This document shows positions 1-64,000 of a DNA stretch of 64,000 bases, piece by piece. Source of the stretch: Stomorhina lunata. Taxonomy: Eukaryota > Arthropoda > Insecta > Diptera > Rhiniidae. The stretch is taken from the NCBI GenBank assembly GCA_933228675.1, contig OW121744.1:20511111-20575110 (forward strand), written 5' to 3'. The position numbers were made by a program, and so were the translations under genes. How positions within the stretch are numbered: position 1 is the stretch's first letter; every line of letters starts with the position of its first letter. Under the pieces are notes generated by a model. It ran no database searches. It was not told where the DNA came from and saw nothing but the letters and a program-made list of their open reading frames with translations.

Positions 1-411
1 TTCTAGATATTACCATATACACTATGAGATAGGGGGAAATGTTTTACACAATGGGCGTGGCAACTTTCTTGCCAAGGATATTAAACGTTTTAAAGATTCA
101 TACCCTTTATCACTAAGGTCGAATATAATCCCAATTTTTAACTAATTTCATTTTCTTCCTTTGCAGAATGGGATGGTTTAAAAATAGAATGGAAATAACT
201 CTGTAACCGTTGGGCGGATTTAAAAAAGTGTTGGCGATATAGCAGAAGTGTTGGCGAGCTTAAGTTTTGAACCTGGAAAGCCTACATTGCACTGGGGCGG
301 CACAATCGGCCCCAAAAGTAGTGCACCACGGACTCATAAACCACTTAAACGGTATATAATAGTCATTTTCCAACCAATATAAAAAATCTACAAAATACAA
401 CGAATACAACA
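1..411. other. AT-rich sequence, no gene seen
   Basis: No coding frame, RNA gene or complete element is visible. Bases 99-122 (CCCTTTATCACTAAGG) resemble the terminal motif of the CCCTTCACCAC dispersed repeat described further on, so a small relic of it may be present. Confidence 0.5.
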
Positions 412-703
<292 letters not shown>

Positions 704-1579
704 TACAAAGAACATCACTACATGCCTTTGCTACCTCTTACAGTTTAAAAGATATTCGACTTCAAAAAATTAAATTTTTAATTTTTATCCTAAACTGTAC
801 AGATTTTTTCTAAAATCTGTTGTATATATAAACCGATTTTCTTGACTTAAAAAAAAAGCACAAAGTTTTTAATATTTTACGAGCAAGAAGTGTATTAAAA
901 GTTTAACTATGTAAAAAGTTATAAGTACTTAAAGTTAACAATTAAAAAATAAACCATTTTTCCCCGTTTTTTTTTTTTTTTTGGGTAAAAAGTATTTTTA
1001 GTGTTTTTTAGTTATTTAAAAAATTTCCTAAGGAACATATAACATATTTATAATTTTCTGAAAGAAAACTTTACAAAGTTGTTTATTCGGCGTTAGTACC
1101 AGAGTCTCTCGAATTAGACCTATTGTTTACGGAAATTTAAATTTTGATCCATAATAACTCCAAACACACGAGAGCTGTAAAAAAAAAATTCACCAAATTT
1201 TTATGTACCAAGGTGTTTTTAATTACATTGCAAAAGTACTTTGTCGCCCTGAAAATGGCCAAAAGCAACTAGAGCAAAAAAACTAAAAATACCTATTTTT
1301 GTAAATTTTTCAAATCTTTTTAGGAATTCTGGAATTTGTGTTATCAAAATTATTTTTTTTTAATTTTTGTATTTTTTTTTTTAAGTTATAAATTTTCATA
1401 AATATATATTTACTAACAATTTTTCTAATCCAAAATCTATTATTGTTAATGCAGTTAAAACAAAAATTTAGGCTTTTTTCATGTTTTCTACCGAAAGTGT
1501 TATTTGCTTTTTTAATTCTTTATCTTTTTATAATATTTTTATATGGAGAACACAATTTCCTTTAGATTGATATATAATA
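704..1579. other. AT-rich spacer, no gene seen
   Basis: Homopolymer runs (a 14-T tract near 967-982, several A tracts) and short ATG frames only. No element ends, splice-site pairs or conserved protein segments were recognised. Confidence 0.5.
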
Positions 1580-1890
1580 CGACTATATTCCCAACTAAAA
1601 TGTATGTATCGATTTTGATGTATTCGGAAACCCGGCATTATTATACATTTTTTCTCATTTCCCCTACTTTAAGGCATAACATGGTAACACCAAACGTATT
1701 TTACAAAAATGTTGATCTGGTAACAATGATTTAATGTCTAGTTCAGGGATGGGTAAGTTTCTTTTATAACACCAATGTATTTTACAAAAAATTTGATCTG
1801 GTAACAATGATTTAATACCTAGTTCACATTTTGTTTAAACTATTAAAACTCACATGTAACCGCCTATATCCCAACTAAAGTGTATGTATA
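1580..1890 (+). repeat. Dispersed repeat A, copies 1 and 1b
   Basis: A block running from CCCAACTAAAATGTATGTAT through CGGAAACCCGGCATTATTA, GGTAACACCAAACG, GTTGATCTGGTAACA and CTAGTTCAGGGATGGG. A second, shorter copy of its 3' part (1770-1826) and 5' part (1867-1890) follows directly. The same block recurs twice at 3540-3905. No terminal inverted repeats or reading frame explain it, so its class is unknown. The 63-aa frame within it is a chance open frame in repeat DNA. Confidence 0.8.
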
Positions 1891-2612
1891 ATGTAAGTTT
1901 ACTTCAAACTTAAAATTTGTTCAATGGTAACAAGTTTACATGGACATCGAGTCAGTTGGTGGGACACCGATATATGTACTTGGAATGTAGAAGTACACAA
2001 ATCCATTTTTAAACCTATGGTGGTGAAAAATAGATCATTTTTGGTGACAATCATTCTAAATTCGGTTCTAGCTCCCTTTATAGGTCCTTAAACTTATTTA
2101 AGAAAACTTTTTAAGTTGTTGACAAATGGTTCATGCTAGCCCTTATTGGCGGCAAGTCCAACTATAATGCGTTCTTGTATATATATAATTAGATATCTTG
2201 ACATTAATTCAAAACAATTTTGGTGGCTGAAAAAACAACTAGAGTTTTTAATTAAACAATTATCCATTTGTATTAAATGTTAATTACTTAACAACCTTCA
2301 AGTAGAAATAAATTAATTTTATAATCGTTGTATATTTGCATAATAATCTTTAGGTAAAAAACGAATTTTAAAGTGAGAACAAAATAACTGATTACCCATA
2401 TAAATATAAAAAAAATTATAATATTAAAGGTTATCATACTTTTTCTGAAAAAGTTGTCAATGTCAAAATTTCTATATCTATCTAAAAAATTAAATTTTGA
2501 TCGTAGAACTTAAAGGTGGTCGTAGGTCGTTTAAGAACGAGTTTTGTGAAAGTCGTTTAAAATCGTTTGGAGTTGCGAAAACATTAACGCTAAGCGTAAA
2601 ATGATAAAGTTA
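1891..2612. other. AT-rich spacer, no gene seen
   Basis: No gene found. Bases 2018-2033 (AACCTATGGTGGTGAA) match the terminal motif of the CCCTTCACCAC dispersed repeat, so a terminal scrap of that family may be present. Confidence 0.45.
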
Positions 2613-2762
2613 GTGCGGGTAATGTGGCATAGGCTGGTAATGCGGATTCTGCACATAAACATATGTATCATGTGTCGTGTCCGATTAAAATCATTAAAAT
2701 ATGTCAAACAAAAACTACAAATTTGGCAATCTAAAAAATTAGGTATACCACATTACCCGCAC
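2613..2762. mobile_element. Candidate 150-bp MITE
   Basis: GTGCGGGTAATGTGG at 2613-2627 is the exact reverse complement of 2748-2762, and the match continues inward by about 3 more bases with one mismatch. The interior (CAAAAACTACAAATTTGGCA and on) resembles 57545-57617, which suggests a dispersed family. No target duplication is obvious. A non-autonomous TIR element is inferred from structure alone. Confidence 0.45.
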
Positions 2763-3539
2763 GTCCTCTACTGCAAGATCGACAGGTAACCTAACATTAG
2801 ATTGAGGTAACATTTTATGTTATAGGCTCGTTGGTTCCCATTTTATAAACCCAAGCGTTAATGCATAAGCTATCAATCAACTTTTACTCAAGTGTAAAGT
2901 GTTTAAATAAAGCAAAATCTTTAACATTGATGTAAATCCGTCAAAGTATTTCGATATATTATGTATTGTCAGATTTGACATTGATAATGATTAGGTTTAT
3001 GTTAACACATAAATTTTGGTTTATTTTTAATTTTTTTTTCCAATAAACAATTTATTTTCCACGTATGTACGTATGTATTATTTTTATTACAAGCCCGTTT
3101 AGTATTTAATTAAATGTGTAAAATTATTTTCCATTTGAATTTCCACACACATGAAGTATAAAAATTGTACAATATATCCCCCAACCTTAACGATTTTTTA
3201 GTCATTTAACCATAAAATTAGGTCAAGTACTAACATGTGAGAACGAACAAGTATAGAAAAAATAAAATAAAAGTAAAATATAAATGACAAAATTAAATAG
3301 GTTTAAATAATTTAATGAGGAGGGAAACTCTCCCTGAATTAGCTTTTATTGGAAGATATATGGTTAAATAAAAGTTTAAAGGTTTTGATGTGAGTCGAAG
3401 AAAGGTGCTTTCTTTCTGAATTACTCGGGATTTCTGCTTACAATGAAGAACACTTTATTTCTCTTGTTCTATATAAGCATGTTTATTTTAATCCTTGAGG
3501 GAGCATAGGTCCATTATTGTATTTTTAACGAACCATAAC
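2763..3539. other. AT-rich spacer, no gene seen
   Basis: No coding frame, TIR pair or RNA gene was recognised. The sequence has ordinary AT-rich fly intergenic character with a few poly-T runs. Confidence 0.45.
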
Positions 3540-3905
3540 TTTCCCGTCATCAGTGTAGACATTCGATTTTCACTATAGATTTTGATATATTCGGTAACCC
3601 GGAATTATTATTAATTTTCTTACATGGTAACACCAAACGTATTATACAAAAATGTTGATCTGGTTACACTGTTTTAATGCCTAGTTCAGAGATGGTTAAG
3701 TTTCTTTTATAATACTATTTTATATCATTAATGTAGACATTTTGTTTTCACTATCGATTTTGTTGTATTCGGAAACCCGGCATTATTTTTTTTCATTTCC
3801 CTTACTTTAAGGCATAACATGGTAACACCAAAGGAATTATACAAAAATGTTGATCTGGTAACACTGTTTTAATGCCTAGTTCAGGGATGGGTAAGTTTAG
3901 TTTAT
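3540..3905 (+). repeat. Dispersed repeat A, copies 2 and 3 in tandem
   Basis: Two adjacent copies (about 3540-3710 and 3711-3905) carry the same ordered motifs as 1580-1769: ATTCGG-AACCCGG, CATGGTAACACCAAA, TACAAAAATGTTGATCTGG and CCTAGTTCAG-GATGG. Copy 2 lacks the CCTTACTTTAAGGCATAA segment present in copies 1 and 3. The arrangement suggests local tandem amplification of a dispersed repeat. Confidence 0.8.
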
Positions 3906-3944
3906 AACGAAAATAAAGATATGATAAAACTGAAAAATGGTTGT

Positions 3945-4275
3945 GTGTTTCTGTTTCTGCTCTGTATTTTGTGGGATTATAAGGATGTTTTGTATTATGA
4001 ACTTACTGCACCGAAGACAATTGATTCGCTTAAAGAGAGCAATCAACTAAAACGAGCACAATATTCTCCCAAACATGTGGTCATAATCTTTTATCTTGGC
4101 AACGCTTGGACACATGTTGCAAGACCGGTCAAAAACTATTTAGAAAACAGTGTATGGTAAGTTTTGGCTCATCCGCCGTACAGGCCAGACCTTAACCCTT
4201 CTAAATACCATTAGTTTCGATCCTTACAAAAGTACTTACTGGAAAGCGCTTTACTTTAGAACAGGATATTAGAAA
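3945..4275 (+). pseudogene. Dead mariner transposase fragment (C-terminal half)
   Basis: The frame reads LLCILWDYKDVLYYEL, then IFYLGNAWTHVARPVKNYLE, and after a small frame change LAHPPYRPDLNPSKYH, FRSLQKYL and EQDIRK. This order is the C-terminal half of a mariner (DD34D) transposase: the LCIWWD block, the HDNARPH block, the HPPYSPDLAPSDYHLF block and the terminal EDI-K segment. Two catalytic positions are lost: the second Asp block reads YLGNAWTH rather than HDNARPH, and the third reads PSKYH rather than PSDYH. There is no N-terminal DNA-binding part and no inverted repeat. The relic stops at about 4275, exactly where a SINE-like sequence begins. It is inactive. Confidence 0.8.
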
Positions 4276-4550
4276 GGTTAGTCATCCGCCTAGCATACCA
4301 GAGGTCCCAAGTTCGAAACCCGGTCAGACTCACTTAATAAAAAATAAATTTTCAACCGGTTGAACTCATAACCCAGTTAGCCACTGGTTATTGAGTATTA
4401 GGCTTTGTAAAACTTCTCTAACTAATGCATTTGCCGTTCGAAGCCGGAGAATCGGATGTAGCTCATTGTCTGAGAGAAGTACAAATTGTTCCAATTGGAA
4501 TGTTGTCGGGGAGTTATATATACATCTATTAGATATCGGCAATAACAAAA
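4276..4550 (+). mobile_element. tRNA-derived SINE fragment, family 1
   Basis: Bases 4276-4332 (GGTTAGTCATCCGCCTAGCA, CAGAGGTCCCAAGTTCGAAA) match the tRNA-like head of a second copy at 27709-27812 on the opposite strand, including a B-box (AGTTCGA-ACC). The 5' part with the A-box is missing here. Bases 4346-4550, with TTTGCCGTTCGAAGCC, may be SINE body, but I could not align that part to the other copy. The joint with the mariner relic suggests insertion or recombination at this point. Confidence 0.6.
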
Positions 4551-6329
4551 GCAGTATTTTTTATAATTTTCTTTATTTTATACTATAAATTACTTCCCAT
4601 AAGAGAATTCCTCTTGGTGTCTTGAGTAAATATCTAAAAGATTTAAAATAAGTCCATCTAAGTGAGTCATATTTAAAAGTAAATATGTAAGCAAATAAGT
4701 ATTACAAGCAGCCAAGTAAGAACCTACTACTGCTACCCTTCGCTCAGTAACTCCCAACATACAGACAAACAAGTACCCAAATTCCTTATAAGGATCTTTA
4801 CCACCATATTTTGCACAGTTGTTGCTTTTTCATTTTTTGTTTGTTGCCTCCAACAAAAAAATGGAAAAACAAAAACTGCTCTATTAAATAATTTTCTTGA
4901 TATTTGTAATCATCCAAGTATAAGTGCACTTGTTTCCCAGAGCAACTTTTGTGATAGATTTTTCTAAAGAGCTGGCAAAAAAAAATTAGTAATTGCGCAA
5001 GGGCACTTTATTGATTTTCTTTCATTGCTCAAATTCAAAATGTGGAAAAAACAGCTTTAAAATATAACAGAAACAGAAATTGCTATACACAAACTGCGTA
5101 AAAGAAAAATTTGAACTTTGTGCTGGTGTTTTTTTGAAATGATTTTGACAAAAACTGTCAATTTGATATTTGCAGCCTAAAAGCTAGCACTCACTCAATT
5201 CTTTCACTAGGTTTCTTGTTGCTGTAAATGTCATATTTTAGGAAGGGTGCCTGTTTGGTAGTACATTTTCTATATATTTTATCCTTGTTTCTATTTCCAA
5301 TTTTCGTGGTTCATGTTTCAACACACGTTCACACAAATGTCTTTATAAATATCCCTAATTCTCTCATGATATCTAAGTTTATACCTAAAGGTTTTATTTT
5401 GTTGCCTTTCTCGTACATATGTTTCTTTTTATGTTTAAGTAATTGGAATACCTGTGTTGTTAATACATATTGTTAACGCTTGAGTAATTTTCAAATATGT
5501 ACAAATTTACGCATTAGTTAGATAAGTTAGACTTTTAAGTTATTCACACCAGATTTTGATTTATTAGAAAATGGTATCGTATTTCTTGGGAAATACATAC
5601 ATCATTTTTATCACTTCTGCCTTTATCTTTTATTTTATTATAACTCTTTTTTTTATTTACTTCTATTAACTTTTAAATTAGATTTTCCTTTTAAACTTCT
5701 AGCTCAGAAATGAATAATTTTATTTTTAGAAAATCTTAGAATCTTAGAACATTTCCAACTCTGAGCTTTATATCAAAGACAGGGCTACCAGACGAATTGT
5801 TTTTGTGTTTCTTGGGTTTGGTGTTACCAGGTTTAAAACTGATTTTTTGTAAATGCAAATATTTTAAGAATTTAAAATATGAATTTTTACATTTCAGAAC
5901 TTGAGATTTAAGATAAAGCTTCTATAACGAACCGTTCCAGCTCGCTTTCAGGTGATGCGGCTTAACTAGTCGACACATTTTTCTGAAATTTTAAAGTACA
6001 GTTTTATAGACTATTTTAAATGTTATAGACTGATGTCTAAAATGTCTTTTTGTTAAAGTTTGGCAAGCCGAGAGAGTTACGGAGATTACTTGCTCGTTTG
6101 CACATACATTTTTTATATAGACAAAAATGATGTCGTGTACTATAAAAATTACCAACATGAGGACCAAATAACCTGCGTAATTCTTAAAATCATTTTTATT
6201 CTCAAATATTTCTGAAAATGTGTGTTTAATATTTTTCGCAAATGGATCCGCAGAAGCACAAAGTGTATTATTTGGCAATCTAGTTAGTCTACGTATGACA
6301 AGGTACATAGTATTGAAAAATCTCTATAC
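4551..6329. other. Spacer, no gene seen
   Basis: Several frames of 60-105 codons occur, but they are hydrophobic low-complexity readings of AT-rich DNA with no conserved motif. No TIR, LTR or RNA structure was recognised. Confidence 0.4.
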
Positions 6330-7460
6330 GAGCAGTGTCTTCGTATCAAAGTTCATTTGTTACAGAGTAAAGAATAATGATTGTTCATCAATTCCAACTC
6401 TTTTAAAGGATGAACAGTCGTTCACTAAACCGGTTGACAAAGCAAACCTTATAGCTAAACTTTTTGCAAGTAATTCACACTTGCGGGAAAGCAATCAACC
6501 TCTGCCCGTGCTTGAAAGAGTATCAGTAACTATGCCTAGCATATTTTTTCGAGCTTGCGCTGTTAAAAGGGTTTTAGCGGATCTCAATATAAATAAGTCT
6601 ACTGGGCCGGATGGCATATCAGGAGGGTTACTCCGTATCTCGATTCGAAAATAAAATTGTTTGAATTTGTATGACTAAAGCACTGAGTTTCGAAAAGATT
6701 TTCTTTCGAATCGAGTTACGGAGTAACCCCCCAGCGCTGGTCTTGAAGCAGTGCTCTTCAACGTTAGCTCGTCCATTAGGCAACCTTTTAGCACCTTAAT
6801 GTAAAGGCAATCCCCAAAAAGGTCCTGACCTTTCCAAATTGATGGAAAGTATGGTAAACTATAATATAGTCGAATATAAACGACCAGCAATATAGATTTC
6901 GTAGGGGCCGACCTACGGTTGATGTATAGCCTTTTTATCGAAAGTAAAGTTATAGAAATCGGCCAAGCATGCTGGAGATCAATACCAAGAAGCAAATAAT
7001 AAATGATACGCTAAATTCCGACCTATCTACAATTACCAATTGGGGTCATTTAAATAGTGTCGACTTCGAAGCTCGAAAGGCCCAATGTTGTGTGTTAACA
7101 CACAAACGCGTTACGGACCATGTTGCTTCATCTGAATTATGGGTGGTATAAATATTTAGGAATCAGGAACTCTTGATGTTCAAGGCATAAAAATTCAGAT
7201 GACCATTGGACTTAACACCTTCTTCAAGTATCAAAAGAAGCATTTAAGTGTCTCGGCTTACTAAGGCGGTGTAAGACATACTTCACTCCAACTGATCTAT
7301 ACCACTTATATCCGACCGCAAATGGAATACAACTCTCATGTATGGTCCGGTGCTTCAAAGTCTATTTTAAAGCTTCTCGACCGTGTCCAAGAGGTCACTG
7401 TCACCCATAAGTCCAATACAAAAAAAAAAGTAAAATGTTGTAGTTTTTCGATTCATCACA
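6330..7460 (+). pseudogene. Jockey-like LINE reverse transcriptase relic
   Basis: The first part reads SSIPTLLKDEQSFTKPVDKA, LIAKLFASNSHL and INKSTGPDGI, the entry to a jockey-type RT domain. After a 110-bp insertion (6622-6731) the frame resumes as PALVLKQCSSTLARPLGNLL. Further downstream come TITNWGHLNSVDFEARKAQC, SGTLDVQGIKI, YIRPQMEYNSHVW and SKSILKLLDRVQE. All are RT C-terminal segments shared with the relics at 23417-24205 and 35640-36420. The central RT motifs, including the YADD box, are missing or scrambled, and there are many stops and frame changes. It is non-functional. Confidence 0.85.
6622..6731. mobile_element. 110-bp TIR element inside the LINE relic
   Basis: GGAGGGTTACTCCGTATCTC at the left and its near reverse complement at the right (GAGTTACGGAGTAACCCCCC) form arms that continue through CGATTCGAAA and TTTCGAATCG, about 28 bp with few mismatches. 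The element splits the RT frame between GPDGI and PALVLK, so it arrived after the LINE. A shorter relative lies at 34328-34392. The target duplication is unclear (CAG is possible). Confidence 0.8.
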
Positions 7461-8599
7461 AAATCGTCTTGCCTTAATAAAAGGCAACCCCCTAAGGGAG
7501 GTTAAACCCTCTTAGAAAGGCATCATAGCATAGAAGAATGTTTCAAATCAACAGTTTGTTTGTATACGCAGCACATTTGTTAAATTCACACTTAATTAGT
7601 TAAACATGACATAGCACAAAAATAGATTTTCATATTTAGAGAGAACATTTTTACATTGTGCGTTAGAGTTATTTTAAATGTAATTGAAAATGTTGACAAA
7701 TTACGGTTTCGTTTTAAAACAATAAAAGATAGATAATTGTAGGTGAGACTATTTTATGCTTCATTAAATATTAATTAAGTTTAATTTTAAATTTAATTTT
7801 AAATTTAATTAAAATAATAAGAAATTCAATTTATTCAAATAGATACAAATATGTATGAATATTTAGTGTTCTAAGAAAAATTAGAAATCCTAAAAACTGA
7901 GTTTTAAAAGGATTAAAAGAAAGCCCAAATTAAAATGTTTGACCTTTTAATGAAATATGTTTCAAACACAAACTTTGTGTTTTGAAAATGTCATTAAAAC
8001 TTTTGCTTATAAAAGAGTTATTTAAATTAAATTAAAAGAAAATATTAGAACGATATTAAGAGATAAATATAAAAAACTTATGATATTTAAATAAAAGTAG
8101 ATTGTTATGGGAGATTTGTTAAGACATAACAAACAGGCCTCAATTGAAGTGTTACCATTTTGAAAATCAAAATGTAGTAGAGAAATAGAAAAACAATTTG
8201 GTATGACAACTCCTCTGTGATATGATTTTGCAACTATGCAAAATCACATGTTTAAGTTTTTAAAGAAATAAACCGTTATGAAAACCAAATGTTTGTTTAA
8301 ACTTTTTACAACATTTTTTTTTTCACTTTAATAAAATATTTAAATCTAATCTAAAGATTTTTAAAATTTATTAAAAAATTAGGTCATGCTTTTAAATATG
8401 TAGATAAATATTTTCAATGATTAAATGTGAATAGAATTTAGAATTCATTCATGGATTAGTTGAAAAATAATACACAAAAATTTCAATTTTATGTTTCCGC
8501 TTTTACTGTTGTTATATTGTTTGAAAACCTAGACCAGTATAATAATGATTTATAACGAAACATTTTAAGTACAAAGAATGTACCGAATAAAATAGGCAT
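7461..8599. other. AT-rich spacer, no gene seen
   Basis: No coding frame or element was recognised. Stretches of alternating AAATTTAATT near 7770-7815 are low complexity. Confidence 0.45.
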
Positions 8600-8770
8600 T
8601 TACAATTTCTGACATAGTATTTTTTATAATACTCTTGTAAAACATATCCAATAAAGCCTAGGTTCGAACCCTGGTCAAGGCAACATAACTTTATGTAGTT
8701 ATTAAAATTATAATTTAACACTATATTCTTTGTCGGCGGCAAGCCTTACAGCATTAACACGCCGGCGATG
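8600..8770 (+). mobile_element. tRNA-derived SINE, family 2
   Basis: GCCTAGGTTCGAACCCTGG at 8654-8672 carries a perfect RNA polymerase III B-box, followed by TCAAGGCAAC and a body ending GCAAGCCTTACAG, ATTAACACGCCGGCGATG. The copy at 20343-20505 on the other strand has the same order: B-box, AAGGCAAC, an AT-rich linker, a GTAAGCCCTAC block and AACACGCC. The A-box half of the head is decayed here. Confidence 0.7.
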
Positions 8771-9109
8771 TAAAACAAATAAAATTGGTTGTATAGAGTT
8801 AAAGCGGTAATCTTTTTTATGGGACTTTTCAAAACGACCATACGGCAAATCAATATATGGATGTACAACATCTTTATATTATAGTGTGATTTATATAGTC
8901 ATATTGTTTATCGTAATGTAGATCCATATTTGCTACAATCGAATGCTTAGTCCAGGAATTTATGTAGTCGAATCTTAGATATCGTATTGTTCTTTGTAGG
9001 AAATTATAAAGTATTATCGCATGGTTTATATTGCCCAATTGTAGTTCCTTATATACAGGAGAAGGCAGTCTATACCACCAGTAGCCGATTAATATTTTTA
9101 AGTTTCGAT
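8771..9109. other. Spacer with diffuse TATATAGTC-type motifs
   Basis: No gene is visible. Short motifs such as TTATATAGTC and TGTAG-TC recall the 24-bp repeat seen at 10280-10560, but no regular period is present. Confidence 0.4.
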
Positions 9110-9432
9110 AAAAATATTTTTCTGTAAAAATTTTCGAGATAAATATTTTTATATCAAATCTTCTATAGAAAATTTTTGATAAAAATATTTTCTATAGAAA
9201 ATTTTTTAATAAAAAAATTTTTGAAAAAAAAGGTTTGCATGGAAAAATTTTTGATTTCCAAAGAAAAATTTTCCAAAGAAAAATTTTCCAAAGAAAAATT
9301 TTTGATAAAAAATTTCCCAAAGAAAAATTTTTGATTAAAAAACTATCGATTTTGATAAAAAAAAAATTCAAAGAAAAATTTGTGATAAAAAAATTCCCTA
9401 TAAAAAAATGTTTGATAAAAAAATTAGAATTA

Positions 9433-9495
9433 GGGATAATCCTCCTGATGAGATGGTCTAACCAACCATCGAAACGCGTCGAGGAAAGGTTTCCC
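9433..9495 (+). ncRNA. Type I hammerhead ribozyme
   Basis: All catalytic-core elements are present in order. Helix I 5' strand is GGGA (9433-9436) and TCCTC (9440-9444). CTGATGA follows at 9445-9451. Helix II is GATGGT (9452-9457), a 7-nt loop, then ACCATC (9465-9470). GAAA is at 9471-9474. Helix III is minimal: A9474-T9479 and C9475-G9478 closing a GC loop. The cleavage triplet is GTC, with predicted cleavage after C9480. The helix I 3' strand is GAGGA (9481-9485) and TCCC (9492-9495), leaving an internal loop of 3 and 6 nt. Minimal helix III, open helix I and an asymmetric helix I internal loop are known from hammerheads of Penelope-like elements and retrozymes. The carrier here is not identified; no Penelope reverse transcriptase is visible nearby. 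Confidence 0.9.
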
Positions 9496-9530
9496 CACCA
9501 ACATTTTTTGGTTTTATCAAAAAACTATTT

Positions 9531-9558
9531 ATTACAATAATAAATAATTGTAATAAAT
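9531..9558. other. Hairpin downstream of the ribozyme
   Basis: TTATTACAAT, a 7- to 8-base loop and ATTGTAATAA form a 10-bp AT stem about 50 bases 3' of the predicted cleavage site. It lies in the same non-satellite segment as the hammerhead. Its function is unknown. Confidence 0.55.
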
Positions 9559-10278
9559 TGGGATTCTTAGTGCAATACACTACAGTAAAACTTTTTAATT
9601 AAATGTTTGATGTCCCAAATTTTGATAAACCTTTTTAAAAAATTTTCTATAGAAAAATTTTTGATAAAAAAATTTTTTACAGAAAAATTTTTGATAAAAA
9701 AATTTTCTATAGAAAAGTTTTTGTTAAAAAAGCTTTCAATAGAAACATTTTTGATAAAAAAAAAATTTATATAGAAAAATTTTTGATAAAAAAATTTCAC
9801 AAAGAAAAATTTTTGATAAAAACATTTTCCAAAGAAAAATTTTTGATAAAAAAATTTTCTATATTAAAATTTTTGATAAAAAAATTTTCTATACAAAAAT
9901 TTTTGATAAAAAAATTTTCTACAGAAAAATTTTTGATGAAAAGATTTTCTATAGAAAAATTTTTGATAAAAAAATTTTGTATAGAAAAATGTTTGATAAA
10001 AAAAAAATTTTTGATAAAAAAGTTTTCTATAGAAAAATTTTCTATAGAAAAATTTTTGATAAAAAAATTTTCTATAGAAAAATTTTTGAGAAAAAATTTT
10101 CTATAGAAAAATTTTTGTTGAAAAAGCTTTTAATAGAAAAAAATTTTATAAAAACATCTTTTATAAAAACATTTTTTATAAAAAAATTTTCTATAGAAAA
10201 ATTTTTAATAGAAAATTTTCTACAGAAAAATTTTTGATAAAAAAAAAATTTTATAGAAAATGTTTTGTCGAAAAAGTT

Positions 10279-10580
10279 AGTAACTTTTTCGACAAAAGTA
10301 GACCTTTATATAGTAAAATTGTGGATCTTAATACAGTCCCATTGTGGATTATATATATTTTTGTGGGTAGTCATATGTAGGTTTTTACATTTTCCAATTG
10401 TAGGGGTTTATATAGACTAATCGTATGGTTTATTTATTGTCTTATTTTAGATCTTTATATAGTCCAATAGTAGGTCTTTATGTAATAAAATTGTAGGGTT
10501 TATAAAGTCCAATTGTAAGGTTTACATACTCCAATTGTGATCTTTATATATTTATATTATCCAGATGTAGGTCTTTATAT
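10279..10580 (+). repeat. 24-bp repeat of the TATAGTCCAATTGTAGGTC type
   Basis: Imperfect units of about 24 bp (TTTATATAGTCCAATTGTAG and variants) with changing spacing. The array continues at 10826-10902 and 13850-13930 on either side of two insertions, so all three blocks were one array before those elements arrived. Confidence 0.75.
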
Positions 10581-10825
10581 CTGTGCCTTGGTGCTAAAAG
10601 GGCCAATGCCACTTTTTTGCTGTTTTGAGTTAATTATTGCATTAGATTCCCTTCTTTACCCTCTTTTATTTGGCTCCAACAGCTCATCTCTAGCTTAACT
10701 CTGAACAGATTTATAAAGGTTTTTCTGGGCAACGTTACTATGAAATTATATGTAAAATTAATTTCAAATCAAATTTTCTTAAAACTAGTTTTTTTGACAT
10801 TGGCCCTTTTAACACCAAGCCACAG
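10581..10825. mobile_element. 245-bp TIR element (MITE) in the 24-bp repeat
   Basis: CTGTGCCTTGGTGCTAAAAG at the left continues through GGCCAATG. The right end, TGGCCCTTTTAACACCAAGC and CACAG, is its reverse complement over 31 bp with three mismatches. The element has no coding capacity. It interrupts the 24-bp repeat array cleanly; the target duplication is ambiguous (AT or TAT) because the flank is itself AT-rich. It is probably moved by an unknown autonomous transposase. Confidence 0.8.
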
Positions 10826-10902
10826 ATGTAGTCTAATAGTAGATCTATATATAGTAAAATTGTAGTTCTTAATATAGTCCTATTGTATATATATTTCTTT
10901 TG
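10826..10902 (+). repeat. 24-bp repeat, segment between two insertions
   Basis: Short continuation of the TATAGTCC-ATTGTAG array between the 245-bp TIR element and the LINE. Confidence 0.7.
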
Positions 10903-10910
10903 GAAGTCAT

Positions 10911-13841
10911 CTTCTTCTTTTATTTGCTAATCCGATTTCCGAATATAAGCGATCGTACAATTTAAAATTTTTTTACAATTTAATATAAAATTTATTTATA
11001 AAATGATGAGTTCTCGATTCTTTGCAGCATTTAGTAAATTTCTCTCATCTCTGTACCCTGTCCAGTCTTGAATATTTTTTATCCACGTTGTTTCTCTTCT
11101 GCCCCTTGTTCGTTTACCTTCAATTTTTCCTTTGAGTATTGTTTGAAGGACTTTATATTTATTATTTCTCATGATGTGACCAAGGTATGAGACCTTTCTA
11201 ATTTTAATGATTTTTAACAATTCTCTTTCAGCATGCATCCTTCTTAAAACTTCTTCGTTTGAAACTCTATCAGTCCATGCTATTTTTAGTATTCGGCGGT
11301 ATATCCACATTTCGAAGGCTTCTAACCTTTTTTCGTCACTAGTTTTAATGGTCCAAACTTCAGCAGCATATAGTAATACGGACCAAATGTAGCATTTGAT
11401 AAATCTTATTTTTGTTTGTACATTGATGTCATGGCTACATAGTACATTTTTGTATTTGCAGAAAGCGTCTCTTGCCATCTCTATACGACACCTTATTTCC
11501 TTGGACATATCCCATTGATCGTTTATTGAAACCCCTAGGTATTTATAGTTTTCAACTCTTTCAACGTCCATGTTATTAACTTTTAAAGTGGTGGTGGTGG
11601 GTTGGGTATTCTTCCTGGTTATAATCATATATTTAGTTTTAGAAATATTTATTTTAAGACCATATATTTCGCTCACGAGTGAGAGTTTTTGCAACAATTT
11701 TTGTAGTCCGGATATGCTACTTGTCAACAAAGTAGTATCATCTGCATATCTTATGTTATTGATTAACACCCCGTTTACTTTTATTCCTATGTGTTCTCCT
11801 TCAATAGTCTCTTGAAATATTTTCTCCGTATAAATGTTAAATAGTAGCGGTGATAATATACATCCTTGTCTTACTCCTTTTAGAATTGATATTTTATCTG
11901 TTAATTCTCCATCAACACTAATTTGGGCTGTTTGATTCCAATAAAGATTTTGTATGCATCGTATTATCTTTTCCTCTATTCCAATAGATCTTAAGATTTC
12001 CATTAGTTTGTCATGCTTCACATTATCAAACGCCTTTTCATAATCAATGAAACACAAGTAAACATCTTTTTGTACATCTCGACAGTTTTGAATTAGGGCG
12101 TGAACACTTAGCAATGCTTCTCGCGTCCCTAAACCCTCCTTAAATCCAAATTGGGTTATTCCCATAAACTCCTCGCATGTTGCGTATATTCTTTTGTGTA
12201 TTATCCTTAAAAATACTTTTAATGCATGACTCATGAGGCTGATTAACCTATATTCGCAACATTTTTTTGCATTGTTTTTCTTCGGGATGGCAATAAAAGT
12301 TGATATTAACCAATCTTCGGGATAATTTCCTGTATCGTATATGTGATTACATAGTTTTACTAAAAGTAAAACATTGTCATTATCAAATAATTTTAAAACT
12401 TCTGAAGGGACTTCATCAGGACCTGTTGCTTTTCTGTCCTTAAGAGAATTGATTGCATACTCCACTTCTATTTTAGTTATTGGTGTTCCCGGTATATCAA
12501 TATTTATTCTGGGTTCATATCTGGATCTTTCAGTATCCGTGAAAAGATCTTCTATATATTTCACCCATACACGTTTTTTGTTTGTCAGATCAGATACAGC
12601 TTCATTGTTTTCATCTAACAGAATAGGGGGGGATTTTCGCTTATATACACCTGCAGCTTCTTTCAACTTCTTGTGGAGATTAAAATCATCGTGGAGATTT
12701 TGCAGGTATTCGATTTCCTGGCACTTTCGGTTTAATAAGGCGTTTTTAGCAATTCGCGTCGCAGCTCGTATTTCTTTGTTAAGTTCCCAGTATCTTTCAT
12801 AATTTCTATTTTTGTGTTTCCTTCGTTCATTGCGGAGTTCTAGTATTTCATCATTCATCCATCCATCTTGCCCTGTTGTTGGATTGCTGCGTAGTGTGTC
12901 GTTGGTTGTTAAATTTATGGTGGTCTTGACGTTGTTCCACAGGTTATCTAAATTTTCCGCGTTTATATCTTTAAGTTTTGTGTTAATACTTTCTTTGATT
13001 TCATTTTTAATGATTGGGTCTCTGAGTTTCTCCATATCTAGCTTTTGTTTCCGTTCTCTTTTCTTTATAACAGCTAGCTTTAATTGGACATTCGAAACTA
13101 GTAGATTGTGATCTGAGGGTACATCAGCTCCCGGGTATGTTGTGCATTTTGTCACACAGGAACAATATCGTCTGTTTATTAATATAAAGTCGATCTGGTT
13201 CCTTATGATTTTTCCTCTATTGTCCTGTGGCGATTTCCATGTATACAATCTTCTTGGATGTAGACAAAAAAGCGTGTTAGTTATTTTAAACTTATATTCC
13301 TGGCAGAATTGCACCAGTCTGTCTCCTCTTTCATTTCTTTCTCCTAAACCATATTTCCCAGTGATGTTAACTGTTTCCTCGTTTCCAACCTTCGAGTTGA
13401 AATCACCCTGTATGATTGTGATTTCATGTGGTTTTGTCATTTTGAGTAGTTTCTCAATGTCGTTATAAAACTCTTCAACTTCGTTGTTGTTCGCATCACT
13501 CGTGGGAGCATAAACCTGTATGATATTAATGTTCAACGGTTTCCCCATTATCTTTACTAGCATAGATCTATCTGACATCGGAATATATCCTGTGACACAT
13601 TTTGCTACTTGGTTGTTAACAATTACTGCTACGCCTTTTCGGTGGATTCCATTTTGATTTCCTGAGTGGTAAATTGTAAAGTTTTCTGATGAAAATTGTC
13701 CACAGTCTGTCCACCATGTCTCACTGACTCCTAATATGTCGACTTTTAATCTTTTCATTTCACTTAGTGTATTATTTAGTTTACCGGTTTCATAGAGACT
13801 TCTGACATTCCAAGTCCCGATGTTGAGTTTTTTCTTTGTTT
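10911..13841 (-). mobile_element. 5'-truncated RTE-type LINE insertion
   Basis: The insertion is bounded by an 8-bp direct repeat, GAAGTCAT, at 10903-10910 and 13842-13849, best read as the target-site duplication. The sequence outside both boundaries is the same 24-bp repeat array. On the minus strand the 3' end is a short untranslated tail of about 85 bases ending AAAAGAAGAAG. The 5' end starts inside the endonuclease domain. Short 3' UTR, short simple 3' tail and frequent 5' truncation are features of RTE-clade LINEs; the clade call is inference. Confidence 0.88.
10996..13841 (-). CDS. LINE endonuclease-reverse transcriptase, 5'-truncated
   Basis: A long uninterrupted minus-strand frame runs from the insertion edge to the stop. 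The first Met at 13758 is internal: open sequence upstream reads LNIGTWNVRSLYETGKL, the true start of the apurinic-type endonuclease. Endonuclease motifs follow, with SETWW, IIQVYAPTSD, IIQGDFNSKVG, IDFILINRR and SDHNLLVS, over about the first 230 codons from that Met. The reverse transcriptase has FIDYEKAFD near residue 570, GVRQGCILSPLLFNIY, and the catalytic YADD near residue 671. The C-terminal region has WIYRRILKIAW, YLGHIMR and GKRTRGRRETTW, typical of RTE-like endonuclease-RT proteins. The enzyme would nick target DNA and copy its own RNA. With its 5' end missing the copy cannot move itself, but more than 900 intact codons indicate a recent insertion. Confidence 0.92.
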
Positions 13842-13849
13842 GAAGTCAT

Positions 13850-13930
13850 ATGTAGGTCTTAACATTTTCCAATTGTAGGGGTTTATATAGACTAATCCTA
13901 TGGTTTATATTGTCTTATTTTAGTCCAATT
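13850..13930 (+). repeat. 24-bp repeat, segment beyond the LINE
   Basis: AGTCATATGTAGGTCTTAAC, CATTTTCCAATTGTAGGGG and TTTATATAGACTAATCCTAT closely match 10370-10435, showing an internal duplication within the array before the LINE inserted. Confidence 0.75.
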
Positions 13931-14074
13931 GCAATTCTAAAGAATTTTAATATTTGTACTAATTTATGGTTATGGGGAACCGCTTAACTGCCACTCCTGG
14001 CATTTTAATTTTATTTGGAACAATTTTAATACAAAAAATATTGTATACGGGTAAATTTCCATAACTTATTTCTT

Positions 14075-14160
14075 CGATTAGATATGATTTTCTGAAGTCT
14101 AAGTTTATTTAATGATATGATATTAAATAAACTTAGACTTCAAGAAATCATATCTAATCG
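14075..14160. repeat. Long hairpin, 39-bp arms
   Basis: The left arm 14075-14113 (CGATTAGATATGATTTTCTG onward) and right arm 14122-14160 are reverse complements over 39 bases with two mismatches, separated by an 8-base spacer, GATATGAT. An RNA of either strand would form a near-perfect stem. It could be a foldback element, a precursor hairpin for small RNAs, or an inverted duplication; nothing in the sequence decides. Confidence 0.9.
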
Positions 14161-15607
14161 CAAAAAAAATAATTTATTATACTTTTGAAATCCAATAGTA
14201 CCTTATCTTAAAGGGGGACCAGTATTTTTTTTTTTTTTTTTTTTAAATAAAAAATGGGATTTTAAAAAAATTTAAAGAAAAACAAATATAAAAGTAAAAG
14301 TGACGTTATAAAGTTTTGTACATTTTTGGGGGATTTTAGAATTTATGGCCAAAGACTATAACTAAACTGAAAAAATATGGTCTATGGGCGCCACGTGATA
14401 ACGTAGTGAGATTTGGCTTAAATTTTGTTATTTGAAGTTTCTCACCGAATGCCATAATAATCCGACCGCCATTTCTCTACTTTCGAAAAAAGTTGAAAAA
14501 ACACTCTAACGTAGTATTGTATAGAAAATTTTCTAATATACAAATAATACTGAATTCGCCTTTTTTACTAAAATTGTTATATCTCTGTTAATATGTTTCC
14601 GATTTTAATTAAAGTACTTTTGTTTTACAAAATGGTAACCATGATTTTTTTTTTAAAGTCAAAATATATTAGGTCTTCTGATGCATTTTACGAAAAAAAA
14701 GCTTCCGAAGTTGAAAAAATCGAAAAAAAAATAAAATTTTAACTTCAGCGGAAAATATTTTTGTGATAAATTGGTCATGTTAAAAAAAGGTCTTTACGAA
14801 GTGAAAGCCTATTTTGTTTTCTGTCGAAACACATTTTAAAATTTAAAATCGATGTAAAAATGACTCAGTTAAGCCTTCTTCAAAAAAATCGTTTTTTATC
14901 GATAACTTTCGATTTTGAGGGTATATCGAAAATTTTAAAAATGGTAAAATGATCTTCTAACCGAGTTCTACTGGTTGAGCTTGGTTTCGTTCCGAGTGTA
15001 TTTTCACTGTATCAGAGTGTTATTAAATCATATTTTATAGACAAATTTATTGATATAAAATTTTTTTCTAGAAAATTTTGGCATATAATTTTATATAGAA
15101 AATTTTTCGATAAAGAAATTTTTTCCAAATATATTTTTTTTTTTAAATAAATTTAAAATTTCACTTTATTACGTTCTAGGCAAAAAATTTAAAATCGTTA
15201 TTCATTTTGAGTATTTTTCATTGAAGCAGGTACGAAAAAAATACTTAAATAAATTACGAAAATTAATTTGTTTACTTAAATCGCACAGAAAAATACAGTA
15301 AAAAAAATAAATAATCCACATGTTTGTATTTGTTGCTAATTTATTTAAGTTCAACAAAATTATTATTCATCTTTTATTGCTAATTATTCTCCTTGTTAAA
15401 TCATGTTTTTGAAATTGAATTACAAAATATTCATGATCAAGGTTTAGTTGTTGCATTTGAAAGCTTTTTGAGTCATATATTAAACAAAAAAAAAATAATA
15501 AAAATAAAAGTAAAAATAAAAATATTATCGTCAGCTGAAATGCAAAAGGGCTTAAGTGACATAAAAATTCTTCGTTGATTTGATGATTGATTATGGGAAC
15601 ATATACA
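14161..15607. other. AT-rich spacer, no gene seen
   Basis: A 22-T tract starts near 14224, with several A runs. No conserved frame was found. Small frames at 15367-15636 are low-complexity readings of A-rich DNA just outside the Tc1 element. Confidence 0.45.
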
Positions 15608-15609
15608 TA

Positions 15610-17269
15610 CAGTGAATTCCACTCAAAATGACCCACCTGTGAAAAATTTACAAAACTTGTTGTAACTCCAAAAACTTAATTTTAATTTTTTAACTTTTTT
15701 ATTTTTCTTAAATTTTAGGTAATATCTAATAAAAAAACATAAACATATTTCATTGATAAAAGAAAGTTTTCAATATTAACGAGAAAGAAACAAAACACAT
15801 GAAAAATTACGCGCCATTCAAAATGACCCAGTTACTTAAATTTAAGAATATACATAAAGTAATCATAAATTTCTATGGAATTAGTATTTGGTCGGATATC
15901 CTTTTTGACTGATTACTGATTTTAATCTATTAGGAACAGATTCCACCAATTTTTTTGTATAGTCTGGAGAGATTTTTTCCCACTCCTCCTTTAATGCAGC
16001 CTTGAGGTTGTTTATGTTTGATATTGCGTGCTTCCGAATTTGAACTTCCAATTTTTGCCATAAATTCTCTATAATATTTAAATCGGGAGATTGTGGAGGT
16101 GTTTTCAAGACTTTCGGGCAATTATACAATAACCATTCCTTAACGATGTGGGCAGAATGCTTTGGATCATTATCTTGATACAAGTGAAATGTATTCTCTA
16201 TCCCCAGCTTCTGTGCACTTTGTTTCAGATTTTCTTGCAAAATTTTCAAATATTGGTATTTGTTCATATTGCCCTCTATGAAGCACAAATTTCCAACTCC
16301 TGCAGCCGAACATGCACCCCACACCATCACATGCCCACCACCATGTTTTACTGTAGGCCGGAGATGTTTTGGATCCAACTCTTCATTAGGTTTTCGCCAT
16401 ACGTTTACCCTCCCGTCCGATCCAAATAAGTTAAATTTGGATTCGTCAACAAAAATTACGTTTTTCCAGAACTCATAATCTTTCATGCAGTAGGCGTGAG
16501 CGTATTCCAAACGATTTTTCTTATTTTTTGCACTAACAAATGGTTTCTTCCGCGCAATTCTTCCATGTAACCCAGCCTTATGAAGAACTCTTCTGACAGT
16601 TGTTGCACTGCATTTTGTATTAAATGTTTCTCCCAACATGTCTCGAAGATTTGGAGCACTTAATCGCGGATTTATTTTGACTTTTTGTAGAATCCAACGT
16701 TCTTCACGTTTAGTCAGAACTTTCTTACCAGGGTGTTTCGGTTTGTTTGCGATACGTTTTTCGTCATTATAACGTTTTATTATATTTTTTATAGTACTAC
16801 GTGGCCTTTTTACTATATCTGATATTTCTCTTTGACTTTTACCACTTTTGTAATGTTGTATTATTAAATTTCTCATTTCAATTGTGGTTTGAGGAGCCAT
16901 TATAGGAAAATGCGCAATATCTTTCACTATACAAATTAGTAAACGCAAGTAAGTCGATCACATGAATAAAATATCCAAACCAAGCAGACAGACAAAAATT
17001 AAAAAATATTTTTCGCAAAATACCGTTATATGAGTTACTCTCAATGTGTGGGTCATTTTGAGTGGCGCGTCATTTTTCATGTGTTTTGTTACTTTCTCGT
17101 AAATACTGAAAACCTTATTTAATCAATGAAATATGTTTATGTTTTTTTGTTAGATATTACCTAAAATTTAAGAAAAATAAAAAAGTTTAAAAATTAAAAT
17201 TAAATTTTTGGAGTTACAACAAGTTTTGTAAATTTTTCACAGGTGGGTCATTTTGAGTGGAATTCACTG
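15610..17269 (-). mobile_element. Complete Tc1-family transposon, IR/DR type, 1660 bp
   Basis: The ends are CAGTGAATTCCACTC at 15610 and its complement ending at 17269, flanked by TA at 15608-15609 and 17270-17271, the Tc1/mariner target duplication. The terminal inverted repeats are about 221 bp each. Within each arm the motif CCACTCAAAATGACCCA, or a one-base variant, occurs twice in direct orientation: 15619-15635 and 15814-15830 at the left, 17049-17065 and 17244-17260 at the right. The spacing is exactly 195 bp on both sides. This is the IR/DR organisation of some Tc1 elements, where the paired sites bind transposase. With an intact transposase frame inside, the copy could be autonomous. 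Confidence 0.95.
15881..16900 (-). CDS. Tc1-family DD34E transposase, intact
   Basis: The frame is 339 aa from MAPQTTIEMRN; an upstream in-frame Met at 16948 would add 16 residues, but the MAPQ start fits the family better. The N-terminus (about residues 5-110) carries two helix-turn-helix segments, with SQREISDIVKRPRSTIKNII in the first, for terminal-repeat binding. The catalytic core has VIFVDESKFNLFG (first Asp), YQDNDPKHSAH (second Asp) and SPDLNIIENLW (Glu). Exactly 34 residues separate the first Asp of DND from that Glu, giving DD34E. GGGHVMVWGACSAAG lies between the catalytic blocks. The protein would cut and rejoin the element at TA sites. There are no stops, and all three acidic residues are present. 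Confidence 0.95.
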   Translation of the reverse strand: MAPQTTIEMRNLIIQHYKSGKSQREISDIVKRPRSTIKNIIKRYNDEKRIANKPKHPGKKVLTKREERWILQKVKINPRLSAPNLRDMLGETFNTKCSATTVRRVLHKAGLHGRIARKKPFVSAKNKKNRLEYAHAYCMKDYEFWKNVIFVDESKFNLFGSDGRVNVWRKPNEELDPKHLRPTVKHGGGHVMVWGACSAAGVGNLCFIEGNMNKYQYLKILQENLKQSAQKLGIENTFHLYQDNDPKHSAHIVKEWLLYNCPKVLKTPPQSPDLNIIENLWQKLEVQIRKHAISNINNLKAALKEEWEKISPDYTKKLVESVPNRLKSVISQKGYPTKY

Positions 17270-17271
17270 TA

Positions 17272-17519
17272 CATACTTCGATTAGGAGCACCACAAAATT
17301 ATAATTTTTATTTGTATGTCATTTGTGCCATTTTTTATTTCAGGTGAAGTTATGTAGAATTAATGTTGCATATGTATGTAAATAAAATGTATATGTTATA
17401 AATAATAATGAAAAACAATGTCACGCAGTTCAGACCGACCTATGAAAAATACTAAATGATGTAGAACGAATAATGTTACAAAATAACATAATGAGATGTA
17501 AAGACTGTAAACGAAAAAA
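17272..17519. other. Short spacer, no gene seen
   Basis: Nothing beyond AT-rich sequence between the Tc1 element and the next satellite. Confidence 0.45.
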
Positions 17520-19835
17520 TGCTTACACTTTCAAACTATATATGAAAGCTTTTGATATTGTTTCTATAGGAAAGCTTTCAATATTGAAAGTTTGACTTGG
17601 AATGTTTTCCAAATGAAATCTTTCGATATTCAAAGTTTTATGAAGGAAATCAAAAGTTTTCTATAAAAAAATCTTTACATAACGAAAGTTTATTGTTAGG
17701 AAGCATTTCGGAACCGAAAGATTTATATAGGAAATCTGTAGATATTGGCATTTTTATATTGGAAAGCTTCTGATTTTTCATGTTTATATTGGAAGCTTTC
17801 GATAACGAATGCTCTCTGCAAGAGATCTTTCGGTATTAAAAGTTTTCTATATGAAAGCTTTCGATTTTGAAAGTTAGACTTGGAATGTTTTCTATATGAA
17901 ATCATTCGATATTTAAAGTTTTAAGAAGGAAATCAAAAGTTTTCTATAGAAAATCTTTCCATATCAAAAGTTTATTGTTAGAAAGCATTTCAGAATCGAA
18001 AGATTTATATAGGAAATCTGTAGATATTGTCATTTTAAATATTGGAAAGCTTTTGATTTTCCAGTTTTATATTGGAAGCTTTCGATAGCGAATGCTTTCT
18101 ACAAGAGATCATTCGGTATTAATAGTTTTTTATAGGAAAGCTTTCGATATTGTTTCTACAGGAAAGCTTTCGATATTAAAAATTTGATGTTTTCTATATG
18201 AAATCTGTCGTTATTCAAAGTTTTATGAAGGAATTCAAAAGTTTTCTATAGAAAATCTTTCCATTTCGAAAGTTCTTTGTGAGGAAGCATTTCGGAGTCG
18301 AAAGATTTGTATAGGAAATCTGTAGATATTGACATTTTTATATTGGAAAGCTTTTGATTTTCCATTTTTATATTGGAAGCTTTCGATAGAGAATGCTTTC
18401 TACAAGAAATCTTACGGTATTTAAAGTTTTCTCTAGGAAAGCTTTCGATATTGTTTCTATAGGAAAGCTTTCGATATTGAAAGTTTGACTTGGAATATTT
18501 TCCATATGAAATCTTTCGATATTCAAAGTTTTATGAAGAAAATCAAAAGTTTTCTATAGAAAATCTTCCCATAACGAAAGTTTATTGTTAGGAAGCATTT
18601 CGGAATCGAATGATAAAGATTTCCCGCCCTATTTCATTACAATTGTTTACATATTTGACAATAAAGAAAATTTAAACAAAAATGTTTTTCTATTTACAAA
18701 CATCTGGCAGCTTTGTCACCGTAATAAAAATGTCACCGTAATAAAAACAAAGAGAGCGAGAGTGATGTAAATTAATTTCTCGATCATTTACAATTTCCAT
18801 ATGAAATCTTTAGATATTCAAAGTTTTATGAAGAAAATCAAAAGTTTTCTATAGAAAATCTTCCCATAACGAAAGTTTATTGTTAGGAAGCATTTCGGAA
18901 TCGAATGATTTATATAGGAAATCTGTAGATATTGGCATTTTTATAGTAGAAAGCTTTTGATATGAAATCTTTTTAGTAGAAAGCTTCGGAATCGAAAGAT
19001 TTATATAGGAAATCTGTAGATATTGGCATTTTTATATTGGAAAGCTTTTGATATGGAATGTTTTTAGTATAAAGCTTTGGATATTAAAGTAACCTTTAGA
19101 AAATCTGTTGATACAAAAAGTGTTCAATCCGAAATATTTTGATGTGAAAAGTTTTATATAAGAAATTTTTTGATATCGAAAGTTTTCTATAGAAAATCTT
19201 TTAATATCAAGTTTTTTATAGGAAACCTTTCTTTCGACATCGAAAGTTTTATATAGAAAATCTTTTCGGAAAGCTTTCGATATGGAATGTTTTTTAGTTG
19301 AAAGCTTTTTATATCAAAAGTTACCTATAGGAAAGCTTTGATATTGAAAGTTTTTTAAATCTTTCGATATCGTAGGTTTATAAAAGAAATTCTTTCGACA
19401 TCGAATGTTTTATATAGCAATTTTTGATATTAAAAGTTTTTTAGAAAGCTTTAGATATTAAAGTTATCTAAAGGCAAAGCTTTTTTAAAATTTTCTATAG
19501 GAATGTCTTCTTTCTGAAATATATTGACGACAAATGTTTTATATAAGAAACCTTTCGATATCGAAAGTTTATTATTGAAAATCTTTCGACATCGAACGTT
19601 TTATATAACAAAACTTTAGCTAACAGTTTTTTATTGAAAAGCTTTTGACTTATATCATAAGTAGAATGTTTTGGATATTAAAAGTTACCTATGTTAAAGC
19701 TTTTAATACTGAAAGTTTTCTATCTGAAAAATGTTGTCGACAAAAGTTTAATATAAGAAAGTATTATAAATCCAACCGAAAGCTTTAAGATTCGAAAGTT
19801 TTCTATTATTTGTTGATTAAACGAAACATAATTTG
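17520..19835 (+). repeat. Degenerate satellite of GAAAGCTTTCGATATTGAAAG type
   Basis: Units containing GAAAGCTTTCGATATTG, AAAGTTTTCTATAGGAAA and TCTTTCGATATTCAAAG alternate in a longer repeat of roughly 290-300 bp over 17560-18600; for example the segment from ATGAAATCTTTCGATATTC through AGGAAATCTGTAGATATTGG recurs. It becomes more diverged toward 19.8 kb. A different 171-bp module interrupts it at 18614-18784. Confidence 0.8.
18614..18784. repeat. Duplicated non-satellite module, copy 1
   Basis: Starts TAAAGATTTCCCGCCCTATT and ends GTAAATTAATTTCTCGAT. Copy 2 is at 20837-20996 with nearly the same sequence, except that copy 1 has an internal duplication of GTCACCGTAATAAAAA. It sits inside the GAAAGCTTTC satellite, and the satellite segment just upstream (18501-18612) is repeated just downstream (18796-18907). 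Each copy has TTTCCCGCC (18620-18628 here), which fits an E2F-type site, though this may be chance. Confidence 0.85.
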
Positions 19836-19856
19836 TCGAGATAAGGCTTTTAAAAA

Positions 19857-20050
19857 TATATGTGACGCGCAAAATAAAAAGGGACCTAAGGATTTTGTTC
19901 AGGAGAGCCACTTTAAAGATTTAAATTTGTGCATCTTTGGTGTACCATCACATGCTCAGTGATAGGTAGGGACGACCCTACCTATTATTTTGTGTTGCTT
20001 TGTGTAAAGAAAGGGACCTAACTTTCTCTACGCGCAGTCACATATACATA
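19857..20050. mobile_element. Possible small TIR element
   Basis: ATATGTGACGCGCA near 19857-19871 and TGCGC-AGTCACATAT near 20032-20048 are imperfect reverse complements about 190 bp apart. GGGACCTAA occurs near both ends, but in the same orientation. The arms are short and imperfect, so this is tentative. Confidence 0.3.
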
Positions 20051-20342
20051 TTTCTTTTAGGAATAAGTTAGGGCTTTTTAGAAAATTACTTAAAGAACCG
20101 ATAATTTTGATAAAATTGTCTTAAATTTTGCGTTAAATGCATTGGAATCACAAAAAAAATCAATTTTGAAAAAAGTGTAAGTTAGAACCTTTCTATATGA
20201 GACCAACGATATACGAATTGGGTTACCTTCTTTAAAAAAGGGATAGTAGAGAGATGAAAGGTGGTAAAAAGGAGAGATAAAGCTTTTTATATATCAACAC
20301 TGTAATTGCACATCATGTAATTTTACTTTTTTTTACATCGAT
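20051..20342. other. Spacer, no gene seen
   Basis: No coding frame, tandem repeat or element end was recognised. Confidence 0.45.
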
Positions 20343-20505
20343 GGCGTGTTATTTATGTAGGGCTTACCGTCATTGAAGGATGCTGTGGTAATTCATAATT
20401 TTTTAATGAAAATTTACGTTGCCTTAACCAGGGTTCGAACCCAGGCAAAATTTTATATGTTATGCTTAGTAGTCGACGTACTAAACAACTAAGCCACAGC
20501 ACCCT
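20343..20505 (-). mobile_element. tRNA-derived SINE, family 2, best-preserved copy
   Basis: On the minus strand the head reads GGTGCTGTGGCTTAGTTGTT with an A-box (TGGCTTAGTTG), and about 50 bases later GCCTGGGTTCGAACCCTGG with a perfect B-box. The tRNA-unrelated body follows: AAGGCAACG, an AT linker, GGTAAGCCCTACATAAATAA and CACGCC. The 8600-8770 copy shares this order. Insufficient cloverleaf pairing and the appended body argue against a working tRNA gene. Confidence 0.8.
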
Positions 20506-20690
20506 TAAAGTACCAAATAGTCGGGCACTTTCATACCTGTCTTCTTTTACTATTTTGCTTTCTATTGTAAATTTTTCTACATTGTTTGTTTTATGTAAAT
20601 TTAATGCTGTTTTAAGGGCCAACACCTCCCCCTCTTTCATTGACACACCCACAGATTTTATAGGCAAAATCAACATGTTTTACAAGCTGT
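20506..20690 (-). pseudogene. Possible LINE RNase H fragment
   Basis: Minus-strand reading gives VGVSMKEGEVLALKTALNL, then NNVEKFTIES. The segment EVLALKTAL resembles the second acidic block of LINE RNase H domains (AEVLAIK-A), but the expected SDS block is degraded. The SINE at 20343-20505 abuts it. This is weak evidence; a chance frame is possible. Confidence 0.3.
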
Positions 20691-20836
20691 TGTTGACTTT
20701 GTCAAATATTTGAATAAGAAATTTTAAAACAAAAAAAAATAAAAACAAACATTTTATGACACAAATTTAATTTTATGTTACAAATTTATTTCTATCAAAA
20801 ATAATCGTTACAACAAATTATTTAATTAAAAAAAAG

Positions 20837-20996
20837 TAAAGATTTCCCGCCCTATTTCATTACAATTGTTTACATATTTGACAATAAAAAAAATTTAAAC
20901 AAAAATGTTTTTCTATTTACAAACATCTGGCAGCTTTATAAATGTCACCGTAATAAAAACAAAGAGAGCGAGAGTGATGTAAATTAATTTATCGAT
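20837..20996. repeat. Duplicated non-satellite module, copy 2
   Basis: Near-identical to 18614-18784, with TTTCCCGCC at 20843-20851 and the same end, AGAGAGCGAGAGTGATGTAA and ATTAATTT-TCGAT. No terminal inverted repeats or target duplication are apparent. The flanks differ from copy 1, so this is either a dispersed element of unknown class or a local segmental copy. Confidence 0.85.
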
Positions 20997-21889
20997 TACA
21001 ATGTCAAAATCAAGTAAAAGTGATTTTTTACAAAAAAGAAAAATTGTATTGTAAAAGGGAGAGAGCGAAATGAATGGGCCATTGAAAATTTTAGATAATT
21101 ATCGAATATTTTGTAATTAATAAAATATATATATGTATATAATACAATGAGAAAATGATCATTCACAAATAGCGAATAAGAAGAGTATAAAGAAACAAAA
21201 ATACATATTAGAAATGCCGGCTAATTTGAATTGTATGTAAAATTAAAATAACTGAATGAATGTTTAGATTATACAAATATTTGTTTCAAAATTTTCGGGT
21301 ATGAGCTGCTGGTGGTGGGGTGACGAAGATCATTTAGAAATGGAATAATACCAAGGCATTTGTGTGTAGCTAATACATTAATAAATACGAATATGTTCAT
21401 ATGTGTGAGCATAAAAAAAATGTGAATCATAAAGTGAATATAACATGCTCTCCACTATTCAAATCGAAATGTAGTTTTGTAGCAGAGCAAACTGAACTGC
21501 AAAAAAAACGCGTGCTTTAATTAAAACATAAAACGCGTGTGTAGTAGGAACGTACTCCCGTATATACTATTCAAGATCACCTTGTATTTTTTGTTTTATT
21601 TTTGCTAAATATTTTCAGGTGTAGAAAAGAAAATGGCAAAAACAAGATAACGCGAAAAATGTAAAATAAAGAAAAACAACAAAATTGAAAAAGAAAAAAA
21701 ATTATGATAATCTGGTTTTCTTACATATTTTTATTACTCCAGTCAGTACAGTCGCTTAGCAATGTAGCCGGACAAACATAAAACTTAAGTTTGGAAACAA
21801 ACCATTATTAAGAGTCTAACAAGCTAACGCACTATCTAATATCTTCGCGCCATCTCTTCTTTTTCTTGAATGCGGGGAATTTCTAAATG
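20997..21889. other. AT-rich spacer, no gene seen
   Basis: No conserved frame. Bases 21480-21580 contain AAACGCGTG twice (21517 and 21532 regions). Nothing else was recognised. Confidence 0.4.
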
Positions 21890-22000
21890 AGATGACGAAA
21901 CATGCCACCATACGACTTTTCTGGGTGCCCAGTTATAAAAACGTATCCGATAACACTATTGCTGATAACATTCCCAAATCTGGGGCTCTTCTTAGTGAGA
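21890..22000 (+). pseudogene. LINE RNase H relic
   Basis: The frame reads RLFWVPSYKNVSDNTIADNI, then PKSGALL. This matches the C-terminal RNase H signature (WVPGH-I-GNE-AD-LA-GA), with the His and Gly-Asn-Glu positions altered. It stands just upstream of tandem repeats that are probably LINE 3' sequence. It is a degraded fragment only. Confidence 0.65.
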
Positions 22001-22019
22001 AGAATTCTGGGAGTATAGG

Positions 22020-22470
22020 TCTACTCAGATCATCAACATAACCCTCTTAAGATCAGCAGTCTTTATCTACTTCCTGTGCTATAGAATTCGAAATTCTTCC
22101 CGTTCTATAGAGAAAGTGCCAGTAAAGTGGTATATCCATTAGTTTTTGTCTGATTGAAATATTATTTAACCTTCCACATGATATTCAGATCAACATAACC
22201 TTCTTACGATCAGCAGTCTTTATCCACTTCCTGTACTATAGTCTTCGAAATTCTTCCCGTTCTAAAGCAAAAGTGTCAGTAATGTGGAATATTCATTAGT
22301 TTTTGTCTGATAAAAATAGGATTTAACCTTCCACATGATACTTAGATCATCAACATAACCCTCTTACGATCAGCAGTCTTTATCTGCTTTCTGTGCTATA
22401 GTTTTCGAAATTCTTTCCCTTCTATAGAAAAGGTGCATTAGCTTTTGTCTGTTTAAAATATGATACATGT
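22020..22470 (+). repeat. Three tandem copies of a 157-160 bp unit
   Basis: GATCAGCAGTCTTTATC starts at 22051, 22208 and 22368. Each copy continues through TATAG-TTCGAAATTCTT, TTAGTTTTTGTCTG and, in the first two, TTTAACCTTCCACATGATA. Copies differ by roughly 10 percent and the third is shortened. The position between two LINE relics suggests repeated 3' UTR sequence of a retroelement. Confidence 0.85.
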
Positions 22471-22609
22471 GTTGAGCTTCCACGGTTTCATCTGAGAAAG
22501 TTATTAAACCTAAATATTTAGAGATATTTGAGAACATATTTTAAATCCCATTAGAAGTGATTTCAAAAAAGGGCAGGTAAGCACCGAGAGCCTAAATTGT
22601 CTAATCCGT

Positions 22610-23400
22610 TCGAAGTTACTACTAAAGAAAGACAAGGATGTATCTTGTCACCTACACTTTTTATCCTCGTCATCGACAACATAATGCGCACGGCTCTGAA
22701 TGATAGACACGGTATCCAATGGACACCCTTTAAACAACACGATTATTTACAATACGCTGATGACGTATGACTTCTGAGCCAAAGCTCAGGTCTCCTTCAA
22801 GAAAACACTAACGCTATCGCTGTTGAATCTCGGGAAGCTGGGCTGGAAATCAATATTTCTAAGACAAAAGCCATAGCCTCCAGGCGCAATCAATGTGAAT
22901 AATGAGGTTATTGGATGTGTAGGTACCTTTAATTATCTTAGTAGTTTTGGTATATACAAAAGGTGGCCCCGAATCGCAAATTCTTCGATCTTTTCGGAAA
23001 TCTCGGCAAATATCCACAATAACAAAGTTACGAATATACAACTGGAACGTTAAGTCCATCTTGTATTACGGTTGTGAAACTTGGAAACGCACAAATGCCG
23101 ACGATAAGCGCATACAAAACTTTGCAAACAAATGCTTGCGGCAAATTCTTAATATATGGTGGCCGAATCTCATAAGAAATGAAGATCTACTAAATGCGAC
23201 AAACCAAATCCCTGCTTCTGTAGAGGTATATCAACGGAAATGGCTGTGGATAGGCCACATGCTTCGAAGGCCAACATTATCCGACAAGCGCTTCGTTGGA
23301 ATACACAGTGTTGGAGAACTTGTAAGAACGTAGAGAAGGTCAATCGATGCGGAGTTGCAAGCCGAATCGTATAAGAAATCGATAATTCTTAGTTTTTATA
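22610..23400 (+). pseudogene. RTE/Ingi-like LINE reverse transcriptase relic
   Basis: One frame reads ERQGCILSPTLFILVIDNIM, then DYLQYADDV with the catalytic YADD, a stop, and AGLEINISKTKAIA. After a frame change it continues EVIGCVGTFNYL, VKSILYYGCETWKR, FANKCLRQILNIWWPNLIRN, RKWLWIGHMLRRP, ending near 23330. The order is the RT palm, thumb and conserved C-terminus of LINEs coding endonuclease-RT proteins. Fingers and endonuclease are missing, and several stops and shifts are present. Motif details differ from the element at 10911-13841, so it is a separate family. Confidence 0.85.
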
Positions 23401-23416
23401 TCGCACGGTTTGAGTT

Positions 23417-24205
23417 CTTTTTTTTTCTTAATTTAGGACCAGCACTCAGGGGATGAGCCCTACTTATGCAATGCATTGTATTGGAACTAGGAAAATAGGT
23501 TATGCGAGGGTGGATACATGGAGTAGTGTTTATTGACATTTGATTTGAACTCCCCTATATTGCAACTGACAGGGAAAATTTATGCGGGAAGTAAATTCCA
23601 CATAAGAACTGTACGGCTAAAGAACGAATTTTCTCTATAGTGTGTTGTTCTGTAAACTGGTCAATCGTCTACGAAGAGATGAGCTAGAACAGATAGGCGT
23701 GTATTGCGTAAAAAAATTGGAGTTTCGGGAACGAGTTCCCTGATTTCATTAGAGCACATCCAAAGTAATAACGATAGAACAGTGAATTAATGAAGTTGGA
23801 TACCCTACTGTTATCAATAAGCACCTTCGCCCTCTCCTGTACTCGGTCGAGAAGCTCCAAAATAGACTTTGAAGCTCAGGCACATACTCGTAGATGAGAG
23901 TTGTATTCCATTTTCGGTCGGATTTGGGTGGTTTAAATAGTATCACATGAAGTGAAGTATCACTTACATCGAGATAGTTGAATGCTTCTTTCGACATTTG
24001 AAAAATGTGTTCAGTCCAACGGACATCACATTTAATTCCATGCCCAGAACATCAAGAGTATCTGATTGCTCGATATTTTACCACACATTATTACAGATGA
24101 AGTAACATGATCCGCCGTGCATACAACATTAAGTCTTCCACGCATTAAAATCGACTATATTCGCACGACCCCATTCTCTTCAACAAAGGTTATTAATGTA
24201 AGAAA
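23417..24205 (-). pseudogene. Jockey-like LINE 3' relic, minus strand
   Basis: Minus-strand reading across shifting frames gives SDTLDVLGM, GLNTFFK, IRPKMEYNSH, ASKSILELLDRVQERAKVLI, DNSRVSNFINSL, YRENSFFSRTVLMWNLLPA and NIGEFKSNVNKHY. These are the same blocks as in the relics at 6330-7460 and 35640-36420. The 3' end carries GGGCTCATCCCCTGAGTGCT followed by an A-rich tail (complement of the T run at 23418-23426), consistent with poly(A)-ended jockey-type LINEs. It is 5'-truncated and frameshifted. Confidence 0.8.
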
Positions 24206-26090
24206 ATGTCAGCTTTCAATCAAGACCCATCCATAAAAAGTTTCACTAAAATCTTTAAGGAAAACAATCGATCGGTTTTCCGAAGCTTGGAATTCTGATT
24301 CGCCATTCCTAAATAAAACAAAGTTAAAAGTAAAAAATTATAAAAAGCCAATTTTACTTTTGGGCTTCTTCCCTCCTTGTCCGACTTCTTTATTAAGCAA
24401 CTGTATTTATTTTTACCAAAATTGCTGTTGGAATTTATGCTCTGAGACAGACACTTGCTGGGACGGACAAACACATATTCAGTTAAAGTAAACAAGTGTA
24501 AAGAAGAAGTACCAAAATGCACCCGCATTTTATTGCATTTTTAGTTTTTGTTTTTTTTTTACATGAATGAATAGAATGACATCAGAGAAATTTTGGCGCC
24601 GTTAGTTTTTAGGTCAATTGGCAAAAAACCACATACCAAAAGTAAAGTAAAAAGAAATAAAAAGAAATACATATATAATGGAAAACTTTTTAAACAAAAT
24701 GTTTAAATTAATTATAAACTATACAATTTAATAGCATTTAAATAAATAACCGTTATTTTAAAACTAAAAAGAAATAAGATGAAGAAAAAATAAACGAAAT
24801 AGACATTCATTCGTTTATGCACAACAACACCCTTCCCATTTCGCTTAAATGGCAAAACAAACGTCAAACAAAAGAAATTAAATGGAAAAAAAATATGCGT
24901 CATTTGTTCGGTTTAGCTCATAGACTATAATTTATTTAAGATATTTTTTTAGTTATGTGTATAATGCAAAATATTAATGATTTTGCAAAAAAAAAAATAA
25001 CCAATTATAATTGCTTTCAAACAAATGACAAACGCCAAAATAATTCTAACCAAAAAATTGTTCATCAAAAGAGAGAGAGTAAGAGCTTAAGTTTCTCACA
25101 AAAATAATGACAGTTTCTTAAGGAAATTTGTTATGTATTTTTTAAGTAATTTATGGGAATTTAAAAGGCAATAGGAAACTCTATTTATGTTAAAGTTTAC
25201 AGCCCTGTATGAACCACAGCTGTATACTTTAACATCCTTCTACTAAAACTTAAACAAAAAAATTCAATTAAAAAGTTCTTTATACCAAAGAAAATTTAAA
25301 TTTTTTACCAAAAGTTTATATTAATTGCTCAAGATTAACTAATTTATTACAATTATTACCATAACAAACAAAACTATTAAAAACTAATTCAAAAATTTGT
25401 TTAAAAAGTTTTCAAAATATAAAAAGTTTTATAAATTTACAAAACTTTTTACAACTTTTTCAAAATACAGTCTAATTAAACAATTTTTTCTTTAAAAAAA
25501 TTTTAAATTATGTTAGTTATTAGAAAAATACTTGTTTAAAATGACATTATATAGTCAGTCAGTCCCGAGTTACTACACCCCATGTAAAAAATTATTAATT
25601 TTTCTTGTGGAAGAAAGCATGCGCAAAAAAAGAATTTGTTCAAACCGTTAGAAGAAAAGCATACACACTCACACACGCATACAAAGTTTATTTATTAGAA
25701 AAATACCTATACATTTAAGAATGCCGCAGTATAAAGAAACAGGGATGCCATTTCTATATAAAAATTATGAAAAAAGGCATTCAGGTTTCTTGTTTACGAT
25801 AGACTCAAAATGTCTATGAAATATTTTCTGTAATCTAGTACAAAACTGTCGCATTCGAAAATACGACAAACATAATAGATTTAATTAAATATTTCAAATT
25901 TAGTTAAGAGGATATCTTCTTTAAGCACAGTTTTCAGTATTTTTATAACTACAAGTCATTGGCAAAAGGTTAAAGGGAATTTGTAATGGATTAAAAAGAA
26001 ACATCTTTATTTTTCTATAACCAAACAATAATAGATGTTTGATTTTCTTTTAAGATTCAGAAAATCCGTTGTCTTGCGAATCCATTATAA
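24206..26090. other. AT-rich spacer, no gene seen
   Basis: A 102-aa minus-strand frame at 24220-24528 has no recognisable motif and ordinary AT-rich composition, so I do not call it a gene. Elsewhere only A and T runs were seen. Confidence 0.4.
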
Positions 26091-26094
26091 GAAG

Positions 26095-26560
26095 AAGGTA
26101 ATTCAGGCTAGTTTCGGCTTTAGGACCGTTTTTAAAAATCTTTCTTTTAACTTAAACAATTAAAATATATAAAAAAAATTGCCTGGTCCTGTAGGACTTT
26201 GAAGTATGTTGTAGTCGTTACAAAGTACATAATATAATACCAGAGTGCAATCCATTACCCAAAGTTTTGTTGGGAGTATACAACTTTTTCTAGGTTTCAA
26301 TTGTGATAATGGTACTATATCTTGTAATTCAGACTAGTTCCGGCTTAAAAATTTTAAAATCTTTCTTTTAACTTTAATAAGTAAAATAAATAACAAATGA
26401 CCTGGTCTTTGTAGGATTTGAACCCGGACCATTGAGCTAATATAATAATACTAACTTTAATAACTTATAATTAATTCGGATGGTATGTTGTAGTCATTAC
26501 AAAGTAAATAATACCAGAATGCATTTCATAGCAAGTTTTGCTGAGAGTATAAAGCTTTTT
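26095..26560 (-). mobile_element. Two tandem copies of a SINE-like repeat, family 3
   Basis: The two halves (about 26095-26295 and 26318-26560) share TAATTCAG-CTAGTTYCGGCTT, AAATCTTTCTTTTAACTT, CCTGGTC-TGTAGGA and GGTATGTTGTAGTCRTTACA, then ACCAGARTGCA. On the minus strand the second copy has GGGTTCAAATCC, a B-box, with TTAGCTCAATGG just upstream as an A-box-like stretch. This suggests tRNA ancestry with a shortened head. The final segment AATGCATTTCATAGCAAGTT recurs again at 26709-26732. Confidence 0.6.
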
Positions 26561-27412
26561 TCTTTTAAAGCTTTATATAGTAAAGGTTTTTTTTTAAAAA
26601 AGTTTTATCGAAAAGTTTAATATTGTAAAACTATTTTCTAGAAGCTCTTCATTGGAAGGTTTCATTTATAAAAACTTAATATCATAAAGTTTTCTTTAAT
26701 ATAATACCAAAATGCATTTCATAGCAAGTTTTGCTGTATCGTAAAGTTTTCTTCCAGAAATACTTTATACATTAAAGCTTTCTTCCAGAAAAGCTTTATA
26801 CATTAAAGCTTTCTTCCATAAACGCTTACTTCATTAAAGATTTCCCCCAAAAAGCTTTATACATTAACATTTTCTTCCGAAAAAGCTTTAAATATTAAAG
26901 CTTACTTCCAGAAATACTTTATACATTATTCCGGAAAAGCTTTAAATATTAATGCTTTCTTCCAGAGAAGCTTTATACATTAAAGCTTTCTTCCACAAAA
27001 GCTTTATATATTAGAGCTTTTTTCCATAAACAATTTATACATTAAAGCTTTCTTCCAGAAATGCTTTGTACATTAAAGTTTTTTCCGGAAAAGCTTTATA
27101 AATTTAAGCTTTCTTCCAGAAATGCTTTATACATTTAAGCTTTCTTCCATAGACGCTTTATAAATTAAAGCTTTCTAACGAAAAAGATGTATACATTAAA
27201 GCATTCCTTCATAAACGCTTAATACATTAAAGCTTTCTTCCAAAAAAGCTTTATACATTAAAGCTTTCTTCCAAAAAAGCTTAATACATTAAAGCTTTCT
27301 TCCAGAAAAGCTTTATACATTAAAACTTTCTTCCAGAAATGCTTTACACATTAAAGCTTTATAACATCTCTTCCGGAAAAGCTTTATACATTAAAGCTTT
27401 CTTCTCTCCACT
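26561..27412 (+). repeat. 31-bp satellite of AAAGCTTTATACATTAAAGC type
   Basis: About 25 units of roughly 31 bp, built from AAGCTTTATACATTAAAGC and TTTCTTCCAGAAA. Variation is mainly in the CCAGAAA/CCATAAA segment. The palindrome AAAGCTTT occurs twice per unit. The array's right flank is duplicated at 30093-30350. Confidence 0.9.
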
Positions 27413-27590
27413 TAAATAAACTTCGGTTATGGTTAAGCTTTTTTCTAGAACAGCTTTTTATGTTAAGATAATTTAGACAACAAATGGCACAACATCACAT
27501 ATGGTTTGTTTCCATAAAAACAAATATGGTACTTTGGAGGGTAAAATTCCGACATTAATTTTCGGATAGACGCCTAAAGTGTAAATACAT
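27413..27590 (+). repeat. Array flank duplicated at 30093-30350, copy 1
   Basis: TAAATAAACTTCGGTTATGG, TTAAGCTTTTTTCTAGAACA and GACAACAAATGGCACAACAT match the second copy in order, but this copy lacks a 48-base insert present there. Confidence 0.75.
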
Positions 27591-27649
27591 ATTTTTTCCA
27601 ATCAGTATAAAAATGTTCAATTTTGTGCCTAAAAAATATGTTTTTCGGG

Positions 27650-27812
27650 GAAGTCTCAAGTCGGAGAAATCATCCAAACTTTAACATCACACAGTTGGCA
27701 TCTTCAACGAGCCATGTAAGGAAAGATCAAGTCAGTCTGGCCTGGGATCGAACTTGGGACCTCTGGTATGCTAGGCGGATGACTAACCTGCTATGCCAAG
27801 GCGGTTCACAGT
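27650..27812 (-). mobile_element. tRNA-derived SINE, family 1, best-preserved copy
   Basis: On the minus strand the head reads GAACCGCCTTGGCATAGCAG with an A-box (TGGCATAGCAGG), then TTAGTCATCCGCCTAGCATA, GAGGTCCCAAGTTCGATCCC with a B-box. The body CAGGCCAGACTGACTTGATC continues to about 27650. The relic at 4276-4332 aligns over the tRNA-like part. The 64-aa plus-strand frame over it is a shadow. Confidence 0.8.
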
Positions 27813-30092
27813 TTTAAAATACAGAGGTTTAAACATAAAATAAAAGCATTTTTAAGCAATAAATCGACATTACTTGTATACCCTACATACTGATGTATAT
27901 TTTTATAAAAATTTCTAATTCAAGATTTGTTATGTCCCTTGGGAAACCTTGTATCTCTAGACAAGATAAATAGTTTTGAGACTCAAAAAAACAAAGTCCT
28001 TTACAAATTTTATACCAAAATTTCGCATAAATTTTATGCTCTAGACATAATGTCTCCTCTTTATTGGTAGGTATCTACAAAATCTCAAATTTCTTATAAG
28101 GAAATCCTTAAAAAAAAATATAGAAAAATATTAGAAGAGGTGGAGGTTGGCAACCAAGTTGGAAATACAGCATAAAAATGTATTGCAGCGGATAGATTGG
28201 ATGGATAGATGGATCAAACGATATAGAAATATACTCACACACTTTCAAACGTAAGCACACACAAACACACACACATATAAAATAAAGAGTAGAAAACGCA
28301 AAATGTATACCCATACATTCATCATTGGTGGAAGAAGAAAAAACACAAATACACACACACACACACACACAGGCAAGAAGTATTGTATCTGATACTCGTA
28401 AAATCAAATCAAATGAAATAAAATAAAATTGTATATAGATGAATAAGTAGATATGGGGGAATATACACAGCGACAAAATAATACCTCCTCTTACTTATAG
28501 ATAATTTCAGACATACATATTTATATGTATAGATTTTTTTCTTCTTTAAATCTTAAGTAGTCACATTTTTTTTTTAATTTGTCTAAAAAACTTTAGTATT
28601 AAAAATTGATTAATAAATTTTAATTTAAATCAATTAATTTTTTTATATTGATTTATAAATATATTTTTGTTTTAAAAGAAAAAAATATACATAGGTATAT
28701 TTTTTTATTCTAATATACCTCACAAACACAGATACTCAGTCAGTTTTATTAAGAATTCTAAAATTTTTGTTCTTTTTTTACAACCATGAAAAAATCTTTT
28801 TGCGTAGTATTTTTATCGATCGGCCGACGTAAACGAGTCACTAGGAGGCTCAGGTCGTGTGGCAAGAATTTTTCATAGATTTTATTTTTTCGATTTTTGT
28901 ATTATTTCTTTGCACTTCTTTTCATTCTTTCTTTTAATATAAATTAAGACACCCGATTTTTTTTCTTTCCTCTTTTAAATCTTTTAAAAACCTTTTAAAT
29001 ATGTATTAAATATTGTTTTCAGTTTAGTTTATGCTTTTACTTTGTCTTTTGGGCATAGACTTTAATTATTTATTTTTATAGCTTTATTAAGTTATATTTA
29101 ATTATTTCCACATTTTTTTTATGTCAAAGTGAGTAAAAAAAATATTTTTTTATAGTTGGGAATTTTTTTTACTTACTTTTGCTTCAATTGAAATGACGAC
29201 GACGACTACAACCAATACAACGAAGACAAACGACTAAAAGCGACAATAGGAACTCAGTATTTTTTTTCGATTTTCATTAAAAAAAAATCATCTAAAAATT
29301 TTTCATGTAAAATACGTTAGAGCGAGGAGAGTATCACACGAATATTTCCTCTTCATATTCTCTGAGAGAGTTGGGAATTTGCTATCTCTTCTCAAATGCA
29401 AGTGTAGAGACATTCAAAATATCTGTATTGGGAAAAAGTATCTGAAAACTATGGTTAGCAACTAAAACTTAGGTAATTGGACAAATTTTATAGATACTCT
29501 TTTATGGTCGTCTCTTGTAAGATGGTTTTTTTTTTTTTTTTTTTTTGAGAGAGAGGAAAATGAGAGAACGTATGAGAGAGTCTTACTATCTCACAATTTT
29601 AAATAACATGCGCTTTTTTATATTTTAAATTGACAATACCATTTTCTGTCACTAAAAAAATAATTTGTCGATACTGTCTTTTAGCTTTTTTCAAATACGA
29701 AAACCTTATTTTTTTCAAATTCTATTTCAAAATAAGATTTCAGTTTATTTGATTTAAAGAAAAATTTGTTCTAAAAACTATCATGTGTTCTAAAAACTAT
29801 CATCCCAATAAACCATTTCAGAAACAAATTTTAAATTAGTTGTAGAATAAACTTATCATAAAAAAATCCTAAAACTTTTTACAAGTGAACTTATTTTAAG
29901 CTTAATTCTGTAAAAAAATATTTACAGTTTTTAAATACTGTTTAATAAATGCTTAGAATGACAATCAAAATAACAATTGCTATACATTTATTTAGATAAC
30001 AATTTAATAAGTATGATTGCAAATGAGTTATTCTCGCAATAGTTTTGTAAGTGCTTCTGAGAATGAAAAAACCTCAATTTTGTATTATTAGT
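27813..30092. other. AT-rich spacer with (CA)n tracts, no gene seen
   Basis: (CA)n runs lie at about 28256-28275 and 28347-28371. A GAC-rich stretch near 29193-29240 and GAGAGAG runs near 29545-29580 look like 5' UTR or promoter sequence of fly genes, but I see no start codon with a conserved frame or a splice-site pair to support a gene. A T tract of 24 is at 29526-29549. Confidence 0.4.
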
Positions 30093-30350
30093 TAAAGCTT
30101 TATACACTTAAGCTTTCATCTCTCTTGTTAAATAAACTTCATTATTGTTAAGCTTTTTTCTGGAACAGCTTTTTTTGTTAAGCTAACTGAGGCCCTATGC
30201 TCCACTGGGAGTCAAGGATAACAGAAGAAGAATTTAGACAACAAATGGCACAACATCGCATATGGTTTGTGTCAATAATAACATAAATGGTAGTTTGGAG
30301 GCTAAATATCTGACATTATAATTCGGTTTTCAAAAGTCGTTTAAGTGTAA
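30093..30350 (+). repeat. Array flank duplication, copy 2, with 48-base insert
   Basis: Matches 27381-27590, including the last units of the 31-bp satellite (AAAGCTTTATACACTTAAGC). Between GTTAAG and AATTTAG it holds about 48 extra bases, with GGCCCTATGCTCCACTGGGA and a tail of AACAGAAGAAG. The insert looks like an extreme 3' end of a LINE. Confidence 0.75.
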
Positions 30351-30355
30351 GACAA

Positions 30356-31115
30356 CAAGTAAGAAAGTGCTATAGTCTGTCAAGCCCGACCATTCGATAC
30401 CCTTCACCACTAAGGTCAAAGATGTTATTTTTCCCGTATAAAGACAAATATTTGCTAAATTTTGCCATCATACAAACATTTTCTCAAAACTTATATATTT
30501 AAGCTGTTTCCGTCACTTGAACTTATATGAGAGCTAGGGTCAAATGTGGGCCTATTAACTCGAAATTTAGCAAAATTTAACAAAATTACAGTCTTACAGT
30601 ATGCAAAAAATAAACTCAAAATTCTCATTATCTTCAGATTTATGAGCTTTTTAGTGATTTTTGTCTCATTTAGTGCGTTTTGAGAAAAGAGTTTGAATGG
30701 GAGCAATGGTCGAATGTGGACCGATTTCAACATAAGTAGTATTTGTTTTAAATTTCATGAAAAATATCGATATTTGTGGAAAAAATATCATTTCCGAGAA
30801 GTGGGACCTATGGAAGGTACCATAAATAATGAACCGATTTTGACGAATTTCAATAGCCATGGTCCCACTATCAAAAATGATCTGTTCCAAATTTCATCAA
30901 ATTATCTTTAAAATTGCGACCTGTACTTTCATTACATGGTTTACATGGGGGTCCAGCCAGCCGTCCAGACGGACGGACTGACATCGCTTAATCGACTCAA
31001 AAAGTGATTCTATACTATTTCTATACTAAAAGGTGGGTCTAAGACAAATATTTCTATGCGCTACATACATCAGCACAAACTTATAATACCGTTTCCACCT
31101 ATGGTGGTGAAAGTT
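30356..31115. repeat. CCCTTCACCAC dispersed repeat, long copy
   Basis: Begins AAGTAAGAAAGTGCTATAGT, then GATACCCTTCACCACTAAGG. It runs through ATATATTTAAGCTGTTTCCG, AGAGCTAGGGTCAAATGTGG and CGGACGGACTGACATCGCTT, and ends CACCTATGGTGGTGAAAG. The two ends are inverted versions of each other (CCCTTCACCAC and GTGGTGAA). Related copies are at 32524-33135, 33890-34325 and, inverted, 42607-43205. It has no coding capacity, so it is probably a non-autonomous element. Confidence 0.85.
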
Positions 31116-32032
31116 ATAAAAATATAAAAAAAATTTTGAACGAACCTTAACAATTTTACTTCTGTATAACTAGGGAAAGGTGTATCAAATTCACCATAGT
31201 CATATGCCTATAATCTTACTTCTTCAAATGTTTAAGCTAAATAGAATAATAATTTACGTCATTTTATGAACCAAAGTAAAAAATAACGTCGCTTTTTAAG
31301 TACAATCTTCCTGATAAGTTTATAAAACAATAAAGACTAAAAACTAAAAATGTACAACATATTATGAAATATAAATCGATTAGATGTTGTTTTCTCTCTT
31401 GTAGTTCATACAAAAAAATATTTATCTTGAAGTAAAAATAAAAAAAAAAAAACTGTTGTTTAAAAATGAAAAGCCTTTGAAGTGGGAAATATGCAATACC
31501 ACGTGACATTGGAAATTTACAATGCAACATCACACTTGGTAACGGCTGAACTGACAAACACCAGAAAGACGTTCTGTCAGTCAGTCATTCAGTTATTCAG
31601 ACAAAACAAATATACACACCCAAACGGTTTCAAACATAGAGCAGACGACGTCAGTGTTGAATACAATTGAAATTGGATTGTCAATGGTGAAGATGAATAT
31701 TGCAATAGTAATAATTATTGATTGCCTCGTTGGTACTTTAGACATAATTGCACAAACATTAAAGAGTGTGTATGGCTGTGGAACTATTGAACTTAAAACT
31801 TCTACCACATAAGAAGAATCTTCTCCAGCAACAGCAGCAGCAACAACAGTAGCTGTAGCTGTACAAAGTACCCGTACAAGTCAAATTGCAATTCCCACAA
31901 AAGCCACAAAACGAAGAGTTCATGGAAATACCGAATGAATAATACACACAATAATCTACACAAATAGTTTTGAAATTAAATTGAATAAAACAAAAACAAA
32001 ACTAAAACTACACCATTTTCAGTTGTATTCAA
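31116..32032. other. Spacer; 5' UTR-like stretch at about 31540-31960
   Basis: Bases 31560-31680 carry TCAGTCAGTCATTCAGTTAT and CA-rich leader-like sequence. A 42-codon frame at 31684-31812 (MVKMNIAIVIIID onward) and a CAG/CAA-rich frame at 31771-31851 follow. No splice donor or family match could be seen, so neither is called a gene. A non-coding transcript or the 5' exon of an unseen gene is possible. Confidence 0.35.
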
Positions 32033-32400
32033 TAATTTTCTGATGATTCATCGTCCGAAGCGATCTCGCATGTCCTAGGCTCCAGCACCAGAGGCTTAGG
32101 TTAGGTAACAAAGGAGGTGTCAAGCGACACCTTCACTCGGAGACCCCAGTGGTCCATTGTGATCCTTCACTAGAAGAGGAGAAAGAAAAAGATTGAAGAT
32201 AGAGGAAGAGAGAAGATAATAGAAAGGTGTATAGGGGGAAGGAGAATACACTATCTAGGCCAGTTGAGACCAGTGGTAAACCATACAATATCTTACAAAC
32301 TGCACTGTTGCTTAAGTTTCTGGGTAGTAAATTCCTCAAGGAACTTTTAGACATCCCAGCAGTGTAAACTGACCAATGTTAAGGGCTTCATAGCTAGACT
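32033..32400 (-). pseudogene. LINE 3'-terminal relic (LOA/I/R1-like tail)
   Basis: On the minus strand the non-coding end has GATCACAATGGACCACTGGG and GTCTCCGAGTGAAGGTGTCG; upstream of it the frame reads WDV-KFLEEF, then C-L-DIVWF and LNWPR. The same order (LRHLGSGFFAELQDL, CNLHEIVGF, GLSWLR) occurs in the relic at 46870-47480. This is the part of a LINE after its CCHC-like motif. Confidence 0.6.
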
Positions 32401-32523
32401 CAGTTGGCTTAGATAATAACTCTATCATTCATTCTAACACTCCCAAGTTGCTAAAGCTACTTTCTTCTCGATCCATTAACTTGGTACATGGTATATTTAA
32501 AAAAAAAATCTGAAATATATTTG
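32401..32523. other. Short spacer
   Basis: Nothing was recognised between the LINE tail and the next dispersed repeat. Confidence 0.4.
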
Positions 32524-33135
32524 AACAAGTAAGAAAGTGCTATAGTCGGTCAAGCCCGATCATACGATACCCTTCACTACTAAGGTCAAAGGTGCTCTTT
32601 TTCCTGTATAAAGACCAATATTTGCTAAATTTTGCCATCATACAAACATTTTCTCAAAACTTATATATTTAAGCTGTTTCCGTCATTTGGAGTTACATAT
32701 ATGAGAGCTAAATGTGGACCGATTATCTCGAAATTTATCAGATTGATTACAGTTGTTATAAAAATTATGTATGCAAAAAATAAACTCAAAATTCTCATTA
32801 TCTTCAGATTTATCAATTCCGGGAAGTGGGACCCACCATCAATAATGGACCGATTTTGACGAATTTCAATAGCCATAGTCCTCTTCTGTTATCCATAGTC
32901 CTACTATAAAAAAAATTATCTGTACCGTCAAATTATCTTTAGAATTGCGACCTGTACTTTGATTACATGGCTTACATGGGGGTCCAGCCATCCAACCGTC
33001 CAGCCTCAAGGACAAACTGACATCGCTTAATCGACTCAGAAAGTGATTCTAAGACGATTGGTATACTAAAAGGTCTTAGCCTTAGATTTCTAATCGTTAC
33101 ATACATCAGCACAAACTTATAATATCCTTTCCACC
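32524..33135. repeat. CCCTTCACCAC dispersed repeat, second copy
   Basis: Same start (AAGTAAGAAAGTGCTATAGT, CGATACCCTTCACTACTAAG), same internal blocks and a worn end near 33120-33135 (CCTTTCCACCACATG). It lacks the middle portion present at 30660-30760. Confidence 0.85.
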
Positions 33136-33354
33136 ACATGCATTTGGAAATGGTGTAAAAGATGAATAAAATGAAAGAAGACAATAGGAAAAATACACAA
33201 TAATCTATTGATACCCAAAGTAAAAATAAGATAAAATAAAAAACAACAAACAAAAGTTACTATAAATAGATCATTAAGAACATATTTGAAAAAGAACAAA
33301 TAATAAAAAAAAAGAAAAATAATCTTGTTTTCTAGTCGCACAAAATACGAGAGC

Positions 33355-33890
33355 AAAAGCTTAAGAAAATACTATTTACAGCTCAAAGTCTATGGATGAA
33401 AATTAAGAATGGAAAATAATTATATTCCGGCTAACGCTTGATGATATCTCTATAACGATAATGGATGATTAAGGAGATGCATTAAACGAATTTATCTTAA
33501 GAAAATTGCGAAAAATAAAACTATTTACAGCTCAAAATCTATAGATGGAAATTAACTATTTTCCGGCTAACGCTTGATGATATCTCAATAACGAAAATGA
33601 GATGATTTAGGAGATGCATTAAACAAGTTTATTTATCTTAAGAAAATTCCGAAAAATAAAACTATTTACAGCTCAAAATCTATAGATGAAAATTAAGAAT
33701 GGAAAATAATTATATTCCGGCTACAGCTTGATGATATCTCCATAACGATAATGGATGATTTAGGATATACATTAAACGAATTTAACTAATTGAATTGTAA
33801 ATATAACTATTTGCAGCTCAAAATCTACAGATGAAAATTAAGAATGAAAAATAATTATATTCCGGCTACCGCTTGATGATATCTTCATAT
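33355..33890 (+). repeat. Four tandem copies of a unit of about 145 bp
   Basis: GCTTGATGATATCT starts at 33436, 33572, 33726 and 33871, giving spacings of 136, 154 and 145. Each unit carries ACTATTTACAGCTCAAA-TC, GATGAAAATTAAGAATG, TATATTCCGGCTA and GGATGATT-AGGA-ATRCATTAAA. The last unit runs into a CCCTTCACCAC repeat copy. Confidence 0.9.
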
Positions 33891-34327
33891 GCGAGCTATG
33901 GTCAAATGTGGACCGATTTCAACAAAATTTAGTACAGTGATTTTAGTTTACATAAGCAGTATTTGTTTTAAATTTCATAAAAAAATATTGATATTTATGG
34001 CCAATATATCAATTCCGGGAAGTAGGACCTATGAGAGGTACCATAAATAATGGACCGATTTTGACGAATTTCAATAGCCATGGTCCCACTATAAGAAAAA
34101 TGATCTGTGCCAAATTTCATCAAATTATCTTTAGAATTGCGACCTGTAGTTTGAATAAATGGTTTACATGTACAGCCAGACGGACGGACTGACATCGCTA
34201 AATCGACCCAGAAAGTGATTCTAAGCCTATTGGTATACTAAAAGGTGAGTCTAAGACAAATATTTCTATGCGTTACTTAAATCAGCACAAACTTATAACT
34301 TATTCCACCTATGGTGGTGAAGGCTAT
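33890..34327. repeat. CCCTTCACCAC dispersed repeat, third (partial) copy
   Basis: Starts at GAGCTATGGTCAAATGTGGA inside the family consensus and continues to the normal end, CACCTATGGTGGTGAAGG. The missing first half is replaced by the 145-bp tandem units. Confidence 0.85.
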
Positions 34328-34392
34328 ATTTCGATTCGAAAATTAAAATGTGTTTCGAAAATATTTTCTTTCGAATCGAGATAAGCCCCCCT
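34328..34392. mobile_element. Small TIR element, shorter relative of 6622-6731
   Basis: TTTCGATTCGAAAATTAAAA and TTTTCTTTCGAATCGAGATA are the inner arms of the same structure as the element inside the LINE relic at 6622-6731, followed by AAGCCCCCC, which matches its outer end. The left outer arm is lost. Confidence 0.7.
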
Positions 34393-35147
34393 GGTCCCAC
34401 ACAGATTATGAATTATTGTAATGCATTTGAAACTTTTTTGGAAAAGTTTTAAAATAAAAAAATAAAAAAATAGGTATATTTGCTTTTAATTTCTAGATTA
34501 GATTTCAAACATATCGCTATCACATAAAAATTCTTATCAGTCAGTTCACTTTAACTAAAAATATTTTCAATTCACGGTGTTTTTTTTTTACTAAAACCTG
34601 TCAGAATTAAATAATCACCTTAGAAGAGCAACTAAAAAGGTATTAATAGAAAAACTAATATACGATTAATGTGTATTTATATTAAATGAGTTGTTAAAAA
34701 ATTTAGAAAGGAGTAATTGAATGCCTGAGTTAAAGAATATAAAAAAGTTTTGTTAACACATTTTTTGTATTGTTGTTATATTTTAAGGTGTTTTGAGGTA
34801 TTAATTTCATTTTTATTGACTTCACCCACTAAAGGTGGAAGGGTTTAATGGGTTTGTGTTGATGTTTGTAACACATTTAAATATGACTTATACAATAACA
34901 ACTGCCGAAATTATCAACTTACAATTAAATATTTAATTTCTTACAAGGTCAGCTTAAAAGTTTTTCAAAAATGTTGTTCGCTGCAATGAATATTAATTAA
35001 TGGATGGACTTATAAATATTAATACGAAATTAAATAATCGTATAAAACTTTATTAACTTAACAATATTTTTTAAACCCTAACTAACTTTAATGTTGTCAA
35101 TATAATGAAGAAATATTAAAGTTATTCAAATCATATTATATATTAAC
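34393..35147. other. AT-rich spacer with one repeat fragment
   Basis: Bases 34820-34880 (CACCCACTAAAGGTGGAAGG, GTTTGTGTTGATGTTTGTAA) are the terminal piece of the CCCTTCACCAC family. No gene was recognised. Confidence 0.5.
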
Positions 35148-35307
35148 CCAGTTCACAATCCGTTGCAAATAGCCTAGCACCGTAGCATTTGCAAAACGGT
35201 ATAGGAAATCAACAAAATTACATAAAACTACATTCAAAAGTTTTCATTTGCTATACCCAATTGCAATTGCTATGGTGCTAGGCTATTTGCAACGGATTGA
35301 GAACTGG
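35148..35307. mobile_element. 160-bp TIR element (MITE)
   Basis: CCAGTTCACAATCCGTTGCA, AATAGCCTAGCACCGTAGCA at the left is the reverse complement of the right end (TGCTATGGTGCTAGGCTATT onward to GAACTGG) over about 40 bp with only two mismatches. The interior is AT-rich and non-coding. No clear target duplication was found. Confidence 0.88.
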
Positions 35308-35308
35308 A

Positions 35309-35610
35309 GCCAAATTACAGCATTCGATATCGATCGAAAACTCACGACTTTTAAACAAATATTGTGAAGTATACTTTAGGGATGTTTAAAGTTACTTCGA
35401 TGCAAAAAGTTTACTGAAATTTGGTATCCAATTTGATTCCTTTTTAAAAACACATATTTCAATTTAAACTCTTTTACAATTGTTCATCTTTTGGAAAAAT
35501 AACTACAAAAATGTATAGTAATAAATAATTTTGACTATCCTTAAAGTATGATATACAAATGTTCTGAAAATATCTAAGATTTCGATCGATATCGAATGCG
35601 GTAATTTGGC
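35309..35610. mobile_element. 302-bp TIR element (MITE), adjacent to the previous one
   Basis: GCCAAATTACAGCATTCGAT, ATCGATCGAAA at the left matches the reverse complement of the right end (TTTCGATCGATATCGAATGC, GGTAATTTGGC), about 31 bp with one mismatch. More diverged matching extends inward (AGTATACTTTAGGGATG against CTATCCTTAAAGTATGA). It abuts the 160-bp element with one base between. Confidence 0.85.
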
Positions 35611-35639
35611 CCATGGGATTTTTTGATTAAGAATAGCAT

Positions 35640-36420
35640 TAATTCTCGGTTTATATCGAGTTTTCTCTGGGAGTTGTTAATGATAGGGCATCATCGAACG
35701 AGTTCAAGATTAATTCGTGTATATCGCAAGACTCCGTTCTTTCTCCTACTCTATTTCTTATATTTCTAAGTGACCGACTATGTCAAACTTTAAAATCCTA
35801 TATACTCTTTTGCAGATGACACCAACATTTGTCACTCGTTTATTTTCAATTGTAGGCCAAACAAGTCCGATATTAGAAGCATGAGGCAAAACATGAATGA
35901 TACGCTAAATTCAGACTTAAACATTATTACTGAACGGGGGGTTGTGCTAATACGGTCGATTTCAATGCCCGAAAAACCCATATGCTAACACACAAACGCA
36001 CCACCGACAATGTTGCTTCAATCGAAATCTCTTGATGTTTTTGGCATGAAAATACAGTGAGATTATACACTCCATCTGATGTCCTCACTATTTATACCAC
36101 CTATATCCGTCCTAAGATGGAATACAACTCTCATATATGGGTCGGGACTTCAAAGTCTATTTTGTATCTTCTCGATCGCGTCGAAGAGAGGGCGAAGTAG
36201 CTCATTGTTGACAGCAGGGTAGCAAACTCTATTAATTCACTTGAACATCGCCGCAATTTGGGCTTCGATTTACTAATACTATAATTCTACGTAAAACACG
36301 TATTTCAACAAGAGCATATTCCTATGCGACTTGGAATAACCTCCCCGCAGAAGTCTCTCTAACCTTCTCGTGGTATATTTTGATAACCTGAACAACCTTG
36401 TTGAAGATGCGGTAAACAAG
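35640..36420 (+). pseudogene. Jockey-like LINE RT relic, third copy of the family
   Basis: Shifting frames give SQDSVLSPTLFLIFLSDRL, a broken -ADD-like block, NTVDFNARKTHML, YTPSDVLTIYTTYIRPKMEY, NSHIW, TSKSILYLLDRVEERAK, DSRVANSINSLEHRRNLGFD. These align block by block with the relics at 6330-7460 and 23417-24205. Many stops are present. Confidence 0.82.
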
Positions 36421-36490
36421 CCGTGAAAGATTATAGGTCTGGGCTAATATGAAAGGGGATTATATTGGAGCCTTTTAAACATATTTGGTC

Positions 36491-36876
36491 CAAGGATCTA
36501 AGATAATTGAACTTAGTAAAGTACAAAACTTTAGCATCTGTTCAACATGTTAGCTGTGGCTGTAAGCGGACGCCTATTTTGGATCGATCGGGTCGCTATA
36601 CAAACGTGGCTTGTGTCTTTAGACTCATCAGCCATCGATTTGGCGCTTTAGCACCAAGTTTAAAGCATGAAAAGGAACAACATTACATAATATACTAGAA
36701 GGGATCTAAGATAATTGTACTTGGTATAGTACGAAACTTTAGCGTCTGTTCAACATGTTAGCTGCTGCTGTAAGCGGGCACCTATTTCGGACCGAGTGAG
36801 TCGCTATGCAAACGTGGCTTGTGTCTTTGGACTCATATTTTAAGCATGGAAAGAAACAACATTACATAATATACTA
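36491..36876. repeat. Two tandem copies of a unit of about 200 bp
   Basis: GGATCTAAGATAATTG begins at 36494 and about 36703. Both copies continue through TTCAACATGTTAGCTG, GCTGTAAGCGG and CAAACGTGGCTTGTGTCTTT, ending ACAACATTACATAATATACT. Copy 2 lacks about 30 bases, CAGCCATCGATTTGGCGCTT and on. The unit adjoins LINE relics and is probably retroelement 3' sequence. Confidence 0.85.
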
Positions 36877-37205
36877 CTTCAAGGGTAATCATGCGAGAAA
36901 TTCTTCTGCTACGACAGCAGCACAAGGATTTTAAAGCTGCAATCCATGCGAGACCATTCTGAAGAATGAAACCAACCAGACCAGACAATCGTTCCCACGG
37001 CAGTCGGTTCTTCGTACCGGAACGAATCTGAAATCTCAAGATTCCGACCAAGGACTGCCACTTCTGCGATATTACGAATAACAAAGCATTTAAAACAACA
37101 ACATGGCAGCTATCTCTAGACAAATTATCGGCAACGCTCTTCGCTACCACCGGAATATTGCAAACGGCATTCGATATCCTATACTTGTCCTTAACACATG
37201 TCACT
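36877..37205 (-). repeat. LINE 3' UTR-like segment
   Basis: On the minus strand GTTCCGGTACGAAGAACCGA, TGCCGTGGGAACGATTG and the preceding GTGGCAGTCCTTGGTCGGAA match 46880-46990, where they follow LINE coding sequence. The 123-aa frame here is open by chance. Confidence 0.6.
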
Positions 37206-37224
37206 GCAACTTGCCATATATTAC

Positions 37225-37600
37225 GCAGAGGGAATAAGGTAACTTATGCAGCAATTGGTAGGACTTATTATGCTGCCTGCGTATAGTCCGCTATCGTGAA
37301 CAAAACGCAGTGGGACAAAAACTCCAGAGCTGTCAAAATACAGCCCTAATGACAGTAACAGGCAGCTTAAAAATGTACTCAACAAAATACCTAGATTGAG
37401 ACGAAGGTCCTACTACTTAAGAAATGTAGCCAAATCCTAACAATGGAGTTCTTTCTGGGATGTCATCGGAGGGAGGGGTTATTCGATACACCCAACATCT
37501 AATCTAGAAGGGTCCCCACGAGGCTTGCCATAAAGCACACCGATTACGACCGTCGTCTGTCTACCCTTTAAACTATTTTTTTTTCATAGGGCCAGGACTT
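37225..37600 (+). pseudogene. Jockey-superfamily LINE C-terminal relic
   Basis: One frame reads QKLQSCQNTALMTVTGSLKM, matching the LQ-QN-ALR-VTG block near the end of jockey-type RT proteins. Later pieces read ETKVLLLRN-like, MEFFLGCHRR and HRLRPSSVYPLN. It ends with a T run and GGGCCAGGACTTATAACATA. It has several shifts and is non-functional. Confidence 0.6.
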
Positions 37601-39555
37601 ATAACATATCATGCGTTATTTTAGAATACAATATAAAATTATTTTTAATCAAAATTAACATATTTTGCACTAACTATAAATGTATGTTAATTCATTAGCC
37701 AGCCCTTTTCTATAAAAAATAATGCATGCACTATGCATTCAAACTCTGTCGGACCATTTTTGTATCTCATCCGGTTTAGCAAGTGTTAAGAGAAAAAAAG
37801 TTAAATATCAACAATTGTAACAACTCTGCAGTTCTGCACATACTCATACAAACAGACAGAAATTCAAATACACATTCTTCAACACACACAACAAAGCAAA
37901 GCAAAAAAGAATATCAAGAAAATGAGACGAAACAAAAATCAAATAAGAAAAAGAGAAGAGACAAAATTCAAATAAGAAAAAAAGAAATGAACGTAAAAAA
38001 ATGAGAGATGGCAACACGGTTTAACAAGAATAAGTCATCGGCAAATTTGTATAGAAAAATTACGTCATCGCGTCGCCAATGTACAAAAAAAAATTATTGA
38101 CTAGGAAAAATGTGCAAAAATCAATTAGATTCAATATTTTGCAACATTTTTTTGTAATAAAAAAAATTAATGTTTATTACATTTAACATACACTCTAATT
38201 GAAATAGAATATATATAAAAACAAATTCCGGCATATTCTTGAAATTCCCACACTAATTTTCTTTTTAATATACAGCAGCGCATTCTTTTTATAGTTGTCG
38301 TTTATCTCACTCCCTCTTTCCTTCTTTTCAACACTTGGAATCGCGTAAGAGCGAAATAGTTAATCAATTTTCACCAACTTATAATTTTTTATATTTGCAA
38401 TTTTTTTTTCATCTATAATTTATCACTATCCAAATTGTTAAATGCCAAAAATTTTGGGTTTTTCTTATATTAAAACACTTACCCAGTTAGAATTTCTTAT
38501 AAGCACTATTTAATTAAATTTTATTAATTTAGTTCGCAATAATTTCTCCGCAAGAATTGATTGTTTTTCTTCACACACAAAATTGTTCTTCAGCACAGAC
38601 GTAAAATTCTGCAAAAAAGACGTAATGCAAACGAACATAGCACACCTTTTTCAACGACACAACGACCATGTTGCCAGATCTGTAAGAGTGAAAAGGAAAT
38701 AAAAACACGTGAGAAAAATTTAACAGAAAATAAAATTGTTCAAAAATGATTAAACTTAAAGGTTTTTTTTTAAGAAATCGAATCAATTCTAAATGACCAA
38801 TTTTGAAAATTAACACCTCATAAAAAAATTTTAAGATAACCGGTATAAAAATTGTTTCTAAGAAATTTTTGGTTTGGAAGATATACAGCCATAATCTCAG
38901 TAATTTAAAAACAGATTTTATATAAAAAAAGACGGACAAATTATTCACACATTCAGCCTTATAAGAAGTGCTGAAACCATATCTTTGATTTCGAAAATTT
39001 AGTAATAGATTAATGAAAACATCAAGACAATTTGTTTAATCTAGTATGAAACTCTAGAAGTCGAAGATACGACTTCGTCACTCGTAATAAGTTTGATTAT
39101 CTTTTTATTATTTTATAGCTATATTTTGAATAAAATTAGTTTACAACAACCATTTATCTAGGAATAGAGTTTACAAAAATACAAACAAATTTGTAGAAAT
39201 CTCAGAAAACAATGGTTGCAATGAATTAATCTTCTAATATATATAATGTGTGTTCCTTTACTTTAACGAAACAACCCAAACTTACTCAAACGTGTTCTCG
39301 TACAAACTATTCAAGACAAATTGTTGTTTTTTGAGTAATTTCAGACTGTTTTGGGTAGTTTCGTAAGAGTAGGGTAACAAACATTTAAAACGATCGATTT
39401 TTTTTAACTTTTTAATTTTTAAAAAATTTCATATTTTTGAAAGGGTTAATTTTATCATTTCTTTGAAACGGGTTTTTGCTTTTGTAGAAAGTCACAGAAT
39501 AGCTAAATTTTCTTTAAGTCTCTTGAAACCAAATTTTTTTTATATAAAACGTATG
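37601..39555. other. AT-rich spacer, no gene seen
   Basis: A Lys-rich 73-aa frame at 37783-38004 and others at 38561-38948 come from A-rich or T-rich DNA without conserved motifs. No element ends were recognised. Confidence 0.4.
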
Positions 39556-40354
39556 AGTGATTCCTTAATATTGGCTCAAAAATTGAGCGATGTCCGTCTG
39601 TCTGTGGTCGGTACGATAAAACCTTAACGAAAGGATATAGGTTATAAATATTCTCGATTTTTTGGAAAATTTTGGTATTCAAATCGGGCAAAATCGGTTA
39701 ACATTTGACCATAGCTCTCGTATAACCTCGTCTAGGCTAATTGCTTATTTGCTAATAAATGCCAAATTATAATAGCTATGATGATGGTATATAGAAGTTT
39801 TACATAAGCACTAGGCATATACAATTTCATCCAAATCGGTTCACATTTAACCATAGCTCCCATACAAAAAACGGAAACAGCCTAAATTCCACCTAAAATA
39901 CACTTAAATGGCAATAAATGATAAACTGTAAAAGCTTTGGCCACTAAATTTAACACAAGGAAGTCTTTTGTCAATGCCAGTCTGTCACAATCGGTCACCA
40001 TTTGACCATAACTTCCATATAGGTTAAAGAAGTTGTGTGCTGAAAATAGACGAAATCGGTTCACATTTAGTTAGAGCTCCCATATAACCCTGCTCCGGGA
40101 ATCACATTAATACTGATAAATTGAATACAATTGTAATAGCTATGACGACTAAATTTAGAATAATAAAGTTTTATGCAACTATTGTTCAGTATATCAAATT
40201 TTAAAGGAAACGGTCCATATTTGGCTATAGCTTTCATATAAAAAACACTCCCGGAAACCAAAAAAATGTAGCAAAGGCAAGTTAATAGCTATTCAATTAG
40301 AAACTATGACAGCTATGGCCACTAAATTTTGCAAGAATAAGCCAGTTTATATAA

Positions 40355-40385
<31 letters not shown>

Positions 40386-40866
40386 ACATCCCCTTTTTAT
40401 ATCTACAATCAAAAAGATTCGGAGGTAAAACTATCATATTAATATTGCACCAATATCCAGACATTATATACGATAGATGCATTAGAAACTCCTAACAAAA
40501 TATATGGACCTGTCGTATTACTATCCACATGTTCATCCTAACTAAATATTAAGCTAAACGAAAAGCATTTAACAACTTATTAATGTAAAACCATGCCAGG
40601 TTACGATACCGAATTTTGTTCAAAGTAAATACTAGGGAAACCACTTACATACTTTTAAATATTGAACTATAAAGCTCCTGCAGCCGAATTTAGTCCAAAT
40701 ATTTTACTAACAATACTAGCGTAACAACTTTTTTCAAATTTGATCCACATTTTGAATTAGCTGCACCCTCGTAGATATATGAGAGATACTTCTAAATTTA
40801 CCACAACTTGATGGTGGGTATACATATAAGATTCAGCACAGCCGAATATAACACTCTTACTTGTTT
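39556..40866 (-). repeat. CATAGCTCCCATA-type dispersed repeat
   Basis: The right end, read on the minus strand, starts AACAAGTAAGAGTGTTATAT, TCGGCTGTGCTGAATC. The left part has GAGCGATGTCCGTCTGTCTG. Between them, phrases like CGGTTCACATTTRACCATAG, CTCCCATA and GCTATGRYSRCTAAATTT recur at about 180-200 bp spacing (39780, 39930, 40120, 40310). This format is common in fly genomes and related to the CCCTTCACCAC family; class uncertain. An (AT)n tract lies at 40355-40384. Confidence 0.65.
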
Positions 40867-41491
40867 TATTATTTTCTTGTAAAAGCATAGTTTTTGACTC
40901 TGTAATGGATAAATAAAAGTTTCAATTTCATATCTTAGATTTAATAGGGAAATGACGTTTGAAAACTAGGGCAAAAGGGTTAATATACACTCCACAATCA
41001 TTTTCAGTATGAGAAAAATCACCTCTTCTAAATGAACACCCTACGATTACACCCGCAATGTAAATACCACTTTAGTATAAATAGCCAAATATTCTAGAAA
41101 TAATCGATTTGTTATTATCTCTAGATTTTTTTACGTTTGTTGTATTTACGCAGCCGAATACAACACTGTTTGAATTACCAAAAAACACATGGGTACAAAG
41201 AATAATATGTATGTGTGAAATCGTGCATGGATATATGTTGTTGTTTCATCTTACACCAGAAGGTTGTAGTAAACTTACAACAACTTTTCAATTTACAAAA
41301 ACAACAGGTCTTTTGTTTGTAGCAAAGTAACATGGAACTGTCAATTTCTGAGTAATTTGGGTTTTCTTGGTATACATCAGCAACAAGAATTATAGAGAAA
41401 AGTGACAATACTAAAGACAACAACAAGAAATATTAGATTTTCTAACAACACCTGGTTTTTAAATGAGCCTGGACAACAACAATAACGAAGA
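40867..41491. other. Upstream region of RnrS
   Basis: No gene or element was recognised. The last part is the presumed 5' flank of RnrS. Confidence 0.45.
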
Positions 41492-41502
41492 TCCCGCCAA
41501 AA
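41492..41502 (-). promoter_or_regulatory. E2F-type binding site upstream of RnrS
   Basis: TCCCGCCAAAA on the plus strand is TTTTGGCGGGA on the minus strand, a close match to the classical E2F/DP consensus. It lies 26 bp upstream of the TATA box and about 58 bp upstream of the predicted start site. A weaker TTTCCGCC is at 41515-41522. Fly RnrS (RNR2) is an established E2F target in S phase; function here is inferred from position and consensus. Confidence 0.75.
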
Positions 41503-41527
41503 TTTACGTTAATTTTTCCGCCACTTT

Positions 41528-41563
41528 TATAAAAGACATAAAAGTAAAATGCAGTCGTCACTC
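41528..41563 (+). promoter_or_regulatory. RnrS core promoter: TATA box and initiator
   Basis: TATAAAA at 41528-41534 is followed by TCACTC at 41558-41563, an initiator-like sequence. The A at 41560 lies 32 bases from the first T of the TATA box, the usual distance. This predicts a 5' UTR of about 169 bases before the ATG at 41729. Confidence 0.7.
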
Positions 41564-41728
41564 GCCATTCAATTGAAAAACGCTGACCTGAAAACACATA
41601 CAAGTTGTTTTTAATTGTGAATTATATTAGAGGAAATAAAAAAGAATTGATAAGAACATTACAATTGCAGTATTTAAAAGTTTATAATTAAAGAAAAATA
41701 AATATAGTATACATAAAGCTTTAATAAA

Positions 41729-44341
41729 ATGATGGCCGGCAAAGAAAACATTATTGACAATATGGACAAGTTTTCATTAAAGGTATGTTTTACTATAATA
41801 AAGAATAATGAAAGGATGTTCTGTTATTGTTTATCCTTTTTTTTCCTACAGAGTCCTCGTAAAATTCTTACCGCTGTTAATGCGAGCAATGTACGCAAAA
41901 TGTCCATTGGCGATGATATACAGACAAATGGTAAAGAACTAAATGGTAGTGGTGGCGGCATGGAAGTCAATAAAAATGCTGCTGGCACTTCTTTGGCCAA
42001 TAAAGCTCCTGTGCCATTTGATCCCAGTATTGAACCTTTGCTTAAGGAAAATCCCAGACGCTTTGTTATATTCCCCATACAGTATTTGGACGTTTGGCAA
42101 ATGTACAAGAAGGTAAGACGACAATAAAATTTACATCTATTAAGGGCTACATCCCCTTAAAACATTAACCAGATGGAAAGTACTTAAGTTTGTTGTGATG
42201 ACGTTATTTGGATTACATATACAGAATTATAAAAAGCGCGCTAATACTAATGATTACTGATAACTTAATTTGCTAAAGGGCTTATGGGGGGGCCATTGAC
42301 TTTTGTTTAGAATTCTACTGAGTCATGATAAAAAGAGTTGTTTGCCTTCTTTTTTTTTATTTCCCTCCAATTACTTTAACTTTTGGCGCGTTTTATGTCT
42401 AATCTTGAGGTGACCCCTCCTTCATTTGCTAGATTTTCATATTATTAAGATGGTTTTGCAAAAGCTTTTATAATAGATTTATGCAACACATTTTACCCCT
42501 TAAATTTAAACATTTATTTTTTTTTTCATTTGTACATCTGATTTGTGTTGATATGACCGGTAGAACTTTTTTGTTAGTTTTCATAAGGGGTATTACCGCC
42601 TCATGTTTATACCCTTCACCACTATAGGTGGAAAGGGTATTATAAGTTTGTGCTGATGTTTGTAACGCATAGAAATATTTGTCTTCGACCCACCTTTTAG
42701 TATACCAATAGGCTTAGAATCACTTTCTGAGTCGATTTAGCGATGTCAGTCCGTACGTCCGTCTATCTGGACTCCCACGTAAACCTTGTAATGGAACTAC
42801 AGGTCGCAATTCTAAAGATAATTTGATGAAATTTGGCACAGTTAGTTTTTTTTGAAATTCGTCAAAATCGATCCATTATTTACGATACCTCCCATAGGTC
42901 CCATTTCCCGGAATTGAAATATTGGCCACAAATATCAATATTTTTTCATGAAATTTAAGAAAAAAACATGTAAACTAAAATCACTGTACCAAATTTCGTT
43001 GAAATCGGTCTACCATAGCTCCCATACAACTTATGTGTTAAAACGCACTAAATGAGACAAAATTCTCTTAAACGAATTAAGTTTATTTTTTCCAAACGTA
43101 ATTTGTAACAACTGTAATCAATTTGCCAAATTTTGAGATAATCGGTCCACATTTGACCCTAGCTCTCATATAAGTCCAATTGACGGAAACAGCTTAAATA
43201 TATAAGTTTTGAAAACCATATAATTTTCTATGAAATATTTTAAATAAAATTTTTTTTATGATTTTTTTACATGAACAAATTATTTATCAAATATTAAATT
43301 TCTATGCAAAATGTTATGGCCACGCACCATAACGACTTTAACGTCTATGTTTACACATATCGCTTAACTTTTTTGTTTAATTCCTTTTCAGGCCGAAGCT
43401 TCCTTCTGGACCGTTGAAGAAGTCGATCTCTCAAAGGATAATTCTGACTGGGAAAGACTAACCGACAATGAACGTCATTTTATCTCGCACGTTCTTGCCT
43501 TCTTTGCCGCCTCCGATGGTATTGTCAATGAAAATTTAGTTGAACGTTTCTCACAAGAGGTACAAATCACCGAGGCTCGCTGCTTCTATGGTTTCCAAAT
43601 CGCCATGGAAAATGTACACTCAGAAATGTACAGTATTTTAATTGATAGCTACATTAAGGATCGTGAACAACGTGACTATCTATTTAATGCCATTGAAACA
43701 ATGCCAGCTGTTAAACGTAAGGCAGATTGGGCTATGGCATGGATTTCCTCTAAATCGGCAAATTTCGGTGAACGTATTATAGCTTTTGCTGCTGTCGAGG
43801 GCATTTTCTTTAGTGGCAGTTTTGCTTCGATATTTTGGCTGAAGAAGCGTGGTCTTATGCCCGGTCTTACTTTCTCCAACGAATTGATTTCTCGTGACGA
43901 AGGTTTACATTGTGATTTTGCTGTATTGATGTTTAAACATTTAGTTCAAAAACCCAGCCGTGAGAGAATTATTGAAATTATATCGGAGGCCGTTAAAATA
44001 GAACAGGAATTCCTAACAGATGCTTTGCCCGTCAATTTGATTGGCATGAATTGTAAATTAATGTCGGAATATATTGAATTTGTAGCTGATCGCTTGCTTG
44101 TTGAATTGAATGTTGGAAAGGTATGTTAAAATTAACCTATTTTTAGATTTTCAATAATTAGTCTACTCAACTTTTTATTTATTTGTAGATTTATAATACT
44201 AAAAATCCCTTCCCCTTTATGGAAATGATTTCTTTGGATGGTAAAACCAATTTCTTTGAACGTAAGGTTGGTGAATATCAAAAAATGGGTGTGACTTCTC
44301 AACGTTTAGATAATGTTTTTACACTGGACGCTGATTTTTAA
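41729..44341 (+). CDS. RnrS: Ribonucleoside-diphosphate reductase small subunit
   Basis: The protein is the R2 subunit that holds the di-iron centre and tyrosyl radical for reduction of ribonucleotides to deoxyribonucleotides, working with the large subunit RnrL. Coding exons are 41729-41782, 41852-42112, 43392-44120 and 44189-44341, all with GT-AG introns in phase 0, giving 398 aa. Iron ligands by family alignment are Asp147 (AASDGI), Glu178 and His181 (MENVHSEMY), Glu241 (AAVEGIFF), Glu275 and His278 ([10 protein letters not shown]); the radical Tyr is Tyr185. The C-terminus FTLDADF is the tail that docks on the large subunit. The start is the first of two adjacent ATGs after the promoter at 41528. 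The second intron carries an inverted CCCTTCACCAC repeat (42607-43205). A poly(A) signal follows at 44774. Every key residue is present, so the gene should be functional. Confidence 0.98.
42607..43205. repeat. CCCTTCACCAC dispersed repeat inside RnrS intron 2
   Basis: TATACCCTTCACCACTATAG, GTGGAAAGGGTATTATAAGT start the copy, followed by GTCAGTCCGTACGTCCGTCT, the CCATAGCTCCCATA phrase and ACGGAAACAGCTTAAATATA at the end. Orientation is opposite to the copies at 30.4, 32.5 and 33.9 kb. It lies well clear of the splice sites (42113 and 43391). Confidence 0.88.
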
Positions 44342-44773
44342 GTATGTTTTTTTTCTGGGCAGAACAAAGAAAATCTCCACAAGCCGAAGGAATTAATTAT
44401 ATTGTATTTGACTAACATTATTTTATAGCTTTAGTTTTGTAAGTTCATATCCTCATTCCTCCACAAAATCATTTTTATTGCCAATTTTAAACTTACCTTT
44501 TTCAAACATTTTTTTTGCCTATATTCGTCCTTAATTTAAAATTTGTTTATAGCCCTAAGTCGGGCAATGATTATATTTTTTCCTTACTTGACTACTTTTT
44601 TATATTTGACCATATTTTTATTTAATTAAAATTTGTAAACGATTCTAACTTAAATTTTTAAACAGTTTACTTATTCATTGTACATATGTATCTCATTTAC
44701 CATAAACATTTTTTTATAAAAAAATATTTAGTATATACAAGTTTTATTGAAATTTATTTTCATAAACGTAAAA

Positions 44774-44779
44774 AATAAA
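44774..44779 (+). other. Poly(A) signal of RnrS
   Basis: AATAAA about 430 bases after the stop codon, in AT-rich 3' UTR-like sequence just before the 29-bp satellite begins. An upstream hexamer cannot be excluded. Confidence 0.55.
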
Positions 44780-44834
44780 AGTACCTTTAAATAAGATAAA
44801 TTGTGAAGTATTTTACTTTTTTTCAAAAAATTTC

Positions 44835-46680
44835 TATTTAAACTAAATTTTTGAAAAATTGACTATAGAAAATTTGTTGACTAATTTTTCGGAAATTTAC
44901 TATGTATAAGAATTTTTTCGGAAATTTACTATTTATAAAAAATTTTTCGAAAATTTGCTATTTTTAGGAAATTTTTCGAAAATTTACTATTTATAGGAAA
45001 ATTTTCAAAAATCTACTATTTATAGGAAATTAAAAAAAAAATACTATTTATAGGAAATTTTTCAAAAATTTACTATTTACAGGAGTTTTTTTTCGAAAAT
45101 TTACTATTTATATGGAATTTTTCGAAAATTGACTTTTTACAGGAAATTTTTCGAAAATTTACTTTTTATAGGAAATTTTTTAAAAATTTACTATCTATAG
45201 GAAATTTTTCTAAAATTTATAGGAAATTTTTCGAAAATTGACTTTATAGGAGATTTTTGGAAAATTGACTATTTATAGGAAATTTTCCGAAAATTGACTA
45301 TAGGAAATTTTTCGAAAATTGACTATAGGAAATTTTTCGAAAATTGACTATAGGAAATTTTTCGAAAATTGACTAGGAAATTTTTCGAAAATTGACTAGG
45401 AAATTTTTCGAAAATTGACTATTTATAGGAAATTTTTCGAAAATTGACTATAGGAAATTTTTCGAAAATTGACTATAGGAAATTTTTCGAAAATTGACTA
45501 TAGGAAATTTTTCAAAAATTTACTATTTATAGGAAATTTTTTCGAAAATTTACTATTTATATGAAATTTTTCGAAAATTGACTTTTTACAGGAAATTTTT
45601 CGAAAATTACTTTTTATAAGAAAATTTTTCAAAAATTTACTATCTATAGGAAATTTTTCTAAAATTGACTGTTTATAGGAGATTTTTTGAAAATTGACTA
45701 TTTATAGGAAATTTTTCGAAAATTACTTTTTATAGGAAATTTTTCAAAAATTTACTATCTATAGGAAATTTTTCTAAAATTTACTATCTATAGGAAATTT
45801 TTCTAAAATTGACGATTTATAGGAAATTTTTCGAAAATTGACTGGGAAATTTTTCGAAAATTGACTATAGGAAATTTTTCGAAAATTGACTATTTGTAGG
45901 AAATTTTTCGAAAATTGACTATTTGTAGGAAATTTTTCGAAAATTGACTTTAGGAAATTTTTCGAAAACTGACTATAGGAAATTTTTGGAAAATTGACTA
46001 TTTATAGGAAATTTTTCGAAAATTGACTTTTTATAGGAAATTTTTCGAAAATTGACTTTTTATAGGAAATTTTTCGAAAATTGACTATTTATAGGAAATT
46101 TTTCGAAAATTGACTATTTATAGGAAATTTTTCGAAAATTGACTATTTATAGGAAATTTTTCGAAAATTGACTATTTATAGGAAATTTTTCGAAAATTGA
46201 CTATTTATAGGAAATTTTTCGAAAATTGACTATTTATAGGAAATTTTTCGAAAATTGACTATTTATAGGAAATTTTTCGAAAATTGACTATTTATAGGAA
46301 ATTTTTCGAAAATTGACTATTTATAGGAAATTTTTCGAAAATTTACTATTTTTTAGGAAATTTTTCGAAAATTGACTATTTATAGGAAATTTTTCGAAAA
46401 TTAACTATTAATAGGAAATTTTTCGAAAATTGACTATTAATAGGAAATTTTTCGAAAATTGACTATATATAGGAAATTTTTCGAAAATTGACTATATAAA
46501 GGAAATTTTTCGAAAATTGACTACATAAAGGAAATTTTTCGAAAATTGAGTAGGAAATTTTTCAAAAATTTATAGGAAAATTTTCGAACATTTTTTATTT
46601 CTAGAAATTTTTCGAAAATTTTCTATTTATAGATTTTTTGAAAATTTTCTATTTATAGAAATTTTTATAATTTAAAATAT
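44835..46680 (+). repeat. 29-bp satellite, array 1 (3' of RnrS)
   Basis: Units of 29 bp made of TTGACTATTTATAGG followed by AAATTTTTCGAAAA. Shorter units of 25 and 23 bp (TTGACTATAGG, TTGACTAGG) arise by loss of TTTA or similar. The edges are diverged and the core at about 46020-46330 is nearly uniform, as expected from unequal exchange. Confidence 0.97.
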
Positions 46681-46869
46681 ATACTAAGAGCTAGTTAATA
46701 TAAACAAGTATTTTAAGAGAATAATATTATTGCTAATTTAATACTCATCTTCTTTTAAAATACTCTTTTTATTACATGCGCCTAAAAGTATGTCAATGTT
46801 AACTGACATTGAAACGTGCCAAAAAAAAGCACGTGAATTTATATTTCTTCTTTGTATTTTTCAATACCT
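46681..46869. other. Short spacer
   Basis: Nothing was recognised between array 1 and the LINE relic. Confidence 0.4.
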
Positions 46870-47480
46870 AACCAAAGCATACGAGAACGTCTAGTGCCCA
46901 CAGCAGTCTGTTCTTTGTACCGGAACGACCCAGATATCTTAGGATTTCGATCAAGGACAGCTACTTCTGAGGTATTAACAATAAAAATGCAGTTAAAACA
47001 ACAACAGGAACAAAGTAGACTATAATAGTATAGAGGTAGAAGGAGAGTAGCCTATCTAAGCCAACTGAGACCATTGAACCCTACAATTTCATGCAAATTG
47101 CACTGTTTCAGATCCTGAAGTTCAGCAAAGAATCCGCTGCCTAGATGTCTGAGCCTTTGATTTTAGAGTCTTGGACAGTGACAGAATGTTGTATCGACTC
47201 GGACGAATCCTCATCTAGACATAATCTGCAGAGGTCCGGAATGCTACCATCCCACCTAGTTAACCTCAAATTTAAGGCACAGCTTAAGCTTGACCTATTC
47301 AGACCTAGTAGAATTTTGGTTTCACTAATGACCGGTTTAGGCCATAGAGCTCTTGATGTCCTATACGTAACCATGTCTGTGGCTTCCTTGCTGATCCAAG
47401 ACTTAATGCCCAGATAAAAGTGACAGATTGCTGGAGAAATACCTGTCACTCTTTGACTCAAGTCTTGGCTTTTGAGGTCT
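46870..47480 (-). pseudogene. LINE C-terminal relic with CCHC-like motif
   Basis: On the minus strand the frame reads KILLGLNRSSLSCALNLRLT, RWDGSIPDLCRLCLDEDSSE, SIQH, the Cys-x2-Cys...His region found after the RNase H domain of I, R1 and LOA-type LINEs. After a stop the reading continues LRHLGSGFFAELQDLKQCNL and HEIVGFNGLSWLR. The 3' UTR-like part (46880-46990) matches 36985-37100. It is 5'-truncated and broken. Confidence 0.72.
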
Positions 47481-48135
47481 TAACACAAATTGTACTTTAA
47501 AAATGGCTTCGAAAAATTGTATGACCGAAATAAAGTAATAAAATCAAATTTTATAAAAAAATATTATTTTTTTCATATTATCTAACATCCGCAATTTATG
47601 AATCTTAGGTCAGGTGGGTTGTAAAAAATGCCTAAAGAGAAAATGAGTATAATAAAAACAGTGTTGCCAAAATACTTATAATTTTTAATCGTATTAAATT
47701 GAAATTTTATTCGGGTTTTTTGTATCGAAAGTTCTGTTTTGAGATATCGATTACAGATATAAGCTAGTCTTCCAACTCGCTAGCTTTACGATGTTATCGC
47801 TTGAATTTGAATACTCACCATGCTTGAATTAAAATAGCAAATAGCCCTCCAATTCTAGTTGCAATAAGCCCATAAAAACTTTAAATATGTCGTTTTGAAA
47901 TCCCTAAAAATGTTTAATATTCTCGAACTCTGGAGTTATCCAACTTTAAGAAATATTCAAAAATGCGTACGAGAATTAAAGTAAACGCCGGCTATAAAAA
48001 TACATTTTTATAAATATTAAGAGAGATAAAGCAATAAATGTTTATATCCAATTTCGCTCGTGTAGGTGCGCTCTTAAAAAAGTCTTCCGCTCATAGGAAA
48101 ATGTTTTAATATAAAAAAGAAAACGAATATTTGCC
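47481..48135. other. Probable 5' flank of the hydrolase gene
   Basis: AT-rich sequence without recognised coding capacity. It has GAGATATCGATTACAGATAT and similar GATA-rich stretches but no clear TATA box. Confidence 0.4.
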
Positions 48136-48542
48136 ATCAGTTTATCAAGTGCAGTGAAGTTGAGCGAAAGGTATTTTGCGCTGGTGAAAAAAATAACATT
48201 ACACTCAAGTAACCATAAAATAAATAAATTAAAAAAGAAAAAAATATTCATAAAAATGTCATACAAATTAAGCCAGTGACAAAATTCATTAAAAACAAAG
48301 TTTCCATTCTTTTCAAATTCATTTCTAAATTTTCTGTGTAAATATTTTAAAACCTGTAAAAAGTTTAAAACTAAAAATAAAACTTATGTAACTTAATTGT
48401 GTAATTGGATAAAAAAGTAGGTAGAATTGGACAAATTTCTAAGAATACAACCAAAAGGATTTGATTAATGGTCTTTGGAAAGTAGAGCAAAGAACAGTTG
48501 GTACCCTTTTTCTATTGTGCTCTCGGTGTCACGCGAATAAGG
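48136..48542 (+). other. Predicted non-coding first exon of the hydrolase gene
   Basis: An initiator-like TCAGTTT lies at about 48137. A good donor, AATAAG followed by GTGAGTTC, ends the region at 48542. The coding part of the gene opens with an acceptor (TTTCTCTTTCTAG) at 57778 and 43 bases of leader before its ATG, so an upstream exon must exist somewhere. This is the best candidate I see, but the pairing is inferred. Confidence 0.35.
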
Positions 48543-48887
48543 TGAGTTCTTGTTGTTGTATTTGTGTTATTATTTTACTATATATGTAATTATGTGCATC
48601 CAACGGTATTAGACCCCATTTGTACTATTGTAGTTCCTATATTGATTTAATGATTTATAATAATTCTTACACCAAGTGTTTGTTTATTTAAAACCCTCGA
48701 AAGTAGCTTTACTAACCTAGAAGTATGCAAGGTCTGCCTGTTTGTTTTCTTTTGTTTATGTCAAATACTTTTGCAACAGAAAATGTGAGTTGAGTGTGTG
48801 TGTGTGTGTGTGCGTGTATTTGGGAGCTAATGTTTTGGTAAGTTGAAGGGACTATAAAGTAGTAGTTACTATAAAAACTCTGACTAT
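48543..48887. other. Intron sequence, with a (TG)n tract
   Basis: A TGTGTGTGTGTGTG run lies near 48796-48812. Nothing else was recognised. Confidence 0.4.
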
Positions 48888-49094
48888 ATAGAATCTGACT
48901 ATCGAAGACTATATAGTCAGCGACCTTATAGTCTGAAGACTATTTAGTCAGAGACTATATAGTCAGAAACTATATAATCAGAGACTATGTAGTCAGATAA
49001 TATACATATGTAGTCAGAGACTATATAGTCAGAGAATATAGAGTCAGAGACCATATAGTTACAGACTTTATAATCAGAGACTATAGTCTATAGA
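48888..49094. repeat. Degenerate GACTATATAGTC repeat, small array
   Basis: About 13 copies of GACTATATAGTCAGA variants, 15 bp each. It passes at 49080-49100 directly into the 29-bp satellite through the shared word GACTAT. It is related to the large 15-bp array at 58878-60660. Confidence 0.85.
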
Positions 49095-51520
49095 CTATTT
49101 ATAGGAAATTTTTCGATAATTGACTATTTATAGAAAATTTTTCGAAAATTGACTATTTATATGAAATTTTTCGAAAATTGACTATTTTAGAAAATTTTTC
49201 GAAATTTGACTATAGAGAATTTTTCAAAAATTGACTATTTATGGGAAACTTTTCGAAAATTGACTATTTATAGGAAATTTTTCGAAAATTGACTATTTAT
49301 GGAAAATTTTTTGAAAATTAATTATTTATAGGAAATTTTTCAAAAATTGACTATTTATAGAAAATTTTTCGCAAATTGTGTATTTATAGGAAATTTCTCG
49401 AAAATTGAATATTTATAGAGCATTTTTCGAAAATTGATTATTTGAAGGAAATTTTTCGAAAATTGACTATTTATAGGAAATTTCTCGAAAATTGAATATT
49501 TATAGAGCATTTTTCGAAAATTGAATATTTATAGGAAATTTTTCGAAAATTGAATATTTATAGGAAAATTTTCGAAAATTCAATATTTATAGGAAATTTT
49601 CCGAAAATTGAATATTTATAGGAAATTTTCCGAAAATTGACTATTTATAGGAAATTTTTCGAAAATTGACTATTTATAGGAAATTTTTCGAAAATTGACT
49701 ATTTATAGGAAATTTTTCGAAAATTGACTATTTATAGGAAATTTTTCGAAAATTGACTATTTATAGGAAATTTTTCGAAAATTGACTATTTATAGGAAAT
49801 TTTTCGAAAATTGACTATTTATAGGAAATTTTTCGAAAATTGACTATTTATAGGAAATTTTTCGAAAATTGACTATTTATAGGAAATTTTTCGAAAATTG
49901 ACTATTTATAGGAAATTTTTCGAAAATTGACTATTTATAGGAAATTTTTCGAAAATTGACTATTTATAGGAAATTTTTCGAAAATTGACTATTTATAGGA
50001 AATTTTTCGAAAATTGACTATTTATAGGAAATTTTTCGAAAATTGACTATTTATAGGAAATTTTTCGAAAATTGACTATTTATAGGAAATTTTTCGAAAA
50101 TTGACTATTTATAGGAAATTTTTCGAAAATTGACTATTTATAGGAAATTTTTCGAAAATTGACTATTTATAGGAAATTTTTCGGAAATTGACTATTTATA
50201 GGAAATTTTTCGATAATTTACTATTTATAGGAAATTTTTCGATAATTGACTATTTATAGGAAATTTTTCGAAAATTTACTATTTATAGGAAATTTTTCAA
50301 TAATTGACTATTTATAGAAAATTTTTCGAAAATTGACTATTTATAGGAAATTTTTTGAAAATTGACTATTTATGGAAAATTTTTTGAAAATTAATTATTT
50401 ATAAGAAACTTTTCAAAAATTGACTATTTATAGAAAATTTTTCGCAAATTGTGTATTTATAGGAAATTTCTCGAAAATTGAATATTTATAGAGCATTTTT
50501 CGAAAATTGAATATTTATAGGAAATTTTTCGAAAATTGAATATTTATAGGAAAATTTTCGAAAATTGAATATTTATAGGAAATTTTCCGAAAATTGACTA
50601 TTTATAAGAAATTTTTCGAAAATTGACTATTTATAGGAAATTTTTCGAAAATTGACTATTTATAGGAAATTTTTCGAAAATTGACTATTTATAGAAAATT
50701 TTTCGAAAATTGACTATTTATAGAAAATTTTTCGCAAATTGTGTATTTATAGGAAATTTCTCGAAAATTGAATATTTATAGAGCATTTTTCGAAAATTGA
50801 ATATTTATAGGAAATTTTTCGAAAATTGAATATTTATAAGAAAATTTTCGAAAATTGACTATTTATAGGAAATTTTTCGAAAATTGACTATTTATAGGAA
50901 ATTTTTCGAAAATTGACTATTTATAGGAACATTTTCGAAAATTGAATATTTATAGAGCATTTTTCGAAAATTGAATATTTATAGGAAATTTTCCGAAAAT
51001 TGACTATTTATAGGAAATTTTTCGAAAATTGACTATTTATAGGAAATTTTTCGAAAATTGACTATTTATAGGAAATTTTTCGAAAATTGACTATTTATAG
51101 GAAATTTTTCGAAAATTGACTATTTATAGGAAAATTTTCGAAAATTGACTATTTATAGGAAATTTTTCGAAAATTTACTATTTATAGGAAATTTTTCGAA
51201 AATTTACTATTTATAGGAAATTTTTCGAAAATTGGCTATTTATAGGAAATTTTTCGAAAATTGACTATTTATAGGAAATTTTTCGAAAATTGACTATTTA
51301 TAGGAAATTTTTCGAAAATTGACTATTTATAGCAAATTTTTCGAAAATTGACTATTTATAGGAAATTTTTCGAAAATTGACTATTTATAGGAAATTTTTC
51401 GAAAATTTACTATTTATAGGAAATTTTTCGAAAATTGGCTATTTATAGGAAATTTTTCGAAAATTGACTATTTATAGGAAATTTTTCGAAAATTGACTAT
51501 AATAATTTTTCGAAAATAAG
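49095..51520 (+). repeat. 29-bp satellite, array 2
   Basis: More than 80 units. The central block (about 49640-50190) is almost perfectly homogeneous. A variant cassette marked by GCAAATTGTGTATTTATAGG and ATTTATAGAGCATTTTTCG occurs at 49371, 50444 and 50734, spaced 1073 (37 units) and 290 (10 units), showing segmental duplication in register. Confidence 0.97.
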
Positions 51521-52355
51521 TTCTTGGAAACTACGTACCCTTTGAATTAGGGTGGGATTGTTTCGATTGACTGTGATAAGATATTTCGTTATTATTCAAT
51601 GTCAAATAAAAATCCAGGTGTGTTTATTAACTTGATAATTATTTGTTTACATACGTAATATTTAAATTTGTTTTTGTCAAATCTAAAAGGGCCTTTGAAG
51701 CGAGTTCTCAAACTAATGTAATAATTGAGTCTACACAATTTTTACCTGATATTCGTAAACATAAATATGCAATAGTAAAACAATTAAAACATAATTTTTT
51801 TTTAAGATATTAAACATATGTACATATTCTTAGACCTTTCAAAATTTTTTAATTTTATTATACAAATGTGAATGGGGAATAGATTTTGCAATAACAAAAT
51901 ATTTTCAGAGGATAACATTTGTATGAAGAACTTTTGTAAAGTGGTCTTTTATTTACAAGCATTATGATAAGACCATGGTACAACTAATTATGGTTGTACC
52001 ATGAATTAGATAAATATTTGAGAATTAAGAATAAAGCAAGCAAAATTTTCGACATACATTTTTAAAAGAAAATATTTCATATTTTGTGTATGCCACTTTG
52101 TAACTACTGGGATTTAATTTTTAAATACCTACTCTCATCTACCAGCAGCGAAATAAAATTAAAAGCAATAAACCTTTGACCACCATCAATATAATTTTTT
52201 CACTAAATATTTAAATCTACTGTAAATTTTTAGATTACATCTAATAAATCTGTCATAGAAACAGAACATTTGTGAACACGAACATTTTTACTTACAAAAA
52301 AGTCTTTATATATGAATATGTATATTTTAAAGCCAGTTGGTAAGACCCGGCAATA
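51521..52355. other. Non-satellite island between arrays 2 and 3
   Basis: About 830 bases of unique AT-rich sequence. A small hairpin (CATGGTACAA, 10-base loop, TTGTACCATG) lies at 51974-52003. No coding potential was seen. Confidence 0.5.
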
Positions 52356-55300
52356 TCCGGCAATTTTTCAAAAATTTACTATTTACTGGAAATTTTTCGA
52401 AAATTTACTATTTATAGAAGATTTTTCGAAAATTTACTATTTATAGGAAATTTTTCTAATTACATAGGAAAATTTCCTATAGACTATTTATATGAAATTT
52501 TTCGAAAATTGACTATTTATAGGAAATTTTTCAAAAATTGACTATTTATAGGAGTTTTTTTTCGAAAATTGACTATTTATAGGAAATTTTTTGAAAATTG
52601 ACCATTTTTGAAAAATTTACTTTTTATAGGAAATTTTTCGAAAATTTACTTTTTATAGGAAATTTTTCCAAAATTGACTTTTTATAGGAAATTTTTCGAA
52701 AATTGACTATTTATAGGAAATTTTTCAAAAATTGACTATTTATAGGAAATTTTTCAAAAATTGACTATTCATAGGAAATTTTTCAAAAATTGACTATTCA
52801 TAGGAAATTTTTCAAAAATTGACTATTTATAGGAAATTTTTTGAAAATTGACTACAGGAAATTTTTCGAAAATTGACTATTTATAGGAAATTTTTCGAAA
52901 ATTGACTATTTATAGGAAATTTTTCGAAAATTAACTTTTCATAGGAAATTTTTCAAAAATTGACTATTTATAGGAAATTTTTCAAAAATTGACTATTTAT
53001 AGGAAATTTTTCGAAAATTGACTATTTAAAGGAAATTTTTCGAAAATTTATTATTTATAGGAAATTTTTCGAATATTGACTATTCATAGGAAATTTTTCG
53101 AAAATTGACTATTTATAGGAAATTTTTCGAAAATTGACTATTTATAGGAAATTTTTCAAAAATTGACTATTTATAGGAAATTTTTCAAAAATTGACTATT
53201 TATAGGAAATTTTTCGAAAATTGACTATTTAAAGGAAATTTTTCGAAAATTTATTATTTATAGGAAATTTTTCGAATATTGACTATTCATAGGAAATTTT
53301 TCGAAAATTGACTATTTATAGGAAATTTTTCGAAAATTGACTATTTATAGGAAATTTTTCGAAAATTGGCTATTTATAGGAAATTTTTCGAAAATTGGCT
53401 ATTTATAGGAAATTTTTCGAAAATTGACTATTTAAAGGAAATTTTTCGAAAATTTATTATTTATAGGAAATTTTTCGAATATTGACTATTCATAGGAAAT
53501 TTTTCGAAAATTGACTATTTATAGGAAATTTTTCGAAAATTGACTATTTATAGGAAATTTTTCAAAAATTGACTATTTAAAGGAAATTTTTCGAAAATTT
53601 ATTATTTATAGGAAATTTTTCGAAAATTGACTATTTATAGGAAATTTTTCGAAAATTGACTATTTAAAGGAAATTTTTCAAAAATTGACTATTTATAGAA
53701 AATTTTTCAAAAATTGACTATTTATAGGAAATTTTTCGAAAATTGACTATTTAAAGGAAATTTTTCGAAAATTTATTATTTATAGGAAATTTTTCGAATA
53801 TTGACTATTCATAGGAAATTTTTCGAAAATTGACTATTTATAGGAAATTTTTCAAAAATTGACTATTTATAGGAAATTTTTCAAAATTGACTATTTATAG
53901 GAAATTTTTCGAAAATTTATTATTTATAGGAAATTTTTCGAAAATTTATTATTTATAGGAAATTTTTCGAAAATTGACTATTTATAGGAAATTTTTCGAA
54001 AATTGACTATTTATAGGAAATTTTTCAAAAATTGACTATTTATAGGAAATTTTTCAAAAATTGACTATTTATAGGAAATTTTTCGAAAATTGACTATTTA
54101 AAGGAAATTTTTCGAAAATTTATTATTTATAGGAAATTTTTCGAATATTGACTATTCATAGGAAATTTTCGAAAATTGACTATTTATAGGAAATTTTTCG
54201 AAAATTGACTATTTATAGGAAATTTTTCGAAAATTGGCTATTTATAGGAAATTTTTCGAAAATGGCTATTTATAGGAAATTTTTCGAAAATTGACTATTT
54301 AAAGGAAATTTTTCGAAAATTTATTATTTATAGGAAATTTTTCGAATATTGACTATTCATAGGAAATTTTCGAAAATTGACTATTTATAGGAAATTTTTC
54401 GAAAATTGACTATTTATAGGAAATTTTTCAAAAATTGACTATTTATAGGAAATTTTTCAAAAATTGACTATTTATAGGAAATTTTTCGAAAATTGACTAT
54501 TTAAAGGAAATTTTTCGAAAATTTATTATTTATAGGAAATTTTTCGAATATTGACTATTCATAGGAAATTTTTCGAAAATTGACTATTTATAGGAAATTT
54601 TTCGAAAATTGACTATTTATAGGAAATTTTTCGAAAATTGGCTATTTATAGGAAATTTTTCGAAAATTGGCTATTTATAGGAAATTTTTCGAAAATTTAC
54701 TATTTATAGGAAATTTTTCGAAATTAACTATTTATAGGAAATTTTTCGAAAATTGACTATTTATAGGAAATTTTTCGAAAATTGACAATTTTTGAAAAAT
54801 TTACTTTTTATAGGAAATTTTTCGAAAATTTACTTTTTATAGGAAATTTTTCCAAAATTGACTTTTTATAGGAAATTTTTCGAAAATTGACTTTTTATAG
54901 AAAATTTTTGGAAAATTTACTATTTTTTGGAAACTTTTCGAAATTTAGGAATTTTTTTGAAAATTGACTATTAATAGGAAATTTTTTGAAAATTGACTAT
55001 TTATAGGAAAATTTTCGAAAATTTACTTTTTATAGGAAAATTTTCCAAAATTTATTATTTATAGAAAATTTTTCGAAAATTTACTATTTATAGGAAATTT
55101 TTCGAAAATTTACTATTTATAGAAAATTCTTCGAAAATTGACTATTTATAGGAAATTTTTCGAAAATTGACTATTAATAGAAAATTTTTCGAAAATTGAC
55201 TATTCATAGGAAATTTTTCGAATATTGACTATTTATAGGAAATTTTTTAAAAATTGAGTATTTATAGGAAATTTTTTAAAATTCATTATTAATAGGAAAT

Positions 55301-55580
55301 TTTTTGAAAATTTATTATTAATAGGAAATTTTTCGAAAATTTACTAATTATAGGAAATTTTTCGAAAATTGACTATTTGTAGTAAATTTTTTGAAAATTC
55401 ATTATGAATATGAAATTTTTCGAAAATTGACTATTTATAGGAAATTTTTCGAAAATTTACTGAAAATTTTGCTATTTATAGGAAATTTTTTGAAAAATAA
55501 CTGTTTAATGTAAATTTGTCGAAAATCGACTATTTTAAGGAACTTTCGCGAAAATTTACTATTTATGGGAAAATTTTTGT
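52356..55580 (+). repeat. 29-bp satellite, array 3, with higher-order repeats
   Basis: About 110 units. The variant GAATATTGACTATTCATAGG starts at 53071, 53274, 53477, 53796, 54143, 54344 and 54546. Spacings are 203, 203, 319, 347, 201 and 202, that is 7, 7, 11, 12 (less one base), 7 and 7 units with small deletions. Each is preceded by the variant TTTATTATTTATAGG. A 7-unit higher-order repeat is therefore established in this array. Confidence 0.95.
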
Positions 55581-56140
55581 ATATGTATTTCTTATATATA
55601 TTTTCTGTGTACAATAAAACTACAAATATCGCTACGATCGATATATATATAATATATTTCGTTTCGTAATATAATTTACATTTTGTATAATTGTTTCATC
55701 GTTGTGTTTGTCGCATATAATGGAATATGATTATTTTATTTAAAAAATTTCGAGTTTAAAAATTAAACTCTAAATTTCAAAATCATATAACATACATTAC
55801 TCAGAGTCTATTACTATTTTTTTCGACTACAAATCTCGGAGAATAAAGTCCAATGCTGCGAATATTAGGTGTTTGCATGTGTTTGAGTACTCAGTGCTAT
55901 AGTAATCTAGAGACTGGGCATGATATCAGAAGATGATTAGTCATTTTTGCTTTTTGCTCACATTCGTTAAAGTGGAATTGTATCAAAACGTCTAAATATT
56001 TTATTTTTACTGATAGTTTAATTCAAATTGTTATCAAAACTAGCGTTTAGCGTAAACATTGATTTTTTTAATTTAAAAAAGTTTTGGTAAGTCATACAAC
56101 GAAATTATTTCAAAAATGTCATGCAAAATATTTTTTTTTT
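55581..56140. other. Non-satellite island between arrays 3 and 4
   Basis: Unique AT-rich sequence of about 560 bases with no recognised feature. Confidence 0.5.
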
Positions 56141-57080
56141 TAAATTGACTATTTATAGGAAATTTTTCGAAAATTGACTATTTATAGAAAATTTTTCAAA
56201 AATTAAATATTTATAGGAATTTTTCGAAAATTGACTATTCATAGGAAATTTTTCGAAAATTTACTATTTAAGAGAAATTTTTCGAAAATTTACTATTTAT
56301 AGGAAATTTTTCGAAAATTGACTATTTATTGGAAATTTTTCGAAAATTTACTATTTATAGGAAATTTTTCGAAAATTGACTATTTATAGGAAATTTTTCA
56401 AAAATTGACTATTTAAAGGAAATTTTTCGAAAATTGACTATTTATAGGAAAATTTTCGAAAATTGACTGTTTATAGGAAATTTTTCGAAAGTTTTTTATT
56501 TATTGAAAATTTTTTGAAAATTGACTATTTATAGGAAATTTTTCAAAAATTGACTATTTATAGCAAATGTTTCCAAAATTATCTATTTATAGGAAATTTT
56601 TAGAAAATTGACTTTTTATAGCAAATTTTTAGAAAATTGACTATTTATAGGAAATTTTTTGAAAAATTGACTATAGGAAATTTTTCGAAAATTGTCTATT
56701 AATGGGAAAATTTTCAAAAATTGAGTATTTATAGGAAATTTTTCGAAAATTGACTATTTATAGGAAAATTTTCGAAAACTGACTATTTATAGGAAAATTT
56801 TCGAAAATTAACTATTTATAGGAAATTTTTCGAAAATTGACATTTATAGGAAATTTTTAAAAAATTGACTATTTATAGGAAATTTTTCGAAAATTTACTA
56901 TTTATAGGAAATTTTTCGAAAATTGACTATTTATAGGAAATTTTTCGAAAATTTACTATTTATGGGAAATTTTTCGAAAATTGACTATTTATAGGAAATT
57001 TTTCGAAAATTGACCTTTTATAGGAAATTTTTCGAAAATTTACTATTTTTAGGAAATTTTTCGAAAATTGACATTTTTTA
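56141..57080 (+). repeat. 29-bp satellite, array 4
   Basis: About 32 units of the same family, more diverged than arrays 2 and 3, fading after 57060. Confidence 0.95.
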
Positions 57081-57490
57081 AATATTTCAAAATATTGTTT
57101 TTAGCAAATTTTTTTGATAAAAATTTTTCGATAAAAATTTTTATGCAACATTTTTCGATAATAAAATTTTACGATATAATATTCGATAAGATATTTTTTA
57201 TATTAATTTTATTACAAATTTTTGCTATATAAAATTTTATGGAACACTTTTCAATGTAAAATTTTGGATAAGAAATTTTAGAATAAATTTTTACGATATA
57301 ATATTCGATAAGATATAAATAATACAAAATTAAATAAATATAATAAATTTTTTTTTGAAAAATTTCGTAATATAAAATTTTATAGAACACGTTTTAATGT
57401 AAAATTTTGGATAAGAAATTCGATAAGATAATTTTAAGATATAAAATTCGATAAAAAAGATATAAAAATCTATAAAAAAACACGTAAAAA
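57081..57490. repeat. AT-rich repeat of about 145-170 bp, two copies
   Basis: TATAAAATTTTAT-GAACAC, TTT-AATGTAAAATTTTGGA and TAAGAAATT occur at about 57220 and 57365, with ATTCGATAAGATA before and after. The 73- and 65-aa minus-strand frames are Tyr/Ile-rich readings of this DNA. Confidence 0.65.
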
Positions 57491-57778
57491 ATTGGTTGTG
57501 TTTCCGTACGATAACGTAACTACCCAAAGGTTAAACAAATTTTTTAATCGAACAAAAACTAAAAATTTGGCAATTTTAACAAAAATAGATAAACCACATT
57601 AACAGCACTTCCTCTAATTTACCCTCATTCTTACGATATGTACTTGCTTAGAAAATTATCTAGTTGATATGAAAATTTTTTAAGATTTATCAATCTTTAA
57701 GTTTTCATAAAAAATTGTCCTGAAAATTTTTTAAAAAAATTTTAAACTTAACTCTTACCCACTTTTTTCTCTTTCTAG
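57491..57778. other. 3' end of the long first intron
   Basis: Includes a piece resembling 2707-2770 (ACAAAAACTAAAAATTTGGC). The intron ends with a pyrimidine tract and CTAG at 57778. Confidence 0.5.
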
Positions 57779-57821
57779 GCACAATCCCATATTTATTTTA
57801 CTTCCCCTACAACTACAAAAC

Positions 57822-60800
57822 ATGTTATATTCCTTAATGTTTTACTTAACCAATATACCACGTTTACATCTATGGGCCTATGCGACTTTGGCCTATGTTA
57901 TATATTATTTAATACAAGTTGTTAAGGTAAGTAAATCGAATAACTAAGGAATTATAGTATAACCCCTGATAATGTACAAACTTGTAATTTTAGCGACCAA
58001 TCTTGGCCTGTGCCGATGGACCATTTAAAAAGTTTTTATATAAAAATATACCGACACTAGAAATGAAATATTGGCCAACATTTTGGTGTTTCGAAAGTCG
58101 TGCCCAAACAGTATTCGCTAGTTTTATAAGATCAAGTATTTTGCCAAAAATTAATTACAGAAGGTAATTTAAATTATCACTTTAAATTTTCAATAATATT
58201 TACCTTAAATTTTTGTTAATTAGGGAAATTCTAGTGCTACCCGATGGAGGTGAAGTTGCCTTAGATTGGATGGAGGATGGCTGTCGTGAAGATGGTCCCT
58301 GCGTTATTTTGCTACCAGGTCTAACAGGTGAATCGCAGGCGGACTATATCAAGTGTATAGTTTTAGCTGCTAAACATTCCGGTTTGCGTGTGGTCGTTTT
58401 CAATAATCGTGGCTTGGGCGGCATTGAATTGAAAACTCCTCGCTTGTATTGTGCCTCAAACTGTGAAGATCTTTCAGAGGTAGTGAAACATGTCTCGAAA
58501 ATTGTGCCAAAAGAAAGATTGGGAGCTGCTGGCATATCGATGGGTGGTCTAATATTAGGCAATTATTTGGTGCGTAAAAGCGATGAGGCTCGTTCTTATT
58601 TAGCGGCAGCTAAAATTATTTCCGCTCCTTGGGATATTCACAAAGGTAAGTTTTAAAGGATTTAATAATTTCATGTTTCTTAAATCTACCTTTTTATTTG
58701 TATTTTTTTAGGTACTATCAGTATTGAAAAGCCTATTTTGAATAATTTGTTAGGAAGACATTTGACCAGCAATCTCTGCAAAACTTTAAAGAATTGTGAA
58801 ATTTTTAAAGATGCTGACATTGATATGGAAAAGATCTCAAATGTAAGTTATAGTTAATAATTTATTTACTTTTTTTTCATGTAGTCTCTGACTTATAGTC
58901 TCTGACTATAAAGTCTCTGACGATATAGTCTCTAACTACATAGTTTTTGACTATGTAGTCTCTGACTATGTAGTCTCTGACTATATAGTACCTGACTATA
59001 TAATCTCTGACTATATAGTCTTTGACTATAAAGTCTTTGACTATGTAGTCTCTTAGTTTATAGTCTATGACTATATAGTCTCTTACTATATAGTCTATGA
59101 CTACATAGTCTCTAACTATATAGTTTTTGGCTATGTAGTCTGTTACTATAAAGTCTCTGACTATATAGTCTCCGACTATATAGTCTCTGACTATATAGTC
59201 TCCGACTATATAGTCTCTGACTATATAGTCTCCGACTATATAGTCTCTGACTATATAGTCTACGACTATATAGTCTCTGACTATATAGTCTCCGACTATA
59301 TAGTCTCTGACTATATAGTCTCTGACTATATAGTCTCTGGCTATAAAGTCTCTGACTATATAGTCTCTGACTATATAGTCTCTGACTATATAGTTTTTGC
59401 CTATATAGTCTCTGACTATATAGTCTCTGACTATATAGTTTCTGACTATATAGTCTCTGATTATATAGTCTCTGACTATATAGTCTCTGGCTATATAATC
59501 GCTGACTATATAGTCTCTGACTATATGGTCGCTGACTATATAGTCTCTGAATATATAACCTCTGACTATATAGTCCCTGACTATATAGTCTCTGACTATA
59601 TAGTCTTTGACTTTATAGTCTCTGATTGTATAGTCTGTGACTATATAGTCCCTCACAATATAGTCTCTGACTATATAGTCTCTGACAATAAACTCTCTAA
59701 CTATATAGTCTCTGACTATATAGTCTCTGACTTTATAGTCTCTGACTATATAGTCTCTGACTTTATAGTATCTGACTATATAGTCTCTGACTTTATAGTA
59801 TCTGACTATATAGTCTCTGACTATATATCCTCTGGCTATAATAAAGACAGAGACTTTATTATAGTTTTGAGCAATAAAGATTCTGACTATATAGTCTCTG
59901 ACTTTATAGTCTCTGACTATATAGTCTCTGACTATATAGTCACTGACTATATAGTCTCTGACTATATAGTCTCTGACTATATAGCCTCTGACTATATAGT
60001 CTCTGACTATATAGCCTCTGACTATATAGTCTCTGACTATATATTCCCTAGACTATATAGTCTCTGACTAAATAGTCTCTGACTATTTAGTCTCTTATAT
60101 AGTCTCTGACTATGTAGTCTCTGACTATATAGTCTCTGACTATATTGTGCCTAACTATAAAGTCTCTGACTATATAGCTTCGACTATATTGTCTCTGACT
60201 ATATAGTCTTTGACGATATAGTCTCTGACTATGTAGTCTCTGACTATATAGTCTCTGACTATATAGTCTCTGACTATATAGTCTCTGACTATATAGTCTC
60301 TGACTATATAGTCTCTGACTATATAGTCTCTGACTATATAGTCTCTGACTATATAGTCTCTAACTATATAGTCTCTGACTATATAGTCTCTAACTATATA
60401 ATATCTGACTATATAGTCTCTGACTACAAAGTCTCTGACTATATAGTCTCTGACTATATAGTCTCTGTCTATATTGTCTCTAACTATACAGCCTCTGACT
60501 ATATAGTATCTAACTATACAGCCTCTGACTATATAGTCTCTAACTATACAGCCTCTGACTATATAGTCTCTGACTATATAATCTCTGACTATATATAGTC
60601 TCTGACTATAAAGTCTCTGACTATATAGTCTCTGACTTTGTAGTCTCTGACTATAATCTTACTATATATACATTTTCTCAAAGTAATAATCAAATTTTTT
60701 ATTTTTTTGTTCAGTGTAAAACCATTAAGGAGTTCGATGCCTTATTTACATCCAAACAATTCGGTTATGCCCATGTGGACGACTACTATTCCGATGCTAC

Positions 60801-61200
60801 ATTGCACAACAAGCTGCACTATATTTCCGTGCCATTATTATGCCTCAGTGCAGCCGATGATCCATTTCAACCCCTCGAAGCCCTACCCATTAAGCAGGCC
60901 GAAGAGAGTACACATGTAGCCTTTGTGGTGACGGCACGCGGCGGTCATATTGGTTTCTTAGAAGGATGGTGGCCCTCGTCGAGAGAAGAGTATATGGGAC
61001 GATTATTTGTTGAATATTTTACGACTGTTTTATGTGATAAAAGTGAAGAATTTAAGAAAATAACCAATGAAATGTTTGAAAAATATGATGAACTCAAGTA
61101 TTTATTTCCAATGCCGGAACCAGTTAAAAAAGTTCCATTGAAAATATCGACGTCATTTTTGAACTCCGAGGAATTGGAGGAGTTGTGTAAGGAAGTGTAG
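57822..61200 (+). CDS. ABHD1/3-type alpha/beta-hydrolase (probable membrane phospholipase/esterase)
   Basis: Coding exons are 57822-57926, 57994-58163, 58224-58645, 58712-58842 and 60715-61200, all with GT-AG introns, joining in frame to 437 aa. The N-terminus (residues 1-34) is hydrophobic and is probably a membrane anchor. The alpha/beta-hydrolase fold spans about 90-390. The nucleophile is Ser197 in GISMGG; the acid is Asp324 in SAADDP; the His is His354 in ARGGHIGFLEG. LLPGLTGES forms the oxyanion-hole loop and VFNNRGLGG the conserved strand-loop. The order and the GGHIGFLEG ending are characteristic of ABHD1/2/3 proteins; mammalian ABHD3 cleaves phospholipids with medium-chain or oxidised acyl groups, but the substrate here is unknown. 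The leader exon starts at 57779, so a further upstream exon is expected. Intron 58843-60714 is filled by a 15-bp satellite. All catalytic residues are intact. Confidence 0.95.
58878..60660. repeat. 15-bp palindromic satellite inside the hydrolase intron
   Basis: About 115-120 copies of the palindrome GACTATATAGTC plus a TCT spacer. The unit is a multiple of three without stops, so both strands stay open as Asp-Tyr-Ile-Val-Ser/Arg repeats (259 aa on minus, 180 aa on plus); these are not proteins. The array occupies almost all of an 1872-bp intron, starting about 35 bases after the donor and ending about 54 before the acceptor. A short non-repeat interruption lies at 59838-59880. Confidence 0.97.
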
Positions 61201-61449
61201 TGAAATTTTTAAAAGTTATTTTTTTTTATTCTTCTAAGTCTAATTGGTTTCCCGAACGCTGTGCGATATTGTTACTTTAATTATGTTGTAACATCGGGCT
61301 CATATAATATTTTTGAAATCTAGTTCTTAGATAATAGGGAAATTCCGTTCAATTTGATTAGTATATAGCCTTAAAAAAGTATCGAACTTTAAGGCATGTT
61401 CCTCTAAAACATATAAAAAAATGATATACCCCCTAATTCATAAACGATA

Positions 61450-61455
61450 AATAAA
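61450..61455 (+). other. Poly(A) signal of the hydrolase gene
   Basis: AATAAA 250 bases after the stop codon, in AT-rich 3' sequence. Confidence 0.55.
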
Positions 61456-61870
61456 GTTATTACAAACTCATAAATCAAATAGTCAAAACATAATTCTTAT
61501 GATAAGCCTTTGATAGTTTTATAATATAGTTTATGAATTAGGGGGATAGTTTACAAATGCCATAAGTATTTTTTTTTTTTTTTTTTGATTCTTTATTGTA
61601 GTTAACAAATCATTCCATTTGAGATCAAGAGACAATTTTCCGCAGCCAATTCGATTGGAAATTATAGTGAGATTTTGAACAAAATTGTCTAGCATACTTT
61701 TAGGAGTTTCTAGACAACACATATCATATAAACGCTAAACTCTTGATTTAAGCGGTCTTATGTTTCTAATAATATGTAATTTCACTAATTGATTAAATAT
61801 TTGATTTCACTAAATCAACATCGATGTTAGTAAACTGAAAAAAGCAAGGAATCGTGTTTAAGATATAAAA
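61456..61870. other. Spacer, no gene seen
   Basis: AT-rich with a T tract near 61567. A 63-aa minus-strand frame here has no recognisable motif. Confidence 0.4.
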
Positions 61871-62315
61871 GTATATGATATATTTTAGACCGCCTAAAAG
61901 TAGGCTATGTAATTTTCTACTAAATTTCATTATTTTTGATTGGAATCAATTGCAGGCAGGGGTCGCTATTAGATTACGATTTTTGATTACGTTTTTAAAT
62001 AATTTAAGATATTCAGGACTAGTTTAAATTTGTTTAAAATATATAGGACATTTAAAAGGTGTCGTATAGTCATATTTTATATTAAAAAGTTTTTGATATA
62101 TTTTAGACCGTCTAAAAGTAGGCTATGTAATTTTCTACTAAATTTCATTATTTTTTATTGGAATCAATTGCAGGCAGGGGTCGCTATTAGATTTTTGATT
62201 ACGTTTATAAATAATTTAAGATATTCAGGACTAGTTTCAATTAGTTTAAAATATATAGAACATTTAAAAGGTGTCGTATAGTCATATTTTATATTAAAAA
62301 GTTTTTGGATTGTAA
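61871..62315. repeat. Two tandem copies of a 218-bp unit
   Basis: TAGGCTATGTAATTTTCTAC starts at 61901 and 62119. Both copies share GGAATCAATTGCAGGCAGGG, GTCGCTATTAGAT, TAAGATATTCAGGACTAGTT and AAGGTGTCGTATAGTCATAT. Identity is above 90 percent, so the duplication is recent. Confidence 0.92.
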
Positions 62316-62519
62316 TTGAAATGTTGTGTGAAAGATGTCTAATAGCAGGACATTGATGGCCGATTTACTAATCATCTACAAGAAATAATGTGGTCTACGG
62401 ATTTTTCTTTTTCGAAAGATCTCTTGCTATGTGACAAGTGGGACGATCCTGTTGAAACCACATATTCTCTACCTCAAAATCATAAATTTTCGGCCACAAA
62501 AAGCTATGGACCATCTCAC
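62316..62519. other. Short spacer, no gene seen
   Basis: Nothing was recognised between the tandem duplication and the DD37E element. Confidence 0.4.
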
Positions 62520-63823
62520 TATAAAGAGTGCTCTAAATAAAATTTGTAGTTGGATTTTCTTAAATAAAAATCAAACCTTTTAATATAAAAACTCTACAAA
62601 ATACGCAAATATAATGACATATTATACAAAATCATTTAGCATTAAAATGTTTACTTAGTACTCGGGTTTTGCAAAATTATCGACTTTTTTCGGAAACCCT
62701 CCCATTAAAGATTTTACAATTGCTTCTGATACCTTTTTGGAGCATGTGTTCCACCTGCGCTTAAAATCGGACATGTTCTTGGAAATCTTTCCTGTGTTCT
62801 TCAATTCCTTTTTTACCAGAGCCCAATACCTTTCCAAAGGCCGAAGTTCTGGACAGTTAGGTGGATTTGCCTCTCATGGTACAAAAATGGCATTATTCTT
62901 TGAGTACCACTCAAGTGCCTTTTTTCTATAATAGCACGATGCCAAATCGGGCCAAAAAATGCAGTCACTCTGTGCTCTCTTAAAAAGGGTAACAACCGTT
63001 TTTGTAGGCACTCCTTTATATAAATTTCTGTGTTTTTTGTGCAGATGCCACAAATACTTTACTTCTTTTGCCACAACTGCAAATAGCTTGCCAAACGAGA
63101 AACTTCTTAGGGAATTTTGTTTGCTTTTTTGTGCGAAACTCTTGCCGAACAATGCCCCGTTTATCAGCAACATAAAAATCTTGACCAGGAAGTTGAGAAA
63201 AGTCTGCCAGTACGTATGTTTCATCATCCATCACACAACAGGTGTATTTTTTTATAAAATCAGACTTCAATTTTTTCGCTCGTTTTTCTTGCTTCTTAGT
63301 TCTTTATAGCATTGCGATCTGGAACCTTTTGGACTTTGTATGTCTTCAGTCCAGCATAAGCTTTGACTCTATGTGCAAAATTCGTAGAACATTTCACCGT
63401 ACGAGCTGCTTTTTTTAAAGAAGTGTTAGGCGCTCTTTGAAAGAGTCGCTCGACTTCTTTTGCCTTACCAATATCTGTAGGACCTTTTTTCCTCCCTGAT
63501 CCAGGTTTTCTTTCAATGCTCAGGTTTTCCTTATACCATTCTGATGGCATTAGAAACCGCTCGAGGGTCAACTTTCAAATTTTTAGCTATTTTTTAAAAA
63601 GTCCATGACGGATTTTTTTGAAAAGTTTTAAATATATTTTCACGAACTTTTTTTCGCAGTCCATTTTGACTGAAATAACTATTGAAAATTAATAATTTCT
63701 AAAATAATAGTATCTGACATATATATAGAAACCAACTTGATCAAAAAATAAATTATTTCTTGCACTATGGATAAATTTTGTCTAAAATAGTAAATGCATA
63801 TTTTTTTTAGAACACTCTTTATA
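62520..63823 (-). mobile_element. DD37E transposon of the IS630-Tc1-mariner group, decayed
   Basis: TATAAAGAGTGCTCTAAA at 62520-62537 and its complement TTTAGAACACTCTTTATA at 63806-63823 form the ends (one mismatch over 18), including the TA target. The length is about 1.3 kb, with one broken transposase gene on the minus strand. Confidence 0.85.
62655..63664 (-). pseudogene. DD37E transposase, frameshifted
   Basis: A likely start is the ATG at 63664 (MDCEKKFVK). The N-terminal DNA-binding region is spread over frames: NPSWTF-KIAKNLKVDPRAV, then KAKEVERLFQRAPNTSLKKA. The first catalytic Asp is in CVMDDETYV, the second in IFWPDLASCYY, and the Glu in CPELRPLERYWALVKKELK. Counting through one in-frame stop, 37 residues lie between the second Asp and the Glu, which places it with the DD37E (ITmD37E) group rather than Tc1 (34E) or mariner (34D). 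Several frame changes and stops make it inactive. Confidence 0.82.
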
Positions 63824-64000
63824 TAATATGTCATACATATTACTTATTATTGTGCTGTCCATCACTGCCCTATGGATATGTGATGACACCTCAATTTTTG
63901 AGTTCAATTTCCCGTAATAATAAAACTAATTAAATATTAACAATTACGATTACTAATCATTATTTAAAAGCCATGTTAATTAACAGCAATGTTATTTTAC
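63824..64000. other. Spacer to the window end
   Basis: AT-rich sequence with no recognised feature. Confidence 0.4.

Follow-up and report, generated by a model that had tools for sequence, protein, structure and literature searches.

A fly genome, that of Stomorhina lunata, contains a dispersed, non-coding repeat family built around a type I hammerhead ribozyme, and one inserted copy of it lies in the window, the 64,000-nucleotide stretch of contig OW121744.1 that we analysed. The hammerhead is genuine and belongs to a dispersed, non-autonomous element that joins the metazoan retrozymes as a new member; its main interest lies in its insertion ends, which are of Penelope type. Our reading, to which we give a probability of roughly 0.86, is that of a non-autonomous, non-coding metazoan retrozyme mobilised by Penelope-like machinery, of which we infer the enzyme, the RNA forms, the cleavage and the role of the ribozyme. 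An earlier, sequence-only reading had suggested that a fly satellite had received either a solo retrozyme-like segment or a terminal segment of Penelope, and the genome does hold a non-coding family that is retrozyme-like and has insertion ends of the Penelope type.

A type I hammerhead in an interrupted satellite

A hammerhead is defined by CUGANGA, helix II, GAAA, helix III, a UH cleavage site and helix I, and positions 9433–9495 of the forward strand form a type I hammerhead with all of these in the sequence. The outer 5′ arm of helix I (GGGA, 9433–9436), placed by sequence and model energy, pairs with 9492–9495 and is followed by the 5′ side of internal loop 1 (UAA, 9437–9439, by sequence) and by the inner 5′ arm UCCUC (9440–9444), which pairs with 9481–9485 by sequence and descriptor. 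The catalytic core CUGAUGA (CTGATGA in the DNA; 9445–9451), supported by the descriptor and by genomic copies, leads into helix II, GAUGGU/ACCAUC with loop 2 CUAACCA (9452–9470; arms 9452–9457 and 9465–9470), then into the core GAAA (9471–9474) and a minimal helix III, C-GC-G (9475–9478), that runs into the GUC triplet (its TC at 9479–9480; 9475–9480 in all), each assigned from sequence and descriptor. Helix III is thus one pair, its CGCG is palindromic, and cleavage is predicted from the sequence to fall after 9480. The 3′ side of helix I (9481–9495, sequence and model energy) comprises the arm GAGGA (9481–9485), loop 1 AAGGUU and the outer arm UCCC (9492–9495). The ordered core, the helices and the internal loop of the sequence-only reading were therefore all present, every element where that reading had put it.

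The AACC of loop 2 could, as we infer from the sequence, pair with the GGUU of loop 1; both words are kept in three of four rows from a sister family (below), the fourth, L152p, being altered in AACC. The fold energy of the ribozyme was ordinary (z = −1.64), and the unconstrained minimum, at −18.4 kcal/mol, mispaired the core, compared with −15.6 kcal/mol for the hammerhead fold.

The 63-bp extent first proposed, 9433–9495, stands for the hammerhead, but the inserted feature is longer: on comparison with a 488-bp repeat unit taken from L024, the whole copy occupies 9425–9643 (+; 219 bp, 99.5% identity), corresponding to unit 22–240, and is 5′-truncated with its 3′ end at a position that we call site B. 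Its host DNA is a 30-bp A+T satellite. The left flank (‘..gataaaaaaat’) and right flank (‘tttctatag..’), when joined, resemble the 30-bp satellite unit, so that the insertion seems to have split the satellite; a target duplication, if there is one, would be masked by the A/T run.

Downstream of the ribozyme, on the same strand, lies a hairpin, TTTATTACAAT...ATTGTAATAAA (9527–9558), whose counterpart in the sister family is changed in sequence and kept in pairing. The predicted fold then places a stem, TTGGGA...TCCCAA (9558–9618), around a second 3′-end position, site A. The site A motif AAACTTTTTAATTAAA (9588–9603; unit 185–200) is read through in the window copy, which stops at the site B motif (9629–9643; unit 226–240, where the unit reads ACCTTTTTAATAAAT) and so carries a ‘tail’. 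Across the unit the two sites are a repeated motif, AAACTTTTTAATTAAA at 185–200 and AACCTTTTTAATAAAT at 225–240, 40 bp apart. In L024, unit positions of about 368–392 and 93–117, which lie in the 5′ leader of full-length copies and in the stretch directly 3′ of the ribozyme, look complementary; in the predicted fold, the resulting long stem would enclose the hammerhead.

A 45-bp fragment of the same element also occurs at 3911–3955 (unit 359–403, 95.6% identity); it starts exactly at 359, a preferred 5′ end of the family (below), and its 3′ side resembles an internal deletion by eye. A supposed relative at 25220–25460 was rejected because it looked like A+T noise. The window further holds a 949-codon LINE frame with endonuclease and RVT_1 domains (10996–13845, minus strand), which adjoins the satellite; a Tc1/mariner-type transposase frame of 357 residues (15881–16954, minus strand); a 15-bp satellite (58882–60655) that comprises 118 copies and has long open frames in either orientation; and a ribonucleotide reductase frame that shares 98% identity with Lucilia sericata and L. 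cuprina and so places the genome close to the blowflies.

Genomic copies and the case against chance

Run on both strands of the window, the descriptor gave a single match, the 9433–9495 hammerhead. As a chance control we used 116 Mb of order-2 Markov sequence modelled on the window, in which the loose descriptor matched 48 times, a form with at least 6 bp in helix II and at least 5 bp in helix I matched 3 times, and the minimal-helix-III form with at least 5 bp in both helices I and II matched nowhere.

The genome itself (728 Mb) contained 658 + 653 = 1,311 matches to CTGATGA-N(10-26)-GAAACGCGTC, with a reversed-pattern control of 0/0, so that conserved copies elsewhere, which the sequence-only reading had named as a check, proved abundant. 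CTGAAGA with the same 3′ core gave a further 1,506 + 1,494 = 3,000 matches, again with a reversed control of 0. Chance assembly, already called very unlikely from the single copy, is excluded by the 658 + 653 copies and their empty control; the minimal helix III, the unremarkable fold energy and the want of an Rfam match might have spoken for it, but against 1,311 + 3,000 copies its probability is negligible.

The covariance-model match that had been sought was not forthcoming: no Rfam model reached its gathering score in the window, and the top hammerhead match of a relaxed scan was Hammerhead_3, at 13.9 bits against a gathering score of 48.5 (E = 4). Across the genome RF00163 gave nothing usable, and since it was equally silent in every control genome this test says little. 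The genomic copies outweigh the absence of an Rfam match. Fifteen IMG/VR stretches that matched the bare core were set aside, as they look like chance (helix I of at most 2 bp by eye).

Two representatives of the CTGAAGA set, L152 and L153, are about 83% identical to the unit across its positions 1–161; by sequence, this set belongs to a sister family of the 488-bp unit (hereafter family 1). In the sister core position 7 is changed to A, a position that the hammerhead consensus CUGANGA leaves free. A pattern for the sister-family hairpin gave 2,357 + 2,365 genomic matches.

Family 1 was sampled as 80 fetched stretches, covering 98 of 100 listed places (of the 1,311), all on one chromosome. The core was near-invariant among the fetched copies, which we did not use as evidence because the search pattern demanded that core. 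The sampled copies were 5′-truncated singles, tandems of about 488 bp and head-to-head inverted pairs; tandem units recurred at 485–489 bp, which supplies the tandem hammerheads that the sequence-only reading had said to look for. In G000:C1:9582587-9584090 (minus strand), sister-core hammerheads stand 185 bp apart, or about twice to three times that, a tandem unit much shorter than 488 bp.

Insertions have two fixed 3′ ends and varied 5′ ends

Among 118 insertion pieces, including the window copy, strict scoring placed 56 3′ ends at unit 184–212 (A), 46 at 226–246 (B) and 16 elsewhere. Removal of shared flanks reduced the set to 109, with 48 ends at A and 45 at B (93/109). The ends peaked at unit 195/200 and 234–235/239–240, in or just past the repeated motif. 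The 5′ ends were mostly scattered, with a single peak at unit 356–364 holding 12 of 108 deduplicated copies (9/117 having been dropped for shared flanks), 13/109 in a stricter set, and 18/118 at 355–365 before deduplication. Because this peak lies beside a predicted hairpin (unit about 314–355), it may mark a start site or a reverse transcriptase (RT) stop.

The pieces grouped into 89 complexes, of which 63 were single, 20 were head-to-head (‘−+’) and 2 more contained a ‘−+’ junction; tail-to-tail (‘+−’) junctions numbered 0 in these 89. The sister family, in which we scored neighbours up to 700 bp apart at the first 100 places, likewise gave 11 ‘−+’, 6 ‘−−’ and 0 ‘+−’. Target-site duplications of at least 12 nt were rare (6/84 unique flank pairs versus 0.9 expected), several of the six being in satellite, where repeats mimic duplications. 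The insertions are dispersed, as those of a metazoan retrozyme are, with one qualification: L041, L050, L055, L081, L089 and L097 have a common left flank and a nearly common right flank, which suggests one insertion carried along by another repeat.

Arms of head-to-head pairs end at different sites

Family 1 contained 22 head-to-head pairs, and in 17 of the 19 that were scorable one arm ended at A and the other at B. (In a few copies, first-pass BLAST ends had by chance extended into satellite; the strict rerun changed the score from 18/20 to 17/19.) From the sister family we took 10 of the 11 close ‘−+’ pairs in the first 100 places, picked by ribozyme coordinates before their ends had been seen, and all nine scorable pairs were A/B discordant (by eye from the table; one unscored). 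Together, 26/28 pairs were discordant (P = 1.5e-6 versus equal odds), and the sister pairs of L152 and L153, scored later, were both discordant, giving 28/30. Both families thus contain inverted pairs, head to head, in which a single arm bears the tail.

The two arms of a pair were also alike. Sister-family arms differed by a mean of 1.3 mismatches within a pair compared with 4.4 between pairs (nine pairs, L163 excluded), and the within-pair sum of 12 mismatches, against 36.8 expected, was matched by 1 in 20,000 permutations. In family 1, the arms of pairs had 6 rare variants in common versus 0.7 expected, the highest of 500 shuffles being 5.

The alternation of A and B ends between arms is what one RNA with two start sites predicts, and we tentatively suggest, at somewhat short of even odds, that Penelope-type insertion uses a single RNA for both DNA strands, with sites A and B serving one strand each. 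Variants common to both arms could also be explained by two RNAs from one locus, or by gene conversion between arms. Self-priming has been suggested for Penelope inverted copies (PMC3846280; this paper, PMC7229834, PMC7761336 and PMC6466107 are cited throughout from excerpts) and gives no obvious prediction of ends that alternate between A and B. For the recombinant Poseidon protein in vitro, the start sites of top and bottom strands do not differ (PMC11167929); by analogy, this would speak against a fixed strand rule and would neither require nor forbid the one-RNA model.

A probable Penelope connection

Penelope copies, as excerpted, are often head-to-head pLTRs, one arm of which may carry a 31-bp tail; some have 8–10-bp target-site duplications, their targets are A+T-rich and partial tandems are normal (PMC3846280). 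With the recombinant Poseidon protein, reverse transcription begins internally on its RNA, at two start sites that bound the tail, and the protein cuts A+T-rich DNA and extends both strands; the Poseidon hammerhead was dispensable for insertion in vitro, and the start site lay in an AC-rich stem loop (PMC11167929). Family 1 copies have the corresponding tail, two fixed 3′ ends 40 bp apart, at start sites that are T/A-rich, unlike the AC-rich stem loop of Poseidon.

Candidate helpers exist in the same genome: at least 150 Penelope endonuclease matches were scored, of 201 candidates, and 11 lie in open frames of 830–864 codons. One Penelope group on C11 (G000:C11:74119133-74125410) shows endonuclease matches in tandem every 2,977 bp, with two of three plus-strand copies in 846-codon open frames; L110, which belongs to this tandem, contains a hammerhead core and the apparent start of the next ORF. 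The domain model PF01541 matched twice across the genome, one match being a Penelope endonuclease and the other presumably SLX1-like, but 28/30 relatives of the Penelope endonuclease match carry no precomputed PF01541 label, so that such counts are uninformative.

The unit itself carries no RT and GIY-YIG ORF of an autonomous Penelope-like element, as tested with endonuclease queries: 31 of these gave 0 matches in the window or in the 80 unit-bearing stretches (1–2.5 kb around copies), while the controls L105–L107 matched. The observation made from sequence alone, that no Penelope coding sequence is near, thus holds in the window. A peptide read from the ribozyme ATG led to no Penelope N-terminus (one candidate, none scored).

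Pseudo-LTR (pLTR) hammerheads of Penelope-like elements (PLEs) have reportedly been described by Cervera and de la Pena in 2014 and by Lunse et al. in 2016. Four of seven resident Penelope 3′ regions (L106, L107, L110 and L111; three families) had by eye a CTGANGA core, a helix-II-like stem and GAAA directly beyond the 3′ end of the endonuclease frame, the stem being preceded by one additional base; in L108, L109 and L112 the CTGANGA core was absent, with just look-alikes by eye. Compared with the unit, the seven regions showed no homology save a sister-family fragment, L107:551-614, the sole significant match, which is separate and further downstream, and none of the seven was an autonomous Penelope with the unit’s 3′ region.

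Proposed mechanism and its rivals

We propose that RNA of the unit, at times longer than one unit, would be captured by a Penelope-like protein, which combines RT with a GIY-YIG endonuclease and would be made by autonomous Penelopes at other places in the genome. This protein would cut A+T-rich DNA such as the 30-bp satellite, and reverse transcription would begin inside the RNA at A or B, 40 nt apart and about 120–160 nt 3′ of the cleavage position, with copying that proceeds 5′-ward and stops early. Extension of both DNA strands would yield a head-to-head pair, in which the two strands would as a rule have been primed at different sites, one at A and one at B. Multimeric or read-through RNA would be cut by the hammerhead into units able to re-circularise, perhaps most efficiently when two copies dimerise by CGCG/CGCG pairing; double hammerheads joined by palindromic loops of stem III have been described for PLE-like cases (PMC6466107).

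Copies would be expected to start at unit 78 if they were usually made from linear RNA that the hammerhead had cut. As a sample selected by the hammerhead is biased against 5′ ends at the cut, we repeated the test with a pattern 3′ of it (unit 78–100), which gave 1,468 places. Of the first 100, 58 had the exact core upstream by comparison of lists; the 42 others were read apart from one, in an array, that was left out (41 read). Three of the 100 began at unit 76–78, about 1.5 being expected (19 ends in unit 42–78). So few starts at the ribozyme cut imply that templates were mostly uncut or re-joined there.

In the published model, a retrozyme is copied mainly from hammerhead-made circles, here by any target-primed RT. 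We regard this as a real possibility, though one we would not favour, and it is compatible with, rather than opposed to, the Penelope-machinery reading. Many copies span the cleavage bond, and in three of seven tandem arrays read (L025, L029 and L080) the units have locus-private changes in common, as fits rolling copying; such arrays suit circle copying, but on their sequences would also suit a homogeneous tandem source, which likewise yields identical units. On the other side, L024, L027 and L028 have no private change common to their units, L026 not clearly, and the 5′ peak at unit 356–364 fits a linear RNA or an RT stop by the hairpin.

It is improbable, by contrast, that the unit is the pLTR of an autonomous Penelope and its copies are solo or tandem pLTRs. 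The insertion signature would be identical, some resident Penelopes have hammerhead cores in their pLTRs and partial tandems are normal for Penelope (PMC3846280), but the endonuclease queries that recover the controls miss all 80 unit-bearing stretches, the seven resident 3′ regions lack homology to the unit, and, among the matches listed, the six C1 endonucleases below 59.6 Mb include none within 5 kb of the 100 hammerhead places (by eye). Still less likely, indeed very improbable, is an immobile ribozyme-like satellite spread by recombination: tandem arrays are present and the six copies with one common flank did spread along with another repeat, but 63/89 complexes are single, with mostly different flanks, fixed 3′ ends and varied 5′ ends.

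Relation to known elements

The Penelope-mobilised retrozyme that we favour shares features with several known groups. Like metazoan non-LTR retrozymes, among whose hosts insects are mentioned, the family consists of small non-coding repeats that carry a single type I hammerhead in each unit, are low in G+C, occur in tandem and lack an LTR, PBS or PPT (Cervera & de la Pena 2020, PMC7229834). The small non-coding hammerhead unit does occur in tandem, though at 488 bp it exceeds the published range of 150–450-bp repeats and RNAs of about 170–400 nt; unlike those retrozymes, as excerpted, it has just C-GC-G for helix III, most sampled copies are single and 5′-truncated, and the insertion ends bear a Penelope tail signature that we did not find described for them in the excerpts (PMC7229834). 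Amphibian satellite and axolotl retrozymes also have type I hammerheads, whose helix III is a single pair with a palindromic loop, and dimers are said to be needed for high activity; these vertebrate elements differ in their 330–350-bp unit and palindromic tetraloop, compared with the 2-nt GC here (PMC7229834).

With Penelope and Poseidon PLEs the family has in common two 3′ ends 30–40 bp apart and head-to-head copies with a tail on one (PMC11167929; PMC3846280), together with A+T-rich targets, partial tandems and a minimal hammerhead with very short helix III. Unlike them, the unit has no RT/endonuclease ORF by the endonuclease queries, and it has a longer helix I, whose internal loop could base-pair with loop 2; its 3′ stem is TTGGGA/TCCCAA, versus GACC/GGTC by eye in the Penelopes of this genome. 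PLEs have already been suggested as likely or strong candidate movers of retrozymes (PMC7229834; PMC7761336). Our literature search, which covered open-licence PMC papers, turned up neither this family nor tail signatures for any retrozyme; as evidence of absence this is weak.

Thousands of copies with readable ends, together with long open Penelope frames in one chromosome-scale fly genome, make the question of a PLE helper testable. The copies bear on the purpose of the hammerhead, since few sampled insertions start at the ribozyme cut, and on how Penelope-type enzymes prime both strands. If true, the model of one RNA with two start sites would account for the presence of the tail on a single arm of Penelope inverted pairs, and would take the place of self-priming as suggested in print.
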